Below, in pieces: positions 1 to 64,000 of a DNA stretch of 64,000 nucleotides (the first letter of the stretch is position 1; each line of letters begins with the position of its first letter). The DNA lies in contig JAJDAC010000046.1 in the NCBI GenBank assembly GCA_029262065.1, forward strand, positions 148,375-212,374, in the 5' to 3' direction. Both the position numbers and the translations under genes were made by a program. This stretch comes from Candidatus Krumholzibacteriota bacterium. Lineage in GTDB: Bacteria > Krumholzibacteriota > Krumholzibacteriia > JAJRXK01. The notes under the pieces are model-generated. The model saw only the letters and a program-made list of their open reading frames with translations. It was not told the DNA's origin and ran no database searches.

Positions 1-740
1 AGGTCGGTGATGACGCCTAGCAAGTAGGGGTGGTGCCGCTCGTAGAGCTCCATGGCGCGCTCGAAATCCTTGGCCCAGAGGACCTTCGGGCGCGCTCTGA
101 GCCTCACCAGCTGCTGTGCCAGGTTGAGTCCATCTTCCATGAGGTTGCGCGTGTGGCTGACCAGCTGCGTGTACAGCAACGGAAGATACAGCGACGCAAA
201 GCGGCGCGAGTCTTCCACCAGCAGGATGGTTCGAACCTGTCCCTCGGATGTGTCGTGGTCAACGTTCCAGGCGTCCTCGACCAGCTTGATCACGGCCACG
301 AAGATGCGCGCGTCGCCCTGCCACGTAAATACGTGGTCGATACCCTCGCGACCGACCGCGCGGGGCATGCGCTCCAACTCACCGATGTCGAACGCGAGCA
401 TGACCACCGGAATGGTGTGGTCGAGCATCTTGACTTTGCGACCAAACGCGAAGCCGTTCATGCTGCCGACCCGCAGCATGGTGAACACCAGGTCGAAGCG
501 CTTCTGCATGAGCAGTTCGAGCGCTTCTTCGGCGGTAGCGGCGTGGATGACGCGGGGGGCTCCCGAGAGGTTGAGCGAGACGTACTCGTTCAGCACCAGC
601 TCGGTCAGTCGCCCCCCTTCCTCGATGACGAAGGCGTCATAGTGACTGGCCACGACCAGGATGTCGTGGACACGATGGGGCATGAGCGAATCGAAGGTAG
701 CGCCCCGGCCTGCAAGCCCTGCCTTCGTAGTACGCTTCAT
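1..740 (-). CDS. PEP/pyruvate-binding response-regulator-like protein, N-terminal part (cut by window edge)
   Basis: The frame is open on the minus strand from an ATG at 740 to the left edge, giving 246 residues without a stop. An AGGAAC ribosome site lies just upstream and overlaps the end of gdhA, so the two genes are probably cotranscribed. The visible part holds two receiver-like alpha/beta segments. The first starts at about residue 15 (DILVVASHYDAF) and the second at about residue 170 (ILLVEDSRRF). In the first, the strand that normally carries the phospho-acceptor Asp reads DLVFTMLRV, so the acceptor is missing. This arrangement resembles the front of large proteins that fuse receiver-like modules to a PEP-synthase-type ATP-grasp (PEP/pyruvate-binding) domain. 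The catalytic part would lie outside the window, so the enzyme assignment is inference from family memory. Confidence 0.7.
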   Translation of the reverse strand, partial: MKRTTKAGLAGRGATFDSLMPHRVHDILVVASHYDAFVIEEGGRLTELVLNEYVSLNLSGAPRVIHAATAEEALELLMQKRFDLVFTMLRVGSMNGFAFGRKVKMLDHTIPVVMLAFDIGELERMPRAVGREGIDHVFTWQGDARIFVAVIKLVEDAWNVDHDTSEGQVRTILLVEDSRRFASLYLPLLYTQLVSHTRNLMEDGLNLAQQLVRLRARPKVLWAKDFERAMELYERHHPYLLGVITD

Positions 741-758
741 GCCCAGCTTTCGAAGTTC

Positions 759-4253
<3,495 letters not shown>

Positions 4254-4425
4254 GGCAGCTGCGCGATTCCTGCTAACCATTTAGTGCGTCATGGTTTACC
4301 ATGCCCGGCGCGGCGCCCACCCCCCCTGGGCGAAATTCCTTGCAACCTCGCAGATACGAGCGACGTACACGGCGAATACGAGCCACTGTCGCTCAGGGGA
4401 CTCCTGGGTAGTTCGGAGGCGGCAG

Positions 4426-5016
4426 TTGCGAAGTGATGCCCTCGTTATCGCCGAGGCCAGACAAGGAAGAGAACCCGCCTTCGCGGAGCTGCTGCGGCGC
4501 TACCGCGCGCCGGTGTTCAATCTCTGCCTTCGCATGCTCAAGAATCGGGACGATGCCGAAGACGTGGCCCAAGACGTCTTTATAAAGGTGTTCGCCATGC
4601 TCGACCGGTACGACGAGCGCTATGCGTTCCGAAGCTGGTTGTTCAAGATCGCGGCGAACCAGAGCATCGATTTCATCCGCAAGAACCGGGTGAAGCTGTT
4701 GAGTCTGGACGAGCCGGTCTCGTACAAGGGAGAGGAAATCGAGCGACAGTTCCCCGACGACGGCGATACGCCCGAACAGGCGTTGGCCTCGAAGGAGCTG
4801 GGGACGTTGCTCATGGCCGTAACCGATGAGTTGCCACCGCATTATCGATCGATGATCGTGCTGCGGCACCAGGAGCAACTGAGTTACGAGGAAATTGCGC
4901 AGATCATGGAGCTTCCGCTGGGCACCGTGAAGGCCCGCATCCACAGGGCGCGGGCCATGATGAGGGAAAAATTACAGCGGCGCCGTGGCGGTCTAGGACC
5001 AGTTCGCGGGCAGTAA
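4426..5016 (+). CDS. ECF RNA polymerase sigma factor (RpoE-like)
   Basis: Region 2 includes FAELLRRYRAPVFNLCLRML, RDDAEDVAQDVFIKVF and FRSWLFKIAANQSIDFIRK. Region 4 includes LPPHYRSMIVLRHQEQLSYEEIAQ and PLGTVKARIHRARAMMREKL. At 196 residues it has the usual ECF size. I chose the TTG at 4426 because GGAGG lies six bases upstream. An in-frame ATG at 4291 would add 45 residues unlike any sigma domain and has no ribosome site. The next gene encodes a short two-TM protein placed where an anti-sigma factor would be. Confidence 0.92.
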   Translation: MRSDALVIAEARQGREPAFAELLRRYRAPVFNLCLRMLKNRDDAEDVAQDVFIKVFAMLDRYDERYAFRSWLFKIAANQSIDFIRKNRVKLLSLDEPVSYKGEEIERQFPDDGDTPEQALASKELGTLLMAVTDELPPHYRSMIVLRHQEQLSYEEIAQIMELPLGTVKARIHRARAMMREKLQRRRGGLGPVRGQ

Positions 5017-5066
5017 TACAGATCGTGTGGCCTGGGCCCCAGGTGGGACAGGCTGCGTACCCCGTT

Positions 5067-5156
5067 GTCCCGCTGCGCGGGACCGGGGTCTTCGGCCCCC
5101 CAATCCCGCTGAACGCGGGACCGGGGTGCCTCGACCAGTTCCCGCGAAGCGGGAAC
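5067..5156 (+). repeat. Three tandem hairpins between the ECF sigma gene and its partner
   Basis: The 305-base gap 5017-5321 holds three similar small palindromes about 36 bases apart. They are GTCCCGC/GCGGGAC at 5067-5083, TCCCGC/GCGGGA at 5104-5120 and GTTCCCGC/GCGGGAAC at 5138-5156 (loops of 3-5 bases). The first two are followed by CCGGGGT and the third by CGGT. None is followed by a T-tract. They look like a REP-type cluster or an mRNA-stabilising element that could set different expression of the two flanking genes. I see no gene in this gap. Confidence 0.6.
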
Positions 5157-5321
5157 CGGTCTTCGGTAGTCGCGGCGGATGGGTTGGTAACGTCGGGGGA
5201 TGTACCATCCGTCGTGGGGGAAGACGACGCGGCGTGGGCTTGCCTACACCGCGTCGCTTCCCGCCCGTCTTCAAACTCGCCAAGGACGGCGAGAAGTAAA
5301 CCCGGGGCAGGAGCCACCGAT

Positions 5322-5981
5322 ATGAATCACAACAAGGAAACACTTCAATACTGGCGAGCCCGCATCCAGGACTATCTCGACGATACCCTGCCGCGGCAGG
5401 AAGCCGTCGAGTTCTTTCTCTACGCCCAGAAGCACCCTGAGCTGCAGGCTGAGCTCGATTCGTATCGTGAGCTCGTGACGCAGCTGCAGGAGATGCCCCA
5501 CGCCCAGCCGGGAGCCGATTTCGATACTCCCGTGCTTGCCAGCCTCCCTCTCGAGCGATACGAATCGAAGCCTCGTTTAGCCGAGCGTGTACTTGTCATC
5601 GGCGACGAGCAGCCCACGCTGGTGCAACGCACGGCGGGACGCGTGAGCCGCGGAATGCTCGCGGTCAGCGCCGCCTATGTTCTTTTCCTTGCCGTTAGCC
5701 ACAGTTTCCTGGCCCAGACCGCGACCAAGCTCGCGGGTGCCGTTGGCGATTCCCTGCACGCCGCCGCCGCCCGTACGCAGACTGTCCCGGTGCTGTCGAC
5801 CGTTGTCGATCTGTCGGCCCGAGGCTACGATGCAGTCGTAGCCTCGGTCGCATCGATTGAGACGGTCTTGGGTCCGGGGCTGTTGACCATGGGGTTGGGA
5901 ATCGTAGTCGGCGTGGCGGCCTGGGGCGTCATGTCCGGTGCCCGGCGCCGCCAGATCGCTCGACGAACTCACGCCAGCTGA
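5322..5981 (+). CDS. Two-TM anti-sigma-like membrane protein
   Basis: 219 residues. The N-terminal 70 residues (LQYWRARIQDYLDDTLPRQE, then FFLYAQKHPELQAELDSYRE) look like the helical anti-sigma fold that binds ECF factors. The usual zinc ligands (HxxxCxxC) are absent. Two hydrophobic helices follow, at about residues 110-132 (MLAVSAAYVLFLAVSHSFLA) and 185-207, with a loop between them. A ribosome site, GGGGCAGGAG, precedes the ATG. Its place directly after an ECF sigma gene supports an anti-sigma role. The sequence alone does not prove it, and part of the protein matches nothing I know. Confidence 0.6.
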   Translation: MNHNKETLQYWRARIQDYLDDTLPRQEAVEFFLYAQKHPELQAELDSYRELVTQLQEMPHAQPGADFDTPVLASLPLERYESKPRLAERVLVIGDEQPTLVQRTAGRVSRGMLAVSAAYVLFLAVSHSFLAQTATKLAGAVGDSLHAAAARTQTVPVLSTVVDLSARGYDAVVASVASIETVLGPGLLTMGLGIVVGVAAWGVMSGARRRQIARRTHAS

Positions 5982-6040
5982 AGGCGTTTCCCGGAACCCG
6001 GCCCTCATTGTCCCGGGTTGTGGGTAGAGACGGATACCGA

Positions 6041-7648
6041 ATGAAGTGGCACGTTGCGCCTGTCCCCGCGGCGCTGGTTCTCCTCCTCGATCTCGTTGTC
6101 GGCCCGGCAACGCCGTTGGCGGTTGCGTACGCCGTCGAACCAGATCAGGACCGGACCGAACTGCGAACCGTGCCCGACGCTCCGCACACTCCCAGCCCGC
6201 TGTCGTATCAACGCCGTCAGGACGATCTTCACCGTCGTCTCTTCGAGACCTTCGCGGCCTACTCGAATGCCAAGGACCAGGCCACCCGCGACAGTCTGAA
6301 GGCGGTTCAGGCTGAGATTTCAGCCGAACTCAAGCGGCTCAAGGCCGATCGGGCTCCCAATGAACCACGCGCGCCGCGCGAGCCCGAGGGCGGATTGTTC
6401 GGGGAGTTCGAGCGCGAGTTCAGCCGTACCGAGGGCCCCGACTGGGCTGAGATCGAACGCCTCATAGAAGAAGGCGTGGGCAGTTTCGGCGAATTGGCCG
6501 AGCACGTGTCGGTGTGGATCGAGCAGACAAGATTGGAAATCGATGAGGATCAGGTGGGATTGGAAACGCCCGGTGGCAAGTTCCGTGTGAACGTCTCCCC
6601 CGAAGTGCGCGAGGGAATCCGCGGTATTGCCGAAGAACTCGGTCGGGCTCTCAGCGATTCGAGCGGATCGCCGGAGCTGGACCGGGAACTCAGAGCACTT
6701 CGGAAGTATTTGCCCGAGGGTGCAAGCGAGGGATTGTTTGGATTCGTCAAATCCGGTCGCTCGCGTGATCGACGCGTGATCGCCAAGACGGTGTTCAAGG
6801 TGGCCGACGACTTCGAAGTTGCCGAAGACGAGGTCGTCACCGGCGACGTCTACATTCTCGGCGGCGACTGCTACATATCCGGAGAGGTGCAGGGTACGGC
6901 CATCTGCATATTCGGTGACATCTACCTCGAAGACCGCGGGGTCGTGGGGAACGACGCCATCAGCATCGGCGGCGAGGTTTCACTCGACGGTGAGTCTTCC
7001 GTCCACGGCCGACGGTTTGACATAAGCCAGGTAGCTCCCGGTCTGGGCGCAGGATGGGGCAGCGGATCCGTGGGAGCCGTGGTCTACGGAATCAGGGTAC
7101 TCATGCTCGTCCTGCTCCTGTTCCTGGCCACTTCATTGGTACCGCGCCGTCTTCAGCTCATGACCGATCACGCCACCCTCTCGCCGTTGCGCAACATCTT
7201 GTTTGGTTCGTTCTGGCTTTCGGTCGCCGTGGGTGCATTCGTGGTTCTGGCGGTGGGGTTGGCCATCACCGTCATCGGAATTCCGGTGGTGTTCGTGTTG
7301 GCGGTAGCCTTCTTGGCGGCTCTACTGGGCGCGTACTTCGTGGCGTGTCAGCTGCTGGGCGAGCGCTTGCTCGCCAGCATGGGCGGCGATCGCGAGCGAT
7401 CCATGTGGATATCGGGACTACTGGGTCTGGTCATCCTGGAGATACCCGCGGTGCTCGCCATGACCTTGTACCCGGCGGTGGGCAGCTCGTCGGCGTTGCT
7501 CCCCGTGCTCGACTACATCGTCAAGTTCCTCGCCATCTCCTTCGGCTTCGCCTCGGTAGTCGCTACGCGGTTTGGCTCGCGCGAGGCCGACCCCGTCGGT
7601 GCGCCCCTGGATGCCGATGTGCCTCCCCCGGCACTCCCCGCGGGCTGA
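6041..7648 (+). CDS. Membrane protein with polymer-forming (bactofilin-like) central domain
   Basis: 535 residues from the ATG at 6041, with a signal-like hydrophobic N-terminus (ALVLLLDLVVGPATPLAVAYA). A charged helical region with coiled-coil character runs to about residue 250. A beta-helical stretch follows at about residues 265-325, with short glycine-spaced repeats (VVTGDVYILGGDCYISGEVQ, then AICIFGDIYL and SIGGEVSL) like the polymer-forming or bactofilin fold. The last third has at least four TM helices (e.g. VLMLVLLLFLATSLV and IPVVFVLAVAFLAALLGAYF). It probably acts at the cell envelope, and as third gene after the ECF and anti-sigma-like genes it may be part of that stress response. 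An upstream in-frame start at 6008 is possible. Confidence 0.65.
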   Translation: MKWHVAPVPAALVLLLDLVVGPATPLAVAYAVEPDQDRTELRTVPDAPHTPSPLSYQRRQDDLHRRLFETFAAYSNAKDQATRDSLKAVQAEISAELKRLKADRAPNEPRAPREPEGGLFGEFEREFSRTEGPDWAEIERLIEEGVGSFGELAEHVSVWIEQTRLEIDEDQVGLETPGGKFRVNVSPEVREGIRGIAEELGRALSDSSGSPELDRELRALRKYLPEGASEGLFGFVKSGRSRDRRVIAKTVFKVADDFEVAEDEVVTGDVYILGGDCYISGEVQGTAICIFGDIYLEDRGVVGNDAISIGGEVSLDGESSVHGRRFDISQVAPGLGAGWGSGSVGAVVYGIRVLMLVLLLFLATSLVPRRLQLMTDHATLSPLRNILFGSFWLSVAVGAFVVLAVGLAITVIGIPVVFVLAVAFLAALLGAYFVACQLLGERLLASMGGDRERSMWISGLLGLVILEIPAVLAMTLYPAVGSSSALLPVLDYIVKFLAISFGFASVVATRFGSREADPVGAPLDADVPPPALPAG

Positions 7649-7770
7649 TCTCCCCACGCTTTCCTGCCAATTGTTCCTCCGTCGGGCGCGTCGTGACTTC
7701 ACGCGGTACGCGTCACGTGCGCGGGCTGTGGTACAATTGAATCCGATCCGGGGGGATCGATCGGATTACG

Positions 7771-8793
7771 TTGCTCCGGACCTCGTCTGTACTTCCCATC
7801 ACAGTCACGCTCATGCTCGTATTGGGCCTGTCGACGAACGTCGCGCAAGCCACTTTGCGCGCAAAGGTCTATTCGTCGGCCGTGGTTGGCGGCCAGGTCG
7901 TGACCGATCCGTCCGCGTCGCCCGACCCGGTACGCTTTACGAGCCGTGCGGGCGTTGCCCTCACGCTTCAGCTGGATCCTCGTCGCTTGAACGTGTCCAA
8001 CCCGTCGCGTGGCGCGTCGTTCGTGGCGGTGACCAGCGAAGACGTGAATACCGTGTTGGCACAGATGGCTTCCACCGTCGGTCTGGATCTCGACATCGAT
8101 GTGTATCTGCTGCCGGGCCTGGACCCCGCATACCCCAGCAGTTTCTGCGTGGGGACTGAGATCTTCCTGAACCCCACATTCGATGTCGTTTCCTTGGAAG
8201 TGGTGGCCTACTCGCTCGTGCACGAAATCGGGCACGCCGTGCAACACGCACGGGTACCGCGATCAGGTGGGGTGGGGTGGACTACGTACCGGCGCTTGCG
8301 TCGATTGTCCGCCGCACACCACGAAGCGGCCGCTCATCGCGATCGACCGGGTGAGATCTTCGCCGAGGATTTCCGCGTGCTGTTCGGCGGCCAGTTGGCC
8401 AACCGAAATGGATCGATCGAGAATCCCGACTTGCCCATGCCGCAGCATGTAGTGGGTCTGGCCAACTTCTTTGCCCGCGCATTCAACTTTCGTCCCGGTC
8501 AGCCGCCGGCGCGGGCTAGCTGCGCGCCCAATCCCTTCAACCCCATGACCACCATCCGGATCGATCTGGTCGCCCAGGAACTGCTGACGGCCGCGCCCCT
8601 TCACGTGGAGATCTTTGATGCCCGTGGGCGACGCGTGAGGGTGCTGGGGCCGCTGACGCCGGAGAGCCAGGTTCAGGTGGAGTGGAACGGCCGCGACGAT
8701 CGCGGTCAGCGGATCGCTTCGGGTCGCTACAGTTATCGTGTCGTGCGCGACGGTCGTTCGCTGGCCCGCGGCGCAGCGACGGTCTTGAAATAG
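7771..8793 (+). CDS. Secreted HEIGH zinc metallopeptidase with C-terminal FlgD-Ig-like domain
   Basis: 340 residues with a signal peptide (LMLVLGLSTNVAQA). The zinc-binding motif is H151-E-I-G-H155 in VVAYSLVHEIGHAVQHA, and E199 in EIFAEDFRVLFGG is the likely third ligand, so the active site looks intact. The C-terminal 90 residues start with a cysteine and PNPFNPMTTIRIDL and continue with VEIFDARGRRVRVLG and WNGRDDRGQRIASGRYSY, the FlgD-Ig or type-A sorting-like beta domain found on exported proteins here. The start is a TTG at 7771, because an in-frame stop at 7738-7740 leaves only this codon or an ATG at 7813. Substrate unknown. It is convergent with rlmN. Confidence 0.75.
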   Translation: MLRTSSVLPITVTLMLVLGLSTNVAQATLRAKVYSSAVVGGQVVTDPSASPDPVRFTSRAGVALTLQLDPRRLNVSNPSRGASFVAVTSEDVNTVLAQMASTVGLDLDIDVYLLPGLDPAYPSSFCVGTEIFLNPTFDVVSLEVVAYSLVHEIGHAVQHARVPRSGGVGWTTYRRLRRLSAAHHEAAAHRDRPGEIFAEDFRVLFGGQLANRNGSIENPDLPMPQHVVGLANFFARAFNFRPGQPPARASCAPNPFNPMTTIRIDLVAQELLTAAPLHVEIFDARGRRVRVLGPLTPESQVQVEWNGRDDRGQRIASGRYSYRVVRDGRSLARGAATVLK

Positions 8794-8810
8794 GCTGACC
8801 GAGGGGGGAC

Positions 8811-8841
8811 CGACGGGTCCGGCCCATGGCCGGACCCGTCG
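8811..8841. terminator. Perfect palindrome between convergent genes (possible bidirectional terminator)
   Basis: A 14-base arm (CGACGGGTCCGGCC) pairs perfectly with its complement around a three-base loop, CAT. It lies in the 63-base gap between two converging genes. Neither side has a clear T-tract, so termination is inferred from position and stem strength. Confidence 0.5.
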
Positions 8842-8856
8842 AAACCAGTGCTCGGG

Positions 8857-9900
8857 TCAGTTCTTCCGTTTGCGTTGACGATGCAGTAGCTGGCCGCACG
8901 CCGCCTGGACTTCGCGGCCCGCGCTGTCGCGCACGGTGGCCACCACTCCGCCTTGCCACAGAATCGACGCGAACGCATCGACGGTCGTGCGCTCGGGACG
9001 GTCCCCGCTGAAGTCGTCGATGGGATTGAGTGGAATCAGATTCACCTTGAACGGTCCGCGTCGCGCCAACTCGAGCAGTCGTTTGGCGTGCGCGGTGGTG
9101 TCGTTCTGACCGGCTATCAACGCGCACTCGAGCGTGACCTTGCGATTGGTGGCGTGCCCGTAGTGCGCGGCCGACTCGAGCAACAGTTCCATCGACGTCT
9201 GACCGGCGATCGGCATCAGCCGTCGGCGATCATTGGCGTCGCCCGTGGTAAGCGACACCGCCAGCCCGTAGGGTTTCCGCAGGCGCCCCAGGCTTGCGAT
9301 GCCCTCTACGAGGCCAGAGGTACTCACCGTGATGCGGCGAGCGCTGAGGCCGACCGCGTCGGGGTGGGTGAGGATCTCCAACGCGCTGGCCAGCGCGTCG
9401 AAATTGTCCAGCGGTTCTCCCATGCCCATGAATACGAGCCGCGGATTCTGGGTAGCGGGGTGCCGTCGTCTGAGCTCCAGAACCTGCGCCACGATCTCAC
9501 CGGCGCTCAAGTGCCGGACCAGTCCCATCTTCCCGGTGGCGCAGAAGACACACGCCATGCGGCAGCCGACCTGCGAAGAGATACAGTAGGTCCACTGATC
9601 CTCGGCGCGGGCAATGGCGACAGATTCGATGCGGGCGCCGTCGGCCAGCTCGAACAGATACTTGGTGGTACCGTCGGGCGAGGGCGCAACCGTCGCTTCG
9701 CCCAGCCGAACCACGCCGAGTTCTTCCGCCAACCTTCCGCGCAACGACTTGGGCAGGTCGGTTAGCTCTTCGACCGTGGCTACGCCCCTTTGATATAGAC
9801 CGCTGGCGATCTGCTGACCGCGGTAGGCCGGTTGATCCCATTGGCGCATGAGAGCCTGGAGTTGATCCGGGCCCAGGTCGAGTAACGTGGTGTTCTGCAT
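8857..9900 (-). CDS. rlmN: 23S rRNA (adenine2503-C2)-methyltransferase, radical SAM
   Basis: Methylates C2 of A2503 in 23S rRNA and A37 in some tRNAs. The radical-SAM cluster motif is C-x3-C-x2-C in VGCRMACVFCATG. Other family marks are the N-terminal LLDLGPDQLQALMRQW, YRGQQIASGLYQRGV, GTTKYLFELADG, VFMGMGEPLDNF, SLTTGDANDRRRLMP, LNPIDDFSGD, and the late catalytic cysteine near QAACGQLL. The ATG at 9900 gives 347 residues and starts where the family usually starts. An ATG at 9957 has AGGAG directly abutting it, too close for a normal ribosome site. Confidence 0.96.
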   Translation of the reverse strand: MQNTTLLDLGPDQLQALMRQWDQPAYRGQQIASGLYQRGVATVEELTDLPKSLRGRLAEELGVVRLGEATVAPSPDGTTKYLFELADGARIESVAIARAEDQWTYCISSQVGCRMACVFCATGKMGLVRHLSAGEIVAQVLELRRRHPATQNPRLVFMGMGEPLDNFDALASALEILTHPDAVGLSARRITVSTSGLVEGIASLGRLRKPYGLAVSLTTGDANDRRRLMPIAGQTSMELLLESAAHYGHATNRKVTLECALIAGQNDTTAHAKRLLELARRGPFKVNLIPLNPIDDFSGDRPERTTVDAFASILWQGGVVATVRDSAGREVQAACGQLLHRQRKRKN

Positions 9901-9979
9901 GGGTCGGCTTGACAACGACAGTCGGCTGGGGGAAGTTGGGTCGGCCCCACGGATCATCTCCTACGCATTGGACGGATCC

Positions 9980-10402
9980 ATGGTTCATCCCACCCGCAAA
10001 TCTACGAGCTCTAGTATAGGGCCGCGCGCGTCGGTAGACGAGGATCCGCGTTCGTCATTGCTGTCGGCGGCAGCTGACCCGATTCGATTGCGGATCCTAC
10101 GGCTCCTTCGTAGCCCCCGTTCGGTGCGCGAACTCTGCGAGGCATTGGGCATGGCCCAGCCCCGCGTGTCGCATCATCTGGCCGTGCTGAAAGCCGCCGG
10201 CCTGCTTGATGTGGAGCCACGGGGTAGATTGAGGCTGTACGCCTGGGCGCCACTGGCCGAACCTTCTGAGCTCCGCGACGTACAGAATCTACTGGAGAAA
10301 TGGCTCCAGATTGCGGCGCCCCAGGCGCCCCGATCCCAACCCCTGTCCAAGGTAGCCGCGGCCGGAGCTCACCCACCGACGCTCGAAGACTTCCTGCTCT
10401 AG
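9980..10402 (+). CDS. ArsR-family winged-helix regulator
   Basis: 140 residues from the ATG at 9980 (GGACGG upstream). The winged helix spans about residues 20-100: SLLSAAADPIRLRILRLLRS, VRELCEALGMAQPRVSHHLA, VLKAAGLLDVEPRGRLRLYA. This is the ArsR/SmtB layout. I see no cysteine-based metal site in the alpha-3 helix (it reads ELCEALG), so the ligand is unknown. It is divergent from rlmN and nine bases upstream of the NtrC-type regulator, so the two regulators are probably cotranscribed. An in-frame start at 9887 is possible but would overlap rlmN. Confidence 0.85.
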   Translation: MVHPTRKSTSSSIGPRASVDEDPRSSLLSAAADPIRLRILRLLRSPRSVRELCEALGMAQPRVSHHLAVLKAAGLLDVEPRGRLRLYAWAPLAEPSELRDVQNLLEKWLQIAAPQAPRSQPLSKVAAAGAHPPTLEDFLL

Positions 10403-10411
10403 AGGAGCCCC

Positions 10412-11764
10412 ATGATTCCCGCCAACATCCTCATCGCCGACGACGAGGTTGCCATTCGTGAGAGTATCGGAGGCATCCTGCGCTACGAGGGGTATTCCGT
10501 ATTCGACGCCGCTGATGGGCCCTTGGCCATCGAGCGGCTTCGCAAGGGCGATGTCGACGTCTTGTTGCTCGATGTGAAGATGCCGGGCATGGACGGGTTC
10601 GAGGTCATGGCTCAGATGAAGAACGATGGACTGGATATTCCCGTGGTCGTGATCTCCGGGCACGATGCCGTTTCCACCGCGGTCGAGGCGATCAAGCGCG
10701 GCGCCTACGATTTTCTGGAGAAGCCGTTCAATAAGGAAGAGCTGCTGGTTCGGATCCAGAACGCCCTGGAGAACGGTCGGCTGCGACGCGCCAACGCCGA
10801 GCTGTCCGAAGCCGCCGGATTGGGCACCGAACTCATTGGCCAGAGCCAATCCATGCTGCGCATCAAGGCCCTGATCGAGAAGGTCGCGCCCACGCCGGCC
10901 CGCGTGCTCATTACCGGTGAGAACGGGACTGGCAAGGAGCTTGTGGCGCGGGCGATCCATCGGGGCAGCGATCGGGACAAAGGGCCCTTCGTCGAGGTGA
11001 ACTGCGCCGCCATCCCCGAAGACCTGATCGAGAGCGAGCTTTTCGGGCACGAGAAGGGGTCGTTCACCGGAGCTGGACAGCGCAAGTTCGGTAAGTTCGA
11101 GCGCGCGCACGGCGGCACGCTGTTTCTGGACGAGATCGGCGACATGAGTCCAACCGCCCAGGCCAAGGTGCTGCGGGTGCTTGAGGAAAACCGACTCGAG
11201 CGGGTGGGCGGCAACGACCTCATCACCGTGGATGTGCGGGTGGTCGCCGCTACCAACCGGGACCTCGAGAACGAGGATGCCTTCCGCCAGGATCTGTATT
11301 TTCGGCTCAACGTCATCCAGATCCACATGCCGCCGTTGCGAGAACGGCCCGAGGACATCCCTGCGCTATTCGGCCACTTCATGGACCGCTTTTCGCGTGA
11401 AATGAAGCAGGCGGCCAAACCCATCTCCGAAGACGCGACCTCCCGACTGGGTCGGCACGCCTGGCCCGGGAATGTACGAGAGCTGCGAAACCTGGCCGAA
11501 CGGCTGGCTATCGTGGCCGGGTCCCAGATCGAAGTGGCCGATCTGCCACCTGGAATGGGAGGGCGGGAAAGCGACCGGGGGGCGATCGAATTCCTCGACG
11601 CGCCGACCTTCCAGGAGTTCAAGAACGCGAGCGAGGCGGTGTACATCCAGGCCAAATTGCGCCAGTACGGGTTCAACGTTTCCCGTACCGCCGAGGAGCT
11701 GCAGATGCAACGAAGTAATCTGTACAAGAAGATCCAGAAGTATGATCTGCGGACCAGCGAGTAG
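10412..11764 (+). CDS. NtrC-family sigma-54-dependent response regulator
   Basis: 450 residues. The receiver domain covers residues 1-120, with acidic D10/D11, phospho-acceptor D54 in LLLDVKMPGMDG, and the conserved lysine in FLEKPF. The AAA+ domain covers about residues 140-370: Walker A GENGTGKE, sigma-54 contact loop GSFTGA at about 216-221 (alanine replaced by serine), and Walker B GTLFLDEIGDM. A Fis-type HTH closes the protein (VSRTAEELQMQRSNLYKKIQ). It activates sigma-54 polymerase when phosphorylated. No histidine kinase lies nearby, so its sensor is elsewhere. The ribosome site AGAGGAG is close to ideal. Confidence 0.95.
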   Translation: MIPANILIADDEVAIRESIGGILRYEGYSVFDAADGPLAIERLRKGDVDVLLLDVKMPGMDGFEVMAQMKNDGLDIPVVVISGHDAVSTAVEAIKRGAYDFLEKPFNKEELLVRIQNALENGRLRRANAELSEAAGLGTELIGQSQSMLRIKALIEKVAPTPARVLITGENGTGKELVARAIHRGSDRDKGPFVEVNCAAIPEDLIESELFGHEKGSFTGAGQRKFGKFERAHGGTLFLDEIGDMSPTAQAKVLRVLEENRLERVGGNDLITVDVRVVAATNRDLENEDAFRQDLYFRLNVIQIHMPPLRERPEDIPALFGHFMDRFSREMKQAAKPISEDATSRLGRHAWPGNVRELRNLAERLAIVAGSQIEVADLPPGMGGRESDRGAIEFLDAPTFQEFKNASEAVYIQAKLRQYGFNVSRTAEELQMQRSNLYKKIQKYDLRTSE

Positions 11765-11851
11765 GGGCTGTTTCGGACGAACGCTCGACCCGTAGGCCGA
11801 GGCCGCCGGACAATTGGTGTCATGGCACGGACTTGGGTGGATTTCGAGGCA

Positions 11852-11880
11852 TTGACACCGGGGCTGGCCCTACGTATTGT
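11852..11880 (+). promoter_or_regulatory. Sigma-70-type promoter upstream of the small exported peptide
   Basis: TTGACA (11852-11857), a 17-base spacer and TATTGT (11875-11880). Just upstream, TGGCACG at 11823 starts a partial sigma-54 match whose -12 part reads TGGG instead of TTGC, so I do not call it. The gap 11765-12009 holds no gene. Confidence 0.55.
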
Positions 11881-12009
11881 TAGAAACACAGGGTCCCGCG
11901 TGCCGCCTTCGCGGGGGACGTCTATTCAGACTGGAACGCCGGTTTCCAGTGAACGAGCACGATCTAGATCCCAACTACCGAAGATCCGTTAGCGGTCAGG
12001 GAGCAGCAG

Positions 12010-12321
12010 ATGAAGGGCCTCGTAACGACCATTTTGGTTCTGATGCTCGCACTAATTGCGGTGAACGCTGTCGTGACTCCAGCGCAGGCTGAGCCACCGC
12101 GGGCAATGGCGATGAACAACCCCTCTGATCCCCCGGTCGTTCGCGACACTGGGGACATAGGGATTACACACGGCGACGGAGATGACATTGGTGGCGGCGA
12201 CGAAGTCGACCCGCCTCCCGCGCTGCGAGAAGTGGATCCGCGAGAGTCGGGATCTGCTCAAGTATGGTGGGAATTCATCAGTCGCGTGATCCAGTCGCTG
12301 TCGAAACTCAGGAGCATCTAG
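12010..12321 (+). CDS. Small exported peptide precursor, unknown function
   Basis: 103 residues with an AGGGAG ribosome site. A clear signal peptide (VTTILVLMLALIAVNAVVTP, then AQA) should be cleaved near residue 27. The mature part is acidic and glycine-rich (GDGDDIGGGDEVDPPP) and ends in a more hydrophobic, partly basic tail (WWEFISRVIQSLSKLRS). I recognise no family. It sits 94 bases upstream of the TPR-containing sigma-54 activator and behind its own promoter. That position recalls peptide and TPR-sensor pairs in Gram-positive bacteria. The comparison is inference; the ORF could equally be a small periplasmic protein. Confidence 0.6.
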   Translation: MKGLVTTILVLMLALIAVNAVVTPAQAEPPRAMAMNNPSDPPVVRDTGDIGITHGDGDDIGGGDEVDPPPALREVDPRESGSAQVWWEFISRVIQSLSKLRSI

Positions 12322-12416
12322 AAGATAAGTCAAGCGCGAGCCGGTCAGGCCGGCGGCAAGATCTCTTTAAGCAGATCTGGCAACCTTGAATCTCGTTCTC
12401 GCCCAAGGGACGCCTG

Positions 12417-15400
12417 ATGCATGAATTTGGAGATGGAGAGAGGGCCCACGGCCCCTCTCCATCGGAACCCCACAACCGAGCAGATTATCCGCTTCCTCTT
12501 TCTGAAGAAGAAGTAGGAGACCTGCACTACCACGCCGAGGGTTACTCGTCCGCGCTCGAGTACTACCGGTCGGCTTGCGAGCAAATCGAAGCCGCTCACA
12601 ACGAAGCTCGCCCACGATCTCTTCTGACCATGCGCCTGGCGCGGAAGATCGGTGATTGCTATCGCCGACAGGGGCTGCCGGTCGAAGCATCCCGGCAATA
12701 CGTCGAGGCCCTGAAGGTCGGCGCCGCCTACGCCACCGATGAGCAGAACGCTTCTATCTATGTGCGTCAGGCCGACGTCCTTTTCCAGACCAGTGACTAC
12801 GATCGCGCGCTTGATGTGCTGCTGAGCGCCATGGCGGTACTCGCCAGCACTGACATGCATCTGGAAGTGGGCTGGGTGCAACGCCTCATGGGTGCCTGTC
12901 ACCATCGGCTGGGTAACCACGCCAAGGCCGAGGAGTTCTACCAGGACTCGCTCGCCACCTATCGCCGTGTGGGTGAAGTGCTTCGGCAGGCCCGCATCTA
13001 TCGCAACCTGGCGGTCCTGGCCAAGACGGCCTGTCGCTGGAACCGTGCGATGTTCTTCTTCGACAAGGCCGAACGACTTCTGCAGGGCGAACACGGTACG
13101 CCTCAGGAGTCGTGCATCCTTTATCTGAATCGCGCGATCCTGCACCGCAAGATGGGCCAACGCGCACGTGCTCGCGCCGATGTGCAGCGCGGCCTGAGCC
13201 TGGCCCGGAGCCTGGGCGACAATTTCCGCTTGGCGAAGTTCCGTTTGATCGAGGGTCAACTGGATATCGACGAGGGTCGTTTCGCCGAGGCCGAAAGCAA
13301 CCTGCTCGAGTGCAAGGTGTTGGCCGAGCGCATCCATGCGCGTCGCGAGGTAGCACTGTCAGAAGAGTTCCTGGGCGATCTCATGATGGCGCGCGGACTG
13401 TGGGACGAGGCCGAGCGCAGTTACGCCGAGGCCGAGACCAGGGCGCGCGAGATCAGTGAGACCAATGATATCCTGGCCGAAGTCTACCGCCGTCGTGCCG
13501 AGTTGGCCTTCGAGCGCGGTGAGTTCACCGAGACGCTGGCCATGGCGGAAATCGGTCATGAGCTGTCCGACGCCTGCGGTGAAGAGTTTGAGCGGGGCTA
13601 CCTGGAGCGGGCGCGTGGTCGCGCGTTGAACGCCTTGGGCGATTTCAAGGGCGCCCTGGCCGCGCTCGATGCGTCGCTCGCGGCGTTCGAGAAACTGCGC
13701 CTACCGGCCGAGATCGCGGTGGCCTTGCAGCTGCTGGGCGACCTCCACCTCGAGCTGAACGATCATACGAACCTGCTGCTGGCCCGGGCGCGCTTCCAGC
13801 AGGCAGTCACTCTCGACGTTTCCAACAGTTCCATTACACCCTGCTCGTTGTATACCGGGCTGGCCCGTGCGGAACTGGCCCTGGGGAACAACGACGAGGC
13901 GCTGCTGGCCCTATTCGAGGTCGAGCGTCTGAGTTGTGTCTCCGATACGGAAGCCGATGGCACGCTGGACGACTTGCGGGCCGAAATAGAAGCGGCCATG
14001 TCTTCGCATGCGAATACGCTTTCGTCGCAATATCAGGCCATCGCGGATTTGCCCGAAATGGTTGTCGAAGATCAGGTGCATCTCAATGGCGACCTCGAAT
14101 CCCTGCTTCGGTCCTTGGCAAAACGACTGGGCGTAACTCGAGCCATCCTGGCGCGACACGAAGTGGGTAAGACCAAACTATTCTGGCGTTGGGAAGTGGG
14201 CGTGCGCGACGCGCGGTCGCTGGCCGACCATGCCATTTCGTTACTGGTAGACGACGAGCATTTCGAGGGCCCGCGAGTGTGGACCCATACCGCGGCCGAC
14301 ATTGGATGGCGTGGCGCCAAAGTTGCGCCGCAGGCGTCGGCCATCGTCTACCCTCTGATAGGTCAAGACGGAATCGAAGGTGTGCTCTACCTCGATGCGG
14401 CTCGCGAGGGTTCATCTGGTTTCGATGCCGAATCGCTGGCTCTGGGCTCCACCTACGTACAACTCATTCAAGAGAGTCTACCGCGCAGCACGGTTTCCTC
14501 TTCGCTTACGCCCGACGCCGGAGCGGTGGTGCGCCGTCGCTTGATTACCGGCAGTGCGGCGATGGAAGAGGTCATGGTCCTGTGCTCGAAGGTTGCCTCG
14601 AGTCCCTACACGGTCTTGTTTTCGGGCGAGACGGGGACGGGCAAGGGTCTGCTGGCCAGCATCGTCCATGAGATCAGCCCGCGCGCCGGCCAGGCTTTCG
14701 TCAGTGTCAATTGCGCGGCGATTCCCGAGACGCTGCTCGAGTCCGAACTGTTCGGGCACGTGAAGGGTGCGTTCACAGGCGCCGATCGCGACCGTGAGGG
14801 TCTTATTCTGAGCGCGCAGGGCGGCACATTGTTTCTCGACGAAGTGGGCAAGATGAGTCTGCCCATGCAGTCCAAGTTGTTGCACTTCCTCGACAGCAAG
14901 GAAGTGCGTCCGGTGGGTGGATCGCAGACCGTGCGGGTGGACGCGCGTGTGCTCGTGGCCAGCAAGCGCAACCTGAAGGGTATGGTCGATCGCGAGGAGT
15001 TCCTGGAAGATCTGTACTATCGTCTGCTCGACTTTCCGATCGAGGTACCACCGTTGCGTGATCGCGGTGACGATATTCTCTTGTTGGCGCGCTACTACAT
15101 CGATCGAACGGCCGAAGAACTGGGGCGCTCCGCTCCCACGATGACGCGAGCCTACGCGGCCAAGCTTCGGGCCCATCGTTGGCCCGGTAACGTTCGCGAA
15201 ATGGAAAAAGTCATCAAGCGAAGCGTGATCCTGGCCCAGGATGACGATCGTCTTCGCGACACCTACCTGACCACGGAACTCAGCCCCCGTGCCTCGCGCG
15301 GCGCCGGATCGGCTGATCTGCACAACGATACGATGCCTCTCAAGGAACAGATCGCTTCGTTGGAGCGAACGGTGCTGCGCCGGGCTTTGGAGAGCCACGA

Positions 15401-15491
15401 CTGGAATCGCGCGCAGGTGGCGCGGCAACTACGCATCTCCTATCCAACTTTGTTGCAGAAGATTCGTATCTACGAACTTCGTCCGCAGTAG
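12417..15491 (+). CDS. TPR-GAF-AAA+ sigma-54-dependent transcriptional activator
   Basis: 1024 residues. Residues ~30-530 are tandem tetratricopeptide-type helices (e.g. YSSALEYYRSACEQIEAAH and HAKAEEFYQDSLATYRRVGE). A GAF-like domain follows at ~559-685 (LLRSLAKRLGVTRAILARH and AIVYPLIGQDGIEGVLYLD). The AAA+ domain has Walker A GETGTGKG near 737, an intact GAFTGA loop at ~785-790 and Walker B GGTLFLDEVGKM. A Fis-type HTH closes the protein (DWNRAQVARQLRISYPTLLQ). There is no receiver domain, so control should come from ligand or peptide binding by the TPR or GAF part rather than phosphorylation. AAGGGA precedes the ATG. Two sigma-54 promoters lie just downstream of the gene. Confidence 0.93.
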   Translation: MHEFGDGERAHGPSPSEPHNRADYPLPLSEEEVGDLHYHAEGYSSALEYYRSACEQIEAAHNEARPRSLLTMRLARKIGDCYRRQGLPVEASRQYVEALKVGAAYATDEQNASIYVRQADVLFQTSDYDRALDVLLSAMAVLASTDMHLEVGWVQRLMGACHHRLGNHAKAEEFYQDSLATYRRVGEVLRQARIYRNLAVLAKTACRWNRAMFFFDKAERLLQGEHGTPQESCILYLNRAILHRKMGQRARARADVQRGLSLARSLGDNFRLAKFRLIEGQLDIDEGRFAEAESNLLECKVLAERIHARREVALSEEFLGDLMMARGLWDEAERSYAEAETRAREISETNDILAEVYRRRAELAFERGEFTETLAMAEIGHELSDACGEEFERGYLERARGRALNALGDFKGALAALDASLAAFEKLRLPAEIAVALQLLGDLHLELNDHTNLLLARARFQQAVTLDVSNSSITPCSLYTGLARAELALGNNDEALLALFEVERLSCVSDTEADGTLDDLRAEIEAAMSSHANTLSSQYQAIADLPEMVVEDQVHLNGDLESLLRSLAKRLGVTRAILARHEVGKTKLFWRWEVGVRDARSLADHAISLLVDDEHFEGPRVWTHTAADIGWRGAKVAPQASAIVYPLIGQDGIEGVLYLDAAREGSSGFDAESLALGSTYVQLIQESLPRSTVSSSLTPDAGAVVRRRLITGSAAMEEVMVLCSKVASSPYTVLFSGETGTGKGLLASIVHEISPRAGQAFVSVNCAAIPETLLESELFGHVKGAFTGADRDREGLILSAQGGTLFLDEVGKMSLPMQSKLLHFLDSKEVRPVGGSQTVRVDARVLVASKRNLKGMVDREEFLEDLYYRLLDFPIEVPPLRDRGDDILLLARYYIDRTAEELGRSAPTMTRAYAAKLRAHRWPGNVREMEKVIKRSVILAQDDDRLRDTYLTTELSPRASRGAGSADLHNDTMPLKEQIASLERTVLRRALESHDWNRAQVARQLRISYPTLLQKIRIYELRPQ

Positions 15492-15722
15492 CTGACTGTC
15501 CATAGTCACACGTCCTTTACTCGCGGACCTCTTCCCCTATAAAACTTCTTTCCATGGCGTAAGTCGCAAGCTGTGAATGGCTTGGCCGGGTTCGTGGCTC
15601 CGGGGTGGGCGCACACCTATAAAGACTTTTAATACTTCGACGGGCTAGCTCGACAGCGCGCTGGCCGCGTTTTCAAGTCATTGTTTTATAACAACTTACG
15701 CGGTTGGCTCGGATGCCCAAAG
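15492..15722 (+). promoter_or_regulatory. Gene-free upstream region with a direct repeat (possible activator sites)
   Basis: No convincing gene. CCTATAAA followed by an ACTT-containing stretch occurs at 15536 and again at 15616, exactly 80 bases apart. A small palindrome, TTGTT/AACAA, lies at 15681-15694. Repeats at this distance upstream of a sigma-54 promoter are where an AAA+ activator would bind. The assignment is inference. Confidence 0.25.
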
Positions 15723-15738
15723 TGGCACATGCCATGCT
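15723..15738 (+). promoter_or_regulatory. Sigma-54 promoter (first)
   Basis: TGGCAC, five bases, ATGCT. The invariant GG and GC dinucleotides have the exact 10-base spacing of -24/-12 promoters, with one mismatch in the -12 box. The predicted start is near 15748. It lies 230 bases after the gene for a sigma-54 activator. Confidence 0.65.
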
Positions 15739-15748
15739 TTGCTACATG

Positions 15749-16119
15749 GTCAGATCGGATAACGCAAAGGCAGTCGTGATCCGGTCGTCCAGTAAGGGTC
15801 TTCGGACCACACGAGTTTCGGAGGATGGAGAGACGAATGTCCTCTCCGTTCACCGGCTGAATGAGGAAGTTTTCCGAAAATGGGTTTCGTCGCTACGGAT
15901 GTGAGAGGTGGGGTCTCGTATTCGGCCGCGACGGGAATAATGGAAAACTATCGTTCTGTCCATCCTCCGAGATCTTCGTCAGTTTTGACCCGAGCCTAGC
16001 CACGAGGCGGCCTGGATGTCTTGGGAAGGCGAGACCCAAGACGATCCGCGAAGGGCAGCTTCACAGGGATCGGGTTGTTCCTGACGGTAACGAGCCCCGG
16101 CTATGCCGGGGCTCGTTTT
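15749..16119 (+). ncRNA. Candidate sigma-54-driven structured RNA
   Basis: A stretch of about 370 bases lies between the sigma-54 promoter and a strong terminator, with no convincing gene. Visible stems are GGAGAG/CTCTCC (15827-15832 with 15842-15847), GTCTTGGG/CCCAAGAC (16018-16025 with 16035-16042) and the terminator itself. A frame of about 52 codons from the ATG at 15746 lacks a ribosome site. I do not see the signatures of tmRNA, RNase P RNA or SRP RNA. A short-peptide mRNA remains possible. Confidence 0.35.
16091..16119 (+). terminator. Strong intrinsic terminator
   Basis: CGAGCCCCGGC pairs perfectly with GCCGGGGCTCG around the loop TAT, followed by TTTT. It ends whatever is transcribed from 15748. 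Confidence 0.88.
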
Positions 16120-16281
16120 ACTTTGCCCTCAGCCAAGACCTCTTCCCTCGGCACCTCGCCCAAACGCCCTTTTTTCGTAGCGCCGATCCACTCCGAGTCT
16201 CGTCGCCTTGTCCTCGTCTGAGGACACCGACCTGTCGCCCGGCAGCTACGAATTGCCGGCGCCGCGCCCTTCTGGTCCCCT

Positions 16282-16297
16282 GTCACGGTTCTGTGAC
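16282..16297 (+). promoter_or_regulatory. Inverted repeat, candidate activator-binding site
   Basis: GTCAC, six bases, GTGAC, about 83 bases upstream of the second sigma-54 promoter's -24 box. That is the usual range for an enhancer-binding protein. Nothing else stands out in 16120-16379. Confidence 0.3.
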
Positions 16298-16379
16298 TTG
16301 TTCCGTAAAGTGCATTTGTACAGCAGGTTGTATCGTTCTTGGGGGGCGGTGACCGACCCGCTGGGAATCTCCTGCCGCC

Positions 16380-16395
16380 TGGCACGTAGGCTGCG
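16380..16395 (+). promoter_or_regulatory. Sigma-54 promoter (second) for the lipoprotein/DUF4384 pair
   Basis: TGGCACG, four bases, CTGC. The -24 box matches the consensus perfectly and the GG-GC spacing is correct. The predicted start is near 16405, about 35 bases before the ATG at 16441. Confidence 0.75.
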
Positions 16396-16440
16396 TTAGG
16401 GAATAGTGCACACACCCGTAGAACAATGGAGGTGGGACCA

Positions 16441-17358
16441 ATGAGACTGGGCAATGAGATGGGGAAGAGGAAGAGGACGAGGACGATGATGATGCGTGGG
16501 AGCCTTTCGCTCGTGGCCGCGCTTCTGCTGTCTGGGCTGGTCGCCTGCGATGACGACGACGATTTCGCCGACGTCAATCCGCCGGCCATTCCCAACGGTG
16601 TGTTCAGCATCACGGCTGACAATGAAGTGTGGTTGGTGTGGAATCCAAACCGCGAGCGTGATCTCGACGGTTACAACATCTGGTGGAACGCCAACGGTGG
16701 AACTCGTTTCGAACTGATCGGAACGATCGACGCCACGGATCCCACCTACTACGACCCGGGGTTTGACGCCAATGATCCGGGCGACGATTTCCTGATTTTC
16801 AGCGATATCGACGTCATCAATGGTGAGGCTCAGTACTACGCCGTGAGCGCTTTCGATCGCCACGGCAATGAGAGCGATTTGAGCCTCGAGTTCGTGCGCG
16901 ATGTGCCCAGACCGGAGGGATTCGTCGATTTGACCGATCGCTTCGTCACGGCCGCGCAATCCGGCTATGACCTGAGCGGCTTGTCCGAACAGGCTCAACC
17001 CTTCAATTTGGCCACGACCGATGTGTGGTTCGAACGCCTCGGGCCAGATGGGGTGGGATTCCTTACGGTCGATCCCACGCGCGTGCTGATCCAGGACTAT
17101 GGTAACGTCGGTTTCGACGTGGCTTCCTGGGCGCCGCTGAATGGTTGGTCGGCCTTGGGCCAGGTTGAGGCTATCGAAGGTCACACGTACATTCTGCGCG
17201 TGAGTGAGTCGGTCGGCGCACCCACGTTCAATTTCGCGAAGCTCACCATTCTCGACCTTGCGGCAACGTCGGTCGAGTTGCAGTGGGGTTACCAGATCGT
17301 CGAAGGCGAGCAGGAGCTACTCGTTGCTCCGCTGCCCCAGGGCGATGAAGAAGTTTAA
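16441..17358 (+). CDS. Lipoprotein with fibronectin-type-III-like domain
   Basis: 305 residues. I chose the ATG at 16441 because GGAGGTGGG lies just upstream; an ATG at 16426 has no site. A basic head (MGKRKRTRTMMMRG) is followed by a lipobox (LLLSGLVAC), then an Asp run (DDDDD) directly after the cysteine. A beta-sandwich resembling fibronectin III follows (PAIPNGVFSITADNEVWLVW, then DLDGYNIWWN and YYAVSAFDRHGNES). The rest is unassigned. It lies twelve bases before the next gene and just after the sigma-54 promoter, so both should form one regulated unit. Cell-surface or periplasmic location is inferred. Confidence 0.75.
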   Translation: MRLGNEMGKRKRTRTMMMRGSLSLVAALLLSGLVACDDDDDFADVNPPAIPNGVFSITADNEVWLVWNPNRERDLDGYNIWWNANGGTRFELIGTIDATDPTYYDPGFDANDPGDDFLIFSDIDVINGEAQYYAVSAFDRHGNESDLSLEFVRDVPRPEGFVDLTDRFVTAAQSGYDLSGLSEQAQPFNLATTDVWFERLGPDGVGFLTVDPTRVLIQDYGNVGFDVASWAPLNGWSALGQVEAIEGHTYILRVSESVGAPTFNFAKLTILDLAATSVELQWGYQIVEGEQELLVAPLPQGDEEV

Positions 17359-17370
17359 GGAGGAGCTGCA

Positions 17371-19428
17371 ATGAAACGTCACCACTTTGCGCTCATCCCC
17401 CTGTTTTCCGTGGTCCTGGGCTTGGCGGCGATCCCTGCCGCCGCCCAGACCTCGGGGCCGAAGATCGACATGGCCGCTCTCTGGCTTTCGGGCCAGGAAC
17501 TTGGAGTCGAGGACTCCGCCGGTCGTGTCGATCCCGAGGACTACCCCGATCGTGAAATGCGAGTCGAGGTCTGGCACGACAAGGACGACGACGAGACCTA
17601 CTCGCGAGGCGAGGAGTTCTCGGCTTACTTCCGCACCAACGCGGATCTCTACGTTGTCGTGTATCGCATCGATGCCGACGGCATCGCGGAAGTCCTCTGG
17701 CCGACGTCGCGTTTCGACGATGGTTTTGTGTACGGGGAGCACGCGTACGTCATTCCGGCCCAGAAGAATGGGCCGAGGTTGCGGGTCAGCAACAGCAAGG
17801 GCGTGGAGTATCTTCAGGCCATTGCCAGTCGATATCCGTTCGACCTGCGCAACCTTGGTATGGATTTCACGTTCGCTCGCACCGACAACGACGAGCGCTA
17901 CCGCTATAAAGTGGCGGGGGATCCGTTCCTGGCCGTCAACGACATCAACTACGCCATTACCGGCCTTGAGGAGGACGTAGACTACCTGGTTACCGATTGG
18001 TCGCACATCTACATCGAGTCGAAGGTCGAATACGCGCGGTACACGTGCACGCAGTGTCACACCGAAGAGGATGACTACCATCCCTACGTCGACACCTGCT
18101 CCACGGTGAACGTCTACTACGACTACGGTTGGCACAATCGCTGGTATTCGCGGTTCGGTTGGTATCCGCTCTACTATGACCCGCCGTACTATTACTATGA
18201 CTACGTGTCGTACCGTCCCTACTGGTTTTCGTACTATCCCGTGAACTACAGTTGGGCGTGGTGCAACATCTACACGCGTCCGTACTCCGTTTACGGTTGG
18301 CACGATTCGCCGTACTACGCGGGCGACTACGGAGTCCGGTATCGGCGGGGCTACGGAACGCGGCCACTGTATGATGTCGCGTCACCGTCAACCAACTTGC
18401 GGCTACGCGACCGGGACCTACGTGGTCGTGGGCCGGCTAGTATCGCCCGGACCAATCGGCGCGGCGATCGCGATGCCATCCGTCGTGTCGACGAAACGCA
18501 GTTGGTGCGCAACGGCGTCGACCGGGATTTGCGCACGGTTTCGCGCGATCGCAACCGGGGCGGAGATCGAGGACGCGACATCGCACGGGTCGAAGGTCGT
18601 GGAGATCGCCGTGGCGGCGTTCAACGCGATACCGAGCGCCGGCGAGATCGCACCATCGTGAGCCAGAAGCCTTTGGATCCTTCGCGAACACCTACGCGCA
18701 TTTCAGACCAACCGCGGCGTGGCGTTTCGAAGCCTGGCGTTTCGAAGCCTGGAGTTGCCAAACCCGCGGATCGCACACGCGATGACCGTGGCAATGGGCG
18801 CAAATGGACGCGTCCGGTAGTTCGCAACGGAGACCGTGACACCAACAACGGGCGCGATCGTTCGGGTACGGTTGAACGCCGTAGTCCTCGCGATCGGGGC
18901 CGGACCGTGGTTTCGCCACCCTCCAAGCCGCGCCAGGGCCAGCAGAAGCCTTCCGTGGACCGCAGCAAACCGCGCCAGGGCCAGCAGAAGCCTTCCGTGG
19001 ACCGCAGCAAGCCGCGCCAGGGTCAGAAGAAGCCAGCCGTGGACCGCAGCAAGCCGCGCAAGGGTCAGAAGAAGCCAGCCGTGGACCGCAGCAAGCCGCG
19101 CAAGAAGGGTAACGATGCTCCCAACGTGAGTCGTTCGACTTCGCGTCAGGGTCGCAGCAAGCCGGCGGTGGCGCCGTCGAAGCCGCGGGGCAACAAGACA
19201 TCGAGTCGAGGTGGAGGGAACGTGCGTGCGCGTTCGAGCGACAAGCGTCGCAGTGCTCCGGCCAAGCCCAGCTCCCGGTCCTCGGTGAGCAAGAAGAGTG
19301 GCAGCAAGAGCCGGAGCAGCGCCACGGTCAAACGTGGTGGCACAACCTCGCGCAAGTCGTCACCGGCTCGCAGCAGTAGCCGGGGTGGATCGCGTCGCAG
19401 CGGCGGATCCAAGAAGGGGCGTGGTTGA
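17371..19428 (+). CDS. Exported DUF4384-like protein with CxxCH motif and histone-like basic tail
   Basis: 685 residues with an AAGGAGGAG ribosome site and a signal peptide (LIPLFSVVLGLAAIPAAAQ). Residues ~45-150 resemble DUF4384 (FRTNADLYVVVYRIDADG, PTSRFDDGF). A Cys-rich stretch near residue 225 reads CTQCH, with another Cys about 15 residues on. A tyrosine- and tryptophan-rich segment follows (YDPPYYYYDYVSYRPYWFSY). From about residue 340 the protein is very basic and low in complexity, ending in repeats of PRQGQQKPSVDRSK and a Ser-Arg-Lys tail like histone H1. Function unknown; it could bind polyanions at the cell surface. The single CxxCH could bind zinc or haem, and I cannot tell which. 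Confidence 0.7.
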   Translation: MKRHHFALIPLFSVVLGLAAIPAAAQTSGPKIDMAALWLSGQELGVEDSAGRVDPEDYPDREMRVEVWHDKDDDETYSRGEEFSAYFRTNADLYVVVYRIDADGIAEVLWPTSRFDDGFVYGEHAYVIPAQKNGPRLRVSNSKGVEYLQAIASRYPFDLRNLGMDFTFARTDNDERYRYKVAGDPFLAVNDINYAITGLEEDVDYLVTDWSHIYIESKVEYARYTCTQCHTEEDDYHPYVDTCSTVNVYYDYGWHNRWYSRFGWYPLYYDPPYYYYDYVSYRPYWFSYYPVNYSWAWCNIYTRPYSVYGWHDSPYYAGDYGVRYRRGYGTRPLYDVASPSTNLRLRDRDLRGRGPASIARTNRRGDRDAIRRVDETQLVRNGVDRDLRTVSRDRNRGGDRGRDIARVEGRGDRRGGVQRDTERRRDRTIVSQKPLDPSRTPTRISDQPRRGVSKPGVSKPGVAKPADRTRDDRGNGRKWTRPVVRNGDRDTNNGRDRSGTVERRSPRDRGRTVVSPPSKPRQGQQKPSVDRSKPRQGQQKPSVDRSKPRQGQKKPAVDRSKPRKGQKKPAVDRSKPRKKGNDAPNVSRSTSRQGRSKPAVAPSKPRGNKTSSRGGGNVRARSSDKRRSAPAKPSSRSSVSKKSGSKSRSSATVKRGGTTSRKSSPARSSSRGGSRRSGGSKKGRG
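18928..19095 (+). repeat. Four tandem 42-base coding repeats
   Basis: Four near-identical 42-base units (18928, 18970, 19012, 19054) each encode PR(Q/K)GQ(Q/K)KP(S/A)VDRSK. Units 1-2 and units 3-4 are most alike, which suggests recent pairwise duplication. Copy number may vary between strains. Confidence 0.9.
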
Positions 19429-19589
19429 TGACTCCACCTTGGGGTTCCAAGTAGGAACCATACGATTTGGAGGGTCCCTGATCGGTCTTTTAGGAGGCCG
19501 GCCAGGGCTGGCCCGAAACCTTTCCCAGGATGGTTGGCAGCCGTAGCGGGAGGAGGGGGAGCGGGCGAGTTGGCGGACCCTCTGATTTT

Positions 19590-19666
19590 GGAAGAGGAAC
19601 GAAGGACCAGATTTGTCGATCAGGGGCGACGATGGAGGGTCCGACGTTCCTCTTCCTTTTTTCTTT
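19590..19666 (+). terminator. Long-arm terminator with alternative pairing
   Basis: GGAAGAGGAAC (19590-19600) pairs perfectly with GTTCCTCTTCC (19646-19656), followed at once by a T-rich run. Inside are two smaller helices: GGACC with GGTCC, and GTCG with CGAC. A separate arm, CGGACCCTC (19574-19582), can instead pair with GAGGGTCCG (19635-19643). It may end the sigma-54 operon or act as a leader for the next gene. The gap 19429-19720 has no gene. Confidence 0.5.
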
Positions 19667-19720
19667 GCCGGCTATCTTCTATACTGCGCTTTCCTCTGAA
19701 CGACCGAACTCGAGGTTCGC

Positions 19721-22700
19721 ATGCCGCACCGCCTTTTCGGCGCCGTTTCGCTGTTACTCGTCATTTTTGGTCTTGCCGCGACGCCCGGGTATGCCCAGTC
19801 GTCCCTGACCGACTCCCAGGCCGCCCAGACCCGCTTGCGACTGCTACGCGAGCGCGCGCATCATCTGCAGCCGGTCCAAGCCAAGCAGTCCCAACGCGAC
19901 ATCCTGGCCAAGCGGGCCGCGCCCTCGCGCTTGGACGTGCTCGTGGTTGGATGCGATTTTGCCGATAGCCTCATGTGGGGTCGGGATCTCGCCGATTTCC
20001 CCGGCTGGCCTACCCAGCGTCGGGCAGGGCACATCATCCCCGGCACCGACCGCTTCCAGTTCGCCGCCCACGACTCCGTCTACTTCGACATCCAGATGAA
20101 GAAGGTCGCCGACTACTTCGAAACGGTAAGTTTCGGTGCACTCGATATCGAGTGGGATGTCCACGGCGAGATCATCAACGTGCCCGAGGGCATGGGCTAC
20201 TACGGCGATGCCGATTCTTCGAGCGTGCGGCTCGCCGCCATGAGTCAGTTCGTGATCGACGCCGTGGACGACTCCGTGGATTTCTCAGCCTACGATACGT
20301 TGTTGCTCATCCACGCCGGCGCCGGCAAGGAAACGGACATTCTGGGCAACAGTCCCAACCAGATCTTCAGCAACTATCTTGACCTGCGTGATTTCGCCGA
20401 TGCGGAAGAGGCTGGTCTGCTGACTGGACCACGGCTGTTGGCCGATGAGGGACCAGTGGAGCACGTGCTCATCCTGCCCGAAAGCGAGAGCCAGGATCCG
20501 CTCACCGCAGCGGGCCTGGACGGGTTCTTCGGGACTCGGGGTGTCTATTGTTTCGAGTTTGGGCTGCGCCTGGGCATGTTGAGCCTGGCCGATTTCACGC
20601 CTTCGGGTTTCGCCGATAGTCAGGGTATCGGCCAGTTTGGACTCATGGGCTACGGCTTGTTTGCCGGCGTGGGGATCATACCGTCGGCACCAAGCCCTCT
20701 GAACCGGATGTTCGCGGGTTGGGTTGAGCCGGTGGTGGTTCGCGACGACGCAAGCCTGCGCATCGGCGCGATGGATTCGGTGGGAATTGCTGAAACCGAT
20801 ACCACCCTCATCAAGATTCCCATTACCGATCGCGAATACTGGTTGGTCGAGTTTCGCCTGCAGGATCCCGACGGCGATCTGTTCTACACATTCGATCGTC
20901 TGAACCCCAACAACGTCCCCGACTATTTCGATGCCGACAGCGAGATCGGCGACGGTATTCCGACCGGGCCGTTCGACGTGGCTACCGACACGTGGGAGAG
21001 TACGCTGGGCTCGGAGTGGGATTTCTTCATGAGCGACTGGAACGGGCGCACGCCCGACGGTTGCCAGCGCGGTGGCGGCAGTGGTCTGTACATCTGGCAT
21101 GTCGACGAGGCGGTCATCGAATTCCACGTGGCCAACGGCACCAGTGCAGTCAATTCCGACCGGGATCACCGCGCCATCGACGTGGAAGAAGCCGATGGAC
21201 TCCAGGACCTGGACTCGTCGTTGCCGGTGCCGTTTCTCCTGGGGTGGGACGGGGATACCTGGCGAGGCGAGGGGGCCAGCGAATTCGGTCCAGATACGAA
21301 CCCTTCCACCGATACCGCCGATGGTATTCCCACCGGCGTTCGCATGTACGACATGAGTAGCGTCGTGGTCGACTCCCTGCCGCCGCAGGACGGATTCTGT
21401 ACGGGCTTCGTCTATCGCTCGGTCATGACGTTCGCCGTGGAGTTCGGTTCGACCGACACGGCTCTGGGTGCGGCTGCGAGTCGGCACCAGTACGTGGACA
21501 ACCCCGCGCGCCACGACATTCGCCTGGCCGATCTGGGCACCAGTGGAACCGATCCCACGCTCGATTTCACGCCCGAGATCGTTCAGGTCGGCGACGGCGG
21601 TCGCGTCTACGCGTTCGATGGATCGCTCGATGAGTGGCGCGACGGCGATAGCGATCCCGCCACCGAAGGGGTGCTTGCCCTGGCCACGCCCGCGCGGCCC
21701 TGGTTGGGTCCGCCCGCCGTGGCCGGGTTCCGCGGCGATGGGCAAGCGCAGATCTTCGCTTCCACTGAATCCGCGCTCTTCGCGTTCGACGCAACCGGCG
21801 CAGAGCTGCTCGACGGCGACGCTGACGCCGCCACCAATGGGGTCATGTGGACACCGCCGGCGGGAACCCGTCTGGTGGGCGCACCAATTCTGACAATGCC
21901 AGGCCCCGTGGTCGCCAAGGGCCCAGCCTTCGATTACCGGCTGCTGCAATTGATGGAAGCTGACGGTACCGTGGCTTTGCTTCGAATGACGTGGAACGGG
22001 GGCTCCTTGACGCAGAACGTCTTCACGCTGGCGCCGGGTGTAGTCAGCGGACCGGCTTGCGTTCTGGTAGGTCCGTCGACCCAGCCACTGGCGATTCCAT
22101 GGCGCAATGAAAACAGCGGCGGGTTTCTTTTTGTCGACCCGGAGACCGGTGATTGGGGTGGAGCCCTCACTCGCGGTGGCCACGGCGGACAGCCGCCACT
22201 GGCCATTCGATTGGGCACGGGCGGCGAGTCTTCGTTGGCCTGGGTGGACAGCAGCAGCGTGGCTCATCTCGCGGTCGTCGATACGCCCCTTGGCGCCGAT
22301 CCCAACCCGTCCGCGTTTGCCGAGCTGGGTGAACGCTCGTCGTTCGCCGCCACCGGGTTTGCTTCGGCGATCGTGGGGGGACCGATTCGCCCCCCTGGAA
22401 ACTCTGCTCCCGGCAACCCGATTCTGGCGCGATCGGTGGGGGCCAGCCTGGAGTTGCTCGACCGCGCACTCAGTGCTCAAGTGGGATCGCCCTACCGGCC
22501 CCTATTCTTCGGAGAACAGGTTCTGGGAGACTCGCGGCCGGCTTCGCCCGTGTTGGTGGATATCGACGGGGACGGCCCGGTGGAAGTGATATGGCATGAC
22601 CCGGTGGGTCGATTGCACGCAGTGGATTTCAAGAGCCGCGAGCTGAGTGGTTGGCCCGCCCAGGGACCGGGTGAGCCCGTGGGATCGCCGGCGGTGGGGG

Positions 22701-23197
22701 ACGTCGATGGCGACGGCAATATGGAGCTGGTGGTCGGCGGAGTGTTCGATGCGATCGTGGAGATCGACGGACCCAACCAACAGGTAGTGACCCGCGCAAG
22801 CGGTGAGCTCCGGGTCTACGATCTGCCGCCCTCGGCCGCGCCCGCGGTTTGGCCGCAGGGCCGTGGTGGCGCCGGAAACGAGGGTCGCCAATTCGCGGTT
22901 TCATCGAGTGTCTCGGTGGCTGGCGGCACCGCCGTCGACGATCTGTTTCTGCAACCAAACCCCGCGGTGGGGTCGCAGTTGCGGGTGCGGGCCAATGTGT
23001 TGCGCGCAACCCAGGCCGTCATCACGCTCTACAACCTGGAGGGCCAGGAAGTGGCACGGAGGGGGCCGATCACGGGGTTGGCGGGGTCATTCATGGACGA
23101 ACAGATCTCGATCGAGAATCTGGTGGCCGGGCACTATATCTGTCGGCTTGAGGCCGACGGAGCGAGCCTCATCCAGGCGTTCGTGGTCGCGCGTTGA
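19721..23197 (+). CDS. Secreted M6-like pseudo-metallopeptidase
   Basis: 1158 residues with a signal peptide (LLLVIFGLAATPGYAQ). The first 320 residues follow the M6 (immune-inhibitor-A-like) peptidase layout, with DVLVVGCDFAD, the KVADYFETVSFGALDIEWDV stretch and the late GQFGLMGYG turn. The zinc motif HEFGH is replaced by F278-E-F-G-L282, so both histidine ligands are lost and catalysis is not expected. The middle is a beta-propeller or VCBS-like region (VDIDGDGPVEVIWHD and GDVDGDGNMELVVGG). The end has LQPNPAVGSQLRVRANVLRA and LYNLEGQEVARRG, the exported-protein C-terminal domain. It probably serves as a surface binding or structural protein. Confidence 0.75.
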   Translation: MPHRLFGAVSLLLVIFGLAATPGYAQSSLTDSQAAQTRLRLLRERAHHLQPVQAKQSQRDILAKRAAPSRLDVLVVGCDFADSLMWGRDLADFPGWPTQRRAGHIIPGTDRFQFAAHDSVYFDIQMKKVADYFETVSFGALDIEWDVHGEIINVPEGMGYYGDADSSSVRLAAMSQFVIDAVDDSVDFSAYDTLLLIHAGAGKETDILGNSPNQIFSNYLDLRDFADAEEAGLLTGPRLLADEGPVEHVLILPESESQDPLTAAGLDGFFGTRGVYCFEFGLRLGMLSLADFTPSGFADSQGIGQFGLMGYGLFAGVGIIPSAPSPLNRMFAGWVEPVVVRDDASLRIGAMDSVGIAETDTTLIKIPITDREYWLVEFRLQDPDGDLFYTFDRLNPNNVPDYFDADSEIGDGIPTGPFDVATDTWESTLGSEWDFFMSDWNGRTPDGCQRGGGSGLYIWHVDEAVIEFHVANGTSAVNSDRDHRAIDVEEADGLQDLDSSLPVPFLLGWDGDTWRGEGASEFGPDTNPSTDTADGIPTGVRMYDMSSVVVDSLPPQDGFCTGFVYRSVMTFAVEFGSTDTALGAAASRHQYVDNPARHDIRLADLGTSGTDPTLDFTPEIVQVGDGGRVYAFDGSLDEWRDGDSDPATEGVLALATPARPWLGPPAVAGFRGDGQAQIFASTESALFAFDATGAELLDGDADAATNGVMWTPPAGTRLVGAPILTMPGPVVAKGPAFDYRLLQLMEADGTVALLRMTWNGGSLTQNVFTLAPGVVSGPACVLVGPSTQPLAIPWRNENSGGFLFVDPETGDWGGALTRGGHGGQPPLAIRLGTGGESSLAWVDSSSVAHLAVVDTPLGADPNPSAFAELGERSSFAATGFASAIVGGPIRPPGNSAPGNPILARSVGASLELLDRALSAQVGSPYRPLFFGEQVLGDSRPASPVLVDIDGDGPVEVIWHDPVGRLHAVDFKSRELSGWPAQGPGEPVGSPAVGDVDGDGNMELVVGGVFDAIVEIDGPNQQVVTRASGELRVYDLPPSAAPAVWPQGRGGAGNEGRQFAVSSSVSVAGGTAVDDLFLQPNPAVGSQLRVRANVLRATQAVITLYNLEGQEVARRGPITGLAGSFMDEQISIENLVAGHYICRLEADGASLIQAFVVAR

Positions 23198-23301
23198 GCG
23201 GTCTCGGTTGGAAGGGCCCCCGAAGGGGCGTATATTCATTGGGTGTTGCCGGTTCGCCCCTCGGCATCACCCCAAACAAACTCGATAGCGTGGGGAGCAT
23301 C

Positions 23302-24243
23302 ATGCGGACGAATTCAATCTTGGCCATTACCGCATCGGTATTCTTGGCCTCTATCCTGATCTGGTCGCTGGCCCCGAGCGAAGCCAGTGCGGGCGAGCCG
23401 GGTCAGACCGGGCTGCTGGCGTTGCGGCTGGGCGTGGGCGCGCGCGCCGGCGCGATGGGCGAAACCGGCGTGGCCGGGGCCCGTGATGGTACCGCGATGT
23501 ACTGGAACCCGGCCAACCTGGGCTACACCGAGGGAACCCAGCTGGCGGCGCAGCACACCGAGCACTTCGGCCTGTTTCGCAAGGAAACGGTCTCGGTGGC
23601 CCATGCGACCGAGATCGGTGCTTTTGGTGCCATGGTCAGTGGTTTCTACAGCGACGAGCTGTTACGTACCGACGAGGTGAACGCGGGCGTCGTGCAGGGC
23701 ACGTTCCAGCCCTATGACCTGGTGGTTGGGTTGGCCTATGCGATCGAGTTCTCGCAGCTGTCGCTGGGCATCACGGGCAAACTTCTCTACGAACGAATCG
23801 ATTTGTACGACGGGCTGGGCACCGCGGTCGATATTGGCGTGGTGCACAAGGCCGAGGTGCAGGGCCTGTATCTGGGCGGATCCATCCAGAATATCGGCAA
23901 CACCATGAAGCTCAACGAGGAAGAGTTCGACTTGCCCCTGACGCTCCGGGTGGGCGGCGAATTCACGCCCGCCGTGGCCAACGGTCGATTGTCGCTGGCG
24001 GCCGAGTTGGTATCTCCGAACGACGGAAACGCCCGGCTGCACGCCGGGGCCGAGGTCTGGTTGCACGAGACCTTCGCGCTGCGTGGTGGGAACCGGTTTT
24101 CGTACGATACGTACGGGCCGACCTTCGGGGCGGGATTCCGGCGGAACATCTTGTCCATCGACTACGCGTTCATGGTGAACGACAACGATTTCGACAACAA
24201 TCACCGGATATCGTTGAACGTGGGCTACCTCAGGAACGAATAG
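23302..24243 (+). CDS. PorV/PorQ-family outer-membrane beta-barrel
   Basis: 313 residues from the ATG at 23302 (GGGGAG upstream); a GTG at 23194 would overlap the previous gene. Signal peptide, then the family opening LLALRLGVGARAGAMGETGV and DGTAMYWNPANLGY. Alternating beta-strands run to the end (FAVPS-free; LRVGGEFTPAVANGRLSLAA and GAGFRRNILSIDYAFM). PorV and PorQ are outer-membrane parts of type IX secretion in Bacteroidetes, but the wider family occurs without it. The 3' end overlaps the convergent lpxH by 14 bases. Confidence 0.85.
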   Translation: MRTNSILAITASVFLASILIWSLAPSEASAGEPGQTGLLALRLGVGARAGAMGETGVAGARDGTAMYWNPANLGYTEGTQLAAQHTEHFGLFRKETVSVAHATEIGAFGAMVSGFYSDELLRTDEVNAGVVQGTFQPYDLVVGLAYAIEFSQLSLGITGKLLYERIDLYDGLGTAVDIGVVHKAEVQGLYLGGSIQNIGNTMKLNEEEFDLPLTLRVGGEFTPAVANGRLSLAAELVSPNDGNARLHAGAEVWLHETFALRGGNRFSYDTYGPTFGAGFRRNILSIDYAFMVNDNDFDNNHRISLNVGYLRNE

Positions 24244-24973
24244 ACTCGCGTCCGGTTACGTCCACCAGTTCCAGCACGCCGTCCTGCAGTTGGCCGGCGG
24301 TGAAGCTGGACACCCAGTCGCCCAGGCACGTAAACGTCCAACCGTCGAACGGCACCTGTATCGGGCAATGGATGTGTCCGGTAATCAGGTAGTCGACGTC
24401 GGCATGGCTGGTGGCTTCGCCGTACAAGCGTATCCGCTTCTTCAGTGCTTCCACGTCGGTCTGATGTTTTTCGCGCGAGGCTTTCGACAGCGCGAATGCG
24501 AAGCGGTGCAGCAACTCGGGGTGGATGCTCTTGGCCACGAACACCAGCGCCGGGTTTCGCACCAGGGCCCTGAACACCTTGTAGAACTGGTCGCCCCCCA
24601 GAAGGCCGTCGCCATGCGTCAGGCGTAGGCGCTTCCCCTGGTGCTCGACCACGCTGTGGCTAGCCAGCACGTTCACACCAAGGCTGTTTCGGAGGTAATC
24701 GGCGCACCAGATGTCGTGGTTGCCTCCCACGAAGTGCACGTCGATGCCGCGGTCCAGCGTACGCCGCAGGCCGTACAGCACATCCAGGTTCGACTTGGGC
24801 ATGAAGTTGGGGTAATCCAACCAGAAGTCGAAGATGTCGCCCAGCAGGTACAGCGTGCTGTCGGCGGCGAACGAATCCAACCAGGCCACGAAGCGATCGC
24901 ACCTGAGCGCCTGGCTGGCGGGCGAACCGGCCCCGAAATGGCTGTCACTGGCGAAATATACGGTCGCGGACAT
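24230..24973 (-). CDS. lpxH: UDP-2,3-diacylglucosamine diphosphatase-like metallophosphoesterase
   Basis: 247 residues. The calcineurin-like metal ligands appear in order: FASDSHFG, LLGDIFDFWLDY, FVGGNHDIW, LTHGDGL and ITGHIHCPIQ. The arrangement and length fit LpxH, which hydrolyses UDP-2,3-diacylglucosamine to lipid X in lipid A synthesis on the cytoplasmic membrane face. The related LpxH2-like branch is an alternative. It is transcribed alone on this strand and supports an outer membrane containing lipid A. Confidence 0.85.
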   Translation of the reverse strand: MSATVYFASDSHFGAGSPASQALRCDRFVAWLDSFAADSTLYLLGDIFDFWLDYPNFMPKSNLDVLYGLRRTLDRGIDVHFVGGNHDIWCADYLRNSLGVNVLASHSVVEHQGKRLRLTHGDGLLGGDQFYKVFRALVRNPALVFVAKSIHPELLHRFAFALSKASREKHQTDVEALKKRIRLYGEATSHADVDYLITGHIHCPIQVPFDGWTFTCLGDWVSSFTAGQLQDGVLELVDVTGRESIRS

Positions 24974-25201
24974 GGACTCTCAGCCGGGTGGGAACAGTAT
25001 GTGCAGCCAGGGCGTTGAACTAGGGACCCTTGGAGCGATGGTCGCCAGGTTAGGACAACCGCCCTCTGGCAGCAAGCCAGGCCAGGATATGGTTGGACAG
25101 AGGTGACACCAGCGCCGAGGATACGAGGTTGAGGCCCCTGGGCTCTCGGGGGCCGGCCAGGCAAGCGAACCAGTACCAACGCGATAGAGCCCGGAGTGGG
25201 G
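24974..25201. other. Divergent intergenic region, no gene
   Basis: The gap between divergent lpxH and the HtrA gene (24974-25369) holds no convincing ORF or RNA. The only clear signal is the promoter at 25202-25230. I could not find a good lpxH promoter. Confidence 0.5.
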
Positions 25202-25230
25202 TTGACGGTGGGCGCGCTCCAGACTAGACT
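25202..25230 (+). promoter_or_regulatory. Sigma-70-type promoter for the HtrA gene
   Basis: TTGACG (25202-25207), a 17-base spacer and TAGACT (25225-25230). This leaves a leader of about 130 bases before the start codon. Confidence 0.6.
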
Positions 25231-25369
25231 GGGGAATATAAGGTGATGATCCGGTCCACGGACAGAGACCCCATCTCTGCTGTGGAATCGCCCCGGGCCT
25301 AACCTTCCCTTACTGGACGACCAGACATGCCTGTCGCATTCTACTCGTGCTCGTCGCGAGGAGGAATTC

Positions 25370-26890
25370 ATGTCACGGTGTCGTCACATCCTGCACGCTC
25401 GAATCCATGCCGCCCCGGCCGTCCGAATAGGACTGCTCTCGCTCGCGGTGGTGTCGACGCTTTTCACTGCCGCTTCTCCCGCGGCGGCCCAGAGTCGTAG
25501 CGACCAGCACAAGTACTTCCTGAACTCCGACGTCCAGAGTCCATTCATGATTGTGGCCGACCGTGTCGGGCCGGCGGTGGTTTCCATTGCCACCAACCGG
25601 GCGGGTGGCGAGGACAATCCGCTCGAAGACATGTTCCGCCAGTTCTTCCCGCGTGGACGTGAGAATGACGAGCGCGAGTTCGAAGCACCCGGCGCGGGCA
25701 GTGGCTTCATCGTCACGGCCGACGGGTATATCCTTACCAACAACCACGTGATCGAAGACGCGGTCGAGATCCTGGTACGCGTTCCCGGCTTCGACCGCGG
25801 TCTGGAAGCCACGCTCGTGGGAACCGATCCCGGCACCGACCTGGCGCTCATCAAGGTCGAGTACGAAGACGATCTTCCGTACCTCGAGTTCGGTGACAGC
25901 GACGAGGTGCGAGTTGGTTCCTGGGCCATCGCCATCGGCAACCCGTTGGGACAGTTGGCGGGTAGCATGACGGTGGGCATCATCAGCGCCGAGGGGCGTA
26001 GTGGCCTGCGCATTCAGGGTGGCACGCCACGGTACCAGGACTTCTTGCAGACCGACGCCGCCATCAACTTCGGTAATAGTGGTGGCCCCCTCGTGAATAT
26101 CCACGGCCACGTCATTGGCGTGAACACCGCCATCAACGCGGCCGGACAGAACATCGGTTTCGCGGTTCCGAGCAACCTGACCCGGAACATCTACGAGCAG
26201 CTGCGTTCGAGCGGGCGCGTGGTGCGTGGATTCCTGGGTATTCGCATGCGGAATCTCAACCCCGACCTGTCTGACGGCTTCGACCTCGATATCACGCGGG
26301 GCGTGGTGGTAGAGGCCGTTCTCGACGATACGCCGGCCGAGCGAGCGGGTCTGGAAGTAGGCGACGTCATCACCGAGTTCAACGGCGAGCGCGTCGAGAC
26401 CGACCGCGACCTTCAGTTTCGCGTGGCCGAGGCTCCGGTGGGTAAGAAGGCCCGTCTGCGTATCTATCGCGACGGACGCGAGCGGACGCTGGAAGTAACT
26501 CTCGATGAGTATCCGGAAGACGCTCAATTGGCTTCCGCTCCCAATCCCGTGGATGTGCGTGGCGACGCCTGGCTCGGGATTGAAGTCGCTGATATCACGG
26601 ACACGCGCAATCGCCGCGTACGCGACCTCATCGACACCTTCGACATTTCCGAAGAAGAAGGTGTTCTGGTGCTGGCCGTGAAGCGGGGGAGCGCCGCCGA
26701 TCGCGCCCGGCTGCGGGCCGGAGACGTGATCGTGGAGATCGTGAAGATGAACATCCAGAATGTGGAAGACTTTCGCCGCGCGTCGGATCGCTTTGCCGAC
26801 CGCACGAAGAGTATCGCCATACTCATTCGTCGTGGCGAAATGACGAGTTACGTGACCGTCGATCCTACCGAAGGACTGGAAGAAGAGTAG
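25370..26890 (+). CDS. degP: Periplasmic serine protease/chaperone, HtrA/DegP family (Do)
   Basis: 506 residues, with GGAGGAATTC upstream and a signal peptide (TLFTAASPAAAQS). It degrades or refolds misfolded envelope proteins. The trypsin-like triad is H126 (TNNHVIED), D157 (GTDLALIK) and S237 (NFGNSGGPLVN). Two PDZ domains follow, at about residues 285-385 (GFLGIRMRNLNPDL, AERAGLEVGDVITEFNGERV) and 400-500 (AWLGIEVADI, ADRARLRAGDVIVEIV). The normal size and intact triad indicate an active enzyme. DegP, DegQ and DegS cannot be separated here, though two PDZ domains argue against DegS. Confidence 0.95.
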   Translation: MSRCRHILHARIHAAPAVRIGLLSLAVVSTLFTAASPAAAQSRSDQHKYFLNSDVQSPFMIVADRVGPAVVSIATNRAGGEDNPLEDMFRQFFPRGRENDEREFEAPGAGSGFIVTADGYILTNNHVIEDAVEILVRVPGFDRGLEATLVGTDPGTDLALIKVEYEDDLPYLEFGDSDEVRVGSWAIAIGNPLGQLAGSMTVGIISAEGRSGLRIQGGTPRYQDFLQTDAAINFGNSGGPLVNIHGHVIGVNTAINAAGQNIGFAVPSNLTRNIYEQLRSSGRVVRGFLGIRMRNLNPDLSDGFDLDITRGVVVEAVLDDTPAERAGLEVGDVITEFNGERVETDRDLQFRVAEAPVGKKARLRIYRDGRERTLEVTLDEYPEDAQLASAPNPVDVRGDAWLGIEVADITDTRNRRVRDLIDTFDISEEEGVLVLAVKRGSAADRARLRAGDVIVEIVKMNIQNVEDFRRASDRFADRTKSIAILIRRGEMTSYVTVDPTEGLEEE

Positions 26891-27037
26891 GTCGAGGTCG
26901 TAGTCATCCGGGCCGTCCCCCTCTCGCCAGTTGTGGGACGGCTCGGAATCACCGTCAGCCAAGGAGGAGGTGAGCAAAAAAACCGACCCAGCTAGCCGGT
27001 AGTTGGGTATCTCGTACCCCAGGAAAGGTGTCCAACC

Positions 27038-27901
27038 ATGGTGCGCCGCAACTCCAAGATCGTCGGACGCATGGATCGGAGCCTGGAATGCTACTTGAGG
27101 GAAATCGGGCGGTATTCATTACTGAAGCGGGAGCAGGAAGTCGAACTTGCCCAGCGTATCCGCCAAGGTGATGACGAAGCTCTGAATGAATTGGTTCGCG
27201 CCAATTTGCGCTTCGTGGTGTCCGTCGCGAAACAGTATCTCGGTCAGGGTCTGTCGCTTCAGGACCTGATCAACGAGGGCAACATAGGTCTGATGAAAGC
27301 TGCTCGTCGTTTCGACGAGCAGCGTGGGTTCAAGTTCATCAGCTATGCTGTCTGGTGGATTCGCCAGGGCATCCTGCAGGCTATCTCCGATCAGTCGCGC
27401 GTGGTTCGCTTGCCGCAAAACCGCACCGTCGTCCTGCATCGGGTCAACAAAGCCAACGGTCGCCTCCAACAACGGCTGGGCCGCCAGCCGCAACCGAGTG
27501 AGATCGCGGTCGAAGCCGATGTGCCCGAGCGTGACGTACGCGAGGCGCTTCGGATCGGCCAGCCGCCCGTCTATCTGGACGAAGTCCTCACCGAAGACGA
27601 CGGGCGCACAATGGGTGAAAGCCTGCCCGACGACAACGCCGTGGGCACCGAGGCTCCGGCGATGGATAGGACGAGGAGTGAGGATCTGGGCCGTGTTCTG
27701 GGTATTCTTCCCGAACGCGAGGCCAACATCCTTCGACTCTACTTCGGGATTGGCGCACAGACGTCGCTGACCCTGGAGCAGATTGGTGGTCAAATGGGAC
27801 TCACCCGAGAGCGCATCCGGCAGCTCAAGGAGCGGGCCCTTCAGAGGCTTAGGCAGCATGAATTAGCAGGGGTTCTGCGCGATCACTACGACGACGCGTG
27901 A
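27038..27901 (+). CDS. RNA polymerase sigma-70-family factor (RpoD/RpoS group)
   Basis: 287 residues, with AGGAAAGG upstream. Region 1.2 is LECYLREIGRYSLLKREQEV. Region 2 is ELVRANLRFVVSVAKQYLGQ, then LQDLINEGNIGLMKAARRFD and FKFISYAVWWIRQGI. Region 3 and region 4 follow, ending in LTLEQIGGQMGLTRERIRQL. The long acidic region 1.1 is missing. Housekeeping sigma factors of Bacteroidetes have the same short form, so this could be the main sigma factor or a group-2 paralogue. It lies after the HtrA gene with a 147-base gap. Confidence 0.9.
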   Translation: MVRRNSKIVGRMDRSLECYLREIGRYSLLKREQEVELAQRIRQGDDEALNELVRANLRFVVSVAKQYLGQGLSLQDLINEGNIGLMKAARRFDEQRGFKFISYAVWWIRQGILQAISDQSRVVRLPQNRTVVLHRVNKANGRLQQRLGRQPQPSEIAVEADVPERDVREALRIGQPPVYLDEVLTEDDGRTMGESLPDDNAVGTEAPAMDRTRSEDLGRVLGILPEREANILRLYFGIGAQTSLTLEQIGGQMGLTRERIRQLKERALQRLRQHELAGVLRDHYDDA

Positions 27902-27938
27902 GCTTCTGCCGGTAAGCTGTTGTTACTCTGAATTCTAG

Positions 27939-27965
27939 GCCGGCCCCGCCAATGGTGGGGCCGGC
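27939..27965 (+). terminator. GC-rich hairpin after the sigma factor gene
   Basis: GCCGGCCCC and GGGGCCGGC pair perfectly and extend inward to about 12 pairs. Only TTGG follows, so termination is possible but not assured. Confidence 0.45.
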
Positions 27966-28027
27966 TTGGTGGTGCCTCGATGGAACGAGTCTTGCAGTCG
28001 TTGGGCATGGAAGTGGTGCGGGCTGCC

Positions 28028-28056
28028 TTGACAGAGGTCGAACCCTTACTTACGCT
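28028..28056 (+). promoter_or_regulatory. Sigma-70-type promoter for the M23-YbbR-aspS unit
   Basis: TTGACA (28028-28033), a 17-base spacer and TACGCT (28051-28056), about 135 bases before the M23 start. The gap 27902-28191 holds no gene. Confidence 0.65.
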
Positions 28057-28191
28057 GCCCGTCTCGATATCAAGGCGCGCAACGGACCGCGACGGGAAAG
28101 CACCCGCCCCACTCCCTGTCGTTGGCCATCGTTGGATTCTGACAAAGGCCGCCATCGTCCCGAGACCTCAACCCCGTAGATCTCCTGTCCC

Positions 28192-29103
28192 ATGAAGCAG
28201 ACTCACTGGACTTTTCTCTACGTTCCCGCGAATGAAGGCGGAGTGCGCACGATCCATGTGAACAAACGCATGGTTACTGCCCTCGGTCTGTTCGCGGTTC
28301 TGATGGTGCTGCTCACCAGCCTGGTCACGACCGGCTACGTGAAGCAGGAAAACGTGCTCGACGACCTGTCCGAGCGCGAACGTGACATCTTTGCCTTGCG
28401 TAACGAGCTGAGCGAGCTCGAGACCTCGGTTCGTCAGTACGAGCAACAGATGTCCACGAACTATCAGTTGCAGGAACGTGCGAACCTGCTGGCGGGCCTG
28501 GGCCCGTTGGACACCGGAGCAATTGAAACCGGGGTGGGTGGCCGTGCGCCTCAGGCTGAGAGCCTGATTGGCTTGGACGCGTTGAGCCAGGAACGGATTT
28601 CCGAGATCCGCGAGCAGTTGAACAAGCTGCTCAAGCACGCGCAGTTCCAACGACACGGATACGAGACGGTGCTGCAGACTCTGCGCAACGATCAGAAACT
28701 CCGCGACAGCACGCCTTCGATTCGTCCGGTGCACGGCGGTTGGTTGTCCAGCCGCTACGGGCGACGCGTCGACCCGTTCACCGGGAAGATGGCTTTCCAC
28801 CGCGGCCTCGACTTTTCGTCGGGTATCGGTACGCCCATCTACGCCACGGCCAGTGGCTCGATCACGCGGGCCAGCCGCCACGGGTCCCTGGGCAAACTGG
28901 TGGAAGTCGACCACGGGAACGGCTTGGTTACACGCTATGGTCACCTGAATGATTTCGCGGTGGCCAAGGGCGATCGAATCGAGCGCGGCGATCTGCTGGG
29001 GCACATCGGCAACACCGGGCGTAGCACGGGGCCGCACCTGCACTACGAAGTGGTGCGCAATGGCCGCTCCGAAAACCCCTGGCTGTACATCATTCGCGAC
29101 TAG
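28192..29103 (+). CDS. Membrane-anchored M23 metallopeptidase (LytM/NlpD type)
   Basis: 303 residues: a short cytoplasmic head, one TM helix at about 25-48 (ALGLFAVLMVLLTSLVTTGY), a coiled coil (LSERERDIFALRNELSELET) and a C-terminal M23 domain from about residue 180. The zinc ligands are intact: H and D in FHRGLDFSSG and the HLHYE motif in GPHLHYEVV. The fold normally cleaves peptidoglycan cross-links or activates amidases during division. It heads a gene run that leads to aspS. Confidence 0.9.
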   Translation: MKQTHWTFLYVPANEGGVRTIHVNKRMVTALGLFAVLMVLLTSLVTTGYVKQENVLDDLSERERDIFALRNELSELETSVRQYEQQMSTNYQLQERANLLAGLGPLDTGAIETGVGGRAPQAESLIGLDALSQERISEIREQLNKLLKHAQFQRHGYETVLQTLRNDQKLRDSTPSIRPVHGGWLSSRYGRRVDPFTGKMAFHRGLDFSSGIGTPIYATASGSITRASRHGSLGKLVEVDHGNGLVTRYGHLNDFAVAKGDRIERGDLLGHIGNTGRSTGPHLHYEVVRNGRSENPWLYIIRD

Positions 29104-29163
29104 GCCCAGAATCTCCCCACCGACCTCCGGGGCCGGTAGTCTGATCTTCGGGAGAGGTGGCCG

Positions 29164-30090
29164 ATGCTGAACAATCTTGGCATCAAGCTCCTGTGCGTGC
29201 TCGTAGCCGCCGTGCTGTGGGTTCAGGTCGCAGGAGGGTTGCAGGTCGAGGAAATGGTGCAGCTGCCCTTGGAACTCGTGGGCCTGGCCGATTCCTTGAC
29301 CGTGCGAACCACCACGGTTCCTGAACAGGTTGGCGTACGCATTCGCGGCAGTAAGCTTCAGCTTCTGCGCGACGATGTGCTTCGCAAGAACCCCGGCCGG
29401 GTCGAAGTGGACATGTCCAATTCCTCGCCGGGCTACTACCGATATGAGGTTTCGGTGCTCGATGTCCGCGCGCCAGTAGAAGCGTTGGATATCGTACCGC
29501 CCCTCACCCTGAACATCCCCGTCCATCGCCTGGCCACGCGTGATGTTCCCGTGCGACTGGCGGTCGAGGGGCAGTTGCCCCAGGGCTTCACCATGGCCGG
29601 ACGGCCGGAGATCATCCCCGCCGAAGTGCGGGTGCGAGGCCCCGAGGCTTCGGTCAATCAGCTGAGCCACGTGAACACGTTGCCGGTACGATTCGAGCGA
29701 CGGCGCGATTCGTTCCGCGAAACGGTGGGGCTGGTGCAGCCTGACATCGACACCCACGTCCATCCGCTCGAGGTGCAGGTGGAGGTAGTGGTGGACGAGA
29801 TCGTGGAGCGCCCCTTCGTGAACGTTCCCATTCGGGTGCTCAGCGAAATGGATCCCGCCCGATACCACGTGGAGCCCACGACCGCGCAAGTGCGCGTGGT
29901 GGGCGCATCGGGTGCCGTGCGAGGGCTGGCGCTGGAGGACGTCTCGGTGCTGCTGAAGATCGGCGAACGTGAGCCGGGTCTCTACGAGCTCGAGCCCGAG
30001 GTGGTCGTGCCCGAGGGGATCGCTTCCACCTCGGTAGAACCGCCGACTTTCCAGCTCATCGTCGAAGTCGAGGGTGAGCAATCCCCGTGA
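29164..30090 (+). CDS. YbbR-domain (CdaR-like) membrane-anchored protein
   Basis: 308 residues with one N-terminal TM helix (IKLLCVLVAAVLWVQVAG) and then repeated beta-rich YbbR domains (VPEQVGVRIRGSKLQLLRDD, RDVPVRLAVEGQLPQGFTM, PEIIPAEVRVRGPEASVNQL, PTTAQVRVVGASGAVRGLAL). In Firmicutes CdaR binds and controls the c-di-AMP cyclase CdaA, which is usually the gene just upstream. No cyclase gene lies here; the upstream gene is the M23 peptidase. Its stop overlaps the next start (GTGA at 30087). Confidence 0.85.
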   Translation: MLNNLGIKLLCVLVAAVLWVQVAGGLQVEEMVQLPLELVGLADSLTVRTTTVPEQVGVRIRGSKLQLLRDDVLRKNPGRVEVDMSNSSPGYYRYEVSVLDVRAPVEALDIVPPLTLNIPVHRLATRDVPVRLAVEGQLPQGFTMAGRPEIIPAEVRVRGPEASVNQLSHVNTLPVRFERRRDSFRETVGLVQPDIDTHVHPLEVQVEVVVDEIVERPFVNVPIRVLSEMDPARYHVEPTTAQVRVVGASGAVRGLALEDVSVLLKIGEREPGLYELEPEVVVPEGIASTSVEPPTFQLIVEVEGEQSP

Positions 30091-30950
30091 ACGTGGTCTT
30101 CCGGCCGCTCACCTGGCTGCTACTGGGCCTGGTCGTGGCCATCGCTATCGCCGCCGTCTATCCCGGTCGTGAGTCGACCCTGCCGGGCACGGTGCGTCTG
30201 GCCACGGTGCCGGGCGCCGGCCCCCGACTCACGCAGACCTCACTTGCTCCCCTTTGCGACTACCTGGGTTTGGCGTTGCGGCGTGCGGTGGAGCCGGTCC
30301 TGCTGCCGGCCGGGGCTCGGTCGCTCGAGTCGACCTCGTTCGACCTGGCGCTCGTGCCCGCGTCCATGGTGGGGCGGGTCAAGGGCGGTGAGGTCCTGGC
30401 CTGGGCCAAGCCTCGCGCGGTTCCTGGCCTGGGGTGTAGGCCCTATGTGGTCTTTCCCAAGGAACGACCCTGGTACGATCTTCCGTCTCCGCGTATCTCT
30501 TTCGGAGATTCGCTCACGTGGTCGGGTGGGCGTGGCGCGCAGGAATACCTGCTCGAACATGGCTTCAAAGACCTGACGCGCTTCGGGAACGTCACCTACG
30601 GCCGCAACCCGTTCGTGCACGAGGCGGTTCTATGGAGCGTGATCCATGGCGTGGCGGATGTGGCGATCCTGAACGAGGGTGATGTGCAGGCCGCGGTCGA
30701 CGCGGGTATTCTCGACCGTGATCGGTTCAAGCTGGCGCCCGCGGGTCCCGCGGGGGCTGGGTTTGCGTTGGTGGCCGGGCCGGCAATGTCGGGTTCGGCC
30801 CGCCGTCAGGCACGAGCCGCGGCGCTCAACCTGGATCTGTTTCGGTACGAGACCAAGAGTTATCAGGTAAAGGCGGTGCTCGAAGCCATGGGTCACCTGG
30901 GCCTACATGGTTTCGCACCCGATCAGGTCCTGCCCGCGCTTCGGCCGTGA
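30087..30950 (+). CDS. PhnD-like periplasmic substrate-binding protein
   Basis: 287 residues from a GTG that overlaps the previous stop. One N-terminal hydrophobic anchor (WLLLGLVVAIAIAAVYP) precedes a two-lobe binding-protein fold similar to PhnD: VRLATVPGAGPRLTQTSLAP, FDLALVPASMVGRV, PRISFGDSLTWSGG, HGVADVAILNEGDV. PhnD proteins bind phosphonates or phosphate esters for ABC uptake. No permease or ATPase gene accompanies it, so the ligand and role are open; it may be a sensor rather than a transporter part. Confidence 0.65.
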   Translation: MNVVFRPLTWLLLGLVVAIAIAAVYPGRESTLPGTVRLATVPGAGPRLTQTSLAPLCDYLGLALRRAVEPVLLPAGARSLESTSFDLALVPASMVGRVKGGEVLAWAKPRAVPGLGCRPYVVFPKERPWYDLPSPRISFGDSLTWSGGRGAQEYLLEHGFKDLTRFGNVTYGRNPFVHEAVLWSVIHGVADVAILNEGDVQAAVDAGILDRDRFKLAPAGPAGAGFALVAGPAMSGSARRQARAAALNLDLFRYETKSYQVKAVLEAMGHLGLHGFAPDQVLPALRP

Positions 30951-31032
30951 CCTCCGCGCCCGGACCGGATAGGACCGTGGTTTTGTCTTGTACGATCCAA
31001 TTGACCGAGCCCGTGGCGGGCCAGGGGCCGAA

Positions 31033-31464
31033 TTGACACACCGCGACGACGCGCCTACCATCCACTACTGGCTTCCGATCGTTGTGTGGGTGGGCGCGGT
31101 GTTTTCCGTGTCGTCCATCCCCGGGCCGACCCTTGAAAAGGTCGGCTTTTCCATTCAGGACAAGTTGGCGCACGCACTCGTCTACGCGGTGTTGGGATTC
31201 CTGGTGTTTCGTCGCCAGCGTTTCCAGCTGGGCTGGAGTGGTTGGCGGGCGGCCTTGTTGGCAATCGCGGTAGCTGCTGTCGTGGGCGCGCTCGACGAAA
31301 CGTATCAGTTCTTTGTTCCGGGGCGGTTTTCGTCGCGGTGGGACTGGGTGGCGGACGTGGGTGGCGCGGCGGCGGCCGGACTACTGGCACTGATCTACTA
31401 CCGATGGTTGAGCTCGGGGCCGGTCGCGGCCGCCACCGAGACCAAGGGAGAGGCATCCGGATGA
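31033..31464 (+). CDS. VanZ-family membrane protein
   Basis: 143 residues from the TTG at 31033, chosen because AGGGG lies five bases upstream; a TTG at 30988 is the alternative. Four hydrophobic helices are visible, with the VanZ hallmarks [44 protein letters not shown]. VanZ proteins affect lipoglycopeptide susceptibility in some Gram-positives but are widespread with unknown function elsewhere. It overlaps aspS by the ATGA sequence at 31461. Confidence 0.8.
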
Positions 31465-33221
31465 AGGGGCTTACACGCACCCATTCCTGTGGCGAACTCA
31501 CGTCGTCCAGCGTGGGCACCACCGCAATACTCAACGGCTGGGTAAATTCCTCGCGTGATCATGGTGGGCTGGTCTTCGTCGACCTGCGCGATCGCTACGG
31601 CATGACGCAGGTGGTGTTGGGTGGCGATCTGGTCGAGGTCGCGCAGGCCCTGCGATCGGAAGACGTGGTGGCGATCGTGGGCACGGTGCAGTCCCGCCCC
31701 AAGGACATGGTCAACGACAAGATGGTCACCGGATCAATCGAGGTGATGGCTACCTCGTTGCACGTGCTGAATCGAAGCAAGGTGCTGCCGTTCACGTTGG
31801 ACGAGGCCGAGAAGGCCAACGACGAACTGAAGCTGCGATATCGTTACCTGCACCTGCGCGCGCCGCGCATGCAAAACAATCTGCGCGTGCGGCACCAGGC
31901 CGTACAGTCGGTGCGCACCTACTTGTCCGGGAACGATTTCCTCGAAGTCGAAACCCCCTTGCTCATCAAGACCACGCCCGAAGGTGCGCGCGACTACGTG
32001 GTTCCCAGTCGGGTGCACCCAGGACAGTTCTACGCGTTGCCGCAGAGCCCTCAGCTGTACAAGCAGACGCTCATGATCAGCGGCGTCGATCGCTATTTCC
32101 AGTTGGCTCGCTGTCTGCGCGACGAGGACCTGCGGGCCGATCGCCAGCCCGAGCACACGCAGATCGATCTGGAAATGAGCTTCGTCGAGGAAGAACAGGT
32201 GTTCGCGCTCATCGAGGGGCTCATGGCCACGACCTTCTCGCAGACCCTGGGTATCGATCTGGAAGCTCCGTTCGTGCGTATCCGGTACGAAGATGCCATG
32301 GACGCCTACGGCAGCGACAAGCCGGACCTGCGTTTTGGTCTGCAACTCCAGGACGTGTCCGATCTGGCGTCGCAGGGCGATTTCGGCATCTTCAACGGCG
32401 CGGTCGAGCATGGCGGCGTGGTGAAGGCCGTGGTTGCGCCGGGGCTGGCTGGCTTCTCGCGGCGCGAGATCGGTGAGCTCGAAGATGTGGCCAAGCTGGG
32501 TGGGGCCAGGGGCCTGGCCTGGATGAAAGTTGGCGACGAGGAGAACACGGGTTCGTTCACCAAGTTCTTCACGCCCGAAAAGTTGGGCGAGATTGTGCAG
32601 CGATGCGAGGCCCGTGCGGGCGATCTGGTGCTGCTGGTGGCCGACGGTCGCCACGTCGCCAACGTCTCGTTGGGAGGCGTCCGGCTGGAGCTCGCGCGTC
32701 GCCTTGGCTACAACGAGGGCGGCGGCTATCAGTTCTGCTGGGTGCACCGCTTTCCCCTGTTCGAGGCCAACGGTGAAGGTGGCTGGACGGCCATGCACCA
32801 CATGTTCACGATGCCGTTGGCCGAGCATCTCGATGCATTGACCAGCGACCCCGGGTCGGTGCATGCGCAGCTCTACGATCTGGTCTGCAACGGAGTGGAG
32901 CTGGGCAGCGGCAGCATCAGGATCCATCGCCGCGACCTTCAGGAACAGGTATTCGACACCTGTGGCTTCAGCCGGGAAGAGGCCGACGCCAAGTTCGGCT
33001 GGTTTCTCCGGGCCCTCGAGTACGGGGCCCCGCCCCACGGTGGCATCGCCATCGGCTTGGATCGACTGGTGACTTTGATGGTAGGGGGTACCAGCATTCG
33101 CGACGTCATCGCTTTCCCCAAGACGCAGAAAGCGACCAACCCCCTGGATGAATCTCCGTCACCCGTATCGCCCGCGCAGCTCGATGAGTTGGGGTTGCTT
33201 CTGGACCAAAAGCGTCAATAG
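31461..33221 (+). CDS. aspS: Aspartyl-tRNA synthetase
   Basis: Charges tRNA-Asp (and possibly tRNA-Asn). 586 residues, the bacterial length. The N-terminal OB-fold anticodon-binding domain ([20 protein letters not shown]) is followed by the class II core: motif 2 in [30 protein letters not shown], the bacterial GAD insertion at mid-protein, and motif 3 in [16 protein letters not shown] with [11 protein letters not shown]. The start is the ATG at 31461 overlapping the VanZ stop. A long in-frame extension upstream runs inside the VanZ gene and is not real. Confidence 0.97.
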
Positions 33222-33264
33222 ACTGCAACCAAGGTACTTGGGAGCCAGTTGGCCCCGATAGTGC

Positions 33265-33292
33265 TTGACACTTGCGGACGCCCTTGTAACTT
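33265..33292 (+). promoter_or_regulatory. Sigma-70-type promoter for the lipoprotein pair
   Basis: A perfect TTGACA (33265-33270), a 16-base spacer and TAACTT (33287-33292), about 115 bases before the first lipoprotein. Confidence 0.55.
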
Positions 33293-33406
33293 TTGCCTCT
33301 CGGGCGCTGTGTTCCAACATCGCCCGTTGGTCCAAGGAAGGGCCAAGCCCTTTGGGCACAAGAGATTCGGCCGCTACGCGCGGCCCGAAAGGAGGTGCTT
33401 CGCACC

Positions 33407-33685
33407 ATGAAAGCGAAGTCAAGACTCTGGATGTCGGTGGCGGCCGTTGCCTTGTTGGCGGCCGCGGGATGTTCGAGTAGCGTGCCCTGCCAGACCGATC
33501 CGTCGCAGGTGGAGACGGCGCGGGCCGACCTGCAGGCGGCTGAGCAGCAGCTTCAGAGCGCCCAGGCGGAGCTGGCGTCGGTGAGCGATCAGCGCGACAA
33601 CCTGAATCGCCAGATGAACAGCCTTCCCGACACTGCCGACCTGGAACGGCGGCTGGCACTCCTCAAAAAGGGCAGCGGCCGCTAG
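33407..33685 (+). CDS. Small coiled-coil lipoprotein
   Basis: 92 residues. The ATG at 33407 is set by a near-perfect AAAGGAGGTG. The signal peptide ends in a lipobox (ALLAAAGC). The rest is one heptad-rich helix (ARADLQAAEQQLQSAQAELA). It resembles Lpp-type or alanine-zipper lipoproteins that tether the outer membrane, but a peptidoglycan-attaching C-terminal lysine motif is not clear (KKGSGR at the end). It lies 23 bases before a LysM lipoprotein, and the two probably act together at the cell wall. Confidence 0.75.
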   Translation: MKAKSRLWMSVAAVALLAAAGCSSSVPCQTDPSQVETARADLQAAEQQLQSAQAELASVSDQRDNLNRQMNSLPDTADLERRLALLKKGSGR

Positions 33686-33708
33686 GGCCGGGAAGGACGT
33701 AGAAGCAT

Positions 33709-34422
33709 ATGATGCTCGGCAAGACTTTCCGGACTCTGCTCGGCGGCGCCACGCTGGTAGGGCTCATGGCCCTCACCGGTTGCGGTGGCGGTCTGAGCAA
33801 GACCGTCGACGTGACGAACGGCGAGTACTACACGGAAGAAGAATTCAAGAAGCTGTCGAAAGATCAGCGTGACGCGTACTGCGCGTCCCTCGACGCCGAA
33901 CTGGCGTCCCTGGGTGCGGCCGCGGGCGACGCCCAGGGTCGGGCTGGACAGGCCCAGGGTCAGTTGGGTGACATCCAGACCGAAGTGCGGAACCTGCAGT
34001 CGCGCTACGACGCGGCCAAGGGTGACGTCGATCGCGTCCAGGGCGACGTCGATTACTTCGAGGGACTGCCCAAGACCCACACCGTGGTGAACGGCGAATT
34101 CCTGCAGAAGATTTCGGGATACGACACCATCTACGCCGATCCGGCGAAGTGGCCCCGGATCTACCGCGCCAACAAGGACAAGATCAGCGATCCGAACCTG
34201 ATCTATCCAAACTGGGTGTTGAACATTCCACGCGACTGGCCAAGTGCCTGGACCGTGCAGCAGGACGAGTACTTGAGCAAGATCGCCCGTTACTGGGAAG
34301 TCTACGGTGACTCGACCCAGTGGACGAAGATCTACGAAGCGAACAAGGGAAAGATTTCTGACCCCGACATGATCTGGCCGGGGTGGGAGCTGACGATTCC
34401 GCGGGGCGCCGGAGGCCTCTAG
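33709..34422 (+). CDS. Lipoprotein with two LysM-like domains
   Basis: 237 residues with a lipobox (VGLMALTGC). After an N-terminal segment (YYTEEEFKKLSKDQRDAYCA) comes a glycine/alanine coiled coil. Two peptidoglycan-binding LysM-like modules follow: HTVVNGEFLQKIS through LIYPNWVLNIP (about 125-170) and WTVQQDEYLSKIA through MIWPGWELTIP (about 180-232). It should bind the sacculus from the outer membrane. It is the second gene after the coiled-coil lipoprotein. Confidence 0.82.
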   Translation: MMLGKTFRTLLGGATLVGLMALTGCGGGLSKTVDVTNGEYYTEEEFKKLSKDQRDAYCASLDAELASLGAAAGDAQGRAGQAQGQLGDIQTEVRNLQSRYDAAKGDVDRVQGDVDYFEGLPKTHTVVNGEFLQKISGYDTIYADPAKWPRIYRANKDKISDPNLIYPNWVLNIPRDWPSAWTVQQDEYLSKIARYWEVYGDSTQWTKIYEANKGKISDPDMIWPGWELTIPRGAGGL

Positions 34423-34451
34423 CACGATTGCCCCATGGCAGTTCGAAACGA

Positions 34452-34487
34452 CGCCCCGGGGCACACCACCCCGGGGTGTTTGTCTTT
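34452..34487 (+). terminator. Intrinsic terminator after the LysM lipoprotein gene
   Basis: CGCCCCGGGG pairs with CCCCGGGGTG (one G-T pair) around a seven-base loop, followed by TTTGTCTTT. It isolates the lipoprotein pair from the phoH operon. Confidence 0.75.
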
Positions 34488-34520
34488 GAACCACGACCAT
34501 TCGCGGCCTGAAGGCCACTG

Positions 34521-35486
34521 ATGACCCAGAAACGAACCACCATTTCGCTCGACGGCGTAGATCTGCTGGAGTTTCTCGGCAGCCAGGATGACAATCTCCG
34601 GTGCTTGGAAGATCACTTTCCCGGCACGTTGGTGGTGCGAGGTGACTCGCTGATTCTCCAGGGAGACGACCGCGCGGTACGGCACATGTCGGGAGTGGTC
34701 GAGGAGTTGGTTCGGTGGGCCCAGGAGGGCCGTACGCTGGACCGTCTGGCCATTGATCGCCTGGTGACCGGGCGTGGCTTGGGCGACGACGAACGCTCAC
34801 GCGCGGCCATCGAGGTCCCCAGCGGTCGCAAGGTCCGCATCCATCCCAAGACCCACGGACAGCTCGAATTGGTCGAGGCCATGAAGGCCCACGACGTCGT
34901 ATTCGCGGTGGGCCCCGCGGGTACCGGCAAGACCTTCCTGGCCGTGGCCATGGCTGCGCGTGGCTTGCATGCCGGCGAAGTGGACCGGATCGTTCTGGTC
35001 CGGCCGGTGGTCGAGGCCGGCGAGCAGCTTGGTTTCCTGCCGGGTGACGTGCAGGAAAAGGTCGACCCCTACCTCCGTCCCCTGTACGACGCGCTCACCG
35101 AGTGCCTGGGCGGGACCAAGCTCAACCGCTACCTCGCCAACGGCACGATCGAAGTGGCTCCTTTGGCCTACATGAGGGGTCGTACACTCAATCGGGCCTT
35201 CGTGATCCTGGACGAGGGTCAGAACACGACACTCACACAGATGAAGATGTTCCTCACGCGATTCGGGCCAGGTACCCGCGCGGTCGTGACGGGGGACGTG
35301 ACCCAGATCGACCTCGAGGATTCCACAGCCAGTGGCCTGGTCCAGGTGCAGCGAGTCTTGCAAGGGGTCGAGGGTGTGGCGTTCGTGCATCTGCACGATA
35401 CCGATGTCGTCCGTCACCCGTTGGTGAGGCGTATCGTGGCTGCGTTCGACGGGAGCAATCGCCGGTCGATGCGGGAGCAATCGTGA
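34521..35486 (+). CDS. ybeZ: PhoH-like ATPase
   Basis: 321 residues. The N-terminal domain (DDNLRCLEDHFPGTLVVRGD) is typical of the YbeZ/PhoH branch. The ATPase domain has Walker A GPAGTGKT at about 131-138, LVRPVVEAGEQLGFLPGDVQ, FVILDEGQNTT as Walker B, and FGPGTRAVVTGD. The YbeZ form partners with the RNase YbeY in ribosome work, and ybeY lies two genes downstream. It starts the long overlapping operon and its stop overlaps the next GTG. Confidence 0.94.
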   Translation: MTQKRTTISLDGVDLLEFLGSQDDNLRCLEDHFPGTLVVRGDSLILQGDDRAVRHMSGVVEELVRWAQEGRTLDRLAIDRLVTGRGLGDDERSRAAIEVPSGRKVRIHPKTHGQLELVEAMKAHDVVFAVGPAGTGKTFLAVAMAARGLHAGEVDRIVLVRPVVEAGEQLGFLPGDVQEKVDPYLRPLYDALTECLGGTKLNRYLANGTIEVAPLAYMRGRTLNRAFVILDEGQNTTLTQMKMFLTRFGPGTRAVVTGDVTQIDLEDSTASGLVQVQRVLQGVEGVAFVHLHDTDVVRHPLVRRIVAAFDGSNRRSMREQS

Positions 35487-37759
35487 ATTTCTGGAAACTG
35501 CCCTGGCGCCGTGAGTCCGAAGGCGGAAGCGAGAACATCGTGCGCCCGCGTTTGCGATGGGCGCACCTGTTTCTGGTGCTGCCGGCGCTGGCTCTGATCG
35601 TTGTTCACGTGATCATATTTCCGCCCAGCCGCTCGGTGCGGCGCATTCAGGTGGAAGTAGGTAGTATCACCGACCAGGATCTTCGTGCGCCCTTTACGTT
35701 CACTGCGCCGCGGCCGGTTCGTGAACTGGAGTCGGCTCGTCACGAAGCGACGCAACGCGTTGAGCCGGTCTATCGCCCGGTCGAAGGCGTCGAGCGACGC
35801 AACCAGCAGCGTAGCGAGGTGTTCTTTCGCGACCTGGTCGACACCGCCTCCGATTCCTCCAGCACGGCGCAGAAGTTGGTGGCGTTGGCGCGTCGATACC
35901 CCGGACTTCCCGATGGGGTGGCCGCCGCCCTGTTGGCGGTGGAAGACTTCCAGGAAACGCAGGCGGCCACCGCCGCGGTCGTCGACGAAATGATGAGCGC
36001 GGGCACGGTGGATATTTCGCCGCGCGGTTCCTATCAGCAGGTTCGCATTCTCGACCCCGGTGGTGCTACCGAGAGTACACGACCGGCGACGACCATTGTC
36101 CTCGACTACCGTCGCAAGGAATTCGCTCGCGCCGCACTCAACAAGATCAAGCACAGCGCCGAGACGACCGACCTTATCGTGGATCTGGCCATCTACCTGG
36201 CCCAGCCCAACCTGAGCTACGACGATGTACGCACCGAGACCCGTCGCCGGGCCGCGTCGGAAGCCGTATCCGCGGTGCGGGAGTACGCGCGCAACGAGCG
36301 AATTCTCGAGGCCGGGGTACGGGTCACGCGTGACCACGTGCAGGTGTTGCAAGCGTTGGAATTGGCCCGCATGGAACGGGCGTTGGCGCAGGATTCCACC
36401 ATCGGCGTGCGACTGCGCCTGGGGCGCGTGCTCATGGTGGCACTGCTACTCTCTACGTTGGCCTATCTGGTGCACCAGTACGATCGTCGAATGCTGTTTC
36501 AACGGCGACGTTGGCTTCTGGTGTTATCGTTGTTGACCATGTTTCTGGGGCTGTCGGCGCTGGTACTACGCCAGCCGGCATGGGGCGGGCCCATGGCCGT
36601 TCCCATCGTGTTGCTGGCCACGCTGTCGACGGTGTTGTTTGGCGCCAACGCGGGCGCGCGCATTTCCGGAGTGGGTATCCTACTGCTCAGCATCGCCGGC
36701 GATTTCAACGCCCCGGTCGTCGTGATCTGGGCGGTGGCCGCCGCGGCCAGCGTGCGCATGGTACGGAAGGTGCGCAATCGCAACCAATTCTACAAAGCCC
36801 TGGGCGTGGTCACCGCGGCCTACGTGGTTTCGATCTTCTCGTTGCAGGTCGGAAGCCCCGAGGGTCTGGGCTCGATGTTCGACGCGGGCGCTCGTGCGGT
36901 GGGTAGCGGAGTGGCCAGCATCGCGTTGTGTTTGTTCCTGCTGCCCCTGTGCGAAGCCATGTTCGGTATTACGACCGATCTGACGCTGCTCGAGCTGAGT
37001 GATCTCAACCACCCTCTGCTCAAACGCATGTCGCTGGAGTCTCCCGGCACGTACCACCATAGCCAGGTGGTAGGTTCGCTCGGCGAAGCCGGCGCGCGGG
37101 CCGTGGGTGCGAATAGTCTCATGGCGAGGGTCGGCGCGAACTTTCACGACATTGGCAAGATGCTCAAGCCCCGCTACTACGTGGAAAACCAGTCGGGTGA
37201 GAACAAACACGATGACCTGTCGCCCAGCATGAGCGCCCTGGTCATCGCGGCCCATGTAAAGGATGGTATGGAGCTCGGGCGTCGCTGGGGTCTGCCCGAG
37301 GAAGTGGTGGCCTATATCCCCGAGCACCACGGCACCAGCGTCATGCAGTACTTCTACCACAAGGCGCTTGAGAGCGATGACGGAGGAACGGTGAACGTCG
37401 ACGACTTCCGTTACCCCGGTCCGAAGCCGCAGACCAGAGAGTCGGCCATCGTGATGTTGGCCGACGGAGTGGAAGCGAGTACGCGGTCATTGCGTCGCCC
37501 GACCGCCAGTCGAATTCGGGAGATGGTGCGCAAGATCTTCGATCGCAAGATGGCCGAGGGCCAACTGGACGAGTCGGGTCTGTCGCTCAGCGAATTGGCA
37601 ACCGCTCGCGAGGCGTTCATTCCCATTCTGTTGGGCATCCACCATCACCGGGTGGCTTACCCCGGGCAGCGTGAGCACGAAGAGAAGAAAGAGAAGGAAA
37701 GCGTTGAAGCTCGATCTGGTGGTCGACGAGGCAGCTCCTCCGTGGCGTCCCCCTCCTGA
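35483..37759 (+). CDS. 7TM-HD family c-di-AMP phosphodiesterase, PgpH-like
   Basis: 758 residues from the GTG at 35483 (GGGAG upstream, GTGA overlap with phoH). Order: N-terminal TM helix (LFLVLPALALIVVHVIIF), an extracytoplasmic 7TMR-HDED domain (RDLRAPFTFTAP-like start at about residue 65), a bundle of about seven TM helices (about 315-500) and an HD domain at about 515-700 with SPGTYHHSQVV, FHDIGKMLKPRYY and IPEHHGTSVMQYF. PgpH enzymes hydrolyse c-di-AMP. The metal-binding HD residues are present, so the enzyme is probably active. Confidence 0.9.
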   Translation: MNFWKLPWRRESEGGSENIVRPRLRWAHLFLVLPALALIVVHVIIFPPSRSVRRIQVEVGSITDQDLRAPFTFTAPRPVRELESARHEATQRVEPVYRPVEGVERRNQQRSEVFFRDLVDTASDSSSTAQKLVALARRYPGLPDGVAAALLAVEDFQETQAATAAVVDEMMSAGTVDISPRGSYQQVRILDPGGATESTRPATTIVLDYRRKEFARAALNKIKHSAETTDLIVDLAIYLAQPNLSYDDVRTETRRRAASEAVSAVREYARNERILEAGVRVTRDHVQVLQALELARMERALAQDSTIGVRLRLGRVLMVALLLSTLAYLVHQYDRRMLFQRRRWLLVLSLLTMFLGLSALVLRQPAWGGPMAVPIVLLATLSTVLFGANAGARISGVGILLLSIAGDFNAPVVVIWAVAAAASVRMVRKVRNRNQFYKALGVVTAAYVVSIFSLQVGSPEGLGSMFDAGARAVGSGVASIALCLFLLPLCEAMFGITTDLTLLELSDLNHPLLKRMSLESPGTYHHSQVVGSLGEAGARAVGANSLMARVGANFHDIGKMLKPRYYVENQSGENKHDDLSPSMSALVIAAHVKDGMELGRRWGLPEEVVAYIPEHHGTSVMQYFYHKALESDDGGTVNVDDFRYPGPKPQTRESAIVMLADGVEASTRSLRRPTASRIREMVRKIFDRKMAEGQLDESGLSLSELATAREAFIPILLGIHHHRVAYPGQREHEEKKEKESVEARSGGRRGSSSVASPS

Positions 37760-38210
37760 GTGGCTCGAACAGGCCCGCTTGTTGGTAGAGGGACACGGTC
37801 CGGATGACTCGACGTTGGAAGTCGTAGTGACCGGCGACGAGATGGTCCGCGCGCTCAACCGGGATTACCGGGGCAAGGACCGGCCGACCGACGTACTCTC
37901 GTTTTCCTATCTGGACGGTCACGAGAGTTCACGGGACGATCTCTTGTTCAAGCGCCGCGCGGGACGCGACTTCGCGGACGAGGTTCACCCCGCGGCCGAC
38001 CCCTTCGTTCTGGGTCAAGTCGTCGTGAGCCTGGACACGTTACGGCGCGAGGGGCGAGAGACGCCGGACGAGGTCCTGTTGCTCATTGCCCATGGGCTTC
38101 TGCACGTGTTGGGTTACGATCATGTGGACGACGACGAAGCTCACGAGATGGAATCACGCGAGAGGGAGATGATGGCGACCATCGAACCCAAGGGAGGTGA
38201 GGCGCGGTGA
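37704..38210 (+). CDS. ybeY: Endoribonuclease YbeY, rRNA maturation factor
   Basis: 168 residues from the TTG at 37704, which has AAGGAAA just upstream. A GTG at 37671 would add an extra basic tail. The zinc site HGLLHVLGYDH is intact, and KDRPTDVLSFSY and LGQVVVSLDT fit the family. YbeY processes rRNA ends and takes part in 70S quality control. It overlaps the end of the PgpH-like gene and its stop overlaps the next start (GTGA). Confidence 0.93.
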   Translation: MKLDLVVDEAAPPWRPPPEWLEQARLLVEGHGPDDSTLEVVVTGDEMVRALNRDYRGKDRPTDVLSFSYLDGHESSRDDLLFKRRAGRDFADEVHPAADPFVLGQVVVSLDTLRREGRETPDEVLLLIAHGLLHVLGYDHVDDDEAHEMESREREMMATIEPKGGEAR

Positions 38211-39511
38211 ACGACGACCCTGGGGGCAGTACTATCTGGGCTCTGCCCTTGCTGCTCGGATCGTTGTGTTTGTTTGGCTTTCTTCTCGCCGGCGCAGTAA
38301 GTGCCGTCGCGAATCTTGTGCGCCTGGAGCGAAGCGGGATCATCCACGATGGGCAGCATTCGGCGCCCATTGGGGCATTGCTCTCCCGGGCTCGTTCGGT
38401 GTTGTTGTCCCTGTCCATCGGTTACTTCCTGTCGATCACCACCGGCGCGATGGTGTTTCAGGACGTGGTGTTGCGTTCTGAGATCACCACGTCGCGCTGG
38501 GTGACCGTGTCGCTGTGGGTGGGCCTGTTCCTGGTACTCATCTTGGGTAGTGTGCTTACCAAGGCGCTTGCGTTGGCGCGGCCCGTGGGTTTCCTGGGAG
38601 CGACGGTCTGGCTGGTGTGGCCCGTGTTCGCGATCTTGCGGCCGTTCACCGCGCCGTTGGAATTCGTACTCGCGCGCCTGTTGCCATCGGCCTGGGCGCT
38701 CGAAATCTCGCCTCCGCTCAGTGGCCAGGAAATTCGCGACATCCTGGCCGACGATGAGACCAGCGCCCTCATCGAGAACAAGGGAGCCTCGTGGGCGCGT
38801 TCCATCTTCGAGTTGGGCGAGACGGAAATCCGCGAGATCATGGTGCCTCGCATCGACATGGTCGGAGTGGCGGTCGACACTTCGTTCACCGACGCCGTGG
38901 ACCTGGCGGTGCGTGAAGGGTTCACCCGGCTTCCCGTGTGGGAGACCACGCAGGACAAGATACTCGGCGTGTTGCACACCAAGGACCTGTTGGCGGCGCA
39001 GGCGCGCGACGAAGAACCGTCGGTGCGAAATCTTCTGCGCCCCGTGCATTTCCTGCCCGAGAGCAAGAAGATCGACGATGCATTGCATGAGTTCCGCGAA
39101 GACCGTATACATCTGGCCGTGGTGGTCGACGAATACGGAGGCACCGCGGGTATCGTGACGCTTGAAGATATGCTCGAAGAGATCGTCGGCGAGATTCGCG
39201 ACGAGTTCGACAACGAGGGTGAGCTCGTGCGGCGGATCGATGCCACGAGCGCCGTGATCGATCCACGGATTGATCTGGACGACCTCAATGAGATGTTCGA
39301 GTTCTCGTTGCCCACCGAAGAGGTCGACACGCTGGGAGGATTGCTCTACTCCTTGTGCGGCAAGGTGCCCAAGCGCGGCGACGTGGTGGATTTCGAGGGC
39401 CTTCACTTCACGATCGAAGGCGTCGATCGCCAGCGTATCCTGCAGGTAACCCTGCGTTCGGACCAGGCGTTGGCCAACCCCAACGGCGACTATCCGGAAC
39501 CGGCCTCATGA
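38207..39511 (+). CDS. CNNM/CorC-type transporter-like protein with DUF21 and CBS domains
   Basis: 434 residues, GTG start. The N-terminal membrane part has four helices (PLLLGSLCLFGFLLAGAVSA, VSLWVGLFLVLILGSVLTK and others). A CBS pair covers about 200-340 (REIMVPRIDMVGVAVDTSFT, LAVVVDEYGGTAGIVTLEDM with EEIVGEIRDEFD), followed by a CorC/HlyC domain (TLGGLLYSLCGKVPKRGDVV). The family is linked to magnesium and cobalt efflux or resistance. mgtE, a magnesium channel, lies two genes downstream. Confidence 0.9.
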   Translation: MNDDPGGSTIWALPLLLGSLCLFGFLLAGAVSAVANLVRLERSGIIHDGQHSAPIGALLSRARSVLLSLSIGYFLSITTGAMVFQDVVLRSEITTSRWVTVSLWVGLFLVLILGSVLTKALALARPVGFLGATVWLVWPVFAILRPFTAPLEFVLARLLPSAWALEISPPLSGQEIRDILADDETSALIENKGASWARSIFELGETEIREIMVPRIDMVGVAVDTSFTDAVDLAVREGFTRLPVWETTQDKILGVLHTKDLLAAQARDEEPSVRNLLRPVHFLPESKKIDDALHEFREDRIHLAVVVDEYGGTAGIVTLEDMLEEIVGEIRDEFDNEGELVRRIDATSAVIDPRIDLDDLNEMFEFSLPTEEVDTLGGLLYSLCGKVPKRGDVVDFEGLHFTIEGVDRQRILQVTLRSDQALANPNGDYPEPAS

Positions 39512-40149
39512 GAATGGAGTTTCCCACGTTTCGCCGCGCGTTCTTGACCGGGGTGGTGGTGCTGGCGCCGATCTTCATTACGGCGTGGGTGTTCATCTCG
39601 TTGTTCCAATGGGTCGATGGGCGCATGAAGCCCTACCTGTTGCAGATCCCGTTCTTCCGCGACACGTTCGGCGAATCCGGCGTGACCGGGCTGGGTTTTC
39701 TGGCGGCGATGGTTCTGGTGGTGGTGGTGGGACTGTTCGCCAACAACCTGTTGGGTCGCGCGGTGTTGGGCGGTTTCGATCGCGTCATGGCGAAGATTCC
39801 CTGGATCAAGGGGGTCTACAAGGCCACGCAGGAGATCAGCGGCGTGGTCTTCGGCGAGCGTTCGGCTGCGTTTCGCAAGGTCGTGTTGTTTGAGTATCCC
39901 CGGCCCGGTATCTACGCTCTGGGTTTCGTGACGCTTGAACTGAGCGGCACCGAGAACATGTATCATGTGTTTCTTCCCACCACACCGAACCCCACCAGTG
40001 GGTTCTTCTTGATGGTTCCCAGCAAAGATGCTATCCAGCTCCCCATCACCATCGAGGAGGGACTGAAGCTCGCGGTGTCGGGCGGGGCCGTCGTCTCTCC
40101 TTCCAGCCGGCAGCACCTCGACGAGGCGCTTCAGCGAATGCGCGGTTAG
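39508..40149 (+). CDS. DUF502 inner-membrane protein
   Basis: 213 residues, ATG overlapping the previous stop (ATGA at 39508). Two TM helices (AFLTGVVVLAPIFITAWVFI and GLGFLAAMVLVVVVGLFANN). Family features are RIPWIKGVYKATQ-type (here AKIPWIKGVYKATQEIS), VVLFEYPRPGIYALGFVT and VFLPTTPNPTSGFFLMVPS. Molecular function is unknown in most bacteria. It lies in the membrane part of the operon, between the CorC-like and mgtE genes. Confidence 0.88.
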   Translation: MRMEFPTFRRAFLTGVVVLAPIFITAWVFISLFQWVDGRMKPYLLQIPFFRDTFGESGVTGLGFLAAMVLVVVVGLFANNLLGRAVLGGFDRVMAKIPWIKGVYKATQEISGVVFGERSAAFRKVVLFEYPRPGIYALGFVTLELSGTENMYHVFLPTTPNPTSGFFLMVPSKDAIQLPITIEEGLKLAVSGGAVVSPSSRQHLDEALQRMRG

Positions 40150-40169
40150 CCGCGTCGGAGGTTCGCACA

Positions 40170-41531
40170 GTGCGGGAAGACCTCCAGTTACTCTACGAAC
40201 TGGTTAGCGATGATCTGGCCGCGGGTGATCCCGCTGCCGCCGCGCACCGATGCGCAAAAATGGAGCCATCGGACGTCGCCGACCTGTTTCGCAGCATGGA
40301 GAGCGACGACAAGATCGCCATCGTCCGTCATCTCGATGCGCCCACCGCGGCCGCCATTCTGTCCGAGGTCGACGACCGGAGCCTGCCCGAACTATTCGAG
40401 CTCCTGCGCGACGAGGAAATCGTCGACCTGCTCGACACCCTTCCGTCGGACGATGCCGCCGATATCGTGGGACAGCTCGAAGACGACCACCAGGATCGCG
40501 TGGTCGGGATGCTCGAGCAGGTGGATCAGCAAGATGCCGCCGAACTCACCGAGCTGCTGCGCTACCCGGAAGACACCGCCGGCGGTGTCATGGCCAAGGA
40601 ATACGTGTCGATTCGAGAGGACCAACAGGTAGGGGCGGCGCTGCCCGAGCTGCGAGCCATGCCCGATTCGGAGTTGGCCGACCTCCATTTTGCGTTCGTG
40701 GTCTTGGCCGACGGCACCCTGGTCGGGCGTATTCCGCTGCTGAAGATGCTGCTCAGCGACCCCACGTGCCCGGCGCGCGACATCATGGAAGAGGAACCGG
40801 TGGCCGTGAACGTGCTGGAAGACCAGGAGCGCGTGGCCCACCTCATTTCGGACTACAACCTGATGTCGGTGCCGGTGGTCGATGCCGCGGGCAAGCTGGT
40901 GGGGCGCGTTACCGTCGACGACGCGATCGACGTGCTCACCGAAGAGGCCACCGAAGACGTCGCCCGCCTGGCCGGTTCGAGTGCCGAGGAAGTGGGCGAG
41001 ACGTCCATCCTGCGCATCAGCCGGGCTCGGTTGCCCTGGTTGCTGTTGGGTCTGTTCGGTCAGATTCTGGCGGCGGTCGTTCTCAGCCGCTACGAAGACA
41101 GTCTGCGCACCTGGGAAGTGCTGGTGTTCTTCATTCCCATGGTCATGGCCACCGGCGGCAACACCGGCATCCAGACCAGCACCATCGTCATTCGCCTCCT
41201 GGTGACCCACGAGTTCGACACGCGTCGGGCGGGTCGGCATCTGATGCGCGAGCTGGGCGTGAACTCCCTGATCGGGGTACTGTTGGGGGGAGTCATGGTG
41301 GCCGTGCTCGCCTTCTGGAAGAAGGACCTCAGGGTTGGGGTGGTCATTGGCGTGGCCATTACTTCGGTGGTTCTGATCTCGGCCACGGTGGGATCGATGG
41401 TCCCGCTCATTCTGCACCGCTTTCGAATCGACCCCACGATCGCCACCGGGCCGTTCATTACTACCGTGAACGATATCCTTGGCATCGCGGTCTACATGGC
41501 GCTGGCCCACTGGCTCATGACCGTGCTCTAG
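40170..41531 (+). CDS. mgtE: Magnesium channel/transporter MgtE
   Basis: 453 residues from the GTG at 40170 with GGAGG upstream. The cytosolic N domain of helical repeats (DLFRSMESDDKIAIVRHLDA, LPSDDAADIVGQLEDD, LLRYPEDTAGGVMAKEYVS) is followed by a CBS pair (MEEEPVAVNVLEDQ, GRVTVDDAIDVLTEEATED) and five TM helices with PMVMATGGNTGIQTS and ISATVGSMVPLIL. These are the gate and pore features of the MgtE dimer. The CBS pair closes the pore at high magnesium, so regulation is built in. Confidence 0.97.
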   Translation: MREDLQLLYELVSDDLAAGDPAAAAHRCAKMEPSDVADLFRSMESDDKIAIVRHLDAPTAAAILSEVDDRSLPELFELLRDEEIVDLLDTLPSDDAADIVGQLEDDHQDRVVGMLEQVDQQDAAELTELLRYPEDTAGGVMAKEYVSIREDQQVGAALPELRAMPDSELADLHFAFVVLADGTLVGRIPLLKMLLSDPTCPARDIMEEEPVAVNVLEDQERVAHLISDYNLMSVPVVDAAGKLVGRVTVDDAIDVLTEEATEDVARLAGSSAEEVGETSILRISRARLPWLLLGLFGQILAAVVLSRYEDSLRTWEVLVFFIPMVMATGGNTGIQTSTIVIRLLVTHEFDTRRAGRHLMRELGVNSLIGVLLGGVMVAVLAFWKKDLRVGVVIGVAITSVVLISATVGSMVPLILHRFRIDPTIATGPFITTVNDILGIAVYMALAHWLMTVL

Positions 41532-41558
41532 TTTCATCGCCGCCCATCGGACGCAACC

Positions 41559-42359
41559 ATGGAACCTCAACGCACCACCGGCCCCTCGCGTGAGGAGGCC
41601 ATCGTGCTGAGAACCCTGAAACTGGGCGACTCCAGCAAGATCGTCACCGTGCTTACGCCTACCTACGGGCGGGTCAAGGTGGTGGCCAAGGGTTCGCGTA
41701 AATTGGGCAGCCGGATGGGCAGCCTGCTGGAACCGGGCAACGAACTGGAGTTGGTGGTCTACGCCCGACCGGGCCGTGACCTGTGGATGCTATCCGATGC
41801 CTCTCTACGGCGCAGCGCGTTGCGGGGGGGTGGCTTGACGGAGTTGGGGCGCCTGGATAAGCTGGCCTACTTGCTGGCCGCGATGGAGTTGGCCGATCGC
41901 CTCCTGCCCGAGCAACAGTCGTTGCCCGAGCTGGAGGAGTTGTATCGGTGGTTCCTCGATCGATGGCACGCCGAGGCTGGCGCCGATATGCCGGCTCTTT
42001 TTTTTGGCCTCGAGTTGGAATTGCTCGATCGACTGGGTGTGGGTTTGGCGGGCAGGCATTGCGCCGAATGCGGCCGGCCGCTGGATGCACGGGCGTTGTA
42101 CCGAGTGGCCGACGGAACGTTCTCCTGCGAATCTTGTGGCCGCGGCGCCGGACGATGGGTGACCGAAACGGTCATGACTCGGCTCAACGGACTCTCGCTT
42201 CGGGCTGAACCCGGAGCGCCGATCGAAGGTGAGGAGAAGCGCGCCTTGGGGCGGCTACTGCACGAGCACATGGGGTTTCACCTGCCGAACTACCGGCTGC
42301 CCCGATCCTTGTATTGGCTGCGCGGAAGCGGGGCCACTTCTTCAGAGCAGGACAAATGA
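41559..42359 (+). CDS. recO: DNA repair protein RecO
   Basis: 266 residues. N-terminal OB fold ([38 protein letters not shown]), a helical middle ([20 protein letters not shown]) and a zinc site with [13 protein letters not shown] and CESCGRG. RecO loads RecA on gapped DNA with RecR. Its stop overlaps glyQ as ATGA, a known recO-glyQS neighbourhood. Confidence 0.95.
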
Positions 42360-43243
42360 GCTATCAGGACATGATCCATCAACTCCAGGGTTTCTGGATG
42401 GACCACGGGTGCGTAATCGTGCAGCCGTACAATTCCGAAGTCGGCGCGGGTACCTTCAATCCCAACACGTTCTTGCGGTGTCTGGGTCCCGAGCCGTGGA
42501 ACGTGGCCTACGTCGAGCCCAGCAAGCGTCCCAAAGACGGCCGCTACGGCGAGAATCCCAACCGTGTGCACCAGTTCCTGCAGTACCAGGTACTGCTGAA
42601 GCCGGCCCCCGAGAACGTGCAGGATCTATATCTCGAGAGTCTGCGCGCGATTGGTTTCTCGCCCGAGGAACACGACATTCGATTCGTCGAGGACGACTGG
42701 GAGTCGCCCACGTTGGGCGCCGCGGGTCTGGGCTGGGAAGTCTGGCTCGATGGCATGGAGGTGACCCAATTCACCTACTTCCAGCAAGCGGGCGGCCTGG
42801 AGTTGGAAGTGGTGAGCTGTGAAATCACCTACGGCCTGTTGCGCCTGGCCATGTTCCTGCAGCGCTGTGACCACGTCATGAAACTCGACTGGGGCGGTGG
42901 CCTGAGCTGGGGCGACGTGAACGGCCAGTACGAGCGCGAGTTCAGCGAGTTCAACTTCAAGGCCGCGAAAACCGATCAATACTTCCGCTGGTTCGATGAG
43001 CGCGAGAAGGAAGCCGAAGAGCTGCTTCGCCAGGGACTGGTGTATCCGGGGTACGACGCGCTGGCCAAGTGTAGCCATTTCTTCAACCTGCTCGAGGCGC
43101 GGGGCGCCATAAGCGTGACCGAGCGCACCGGCTACATCGGGCGCGTGCGACGTCTGGCCCGCATGGCCGCCAAGGCCTACGTGGCCAAACGCGAAGAACT
43201 GGGTTTTCCGTTGATGGAAGGGGCCAACCGTGGATCGCGCTGA
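42356..43243 (+). CDS. glyQ: Glycyl-tRNA synthetase, alpha subunit
   Basis: 295 residues, the catalytic subunit of the alpha2-beta2 bacterial enzyme. Motifs are [96 protein letters not shown]. Start at the ATG overlapping the recO stop. It overlaps glyS by 14 bases, so the subunits are made together. Confidence 0.98.
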
Positions 43244-45440
43244 CCTGTTGGTTGAGATCGGGACCGAAGAGATCCCGGCTGGCTACATTCCTTCGGCGCT
43301 GGAAGCTCTACGCAAGCGTTTGCTGAAGCTGCTGCAGGAAAACGGCATCGAGTGCGATGCCGCGGCCGCGAAAACCTACGCCACGCCGCGTCGGCTGACG
43401 GTCCTCGTGCCCGCGGTGGCCGACCGTCAGGACACTCGCACCGAACGCAAATTGGGTCCCGCGGTAGCCGCGGCTTTCGACGCCGACGGCAACCCTACCC
43501 CGGCCGCCAAGGGCTTTGCCCGTTCGGCGGGGGTCGAAGTGGATGCACTGCAACGCATCGACACCGACAAGGGCGAACGTCTGGGTGTCGAAGTAACGGT
43601 GGGCGGAGCGTCGACCCGCGAGTTGTTGACCCAGGAGTCGACCTGGCGCGAGCTGTTGCAGCTGGGTTTTCCCAAGACGATGCGGTGGATCCCGGGCGAC
43701 GATTTCGCGTTTGCCAGGCCCATCCGCTGGCTCGTCTGCTTGCACGGTGATCAGGTGATTCCGTTCAAGCTGGCTCATCTCACCGCCGGTCGACAGACCC
43801 GGGGGCACCGTACTCTTTCGCCCGACGTGGTGGAGCTGGCGCACGCGAACGACTACGTGGAGTCGTTGCGGCGGGCCAACGTGATCGTCGACCCGGCCGA
43901 GCGACACGCGAGCATCGACAAGCACGCCCATGCCTTGGCCAAGCAGGCCGGCGGCGTGTTGCACGAGGCGGCTGACCTGCTGCAAGAGGTGAGTTTTCTT
44001 ACCGAGCACCCCGCACCCGTGTTGGGTCACTACGACGCCAAGGTGATCGAGACCCTTCCCAAGGAGGTCCTGGTGACCGCCATGCGTTCGCACCAGCGCT
44101 ACTTCTCGGTCGAGGATGCCGGGGGCAACCTGTTGCCTTGCTTCATTACCTTCCGCGACGGCGGGGATCATGGTCTGGCCAACGTGGTGGAGGGCAACGA
44201 GCGCGTGCTGCGGGCACGTCTCGACGATGCCCTGTTCTATTGGAAAGAAGATTGTTCTCATTCCAGCGATCAGAAGCTGGAGGCTCTCGACCGGATCGTC
44301 TGGCTGGAAGGCTACGGCAGCATCGGCGACAAGTCGCGGCGGGTGGCGAAACTGGCGCTGGCCCTGGCCGACGAGCTTTCGCTGGACGTGGATCGCAAGG
44401 TCCTCGAGCGCGGTGCCTTGCTCAGCAAGACCGACCTGGCCACCGAGATGATCCGCGATGGCAAGGAATTCACCAAGCTCCAGGGCACCATCGGCCGCTA
44501 CTACGCGTTGGCCGACGGCGAGCCGCGGGCGGTGGCCGACGTCATTCGCGAGCACCTGCATCCCCGCTTCGCCACCGATCGCTTTCCGCAGGACACGGCG
44601 TCGACCCTGGTGGCGTTGGCCGATCGGCTGGATTCGATCACCGGCTGTGCGCGGGCTGGATTCGCCCCCACGGGTGGGCAAGACCCCTACGCGCTACGGC
44701 GACAGGCCCTGGCCGTGCTGCGCATGTTGGTGGATCGACAGTGGCATCTGGATCTGGATGAATGGATCGCTCGGGCCTGGGATGGTCACTCGTCCGTCAC
44801 CGAGCCGGCCGAAACGGGTGGCGCGCCCACGCCAGAGGTCGTGAGCGAGTTGTTCTGGGGACGGATAGAAACGCTGTTGTCCAGTCTGCCCGCCGAGATC
44901 GTTCGCGCCGTGCTGTCGGTGTCGGTTCTCGACCCCGTGGAAAACGTGCGGGCGGCTACGGCGTTGGCCGAGCTTCAGGGAGAGGAATCCTTCGACAAGC
45001 TGCTGGCGGGGGCGAAGCGCTGCCGCAATATCCTCGTGAAGGAGGGTCGCCTGGTCGAGGAAGGGCAGGCGGGATCAGCAAGATCGAGGCAGCTGCGCCA
45101 GTTGGCCCAGCAGAGGTGGGGGGCCTGGGTGGAACAGTCCCAGGGCAAGTCCGCCCTCGCCTTTCGGCCGGACCGACTGGAGGAGCCGGCTGAGCGGGAA
45201 CTGGTGAAGGCCGCTATGAAGGTAACTCCTACATTGCAGGAGGGGCTCGCCGGCGAAGACCATAAGAAGGTCTACGGGGCGTTGGCCACGCTCGGCGGTC
45301 CCATCGATGCCTATTTCGACAAGGTATTGGTGAACGATGAGCGCCCCGAGATTCGTGAGAACCGGCTGACGTTGCTGCAGGACCTTCACTATATGTTCGC
45401 GCGATTCGCCGACCTAAGTGCAATCCCCAGTCGGGGCTAG
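43230..45440 (+). CDS. glyS: Glycyl-tRNA synthetase, beta subunit
   Basis: 736 residues from the GTG at 43230. N-terminal [20 protein letters not shown], the core [33 protein letters not shown] and a C-terminal anticodon-binding part ([18 protein letters not shown]). The beta subunit binds tRNA. It is the last gene of the long operon. A weak hairpin (CCCC, AGT, GGGG) follows. Confidence 0.97.
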
Positions 45441-45466
45441 GTGGGGCGAGCGTCCGCACGACCCCA

Positions 45467-45496
45467 TTGACAACGACTTAACACTTGCCGTACAAT
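45467..45496 (+). promoter_or_regulatory. Strong sigma-70-type promoter for the large secreted protein
   Basis: Perfect TTGACA (45467-45472), an 18-base spacer and TACAAT (45491-45496), one of the best matches in the window. Confidence 0.75.
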
Positions 45497-45502
45497 CTGC
45501 GG

Positions 45503-45782
45503 TGCGACTCAGGTAATACGACATGGTTTCAGGTCTGTGTTTTCCCTGACACAACCTTCACTCTTTCGGCCTATATCCAGTACTCGACACCGAAGCGGTG
45601 TACCTGCCTTCCATTTCCGGGGGGCGGTTGCCACTTCACTTCCGTCTGCGCCGCGCGCAGGCGGTCCATAGGCCTCGTGTCGTTTTGCCATTCTCTTGTT
45701 GGTCCGAAGCTCTTCCCGGGCTGAAGTCCAGCAACTCTTCTTTCACACCTTCGCCATCATCCAACGATGGGGGGACAACAGC
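45503..45782 (+). other. Long 5' leader of the large secreted protein gene
   Basis: About 280 bases lie between the predicted transcription start and the ATG at 45783. Small open frames here lack ribosome sites and I recognise no riboswitch. It may stabilise or regulate a highly expressed message. Confidence 0.4.
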
Positions 45783-48700
45783 ATGAAGAGACTCGTTTCT
45801 CTCGCGATGTGCCTGCTCGTTGTGGCCTCGTTCGCTACGGTTTCCGTAGCAGCGGGTACGGCCGTGGACAGGGACCACGGTCGGCTGAACGTTGCAGATC
45901 AAAATGGAACGCAGGTTCTTACCAGCGCTTCCACTGCTGCACGATTCAAGGCCGGAGCCGGTACGGATACGTTCTGCCTATACGGTGGACCTGGAAGCCT
46001 CGACGGCAAGTTCCAGGACATCAACGGCGTTATTCCTGATGCCCAGGGTTGGTTCGGTGTTGATCTTACGGATCAGCCGACGCTCTGGCAGCTGAGCACC
46101 TTCTGTGCTTCCAATCTGAATGGCGCTGGCCCGGGTAACACCGCGGCTTGGGCTGGTCAGACCGCGGCGCAGCAGCCTGGTTGGGCTACCCCTCCGGGCT
46201 ACGGTAACAGCTGGAATGCACTGTTGGAGTACCGTAGGACGGTTAGCAACACTGCTGCCGGTCAGACGGTATCCATGGACTTCGACTTCAACCATGACAC
46301 GGAGCCCGGGTACGACTTCTTCAATGTGGAGTACGACTCGAACAACGTGACCATCGGTGTTTACCTGATCGACGGCACGAACCACGCTGCGGGCCTCCAG
46401 CCTGCCGCGCCGGGCGTGCAGTTCGATACTGGAACGCCGCCTCCTCCCGGCCTTACGCACGACATCGTGTACGCGGGTGGCGACTACTCCGGTACGAACA
46501 ACGACGAAGTCGTGGTTCGTCTGACGGTTACCTCCGACGGTGGTTGGTCCGATGAAGACGGCATGTGGCCCACGCTTTGTGGTGCGGCTCAGGTCGACAA
46601 CATCAACATCACCACCAGCGAAGGCACCCAATCGGATAACTTCGAGGGCGGCTTCGGTAACTGGACCGCCGTGAAAGCCCCGTTCGTGGGTGACTTCTCC
46701 GACACTTACGCCCGTATCACCGATACGGATCCGTGCCGCGAGAACCTCACTCCCGTCATCGGTTTCATGGACGTGGGTCAGTGCCCGTTGAATCCTGACA
46801 ACAACTTCGGTAACCCGCCGTGTACTGTGGCTTCCGCCACGGGCTCGACGTCGCCGAACGTGAACTACGGTATTCCGGGTTCGTTTGTTGTTAACTACAA
46901 CGGTGGTCTCACCAACGGTCTCCTCGATCTCCGCAACGAGATGTGGAGCCCGGAGATCGACTGGGACGTACCCGGTACCGAAGACGATGGCGTCGACGTT
47001 AGCGGTGCGTTCATTCGTTTCTCGGTGTGGCGCGACCTGCCGTTGAACAACGGTCTGTTCTACCAGTGGCATGTCCGCTCGCAAGAGAAGGGCACTGGCA
47101 TCTGGGGTTCCATGGTCGATCGTAACTTCGTTTACTTCGGTCTGGGCGGCTGGTTGAATGCTCAGCCCACCGTCAGCGATCTGTTGACCGTCGATCCGGA
47201 ATCGGTGCAGATGGCTCTGGCTGCCTTTGATGGCGCCTCCATCTTTGCCTTCCCCGGTGATGACGCGACGCCGCTGGTGTTCGACAATGCGAGCTTCCAG
47301 AAGTTCCGTATTGGTGGACCTACCTTCGCGACGCGTACCATCGACACGTTCCAGGACAGCTTCCCGCAGTCGGGTGAGACGGACTTCCACACTCTCGCCG
47401 GCCGCCAGAATGCTGCCATTCGTGTTGATATGGCTCGTGACACGAGCACGGGTACTGCCAACAGTCCTGGTGACTCGATCATCTGCGACGTCGTATCGGT
47501 CATTCCTGGTGCCACGCTTACTGGTACCGGTATGAACGTGATCATCGACAAGAACCCCAAGTTTGACGACGTACGTGATGCCGTCGCGGGCGCGACCACC
47601 ATTGTGGGTGGCGCAGCCAACGGTTGGGATCAGTGCACGTTCACTGTCCTCGGTCAGTCCTCGACTGCCGCAGGCCAGATCATTCCTGACCGGTTCTTCT
47701 ATGACATTCCCGATGGAATTAAGAGCGAGATTCCGGTTCCGGTCGGATCGCGCACCTTCTTCCCCGGTGACGTCATGCGTTACTACCTGTGGGCCACCGA
47801 TGACGGCGGACGTTCGTCCACGTTGCCGGCCAACACCACCGGTTTCGGTGATGGCGACGGTTACAACCGTGCGTTCACCGTTCGTGGTCTGCCCAGCGTG
47901 GTGGACGACGGTGCTGGTGGCTGGACCAAGCCCTGGATCCTGCTCGTGAACGACTTCGGTCGTCGCGGTGGAGAAAACGACTACCTGCAGGCTTTCAACC
48001 AGAACGGTTGGTCTGAAGGTGTGACGTGGGATTCCTACACTGTGCAGGGTCCGAGCTCGAGCGTCTCCAATGGTATCGGTTCGTCCGGTGCCCATGGCGC
48101 GACGGCTGATCAGCTGGCTTGCTATGAAGTCATCATCTACGTGTCGGGTGACCTGACCGCGACCATCATGTCTGATGGTTCGAACGATCAGATCAACGAC
48201 AAGGGTAATGACCTTGGCTCGATTTCCGGCTGGTTCAACCAGGCTGGTGACAGGGCTCTGGCGGTCTTCGGCGACAACGCGGCTAGCGCGATGGAAGCCG
48301 ACAGCCCCGGTGCTGGTGCCACGTTCGTGCAGACGGTGCTTGGCGTGGACGTCATTGATAATGACGTACGCGACGACATCGACGGTCAGTTGGCCCCTCT
48401 GGTCGACTCGGCTGCTGCGTGCTTCGACGTAGACTTTGTCGCCTTCGGTGGCTGTCTGGGTCTGAACACGTTCGACAACATCGAGGCTCTGCCTGGTGCG
48501 GTCAACGGTCACACTCTGCTCGACGTGAATGGTGTTGCCTACGGCACGCCTGGTCGTTCGGGCTCGGTGTACTGGAACCGCACGGTTGGTGCTGACACCA
48601 AGCAATCGCTGACCTTCCCGTATGGTCTGGTCTACGTGTGGAACCGTGCCGGTGGCCCTGCGCTGCCCGGTGGCGTTTCCGCTCGCTCGGCCCTCCTGCG

Positions 48701-49049
48701 TGAGATCATCGTAGACTGCTTCGGTCACCCGACCCCGCAGGATCAGATCCCGACGGATGCAAACTTGGCCCAGCGCAGGCTGCTCGCAAGTGCGTATCCG
48801 AATCCGTTCAACCCGAAGACCACCTTCAAGCTGACGCTGGGTGTACGCGACAACGCAAACGTGCGCGTGTACAACCTCCGTGGTCAGCTAGTGAAGACTC
48901 TGTACAATGGCGTCCTGGACGCTGGCGTGCACGAGCTGGCCTGGAATGGTACTGATGATCGTGGCGCCGCTGTTTCCAGTGGTGTTTACATGATGAAGGC
49001 CATCTCCAACGGCCTCGAGGTCAACCATAAGGCGGTTCTGCTGAAGTAA
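45783..49049 (+). CDS. Large secreted protein with C-terminal sorting-like domain, probably abundant
   Basis: 1088 residues from the ATG at 45783 (a GGGGGG run just upstream). Signal peptide (LAMCLLVVASFATVSVAAG). The body is rich in Gly, Thr, Asn and Asp with beta-sandwich-like stretches (GQTVSMDFDFNHDTEPGYDF, GDYSGTNNDEVVVRLTVTSD). The end is YPNPFNPKTTFKLTLGV, then VYNLRGQLVKTLYNG and WNGTDDRGAAVSSGVYMMK, the FlgD-Ig or type-A sorting-like domain. Codon choice differs from its neighbours, with many GGT, GCT and CGT codons, which suggests strong translation. Function unknown; a major surface-layer or matrix protein is plausible. Confidence 0.8.
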   Translation: MKRLVSLAMCLLVVASFATVSVAAGTAVDRDHGRLNVADQNGTQVLTSASTAARFKAGAGTDTFCLYGGPGSLDGKFQDINGVIPDAQGWFGVDLTDQPTLWQLSTFCASNLNGAGPGNTAAWAGQTAAQQPGWATPPGYGNSWNALLEYRRTVSNTAAGQTVSMDFDFNHDTEPGYDFFNVEYDSNNVTIGVYLIDGTNHAAGLQPAAPGVQFDTGTPPPPGLTHDIVYAGGDYSGTNNDEVVVRLTVTSDGGWSDEDGMWPTLCGAAQVDNINITTSEGTQSDNFEGGFGNWTAVKAPFVGDFSDTYARITDTDPCRENLTPVIGFMDVGQCPLNPDNNFGNPPCTVASATGSTSPNVNYGIPGSFVVNYNGGLTNGLLDLRNEMWSPEIDWDVPGTEDDGVDVSGAFIRFSVWRDLPLNNGLFYQWHVRSQEKGTGIWGSMVDRNFVYFGLGGWLNAQPTVSDLLTVDPESVQMALAAFDGASIFAFPGDDATPLVFDNASFQKFRIGGPTFATRTIDTFQDSFPQSGETDFHTLAGRQNAAIRVDMARDTSTGTANSPGDSIICDVVSVIPGATLTGTGMNVIIDKNPKFDDVRDAVAGATTIVGGAANGWDQCTFTVLGQSSTAAGQIIPDRFFYDIPDGIKSEIPVPVGSRTFFPGDVMRYYLWATDDGGRSSTLPANTTGFGDGDGYNRAFTVRGLPSVVDDGAGGWTKPWILLVNDFGRRGGENDYLQAFNQNGWSEGVTWDSYTVQGPSSSVSNGIGSSGAHGATADQLACYEVIIYVSGDLTATIMSDGSNDQINDKGNDLGSISGWFNQAGDRALAVFGDNAASAMEADSPGAGATFVQTVLGVDVIDNDVRDDIDGQLAPLVDSAAACFDVDFVAFGGCLGLNTFDNIEALPGAVNGHTLLDVNGVAYGTPGRSGSVYWNRTVGADTKQSLTFPYGLVYVWNRAGGPALPGGVSARSALLREIIVDCFGHPTPQDQIPTDANLAQRRLLASAYPNPFNPKTTFKLTLGVRDNANVRVYNLRGQLVKTLYNGVLDAGVHELAWNGTDDRGAAVSSGVYMMKAISNGLEVNHKAVLLK

Positions 49050-49137
49050 GCCGAGCCCGCGCCGGCGACGGGTATTGCACCTGTCCCGGCGAGGCTTGTC
49101 TTGGCAAGCAGTCCGTTCACGTCTTTCAGACGTAGTC

Positions 49138-49172
49138 GCCGGCGGAGCCCATGGCTCCGCCGGCTTCTTTTT
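49138..49172 (+). terminator. Strong intrinsic terminator
   Basis: GCCGGCGGAGCC pairs perfectly with GGCTCCGCCGGC around the loop CAT, followed by TTCTTTTT. It ends the transcript of the large secreted protein. Confidence 0.93.
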
Positions 49173-49223
49173 GGGCTAACCCAACTGGCTGAAACCCAAT
49201 GAGTTGCCTTCGGGTCTCGCCTA

Positions 49224-49253
49224 TTGACAGGCCCTCGCGAGGTTAACTATATT
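49224..49253 (+). promoter_or_regulatory. Sigma-70-type promoter for the surface-lipoprotein cluster
   Basis: Perfect TTGACA (49224-49229), an 18-base spacer and TATATT (49248-49253). The gap 49050-49376 otherwise holds only the terminator. Confidence 0.7.
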
Positions 49254-49376
49254 TCTCCAGGTCTTCGCACCGCCGATACGAAGAAAGTATTGTCTCTCGT
49301 CCCCACCGAGATACCCTTCCTACGCCAATCTTCCTCGACGGCTCGCTAACTAAGAGGAATTCCAAGGGGGTCGTGG

Positions 49377-51533
49377 TTGTCCATGGCGCGCCGATTCGAG
49401 TCTTTGTTGCCTTCCCTCGCGCTGTACGTGCTGTTTGGGCTGGCGTTGATCTATGGCTGCCGGGCGTTCGATCCCGAGCCGGTGGTCGTGAATCGACCAC
49501 CCCAGACCTTCATCGTGGGCGCCGCGCAGGAAACCACCGGCTCGCGCTTTCTGCGCCACATGTATTGGTACGGCACCGATAGCGATGGCGAGGTCATTCG
49601 CTTCATCTACGCGATTACCGACTCATCAGTTCGGGATATCGACGAGCCCGACACCGACGAGGAAGACGCGCGCTTCAATCCGGCCCTGGATATCACCACG
49701 CTGGAAACCATCCCTGGTCGCCTGGTGGGATACACGGCCAGGACCGACTCGGTGTTCCTGTTTCCGATCGATCGGGGCGATACGCCGAGCAAGGAGGTCA
49801 CCTTCCACCTGGTGGCTCAGGACGACCGCGGTGCCTACGACCAGACGCCGGCGCGGTTGCGGTTCTTGAACAACAGCCTGGGCAACCCAACACTGCGGTT
49901 TTCGGTCTCCACGGAAGAGCAAACCAGCTCCGGCCTCGACTGGGTCTTGCGTTGGACGGGAAACGCGGTTGGACCCGATGCTGCTTCGCCGGAGACCACG
50001 CAGTTTCCGTTCGTGGGCTTCGGACGCCGCTTTCGAATCGAATGGGAGGCCAGTTCGCCGAATGGACCCATTGAAGGTTACCGCTTCAAAGCCAGCCAGG
50101 ATGCCACGGTTGGTTTCACGCCCCGGGATATCGGGGGCAATCCCCAGTTCAGCTCGGGTCCCGAATTCGAGCAATTCGTGTACGACAATTCCGTGGCTCC
50201 CGACGCGTTTCCGGTCGAGGTTGGCTGCGATCCCGTGACGCTCAACGACTGCCCGCCCGAGACGCTGCGTTGGCCAAGCAAGGACTACCGACTGCGCGTG
50301 ACGGCCCGAGACGTGGCCCTTGTCGAAAGCGAAGCGGTGGCCGGTGAACTACGTTTCGAAGTGAACTATCCGCCCGAGTCATCCATTCTCGCCGATTCGA
50401 ACTTCCCCAATTTCAAGCTGCCAGTATCCGGTGGAACGGCGAACTCCGGTACGTTCGCCGCATTGGACACCATTCCTTCCGGCTCGTATGCCCGCTTCCG
50501 GATGGCTGGATTCGATCGCTATCCGGATAGCATTCCACCCGATGACCCGTTCGGCTCTTCGGAATTCGGTGTATTCTGTTGCGACGATCGTCTGGACGCG
50601 GGTACGCCTGAAGTCAGGTTTCAGGGGCAACTCGTATTCCTGGCTGACAAGGGCCAGGGAAGAGTGGAGCGCTTCCAGACCCTGTTCAGCAATGCGATCG
50701 CCGCCGACACACTCGGGTTCGACGTAGGGCCGTTCACCTACACATTTCTTGGTCGTACCGAGGACGAGCATGGGCGTAGGGATCCCGAGGCCTCGACGTT
50801 CCAGTTCGTAGGCGGCTTCCCGCCATCGATCGAAAACACGTCGCCCGCGGCCGGTGATACGATTCTACTTCGGAGTCCGCCCCAGACCTGGCCCGGGAAT
50901 GATTTCCCGTATGACCCTCCGACCACGGTAACGCGTTGGTGGGATGGCGTTCAGTACCTGCCGTTCGAATGCACGGACTGTCCGAGCGTCGCCGGGTTCC
51001 TGTTCAAGTTCAAGTTCAGGTTCCAGGGCGCGCCCGATTTCCGGGAACCGGACACCACGGTTCGCTCCTGGACCTATTCAATGCAGTCGGAATTTGACCC
51101 GAACAACCTGTTCCAGAATGGCCCAGCCGAAAGCGCGGACTTCTCGTTCTTTACGTCTTCGAGTTCGGGCAGCCTTCTGCAATTCGACAACGAAAACGCG
51201 GCCGAGCTATTCATTCCCTCGCAGGCATTCTTCCTGCCGCAATTGTTCGACTCAAGTAGTCCGAACGAGTTTCAGCGGCAGTTGGGGGCCGAAATGAAGC
51301 GTGGCCTGGGTCAACATGTCATGCGGGTGCTTGGTCGCACCACGACATTCGGAGATATGTTCAAGTTGTACAGTCTGGTGCGGCCGGGATCGGGAACACC
51401 ATTCGTCAATCTGGACATGTCGGACAAGGGACGTCGGACGCCGGTAGCCGACATACCGTTCACGGTGCTCTTGGGCATCGATTCAGACTTCGATGGAGTC
51501 ATCGATCGCTATTGGCCCGACGAGGACTCGTAG
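49377..51533 (+). CDS. Large lipoprotein, unknown function
   Basis: 718 residues. A TTG at 49377 has AAGGGGG six bases upstream; an ATG two codons later is the alternative. The lipobox is LALIYGC. The sequence begins with PPQTFIVGAAQETTGSRFLR and HMYWYGTDSDGEVIRFIYAI, a fibronectin-like opening also found in the next gene (FFWKGSDEDGEVTGFEWRMS). Further beta-sandwich repeats follow without a known catalytic motif. It leads a cluster of three large surface proteins and is 65 bases before the second. Confidence 0.72.
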   Translation: MSMARRFESLLPSLALYVLFGLALIYGCRAFDPEPVVVNRPPQTFIVGAAQETTGSRFLRHMYWYGTDSDGEVIRFIYAITDSSVRDIDEPDTDEEDARFNPALDITTLETIPGRLVGYTARTDSVFLFPIDRGDTPSKEVTFHLVAQDDRGAYDQTPARLRFLNNSLGNPTLRFSVSTEEQTSSGLDWVLRWTGNAVGPDAASPETTQFPFVGFGRRFRIEWEASSPNGPIEGYRFKASQDATVGFTPRDIGGNPQFSSGPEFEQFVYDNSVAPDAFPVEVGCDPVTLNDCPPETLRWPSKDYRLRVTARDVALVESEAVAGELRFEVNYPPESSILADSNFPNFKLPVSGGTANSGTFAALDTIPSGSYARFRMAGFDRYPDSIPPDDPFGSSEFGVFCCDDRLDAGTPEVRFQGQLVFLADKGQGRVERFQTLFSNAIAADTLGFDVGPFTYTFLGRTEDEHGRRDPEASTFQFVGGFPPSIENTSPAAGDTILLRSPPQTWPGNDFPYDPPTTVTRWWDGVQYLPFECTDCPSVAGFLFKFKFRFQGAPDFREPDTTVRSWTYSMQSEFDPNNLFQNGPAESADFSFFTSSSSGSLLQFDNENAAELFIPSQAFFLPQLFDSSSPNEFQRQLGAEMKRGLGQHVMRVLGRTTTFGDMFKLYSLVRPGSGTPFVNLDMSDKGRRTPVADIPFTVLLGIDSDFDGVIDRYWPDEDS

Positions 51534-51598
51534 AACTAGACGAAGAATACTGCCTTGCCAACCCCCACGGCGTGCTCGACACGCGACGGGAGACAAGA

Positions 51599-53878
51599 AT
51601 GAATAGGGCATCGACGTACGCGCTTCTACTCCTGGCGGGTACAATGGTGGCGTGTGGAGGTGACGACTCGCTTATTGGCGAGCGTGTACCCAACAGCCCG
51701 CCAAACACCGAAGTAACGGCTACGCCCCCCGAGCGAGCTCAGACGAGTTTCTCCGTGGAGTTCTTCTGGAAGGGATCCGACGAAGACGGTGAAGTCACCG
51801 GCTTCGAATGGCGCATGAGCGACAACGGTGAAGATGGTGTGGTCGATATCGGTGACACCATGGGGCTCCCCTGGACCTTCACGGCGGCCACCGATAGCGT
51901 GTTCTTCGTCTCCGCCGACATCGATTCCTTTGGTATCGATGTGGATGATCCGAATCAGAACCCAGCCACGTTCCGCTTCTGGCAGACGCACACTTTCTTC
52001 ATCCGCGCGGTGGATGATCGCGGCGCGGTCGACCCCCAGCCCGCGACGGTGAGCTTCACGGCAACCACCATTGCCCCTCGCGTCACCATTTCGTTGCCCG
52101 AGCCGGTGGCCACGATCACGTGTGAAGATGCGCCACAGGTGCTCACGTTCGGGTGGGACGGTGTTGACCCCGATGTAGAGGGCAACCTACCGGTCGAGGT
52201 GCGGTATATCCTCAAGCCCATACCCGGGGCGACCTGTCTAACCCGACTTCAGTACGAACAGATGTCTCCACTCACGGCCAACGATCCGTTGTGGGAAGAC
52301 TGGATTGCGTACGATGCGCCCGAAGATGCGGGAGTGCGTATCACTCTCGACCGGCAACCGGTGGGCAATATCTACCTCTTTGCTGTACAGGTGCGGGACG
52401 TGGCCGGGGCGGTTACCCCGACCTTCCAGTGGGGTCAGAACGTTCGACACATCAAGATCTCCAGCGGGTTGTTCCCAGTGCTTACGGTCGAAGAACAGTT
52501 TCTGGGAACCGAGCGTTTCGTAAGTACGAATCGCGTCGTGGCTCGCGAGGTGGTCAGCGGTCAGCCGATTTCGTTCTCGTGGGGCGGCTCGGCCGAGGAC
52601 TACGCGGGCGTGGTCGACGCCTATCGCTACGGCTGGAACGTCGTGGATCCCAGCGATCCCAACGATCCGGGCTGGGCCGTGGCCTGGGGCAACGGGCCCA
52701 ACTGGCGTCAGGCGGCAACGCGTACCTTCAGTCAGGGGTCACCCAGTTTCGTGGTCCAATGCCGGGACAACTCGGGTACCGTGAGTCGCGGCTTCTATCA
52801 GTTCCAGGTCATTCAGATCGCGGACCGAGCGAACCAACGTGAGTTGTTGCTGGTGGACGATTGGGCGTTGGACAACACCGGACCCTCCGGGGCGCTCGAG
52901 GCAGCCTGGGATCGGGAATTCGACAAGATCCTGGGCGGGCAAATCGTCGGTTTCCAGGATTCCGACATTCTTGACGTCCAGGATGAGACCGCGCGGCTTC
53001 GGTTTGCGTTGGCCAACGAGTACAAGGGTATCGTCTGGTTCCAATCTCCCTCTACCGGCTCGTTCTTTCACAGTCGTCTGGCTCCGTCCAGTCGACTGGT
53101 GCCGCGGTTCAATTGGTTGGAAGTGTATCAGGCTCAGGTCGGAAACCTGTTCATGATGGGGCCGGGAGCAGCCTGGAACAGCATCGAGCGTGGCGGCGAG
53201 GCCTACACCTTCCCGATCATCTTCGACGTACCGGCGTTGCCGCCCAACGGCATGGGCGTGCAAGAGCGCGCCGATGGCACTGAGTTCAATCGCGGAACCC
53301 TGCGTTGGCCATACTCTGCCTGGTGCATGGAGTCCGTCGACATCGCCCGACCGGCCGATGGTCGTGTCTTTGGTGAGCCGCCCGGTCAGCAGTTGCGGGA
53401 GATGAACTGCGATGGTCTGTTCCGGGCCGTGGTGGACACAGTGAATTTCCTGGGTACGTACCCTGACGCCACTGGTGTTGTGCGAAACATGATTCCGCTG
53501 ATCGGTAGGACGAATCTGCTCGAGGGCGCGGACTTCAAGCTTCCGTTCGAGGAATTCTACAACTCCAATGTGACCACCCGAGATGCCCAGATCAACCTGC
53601 GCACGTGCCAGGTTCCCATGTATCGGTACTCGGCACGACGCGACAATGGTCTGGGACCGGCCGATCCGCTCGAGAATTGTCGACCGCGAAACCGGACCTC
53701 CTCGTCACTGAAGGACACGGTGATCGGTCTGGCGAGTACACGCTACGCCGCGACCAAACAGTTGGCTGGTTCAGAAGATTTCATTTGGGGATTCCATCCG
53801 CTGGCGTTCGAGACAGACGAAGTGAAGGACGCCATTCTGTGGGTGCTCGAGAGTCGCTGGGAACTGCCGGTGCGTTGA
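51599..53878 (+). CDS. Large lipoprotein, related to the preceding one
   Basis: 759 residues from the ATG at 51599. Lipobox LAGTMVAC, then PNSPPNTEVTATPPERAQTS and FFWKGSDEDGEVTGFEWRMS, the same opening fold as the previous protein, suggesting duplication. Residues ~400-550 include RELLLVDDWALDNTGPSGAL, reminiscent of surface proteins with a flavodoxin-like insertion, but I cannot assign it. No catalytic motif is visible. The shorter start is preferred because the longer frame overlaps the upstream gene. Confidence 0.72.
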   Translation: MNRASTYALLLLAGTMVACGGDDSLIGERVPNSPPNTEVTATPPERAQTSFSVEFFWKGSDEDGEVTGFEWRMSDNGEDGVVDIGDTMGLPWTFTAATDSVFFVSADIDSFGIDVDDPNQNPATFRFWQTHTFFIRAVDDRGAVDPQPATVSFTATTIAPRVTISLPEPVATITCEDAPQVLTFGWDGVDPDVEGNLPVEVRYILKPIPGATCLTRLQYEQMSPLTANDPLWEDWIAYDAPEDAGVRITLDRQPVGNIYLFAVQVRDVAGAVTPTFQWGQNVRHIKISSGLFPVLTVEEQFLGTERFVSTNRVVAREVVSGQPISFSWGGSAEDYAGVVDAYRYGWNVVDPSDPNDPGWAVAWGNGPNWRQAATRTFSQGSPSFVVQCRDNSGTVSRGFYQFQVIQIADRANQRELLLVDDWALDNTGPSGALEAAWDREFDKILGGQIVGFQDSDILDVQDETARLRFALANEYKGIVWFQSPSTGSFFHSRLAPSSRLVPRFNWLEVYQAQVGNLFMMGPGAAWNSIERGGEAYTFPIIFDVPALPPNGMGVQERADGTEFNRGTLRWPYSAWCMESVDIARPADGRVFGEPPGQQLREMNCDGLFRAVVDTVNFLGTYPDATGVVRNMIPLIGRTNLLEGADFKLPFEEFYNSNVTTRDAQINLRTCQVPMYRYSARRDNGLGPADPLENCRPRNRTSSSLKDTVIGLASTRYAATKQLAGSEDFIWGFHPLAFETDEVKDAILWVLESRWELPVR

Positions 53879-53915
53879 TCGCCGGGCAAACGGAATTAGA
53901 GAGGTAGGAGAAGCA

Positions 53916-56393
53916 GTGTACGAGGGTTCCTTCCGACGGATCAAATCGCGGATCTTCGGTCTCGGGGTTCTGACCGTGGCGGCAATGACCGCTTCGGCCG
54001 CGAATGCCCAGTTCGAGGCATGCGCCGATACATTGGGGCTGTTGTCGCCCGACGGACTTCGCATCGAGTTCGAACGAGGCGAGGGACGCCGTTCGGGCAA
54101 CGCCGTTACCTGGGACCTGGTTCCGCAGGACGACGCGGCCTGTTATCGCCTGGCCGTTTCGCCGGCGACCGTGGCCGGTCCGAACCCCCAGATTATCGGT
54201 GACTACGACGACATCTACGACCGCTTCATCGAGTTCGTGTTGGCGCCAAGGGCCAACGGTTCAGGCAACAGTGGTGCCGTGGGCGATGTAACCCAGGATC
54301 GACTGACGATTCTCATTCAGGGGACGCACCCAAACCCGGTTGTTCCCTCGGTGAACGGCGGACTCAACGTCTCCAATCGCGGTGGCCTGTTCCGCGTGGA
54401 CTTCGCCAACGGTCGTACCCAGCAAGTCAACGGTCCGACCAACGAAGTTCCCAGCATCGAGAATCGTATCCCCCCGCATCTTTCCACTACCAACATCACC
54501 GCGCTCGCGGGGTGGTCGGACGGGGCAAGTTCGGTCATCTACGCCGCGGTCGAAGGGTTGCCGCTGGTGAGAAGTGAAGATGGTGGGGCCACTTGGCGGG
54601 AAACGGCGCTGGACGGGGTCGACATCATCAATCGACCGATCCTGACCATGGCGGTGTCGCCTACCAACCCCGATATCCTCTTGCTTGGCACCAACAACCG
54701 GGGTCTCTGGCGATCGACCGACGGCGGGGCAACGTTCGCTCGGGCCGACCAGTCTTTCGTGGGAGGGTCGAGCCCCCGAATTCACTGGGTCTCCTTCGTC
54801 CAGGTAAGCGCGCCAGGCGGCGGCACCCGCGATCGCGTGTTCGTGTCAGCCAGCGGCATTGGCTTCTACGTGTCTGATGACGACGGGGCTACGTTTACCA
54901 AGTCGAGTCTGCAGGTTCCCGATCCCAACTTGCCGACCTTCTGCTACGACGCGCCGCCCGATCCCGCGGTCACACCGGTCGTGAGGGCATTGGCCAGCAG
55001 TCCGACCAATCCCGACACGATCTACATCGGTCTTCAGTCGTGGGGCGTATACAAGAGTACCGACGGTGGTGACAGTTGGGTTGCCGCGAACGACAATGGT
55101 CTGGTCGAGTGCGCGATCCCACCGAATCCCGGTCGCAAGGTAAATGTACTCAGCCTGTTGGTGGAGAAGACTCCCGGTGGTGGCGGCGATGTGGTTTGGG
55201 CCGGCACGGATTTCGATGGTTCATACCTGTCGGGCGACGGCGGAGACCTTTGGGGCACCAAGCCCACGCCTACCGACAGCACGACCGGCGCCCCCGAACG
55301 CATCCTGGCCATGGTCGAGCACCCCCTCGAAGATGCCGTCATTGCGACTACTGCACAGAATGGGCTCATGCGGTTGGCCGCCGCGGGTGATTGGGAATAC
55401 TGGACACCCGCCGAGCCGCTGCTGACCAAGCGCTTGGCGTCGCTGATGCTGAACCCCGATCCTACCCGTCCCAGCTCGATTCTCGTCGGCACAACGGGGG
55501 CTGGCGTCTATCTACCGGGCTCGGACGTGCCGTTGGACCGTCTGGTCAAGGCGACTCTGCCCACTGGTTCGGGCAATGTCATCGAGATTGAATCAAATCT
55601 TGGACTGACGCTCGGCCTTTCGGCCGCCGACATCGACAGCAGCGATTCTTTTCAATTGATTGCCCAGACCTTTCAGGGGTACGCGGTCTGGCGCGCCGAA
55701 GGCAACAATCTGGAAACGCCGGGCTGGAAGCTCATTGGTCTGTACGACCAGACCAACCCGGAGTTCTGTTTCATTGGCGGTTGTGAGTCCACCAGTCCGC
55801 AGTTCATACCGGGCTGTTTTGCCGACAAGCGCTCCAACTGTTTCACGTTCGCAGGCAATGAGGGTCGTTTCTTCGACGCTGACGTCTTCAATGGATTCAC
55901 CTATCAGTACGCCGTGAGCACGTTCGATTACGGGTACAGCGGTAATACTTCACCCGAAGCGGTGTCCACCGAGTTGCTGTTCAGCCCCCGAACGGCGAAC
56001 GAGAGCGCGGTCGAATCAGCGCTGTTCCTGGGCGTGAAGCCCGAGAACTACAATCGTGTGACCTTCCAGGTAAACGTGGATATCGCGGCCGACCTGGACA
56101 ATGTATTCGTGGTGCCCAATCCGTTGCGCGGACGCGCGGGATGGGACGACCGCGGCGAGTCATCGGTGCGATTCGTCAATGTGACGCCCGGAGCAAAGTG
56201 CGAGGTATTCAACCTGGCCGGAGATCTGGTAGCTACGATCTTCAACCGGGTCACTTCGAACGAAGAGCGCGGCAACATCGAGTGGGATACCCGCAACCAG
56301 ACTGGGCGACAGGTTTCCAGTGGCGTGTATATCTATCGGATTACCGATCCGCAGGGCAACGAGCTTATCAGTCGGTTTACCATCATCCGTTGA
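53916..56393 (+). CDS. Secreted BNR/sortilin-like repeat protein with C-terminal sorting-like domain
   Basis: 825 residues from a GTG with AGGTAGGAG upstream. The signal peptide ends near VAAMTASAANAQ. Residues ~200-420 hold several Asp-box repeats of the S-x-DGGxTW type (SEDGGATWRE, STDGGATFAR, SDDDGATFTK, STDGGDSWVA), which fold as a beta-propeller found in sialidases and Vps10 proteins. No sialidase catalytic arginines can be picked out. The end is VVPNPLRGRAGWDD, EVFNLAGDLVATIFN and VSSGVYIYRITDPQGNEL, the export-linked beta domain. It is third in the surface-protein cluster. Confidence 0.78.
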   Translation: MYEGSFRRIKSRIFGLGVLTVAAMTASAANAQFEACADTLGLLSPDGLRIEFERGEGRRSGNAVTWDLVPQDDAACYRLAVSPATVAGPNPQIIGDYDDIYDRFIEFVLAPRANGSGNSGAVGDVTQDRLTILIQGTHPNPVVPSVNGGLNVSNRGGLFRVDFANGRTQQVNGPTNEVPSIENRIPPHLSTTNITALAGWSDGASSVIYAAVEGLPLVRSEDGGATWRETALDGVDIINRPILTMAVSPTNPDILLLGTNNRGLWRSTDGGATFARADQSFVGGSSPRIHWVSFVQVSAPGGGTRDRVFVSASGIGFYVSDDDGATFTKSSLQVPDPNLPTFCYDAPPDPAVTPVVRALASSPTNPDTIYIGLQSWGVYKSTDGGDSWVAANDNGLVECAIPPNPGRKVNVLSLLVEKTPGGGGDVVWAGTDFDGSYLSGDGGDLWGTKPTPTDSTTGAPERILAMVEHPLEDAVIATTAQNGLMRLAAAGDWEYWTPAEPLLTKRLASLMLNPDPTRPSSILVGTTGAGVYLPGSDVPLDRLVKATLPTGSGNVIEIESNLGLTLGLSAADIDSSDSFQLIAQTFQGYAVWRAEGNNLETPGWKLIGLYDQTNPEFCFIGGCESTSPQFIPGCFADKRSNCFTFAGNEGRFFDADVFNGFTYQYAVSTFDYGYSGNTSPEAVSTELLFSPRTANESAVESALFLGVKPENYNRVTFQVNVDIAADLDNVFVVPNPLRGRAGWDDRGESSVRFVNVTPGAKCEVFNLAGDLVATIFNRVTSNEERGNIEWDTRNQTGRQVSSGVYIYRITDPQGNELISRFTIIR

Positions 56394-56566
56394 CCGTTTC
56401 TTCCGTGCCCAGCCCGTCCTCGACCACGCGACCGAGCAGTTTGACACTGCCCAGGGGCCAGCGTATGTTCGGCCCATCCAGCGACCCCCTTTCCGTGGGC
56501 GCAGGCGCGCCGCGGACATAGGGACCATCACAACTGATCTCCACTCATACCAGAGGTCTGGACCAA

Positions 56567-57544
56567 GTGAGTCAGAGGGTCTATTTCTTCGGCGATGCCC
56601 GCGCCGAGGGCGATGCCAGCATGAGGAATCTGTTGGGCGGCAAGGGCGCGAATCTGGCCGAAATGGTAAACCTGGGTCTGCCGGTGCCGCCAGGATTTAC
56701 CATCAACACCGAAGTCTGCGCTGAGTTCAACGCGGGCGGCAATGGTCGTTTGCCGGACGGTCTGATGGACGAGGTTCGCCAGACCATGAAGAAGGTCGAA
56801 GCGTCTCTCGGCAAGTCGTTCGGCGACGATTCCAATCCGCTGTTGCTTTCGGTCCGGTCGGGTGCACGCGTCAGCATGCCCGGCATGATGGACACGGTTC
56901 TGAACCTGGGCCTCAACGACGACACCGTCGCGGCCTTGTCCCAGGCCACCGACAATCCTCGCTTCGCGAACGACAGCTACCGTCGGTTCCTGCAGATGTA
57001 CGGCAATGTCGTGCTGGGCGTGGACGGCCATCTTTTCGAAACCGCATTGGACGCGTTGAAGGAAGAGAAAGGTGTAGAGCAGGACCCCGATCTTTCCGCA
57101 GCTGATCTCGGCGAGTTGATTCGCTCGTACAAGACGATCGTGCGCGAGGCCAAGGGGCAGGAATTTCCGCAGGATCCCTGGGATCAGCTGGCCGGCGCGG
57201 TCGCGGCCGTGTTCTCGAGCTGGAATACCGATCGCGCGCACGCGTATCGCTCGATGCACGATATCCCCGGGGATTGGGGCACCGCGGTGAACGTGCAGGC
57301 CATGGTATTTGGCAACATGGGCGATGACTGTGCCACGGGCGTGGCGTTCACGCGCGACCCGTCGACCGGAGAGCGTGTGTTCTACGGTGAGTATCTGGTG
57401 AACGCCCAGGGTGAGGACGTCGTGGCCGGCGTTCGCACGCCGCGTCGAGTGCGACGGGCCGACGGTGCGCAGTCGCTGGAAGAAGTCATGCCCGCGGCGT
57501 ACGAAGAGTTGGTGGGCATCGTCCAGACACTGGATTTGCTCTAG
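56567..57544 (+). CDS. ppdK: Pyruvate phosphate dikinase, N-terminal part (ends at in-frame amber codon)
   Basis: 325 residues from the GTG at 56567. It carries the ATP-grasp nucleotide domain of [96 protein letters not shown]. The frame ends at a TAG (57542-57544) exactly where PPDK has the conserved Tyr of the HYRDMQD motif, and the next gene continues the same frame with SDMLDIVFKI. The complete enzyme converts pyruvate, ATP and phosphate to PEP. Alone, this piece lacks the phospho-histidine and PEP domains. Confidence 0.88.
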
Positions 57545-57550
57545 AGCGAC

Positions 57551-59218
57551 ATGCTCGACATAGTATTCAAGATCGAACGAAACAAGCTTTGGATGTTGCA
57601 GGTACGATCGGGAAAGCGCACGGGTGCCTCGGCGGTTCGCATTGCGGTGGAGATGGTGGGCGAGAAGCTCATTGATGTACCCGAGGCGATCAAGCGCGTG
57701 GATCCTGAACAGCTGGACCAACTGCTTCACCCCATGGTCGATCCGAAAGCTACGTACACGGTGCTGGGCAAGGGACTTCCGGCCAGCCCCGGAGCGGTGT
57801 GCGGTGAAATCGTGTTCAGCGCGGACGATGCGGTTGAGGCCAAGGAGGCTGGTCGCGAAGTCATTCTCGTGCGCAAGGAGACCAGCCCCGAGGACATTCG
57901 TGGTATGGCCGCGGCGGTGGCTATCCTGACCCAGCGGGGTGGCATGACCAGCCACGCCGCCGTGGTAGCGCGTGGCATGGGCAAATGCTGCGTGTCGGGT
58001 TGTGGCGAGATCCGTTTGGATGGGCAATCCATGCAGCTGGGCGGCAAGACCTTCGCGGCGGGCGACCTGATTACCGTCAACGGATCCACCGGTGAAGTCA
58101 TTGCGGGGCGCGTGCCTACGTTGCCGCCACAGCTGGACGACAACTTCCGCACCCTGATGGAATGGGCGAATGGAGTTCGTCGTCTGCGCGTGCGCGCCAA
58201 CTGCGACACACCCGAAGATAGCCGGGTTGCCCGCGAGTTCGGGGCCGAGGGCATCGGCCTTTGTCGGACCGAGCACATGTTTTTCGGCGAGGACCGCATC
58301 GCGGCCGTGCGTGAGATGATCCTGAGCCAAACGGTCGACCATCGTGAGCGGGCTCTGACGAAGTTGCTGCCGTTTCAGCGAGAGGACTTCGTGGGCATCT
58401 TCCACGCCATGGATGGCCTGCCGGTCACCATACGCCTGCTCGATCCACCCCTGCACGAGTTCCTACCCTCCGAGCCGGCCCACGTTGCGGCGCTCGCGGG
58501 CGAGCTGGGCGTCAGCAAAGAGGAAATGCTCAGGACGGTGGACTCGTTGCACGAGTTCAACCCCATGTTGGGCCACCGTGGTTGTCGTCTGGGTCTAACG
58601 TATCCCGAAATCTACCTGATGCAGGTAGAGGCGATCATCCGGGCCGCGACACAGGCCGAGCGCGAGGGCGTGTCCACGATGGCCGAGATCATGATTCCGC
58701 TGGTGGGTATCGATACCGAACTGTCCCGACTGCGCACCCTGTGCCTCTCTCGCGCCGAGAGTGTGCTAAGGGACGAAGGCGTCGATCTCGAATACACGGT
58801 TGGTACCATGATCGAGATTCCCAGGGCCGCGCTGGTGGCCGACAGAGTGGCACAATTCGCCGACTTCTTCAGCTTCGGGACCAACGATCTGACTCAAATG
58901 ACCTTCGGGTTCAGTCGCGACGATTCGGGTAGTTATTTGCCGGAATATGTGGAAACGGGCATTCTCGATGCGGACCCGTTCCAATCGCTCGATCAATCCG
59001 GGGTGGGCCAACTGGTGGAAATGGCGGTGCAAAAGGGGCGCGCCGCCAAACCCGGTCTGAAAATGGGGGTTTGCGGCGAACACGGCGGAGATCCGCGTTC
59101 TGTTCGGTTCTTTCACCGCACTGGCCTGGATTATGTTAGCTGCTCACCGTATCGCGTTCCCATCGCCATCCTGGCCGCCGCGCACGCGGCGCTCGAGGAT
59201 GCAGGGAAAGTCACGTAA
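57551..59218 (+). CDS. ppdK: Pyruvate phosphate dikinase, C-terminal part (same frame after the amber codon)
   Basis: 555 residues from the ATG at 57551, seven bases after the stop and without a ribosome site. It starts with the end of the ATP domain (KLWMLQVRSGKRTGASAVRI), then the swivelling phospho-histidine domain with the catalytic His in GGMTSHAAVVARGMG, and the C-terminal PEP/pyruvate barrel with EGIGLCRTEHMFF, HEFNPMLGHRGCRLG and CGEHGGDPRSV, which holds the catalytic Cys. All catalytic elements are intact, so the only lesion is one TAG. Whether the protein is made by readthrough, by reinitiation or not at all cannot be told here. Confidence 0.88.
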   Translation: MLDIVFKIERNKLWMLQVRSGKRTGASAVRIAVEMVGEKLIDVPEAIKRVDPEQLDQLLHPMVDPKATYTVLGKGLPASPGAVCGEIVFSADDAVEAKEAGREVILVRKETSPEDIRGMAAAVAILTQRGGMTSHAAVVARGMGKCCVSGCGEIRLDGQSMQLGGKTFAAGDLITVNGSTGEVIAGRVPTLPPQLDDNFRTLMEWANGVRRLRVRANCDTPEDSRVAREFGAEGIGLCRTEHMFFGEDRIAAVREMILSQTVDHRERALTKLLPFQREDFVGIFHAMDGLPVTIRLLDPPLHEFLPSEPAHVAALAGELGVSKEEMLRTVDSLHEFNPMLGHRGCRLGLTYPEIYLMQVEAIIRAATQAEREGVSTMAEIMIPLVGIDTELSRLRTLCLSRAESVLRDEGVDLEYTVGTMIEIPRAALVADRVAQFADFFSFGTNDLTQMTFGFSRDDSGSYLPEYVETGILDADPFQSLDQSGVGQLVEMAVQKGRAAKPGLKMGVCGEHGGDPRSVRFFHRTGLDYVSCSPYRVPIAILAAAHAALEDAGKVT

Positions 59219-59237
59219 CTCTTTTTGGAGCAACACG

Positions 59238-59735
59238 TTGGATCTACGTGGCAAGATCGGACTCTTCGAGGTCACCAGCATCTTCCAGCTGCTGCACATG
59301 GCCCAGGCGAGCGGCAAACTCGTCCTCACCGGCGCGCGTGAGAAGGCACGGATCTATTTCCACCAGGGACACCTGATCTATGCCCGTACCGACGGTCCCA
59401 CCGAGCGTATTGGTGAATACCTGGTACGTACCGGTCAGCTCGAGCCTACCCAGCTCGAAGGGGCGCGGATGAAGGCCGTGAACGAGGGCAAGCGCATTGG
59501 CGCCATTCTCGTGGAGAGTAGCAGCATCACCGAAGAACAGCTGATCACGGCCGTGACCGAGCAGATCAAGGAAGTCGTCTACAAGTTGGTGGCCATGGAG
59601 GAGGGAACTTTTGCCTTCTACAGCCAGATCTACCCGGAAAACGAGGACATCCTGCTGGATGTCAGTTTGGACATGTTGCTGGTAGAAGGCCTCCGGAAGC
59701 TCGACGAGCTGAAACGCGACGCCGCGTCGCGCTAG
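59238..59735 (+). CDS. DUF4388-domain protein
   Basis: 165 residues from the TTG at 59238, chosen because GGAG lies seven bases upstream and the family starts with MDLRGxL; an ATG at 59199 would overlap ppdK. Residues ~1-90 are DUF4388-like (LRGKIGLFEVTSIFQLLHMA, GKLVLTGAREKARIYFHQGH). The rest is helical (LEPTQLEGARMKAVNEGKRI, ITEEQLITAVTEQIKEVVY). Such proteins often accompany gliding, polarity or signalling genes in Deltaproteobacteria and related groups. The STAS gene just downstream suggests a signalling role. Confidence 0.8.
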   Translation: MDLRGKIGLFEVTSIFQLLHMAQASGKLVLTGAREKARIYFHQGHLIYARTDGPTERIGEYLVRTGQLEPTQLEGARMKAVNEGKRIGAILVESSSITEEQLITAVTEQIKEVVYKLVAMEEGTFAFYSQIYPENEDILLDVSLDMLLVEGLRKLDELKRDAASR

Positions 59736-59804
59736 ACGGTCTGGACCGAACCTTGCTCGTTGCCGGGGACACACGACCTCCGGCAATAGGGAGCCACCGG
59801 TCCA

Positions 59805-60164
59805 ATGGACGCATTTCAATTGAATTCACGCTGCATCGATGACGCCCGGCCCACCTGGGTCGTGGAAGTACACGGCTACGTGGACACGCAGACGTCTCTC
59901 GTGCTCGAAAAGGAGCTCCGGCACCACCTGCACGAGGGCCACCATCACCTGCTGCTCGATCTGTCCGAAGTCGACTACATCAGTTCGGCCGGTTGGGGCA
60001 TCTTCATCGCCGTGGTGAGGCCCTTGCGCGAGAAAGGTGGAGATCTCAAGCTGGTGGGCATGCAGAGAGACGTGATTGACGTGTTCGAGCTGCTGGAGTT
60101 CCAGACACTCCTGGAAGCCCACGCCGACGTCGAGACGGCGCTTTCGGCCGTGGGCCAGCGCTAG
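59805..60164 (+). CDS. STAS-domain anti-sigma-factor antagonist
   Basis: 119 residues, with AGGGAG upstream. The STAS fold is clear: VVEVHGYVDTQTSLVLEKEL, HHHLLLDLSEVDYISSAGWG with the phospho-acceptor Ser in ISSAG, then DLKLVGMQRDVIDVFELL. Such proteins bind anti-sigma kinases and release a sigma factor when unphosphorylated. No matching kinase lies within the window. Confidence 0.9.
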   Translation: MDAFQLNSRCIDDARPTWVVEVHGYVDTQTSLVLEKELRHHLHEGHHHLLLDLSEVDYISSAGWGIFIAVVRPLREKGGDLKLVGMQRDVIDVFELLEFQTLLEAHADVETALSAVGQR

Positions 60165-60292
60165 CTCCAGCCATTTCGAGCCGACCAGGTATCCGTAGCT
60201 TTCGGTAGCGGAACTTGAGGGCTAGACGTTAGTTTAACCCTCAGCGCCTTACCGGCCCCCCGCGTGCTTCGAGCCTCCGTTCGAGAGCTGCA

Positions 60293-62554
60293 TTGGTGAA
60301 CCTGTTCGCCCCATTCCTACCTGTTTTCGGCGCCCTCCGTTTTGGGCCGTCCGGTGTTTCCGGTTTCCTGCTCATGCTCGGGCTGGCGCTCGCCGCCGTC
60401 GCGGTGGCTTTGGTGGCCTACCGGAGTACGCAGCCCGCCTTGACGCCTGGTCGCCGGGCAATTCTCACGGGCGCACGCACACTGGCTCTGCTCATCGTCT
60501 TGTTCATGTTGGCTGAGCCGGTGTGGAACCAGCGCAAGGACGTTCGGGTTCCGCCCGGTGTACTGCTACTGGTGGACGATAGCGGAAGCATGGACATCGC
60601 CGACGCCGATGGATCCACCCGTTTGGAGCAGGCCACTTTTCTCCGCGATCGCGCCCGCGGCGCCCTCGCACAATCGAGCGACGACGCCCAGGTGTGGATG
60701 GGTCAGGGGGCACGCCGCTTGGAGGTGTCCACCCCCGCGGCCGAGTCCGGTGGTGGCTCTCGTCGCAGTCGAGGCGAGGGCACGAATCTCCCCGGTCTAC
60801 TGCTTTCGTCGGCGCAACGGCACCTGGAAGACAACCTGTCGGCCATCTTGCTTTTCACCGACGGGGTGAACACCGCCGCCAACGCACCGTCTCTCGCCGG
60901 TCTCAACGTACCCGTATTCCCGGTGGCCGTCGGTGACACGGTCGGTTCGGCCGACGTGCTGCTCGACCGCGTACGCTACCCAAGCCTGGCCTATCGTGGC
61001 GAGCGCATCGAGGTTTCGGCCGAGGTGGTCGCTCGCGGCGGATCAGCTGGTGCCACGTGGGCGGTTCTATCCAGGGCTGGCGCACCCGTGGACAGTGTCA
61101 GAGTGCAGTGGCCAGATGGTGGCGGGCGACAGCCCATCCGCTTCGAGGCCGTCGCGGACAGCCTTGGTCTCATGAATCTCATGCTCGACGTGCTACCGCT
61201 CGAAGGCGAATCGCTGACCGAAAACAACCGCGTGCAGGTAGGCATGGAAGTACGCAAGGAACGCCTTCGCATCACCATGGTGCAGGCGCGTCCGAGCTGG
61301 GATTTCCACTTCCTGTCGCGCCACGCCACCCGCGATCTTCGCTTTGATTTCCAGGGTGTGTATCGCAACGAAAACGGATGGCGGGTTGCGGGTACCGATT
61401 CCACCTGGACCATGCCGCAGAGGACCGAGGACGCCACGGAAACCGACCTGTGGGTGGTAGGGTCGTTGTCCGATTTCAACGACGTGTTGACCAACGGTCC
61501 AGCGATCGTGTCGTCCGTGGAAGCGGGCGCCGGGTTGCTGGTGTTGGCGGGTCGCGCCAACCGTGGTGCCGTGCGGTCGCTGCCGCAGAGGGCGCGCGAA
61601 GTGTTGCCGCTGTGGCCAGGAAGTTCGGCGCGCTGGCTGCGCACACGCTTTTCCACCGAGGCCGCTCCCGCGGGGCGGTTGCATCCCGTGCTGGCGGCGA
61701 GTTCCGAAACCGGTTCGGTTATCGATCGCCTGGCTGAACTTCCGCCGCTGTGGGCGGTGGTTTCGCCGGCCGTCGTGGCCCAGGACGCTGACTTGTTGAT
61801 CGAGGGTAGTGGGGCCGGCAGCACCTATCCGTTGCTGGCGTTCCGTCCGCATGGCGCGGGTCGCGTGGCATCGTGGGTGGGCACACCGCTTTGGTCGTGG
61901 TCCTTCTGGCGACTGGGGCAGGACGACAGTGAGGGTGTCTTCAACGCACTCATGGGCAATCTCTTCTACTTTCTGGCCGAGGGCGGTGAGCGTACGCGTC
62001 TGCGTCTTCACCTGCCGCGTCCGGTCCTGGCCCAGGGCCAGGAAGCCACATTGCGTGCGTTGGCGCTCGATCAACGCCTGCAGCCCGACGCCGTCCACGA
62101 TGTCTGGCTTGAATGGGCCCAGGCGGCGGCTCCCGACAGCCTGCTTGAGCCGTCTGGCCGTGCCCGAATGAATCTGGACCCCGACACCGCGGGTGGTCGA
62201 GTGTTGCCGTTGCCTTCTTTGCCCGCGGGCGAATACCGAATGCGCGTGGCGCTGGAAGAAGATGACTCTCGAATCACTTCGGCCTGGCAACCGTTGCTGG
62301 TGGATCCGTACTCGGTGGAATTTTTGGACCCGCGCGTAGACATGCCGGCCCTCGCCGCGATCGCGGCGGCTACCGGCGGACGCGTGCTGTCGGCGTCCGA
62401 AGTCGGTGAGTGGTCGGCTTCGGTTCCGTTGCAGGCCAAGCAAGCCGTTCTCACCGGCCGTTTGGATCTGTGGGACTCACCGTGGATCTTCATGCCCCTC
62501 ATTGCCCTTCTGGGTTTCGAGTGGGGAATGCGCAAACGTTGGGGTCTGGTCTAG
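60293..62554 (+). CDS. VWA-domain membrane protein
   Basis: 753 residues, GTG start. Two N-terminal TM helices (LLMLGLALAAVAVALVAY and about 57-75) and a C-terminal one (WIFMPLIALLGFEWGMRKRW) frame a large extracytoplasmic part. A von Willebrand A domain begins with the metal site VDDSGSMD at about residue 97 and continues with SAILLFTDGVNTA. A mid-region resembles the glutamine-amidotransferase-like fold of BatA-related proteins (AIVSSVEAGAGLLVLAGRAN). It may bind surface partners or form part of an aerotolerance-type complex. Function not proved. Confidence 0.75.
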   Translation: MVNLFAPFLPVFGALRFGPSGVSGFLLMLGLALAAVAVALVAYRSTQPALTPGRRAILTGARTLALLIVLFMLAEPVWNQRKDVRVPPGVLLLVDDSGSMDIADADGSTRLEQATFLRDRARGALAQSSDDAQVWMGQGARRLEVSTPAAESGGGSRRSRGEGTNLPGLLLSSAQRHLEDNLSAILLFTDGVNTAANAPSLAGLNVPVFPVAVGDTVGSADVLLDRVRYPSLAYRGERIEVSAEVVARGGSAGATWAVLSRAGAPVDSVRVQWPDGGGRQPIRFEAVADSLGLMNLMLDVLPLEGESLTENNRVQVGMEVRKERLRITMVQARPSWDFHFLSRHATRDLRFDFQGVYRNENGWRVAGTDSTWTMPQRTEDATETDLWVVGSLSDFNDVLTNGPAIVSSVEAGAGLLVLAGRANRGAVRSLPQRAREVLPLWPGSSARWLRTRFSTEAAPAGRLHPVLAASSETGSVIDRLAELPPLWAVVSPAVVAQDADLLIEGSGAGSTYPLLAFRPHGAGRVASWVGTPLWSWSFWRLGQDDSEGVFNALMGNLFYFLAEGGERTRLRLHLPRPVLAQGQEATLRALALDQRLQPDAVHDVWLEWAQAAAPDSLLEPSGRARMNLDPDTAGGRVLPLPSLPAGEYRMRVALEEDDSRITSAWQPLLVDPYSVEFLDPRVDMPALAAIAAATGGRVLSASEVGEWSASVPLQAKQAVLTGRLDLWDSPWIFMPLIALLGFEWGMRKRWGLV

Positions 62555-62613
62555 CCTTCCCTCCGCCTCCGTTGACTGCTTGATCTCGTCCTCCCGGAGT
62601 GGAGTGGCCGCGC

Positions 62614-64000
62614 ATGTGCGCGTTGCTGCTGCTGGCCGCGGCGAGCCTGGTTCTGAATGAGGTTCTCTACGATCCACCCGGCTCAGATACAGGTTTCGAA
62701 TTTGTCGAGTTGTTCAATCCCGATCCCGCTACCGTCTCCCTGGCGGGTGCGCGTCTGGTATTCATCAACGGGGCCGATCCATCCAGTCGACGCGTAGTCT
62801 GGGAGGCTGGTCCCGGCACCACCTTGGCGAGCGAAGCGTACTTCCTCGTGGGCGAGACGCAGGTGCCTGGGGCCGATGCTGAGGCCGCGTTGCGACTGCA
62901 GAATGGTCCCGATGCCCTGATCCTCGAGATCGATGGTGTGTCGGTCGATGCGGTGGCCTGGGGCGACCTTCCTGGTTTGGGCGAAGGCGTCCCCGCCGCT
63001 GACGTGGCGTCGACGAGTCTTGGCCGTGTTCCCGATGGGCACGATACAGGCGACAACGCGAGTGACTGGGTCGGGCTGGCCGTACCGACTCCAGGGCGTG
63101 CCAACGCGCGCGCCGACGCATTCGAGCCACTTGACGTCCAGGTGGATCCCGTCTGGTCGTTCCGTGAGGGGTGGAGAACCGCGAGCATTGCGGCCATCGC
63201 GGTAGGGTTCGCCGACAGCCAGAGGGCACACATCGATTGGTTGCTCAACGGCGCCCCGACTGGCGACCGCGTGGGCCTGGTCGTCGCCCGCGGCGATACG
63301 CTGCGGGTCGAGAACAACCTATGGATTCCGCCGGGCCGCAGTTGGCTCGCCGCAATCGTCCATACGGATGACGCAGCTGATTCCCTGCGCGTGCCGTTGT
63401 CGGTGGGTCCCGCGCCGGTCATGTTGAACGAAGTCATGGCGCGGCCGGCTTCAGGTGAGCCCGAGTGGATCGAGTTGGTGCGAGAGGAGGAAACGGCTGA
63501 CCTGTTGGGTTGGTCGGTGTCCGACCGTTCACTCACTCCGCGCGCACTGCAAACCGAAACGCTGCAATCGTCGCATTGGGTTGTGGTGAGCGCGCAGCCA
63601 ACCGCAATGACGCAGGTGGTCGACGCGCCAGTCGTGGGCACGGTGGGGGGTTGGCCCGCCTTGAACAACTCCGCGCCCGCCGATGACTCCGTGGTCGATT
63701 GGGTGGTGTTGTACGACGAGCGCGGCGCCATCGCCGACCTCATGACCTACGACGAGGCCCTGATCGCGGTCGAGGGTCGTAGCATCGAACGCGGTTCGAT
63801 ATTCGAGGGTTCGCTTCCGCAGTGGTTTGCCTCGCCGGGGGCGCCCACGCCGGGCGCTGCGAACCTGGCCGCGACGGCGTCGACGTCGCCCACCAGCGCC
63901 GGGCCGTTGACCGCCACCCCCAATCCGTTCACCCCCGATTCCGATGGTATCGACGACGTTCTGCACGTGGTCCTGCGCGCACAGATCCCCCTGGGTTGGA
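62614..64000 (+). CDS. Secreted lamin-tail-domain protein, N-terminal part (cut by window edge)
   Basis: The frame is open from the ATG at 62614 (GGAG upstream) to the right edge, 462 residues without a stop. A short hydrophobic head (CALLLLAAASLV) is followed by a lamin-tail domain (LNEVLYDPPGSDTGFEFVEL, then NGPDALILEIDG) at about 12-150 and a second one at about 265-400 (MLNEVMARPASGEPEWIELV). A PNPFTPDSDGIDDVLHV stretch near the end begins the C-terminal sorting-like domain. The remainder lies outside the window. A GTG at 62599 is an alternative start. Confidence 0.75.
   Translation, partial: MCALLLLAAASLVLNEVLYDPPGSDTGFEFVELFNPDPATVSLAGARLVFINGADPSSRRVVWEAGPGTTLASEAYFLVGETQVPGADAEAALRLQNGPDALILEIDGVSVDAVAWGDLPGLGEGVPAADVASTSLGRVPDGHDTGDNASDWVGLAVPTPGRANARADAFEPLDVQVDPVWSFREGWRTASIAAIAVGFADSQRAHIDWLLNGAPTGDRVGLVVARGDTLRVENNLWIPPGRSWLAAIVHTDDAADSLRVPLSVGPAPVMLNEVMARPASGEPEWIELVREEETADLLGWSVSDRSLTPRALQTETLQSSHWVVVSAQPTAMTQVVDAPVVGTVGGWPALNNSAPADDSVVDWVVLYDERGAIADLMTYDEALIAVEGRSIERGSIFEGSLPQWFASPGAPTPGAANLAATASTSPTSAGPLTATPNPFTPDSDGIDDVLHVVLRAQIPLGW

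Follow-up and report, generated by a model that had tools for sequence, protein, structure and literature searches.

The window is a stretch of 64,000 nucleotides from a Candidatus Krumholzibacteriota bacterium. On its forward strand, a response regulator gene, two sigma-54 sites, a structured RNA and envelope genes flank a pair of genes, one encoding a small protein with predicted export and the other a TPR-containing sigma-54 activator:

10412..11764, +, NtrX/AtoC-like response regulator with receiver, sigma-54 AAA+ and Fis HTH (Pfam, locus comparison)
12010..12321, +, small protein of 103 aa, predicted exported, proposed ligand precursor (ORF, conservation, profile)
12010..12090, +, predicted Sec signal peptide, residues 1-27, ending in AQA (sequence, home-made rule, AF2 helix 3-19)
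12172..12198, +, conserved GDxDD motif, GDGDDIGGG, residues 55-63 (alignment of 49)
12238..12315, +, C-terminal helix with WW, residues 77-102 (AF2, alignment)
12417..15491, +, TPR / GAF-like / sigma-54 AAA+ / Fis-HTH activator, 1024 aa, proposed receptor
12492..13928, +, TPR superhelix, residues 26-504 (Pfam, AF2)
14091..14474, +, GAF-like domain, residues 559-686 (AF2, homologue Pfam)
14544..15041, +, sigma-54 interaction AAA+ domain with GAFTGA (Pfam, sequence)
15339..15470, +, Fis-type HTH region, residues 975-1018 (Pfam, AF2)
15723..15738, +, sigma-54 -24/-12 site S1, TGGCACATGCCATGCT (site scoring)
15748..16117, +, structured RNA of about 370 nt, predicted start to terminator (compensatory base changes)
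15903..15917, +, hairpin GAGA-GGUGGGG-UCUC (locus comparison)
16020..16040, +, second covarying hairpin, loop GGCGAGA (covariation)
16089..16117, +, intrinsic terminator, 13 pairs
16380..16395, +, sigma-54 -24/-12 site S2, TGGCACGTAGGCTGCG (site scoring)
16426..17358, +, predicted lipoprotein with LVAC lipobox (by eye)
17371..19428, +, DUF4384 protein (Pfam)

The small ORF has an ATG start and a GGAG ribosome site, and the N-terminus of the precursor follows a K-x-hydrophobic pattern closing with AQA. In the alignment of 49 orthologous peptides, the Gly-Asp of the GDxDD motif is invariant. Chosen starts give lengths of 97-120 aa (first-ATG variants reach at most 134 aa), and only two of the 49 peptides have 100 aa or less. 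The WW pair is carried by 73 of 86 database members, and in the peptide families f3 and f7, a hydrophobic stretch N-terminal to the motif replaces the WW end. A possible paralogue elsewhere in the same genome (L002) was discarded, as this match contains a stop and crosses two longer ORFs.

The activator has the features of a bEBP: a Sigma54_activat AAA+ domain with the GAFTGA loop (residues 710-875; E 2.3e-62 for the whole protein; the AAA lid is also matched), a C-terminal Fis-type HTH (HTH_8 at residues 980-1017) and RpoN encoded in the genome (one Sigma54_DBD match, E 9.6e-66). The TPR region comprises five TPR_12 stretches in Pfam and about 24 helices in the AF2 model. The GAF-like domain has no Pfam match in the window receptor; it is suggested by an alpha/beta domain at 559-686 in the AF2 model and by PF13185 in the homologue P0002. 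Full-length orthologue frames measure 965-1098 aa from stop to stop. The A helices bear 22 conserved polar positions, with residue 71 excluded as a column with a single letter. The preliminary description had read the locus as a small exported ORF directly before a regulator with N-terminal TPRs, a sigma-54 AAA+ output and no receiver domain. The ORFs lie as it described, export is predicted by a home-made rule, Pfam finds both TPR_12 and Sigma54_activat, and the Pfam search returned no receiver.

Comparison of homologous loci, which the same description had proposed as a check, revealed a small signal-peptide ORF beside the receptor, on the same strand, in 49/49 orthologous loci. These came from 48 of the 58 genomes searched, partial receptor matches in the other ten being left out. 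The ORF was sought from -620 to +60 of the TPR-gene start, with signal peptides called by the home-made rule and not by SignalP. The pairing is not due to chance, because the reverse strand of the same zone gave 0/49, shuffled sequences gave such an ORF in 0.10% of cases and control windows in 3 of 1346. Where the start call was usable (47 loci), the two genes are 15-119 nt apart. The peptide gene, whose conservation had also been put forward for examination, shows dN/dS of 0.23-0.58 in seven close pairs.

A profile of the small protein matches next to 22 of 26 receptors in genomes left out of profile building, and in the profile search 4 of 76 receptors have no adjoining match (G073, G075, G014 and G072). 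Among the best 79 peptide matches (E <= 0.00127), seven are not beside a listed receptor: four are weak, and three are strong and lie on other contigs (G052, G045 and G073, the last on a different contig from its receptor). The response regulator is immediately 5' of the pair in 44/49 loci, two of the five misses being contig ends, and the pair is kept at orthologous loci where the regulator is displaced or not found. At L061 and L074, the gene of a sigma-54 activator, possibly the displaced response regulator, is found about 2.3-3 kb further upstream. Peptide distances do not track those of the response regulator; in a partial Mantel analysis, they follow the AAA domain (r 0.31) more than the TPR region, which indicates co-divergence with the whole activator.

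Twenty paralogous TPR-sigma-54 receptors (L160-L179) were picked as a negative control. This diverged family, mostly 795-905 aa long and without the GAF-like domain, failed in that role: a small exported ORF lies upstream in 20/20 loci, and the set was taken as evidence for the pairing. One case, L172, is doubtful, its ORF being about 450 nt upstream and lacking a GDP-type motif, beside a short receptor frame (666 aa).

Downstream of the receptor, at least one sigma-54 site is present in 43/45 loci, and the window has two, S1 preceding the structured RNA and S2 the lipoprotein/DUF4384 operon. Relatives of the lipoprotein and of the DUF4384 protein occur downstream in 36/49 and 21/49 loci, respectively, the window counted. 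GUGGGG is found within 330 nt of the predicted RNA start in 37/39 loci, the loop GGCGAGA of the second hairpin is invariant in four near relatives, and the 12 loci in which the model R1 detects the RNA all belong to one family. A search of Rfam 15 with positions 15480-16430 yielded one match, whose 16.4 bits fall below the gathering score of 42, and a search of seven loci yielded none at E <= 0.1. A short coding gene after S1 was considered and rejected: among ORFs of 25 aa or more that have a ribosome-site-like stretch, a screen of 39 loci by eye showed none common to the families.

Conservation covers the gene pair, the sigma-54 sites and the RNA, and each paralogous receptor has a small ORF of its own. 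The best explanation, which we regard as having about an even chance of being correct, is that the small protein is the dedicated ligand of the adjoining activator, which would switch on S1 and S2 and with them the RNA and the lipoprotein/DUF4384 operon. The precursor would be exported by Sec, and a fragment, either the acidic GDxD segment or the C-terminal helix, would re-enter the cytoplasm of a cell that presumably, judged by its phylum, has an outer membrane. One of the five SBP_bac_5-type permeases of the genome may serve this re-import, which is the least supported step of the proposed mechanism. The fragment would then bind the concave TPR face and alter the AAA+ ring, and the GAF-like domain and the NtrX-like regulator may provide extra inputs in the orthologue family.

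Several observations weaken the ligand model. The invariant motif is central (median relative position 0.62) and not C-terminal as in RRNPP pheromones, which derive from the C-terminal part of the propeptide, and the WW end is not general (7/49 loci). The fold search does not tell one TPR family from another and does not single out RRNPP receptors, A and B helices are conserved to a similar mean degree (2.50 and 2.38 bits), and the co-divergence involves the whole activator, not the TPR region in particular. Among the paralogues, downstream sigma-54 sites appear in only 2/20 loci, many of which end early, and the G[AS]F[TS]GA loop in only 13/20. Sigma-54 sites are not enriched 5' of the peptide gene (2/49 at score 12.5 against 4.3% of shuffles; 7/49 at 11.5 against 14%). 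The sigma-54 activator genes further upstream at L061 and L074, possibly the displaced regulators, also count against the model.

The main rival, which we consider somewhat improbable, is that the TPR region senses precursor that has stayed in the cytoplasm. The precursor would leave as long as Sec export or the envelope is in good order, whereas a backlog would let it bind the TPR region and switch envelope genes, and re-import would be unnecessary; the same circuit would then report export or envelope state. It fits the retention of the signal peptide under the home-made rule in 49/49 loci, the proposed outputs, an exported lipoprotein and a DUF4384 protein, and the central motif in peptides that have no short C-terminal sequence common to all. 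No comparable TPR sensor is known to us, and the sequence gives no distinction between this reading and the re-import model.

It appears unlikely that, instead of acting as ligand, the small protein belongs to the envelope or is an output of the circuit, its gene adjoining that of its regulator because the two are co-expressed. Its predicted export, its C-terminal helix and the position of its gene in a block with the lipoprotein and DUF4384 genes agree with such a role. However, the paralogous receptors also have a small exported ORF, with no relatives of the lipoprotein or the DUF4384 protein in the short flanks examined, and no sigma-54 site precedes the small-protein gene. It is very improbable that the TPR-sigma-54 protein integrates a cytoplasmic protein input, such as the neighbouring response regulator, with the peptide as unrelated cargo. 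Many TPRs do bind proteins, the response regulator gene immediately precedes the pair in most orthologous loci, and receiver-only matches lie upstream of 4/20 paralogues; yet the peptide persists at loci in which the response regulator has been displaced or was not found, and its distances do not follow that protein.

If the ligand model is true, peptide sensing of a sort described to date in Gram-positive bacteria would operate in a poorly known bacterial group. Exported-peptide/TPR pairs coupled to sigma-54, if they form a separate set throughout the phylum, would mean that the underlying logic has more than one origin and functions in two-membrane cells; alternatively, the locus would represent a new way of sensing protein export. 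Specificity could readily be tested on the paralogous pairs, and the RNA is a structured family outside Rfam, from a little-studied lineage, with a candidate promoter site and activator. A broader proposal is more tentative than the ligand model itself: a phylum-wide Gram-negative peptide-pheromone system, separate in origin from RRNPP, in which GDxD peptide families would have their own TPR-sigma-54 receptors, re-import, reading in the cytoplasm and, as a main output, a hitherto unknown GUGGGG-loop RNA, making it a peptide-driven counterpart of LuxO-Qrr.

LuxO-Qrr, CbrB-CrcZ and GlrR-GlmY are sigma-54 activators beside their own sRNA. In these systems too, the intergenic region next to the gene of the AAA+ activator contains a sigma-54 site and a structured RNA, and LuxO aligns with the AAA+ domain of the window receptor. 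In contrast to these systems, the locus described here has no receiver in the activator, a TPR sensor with a peptide gene, and an RNA outside Rfam. MalT, a STAND ATPase that carries a LuxR HTH, responds to a sugar, and we know of no peptide partner for it; compared with MalT-type TPR regulators (MalT domain III, 1hz4), the present protein has a sigma-54 AAA+ domain and Fis HTH and adjoins a small exported ORF.

No published description of the pairing, the peptide or the RNA was found among the top literature matches listed or in excerpts of PMC10075063 and PMC9765709. In the excerpts, two RRNPP surveys of cytoplasmic TPR receptors for exported peptides cover Firmicutes. The excerpts of PMC10075063 describe the RRNPP propeptide as a small Sec-secreted protein of 10-100 aa, encoded directly adjacent to a TPR receptor of 250-500 aa whose repeats recognise the mature peptide. 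The RRNPP-like layout claimed in the preliminary description stands for the TPR receptor and the adjacent peptide gene, as in Rap-Phr, NprR-NprX, PlcR-PapR and Rgg, and falls short for receptor length, 1024 aa here and mostly 795-905 aa in the paralogues. Since this lies outside the range given in those excerpts, the pair is not placed within RRNPP(A), from which it also differs in its sigma-54 AAA+ output on the C-terminal side, in its central peptide motif and in belonging to a cell that probably has an outer membrane. The pair most likely works in the manner of RRNPP peptide signalling without being a member of that group.

The locus carries a small exported-type ORF directly before a TPR/sigma-54 AAA+ regulator without a receiver domain. 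The ORFs and domains are as the preliminary description had stated, and a domain search of the 1024-aa activator found no receiver. The features of the window concerned are the following.

10412-11764: response regulator, NtrX/AtoC-like, upstream of the peptide-activator pair
12010-12321, + strand: small ORF (peptide), 103 aa; K-x-hydrophobic N-terminus up to AQA; GGAG ribosome site upstream
12417-15491, + strand: activator, 1024 aa; TPRs, GAF-like domain, sigma-54 AAA+ domain with GAFTGA, Fis HTH
15723: sigma-54 site S1, downstream of the activator
15748-16117: structured RNA after the conserved sigma-54 site; GGUGGGG and GGCGAGA loops
16380: sigma-54 site S2, downstream of the activator

The small ORF and the activator ORF are separated by 95 nt. 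An ArsR-type HTH gene (Pfam HTH_5) occupies 9887-10402, immediately 5' of the response regulator.

With the 1024-aa protein as query, the activator was searched in 58 genomes (the window's own and its relatives) from 37 genera and was found in 43 of them with coverage of residues 31-929 or more, and as fragments in others. Oriented loci, 49 including the window's, were obtained from 48 of the 58 genomes, G044 supplying two. It had been asked whether homologues always have a small signal-peptide ORF beside them. Such an ORF, called by a custom rule, is present on the same strand at -620 to +60 of the activator start in all 49 loci and on the opposite strand in none (shuffles, 0.10%; control windows, 3/1346). 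The gap to the activator is 15-119 nt in 47 loci, L080 and L085 being excluded as loci with a miscalled activator start. As an independent check, a profile built from the 49 peptides was run over 80 genomes of the class (the phylum-level search likewise covered 80) and matched directly upstream, on the same strand, of 72 of 76 activator matches (activator E <= 4.9e-61). Genomes outside the profile-building set gave 22/26. Among the four activators without an adjacent match, one has its genome's peptide match on another contig and three are partial or weaker activator matches. As to whether the peptide might be unconserved or untranslated, the ORF is kept in every locus and translation is favoured by a dN/dS of 0.23-0.58 across seven close peptide pairs. 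Similarity across families is weak, the invariant positions of alignment A2 being limited to Met1 and the GDxD Gly-Asp.

A database protein search with the profile yielded 86 members of 96-133 aa, the window's own included, none of which bears a functional name; source labels include Candidatus Krumholzibacteriota (P0031) and Latescibacterota (P0109). GDx[DGEHS] is found in 86/86 and an A-x-A-like site at the expected position in 70/86. WW lies within the last 25 residues in 73/86 members and within the last 30 in only 7/49 peptides of the loci. No globular fold is predicted for the family, since AF2 gives a signal-peptide helix and a second helix at residues 77-102, joined by low-confidence coil (mean pLDDT 62). 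In two families of loci, f3 and f7 (e.g., L088 and L087), a hydrophobic segment precedes the GDADD motif and is not C-terminal. A large subgroup, P0028-P0110, is characterized by a Gly-rich linker, an EGDADGLSGLK-like motif and a WW[KR]xM end (61/86 members), and its sequences suggest that this end is functional.

The same genomes contain a diverged family of TPR-sigma-54 receptors, mostly of 795-905 aa and without GAF, of which 20 loci (L160-L179) were sampled as a negative control. A small signal-peptide ORF was found upstream in 16/20 by the first, lax rule and in 20/20 by a wider one, for which the background is 5.6% (65/1156 windows) and response regulator genes give 4/40. Because these paralogues also carry the ORF, the pairing seems to have survived duplication. 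By eye, their peptides contain GDPxD (12/20) or [GA][DE]PG[EH]DP (6/20); L171 has GDPNG and L172 neither. The G[AS]F[TS]GA loop is absent from 7/20 paralogues and present in only 13/20, which counts against a simple reading. The small ORF often overlaps the receptor start. L172 is doubtful: its receptor frame is short (666 aa), its small ORF lies ~450 nt upstream, and truncation or frameshift is possible.

On comparative grounds, the pair can occur without the response regulator next to it: two divergent genes replace it in L061 and L074 (a sigma-54 activator gene lies ~2.3-3 kb further upstream), it was looked for and not found at L077, and the paralogue loci give only weak receiver matches (4/20 loci, <= 62.4 bits). 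L077 (G044:C1:2045700-2056700) is the second peptide-activator copy of genome G044; a sigma-54 site and a lipoprotein relative were likewise not detected nearby. Over 38 loci, peptide divergence tracks the activator (partial r 0.18 for TPR and 0.31 for AAA, both 0/2000 permutations), whereas it does not track the response regulator (r -0.06). As the peptide alignment is poor, this support is weak, and such sequence co-divergence shows linkage to the whole activator, not to the TPRs in particular.

Up to 1.3 kb 3' of the activator stop, 43/45 loci (the 49 minus two miscalled and two cut short) have one or more strong sigma-54 sites (score 13.5 of 16.1) and 27 have two, against 4/45 on the reverse strand and 8% in shuffles. 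S1 can be placed in 39/45 at a relaxed threshold of 13.0. Lipoprotein relatives lie downstream in 36/49 loci (that of L074 at 4.2 kb) and DUF4384 relatives in 21/49, the window counted in both, several misses being contig ends. A sigma-54 site occurs in the 470 nt preceding the lipoprotein match in 19/34 loci (reverse, 2/34; shuffles, 3.2%). The window's DUF4384 protein (17371-19428) has a long, basic, repetitive C-terminal half with KPRxGQxKPxVDRS units.

Downstream of S1, no ORF common to the families was seen. For the window RNA (15748-16120), the folding energy is -176.2 kcal/mol versus -136.5 +/- 6.1 for shuffles (z -6.6, 0/100 shuffles); the first 238 nt alone give z -3.9 (1/200), and the 3' end of the RNA is a terminator of 13 pairs. 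Across the four near relatives, 26 pairs in four helices, picked from 61 predicted on the same alignment, have 93% of cells paired, with two-sided changes at 13 pairs; these counts are higher than in any of 500 shuffles or any slid version. Among ten f5 sequences, 39 of 50 predicted pairs are 94% paired and 16 show two-sided changes, and here too every shuffle scores lower. Deriving structures from the same alignment raises such counts somewhat, and the two-sided changes carry more weight. The GUGGGG sequence is found no more than 330 nt from the predicted RNA start in 37/39 loci (shuffles, 16%), the two misses being a contig end and a masked stretch. An Rfam search gave no match.

Comparison of the sequences establishes the linkage, the motif, the promoter sites and the RNA structure. 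In the proposed mechanism, the peptide would be exported and re-imported, part of it would serve as TPR ligand, and the activator would control S1 and S2; the host genome has one RpoN and five SBP_bac_5 proteins, candidate peptide importers. Re-import is favoured, given that the layout resembles RRNPP and that the genome has importers, but sensing of the precursor accounts for the same facts with fewer steps. The part acting as ligand might be the GDxD segment, which is acidic and would face conserved Lys/Arg on the concave TPR side, or alternatively the C-terminal helix.

No paper describing this peptide-activator system was among the literature matches listed. RRNPPA systems are described in Firmicutes (PMC9765709). 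The RRNPP signature, as given in PMC10075063, comprises a propeptide of 10-100 aa, Sec export, a receptor of 250-500 aa, TPRs and adjacency. The RRNPP-like layout proposed earlier stands as regards the TPRs and the adjacent peptide gene; precursors are just above the propeptide range in 47/49, and export is predicted here by the custom signal-peptide rule. Receptor length (1024 aa in the window) falls outside the signature, and for this reason the pair is not filed as RRNPP, though laid out like one.
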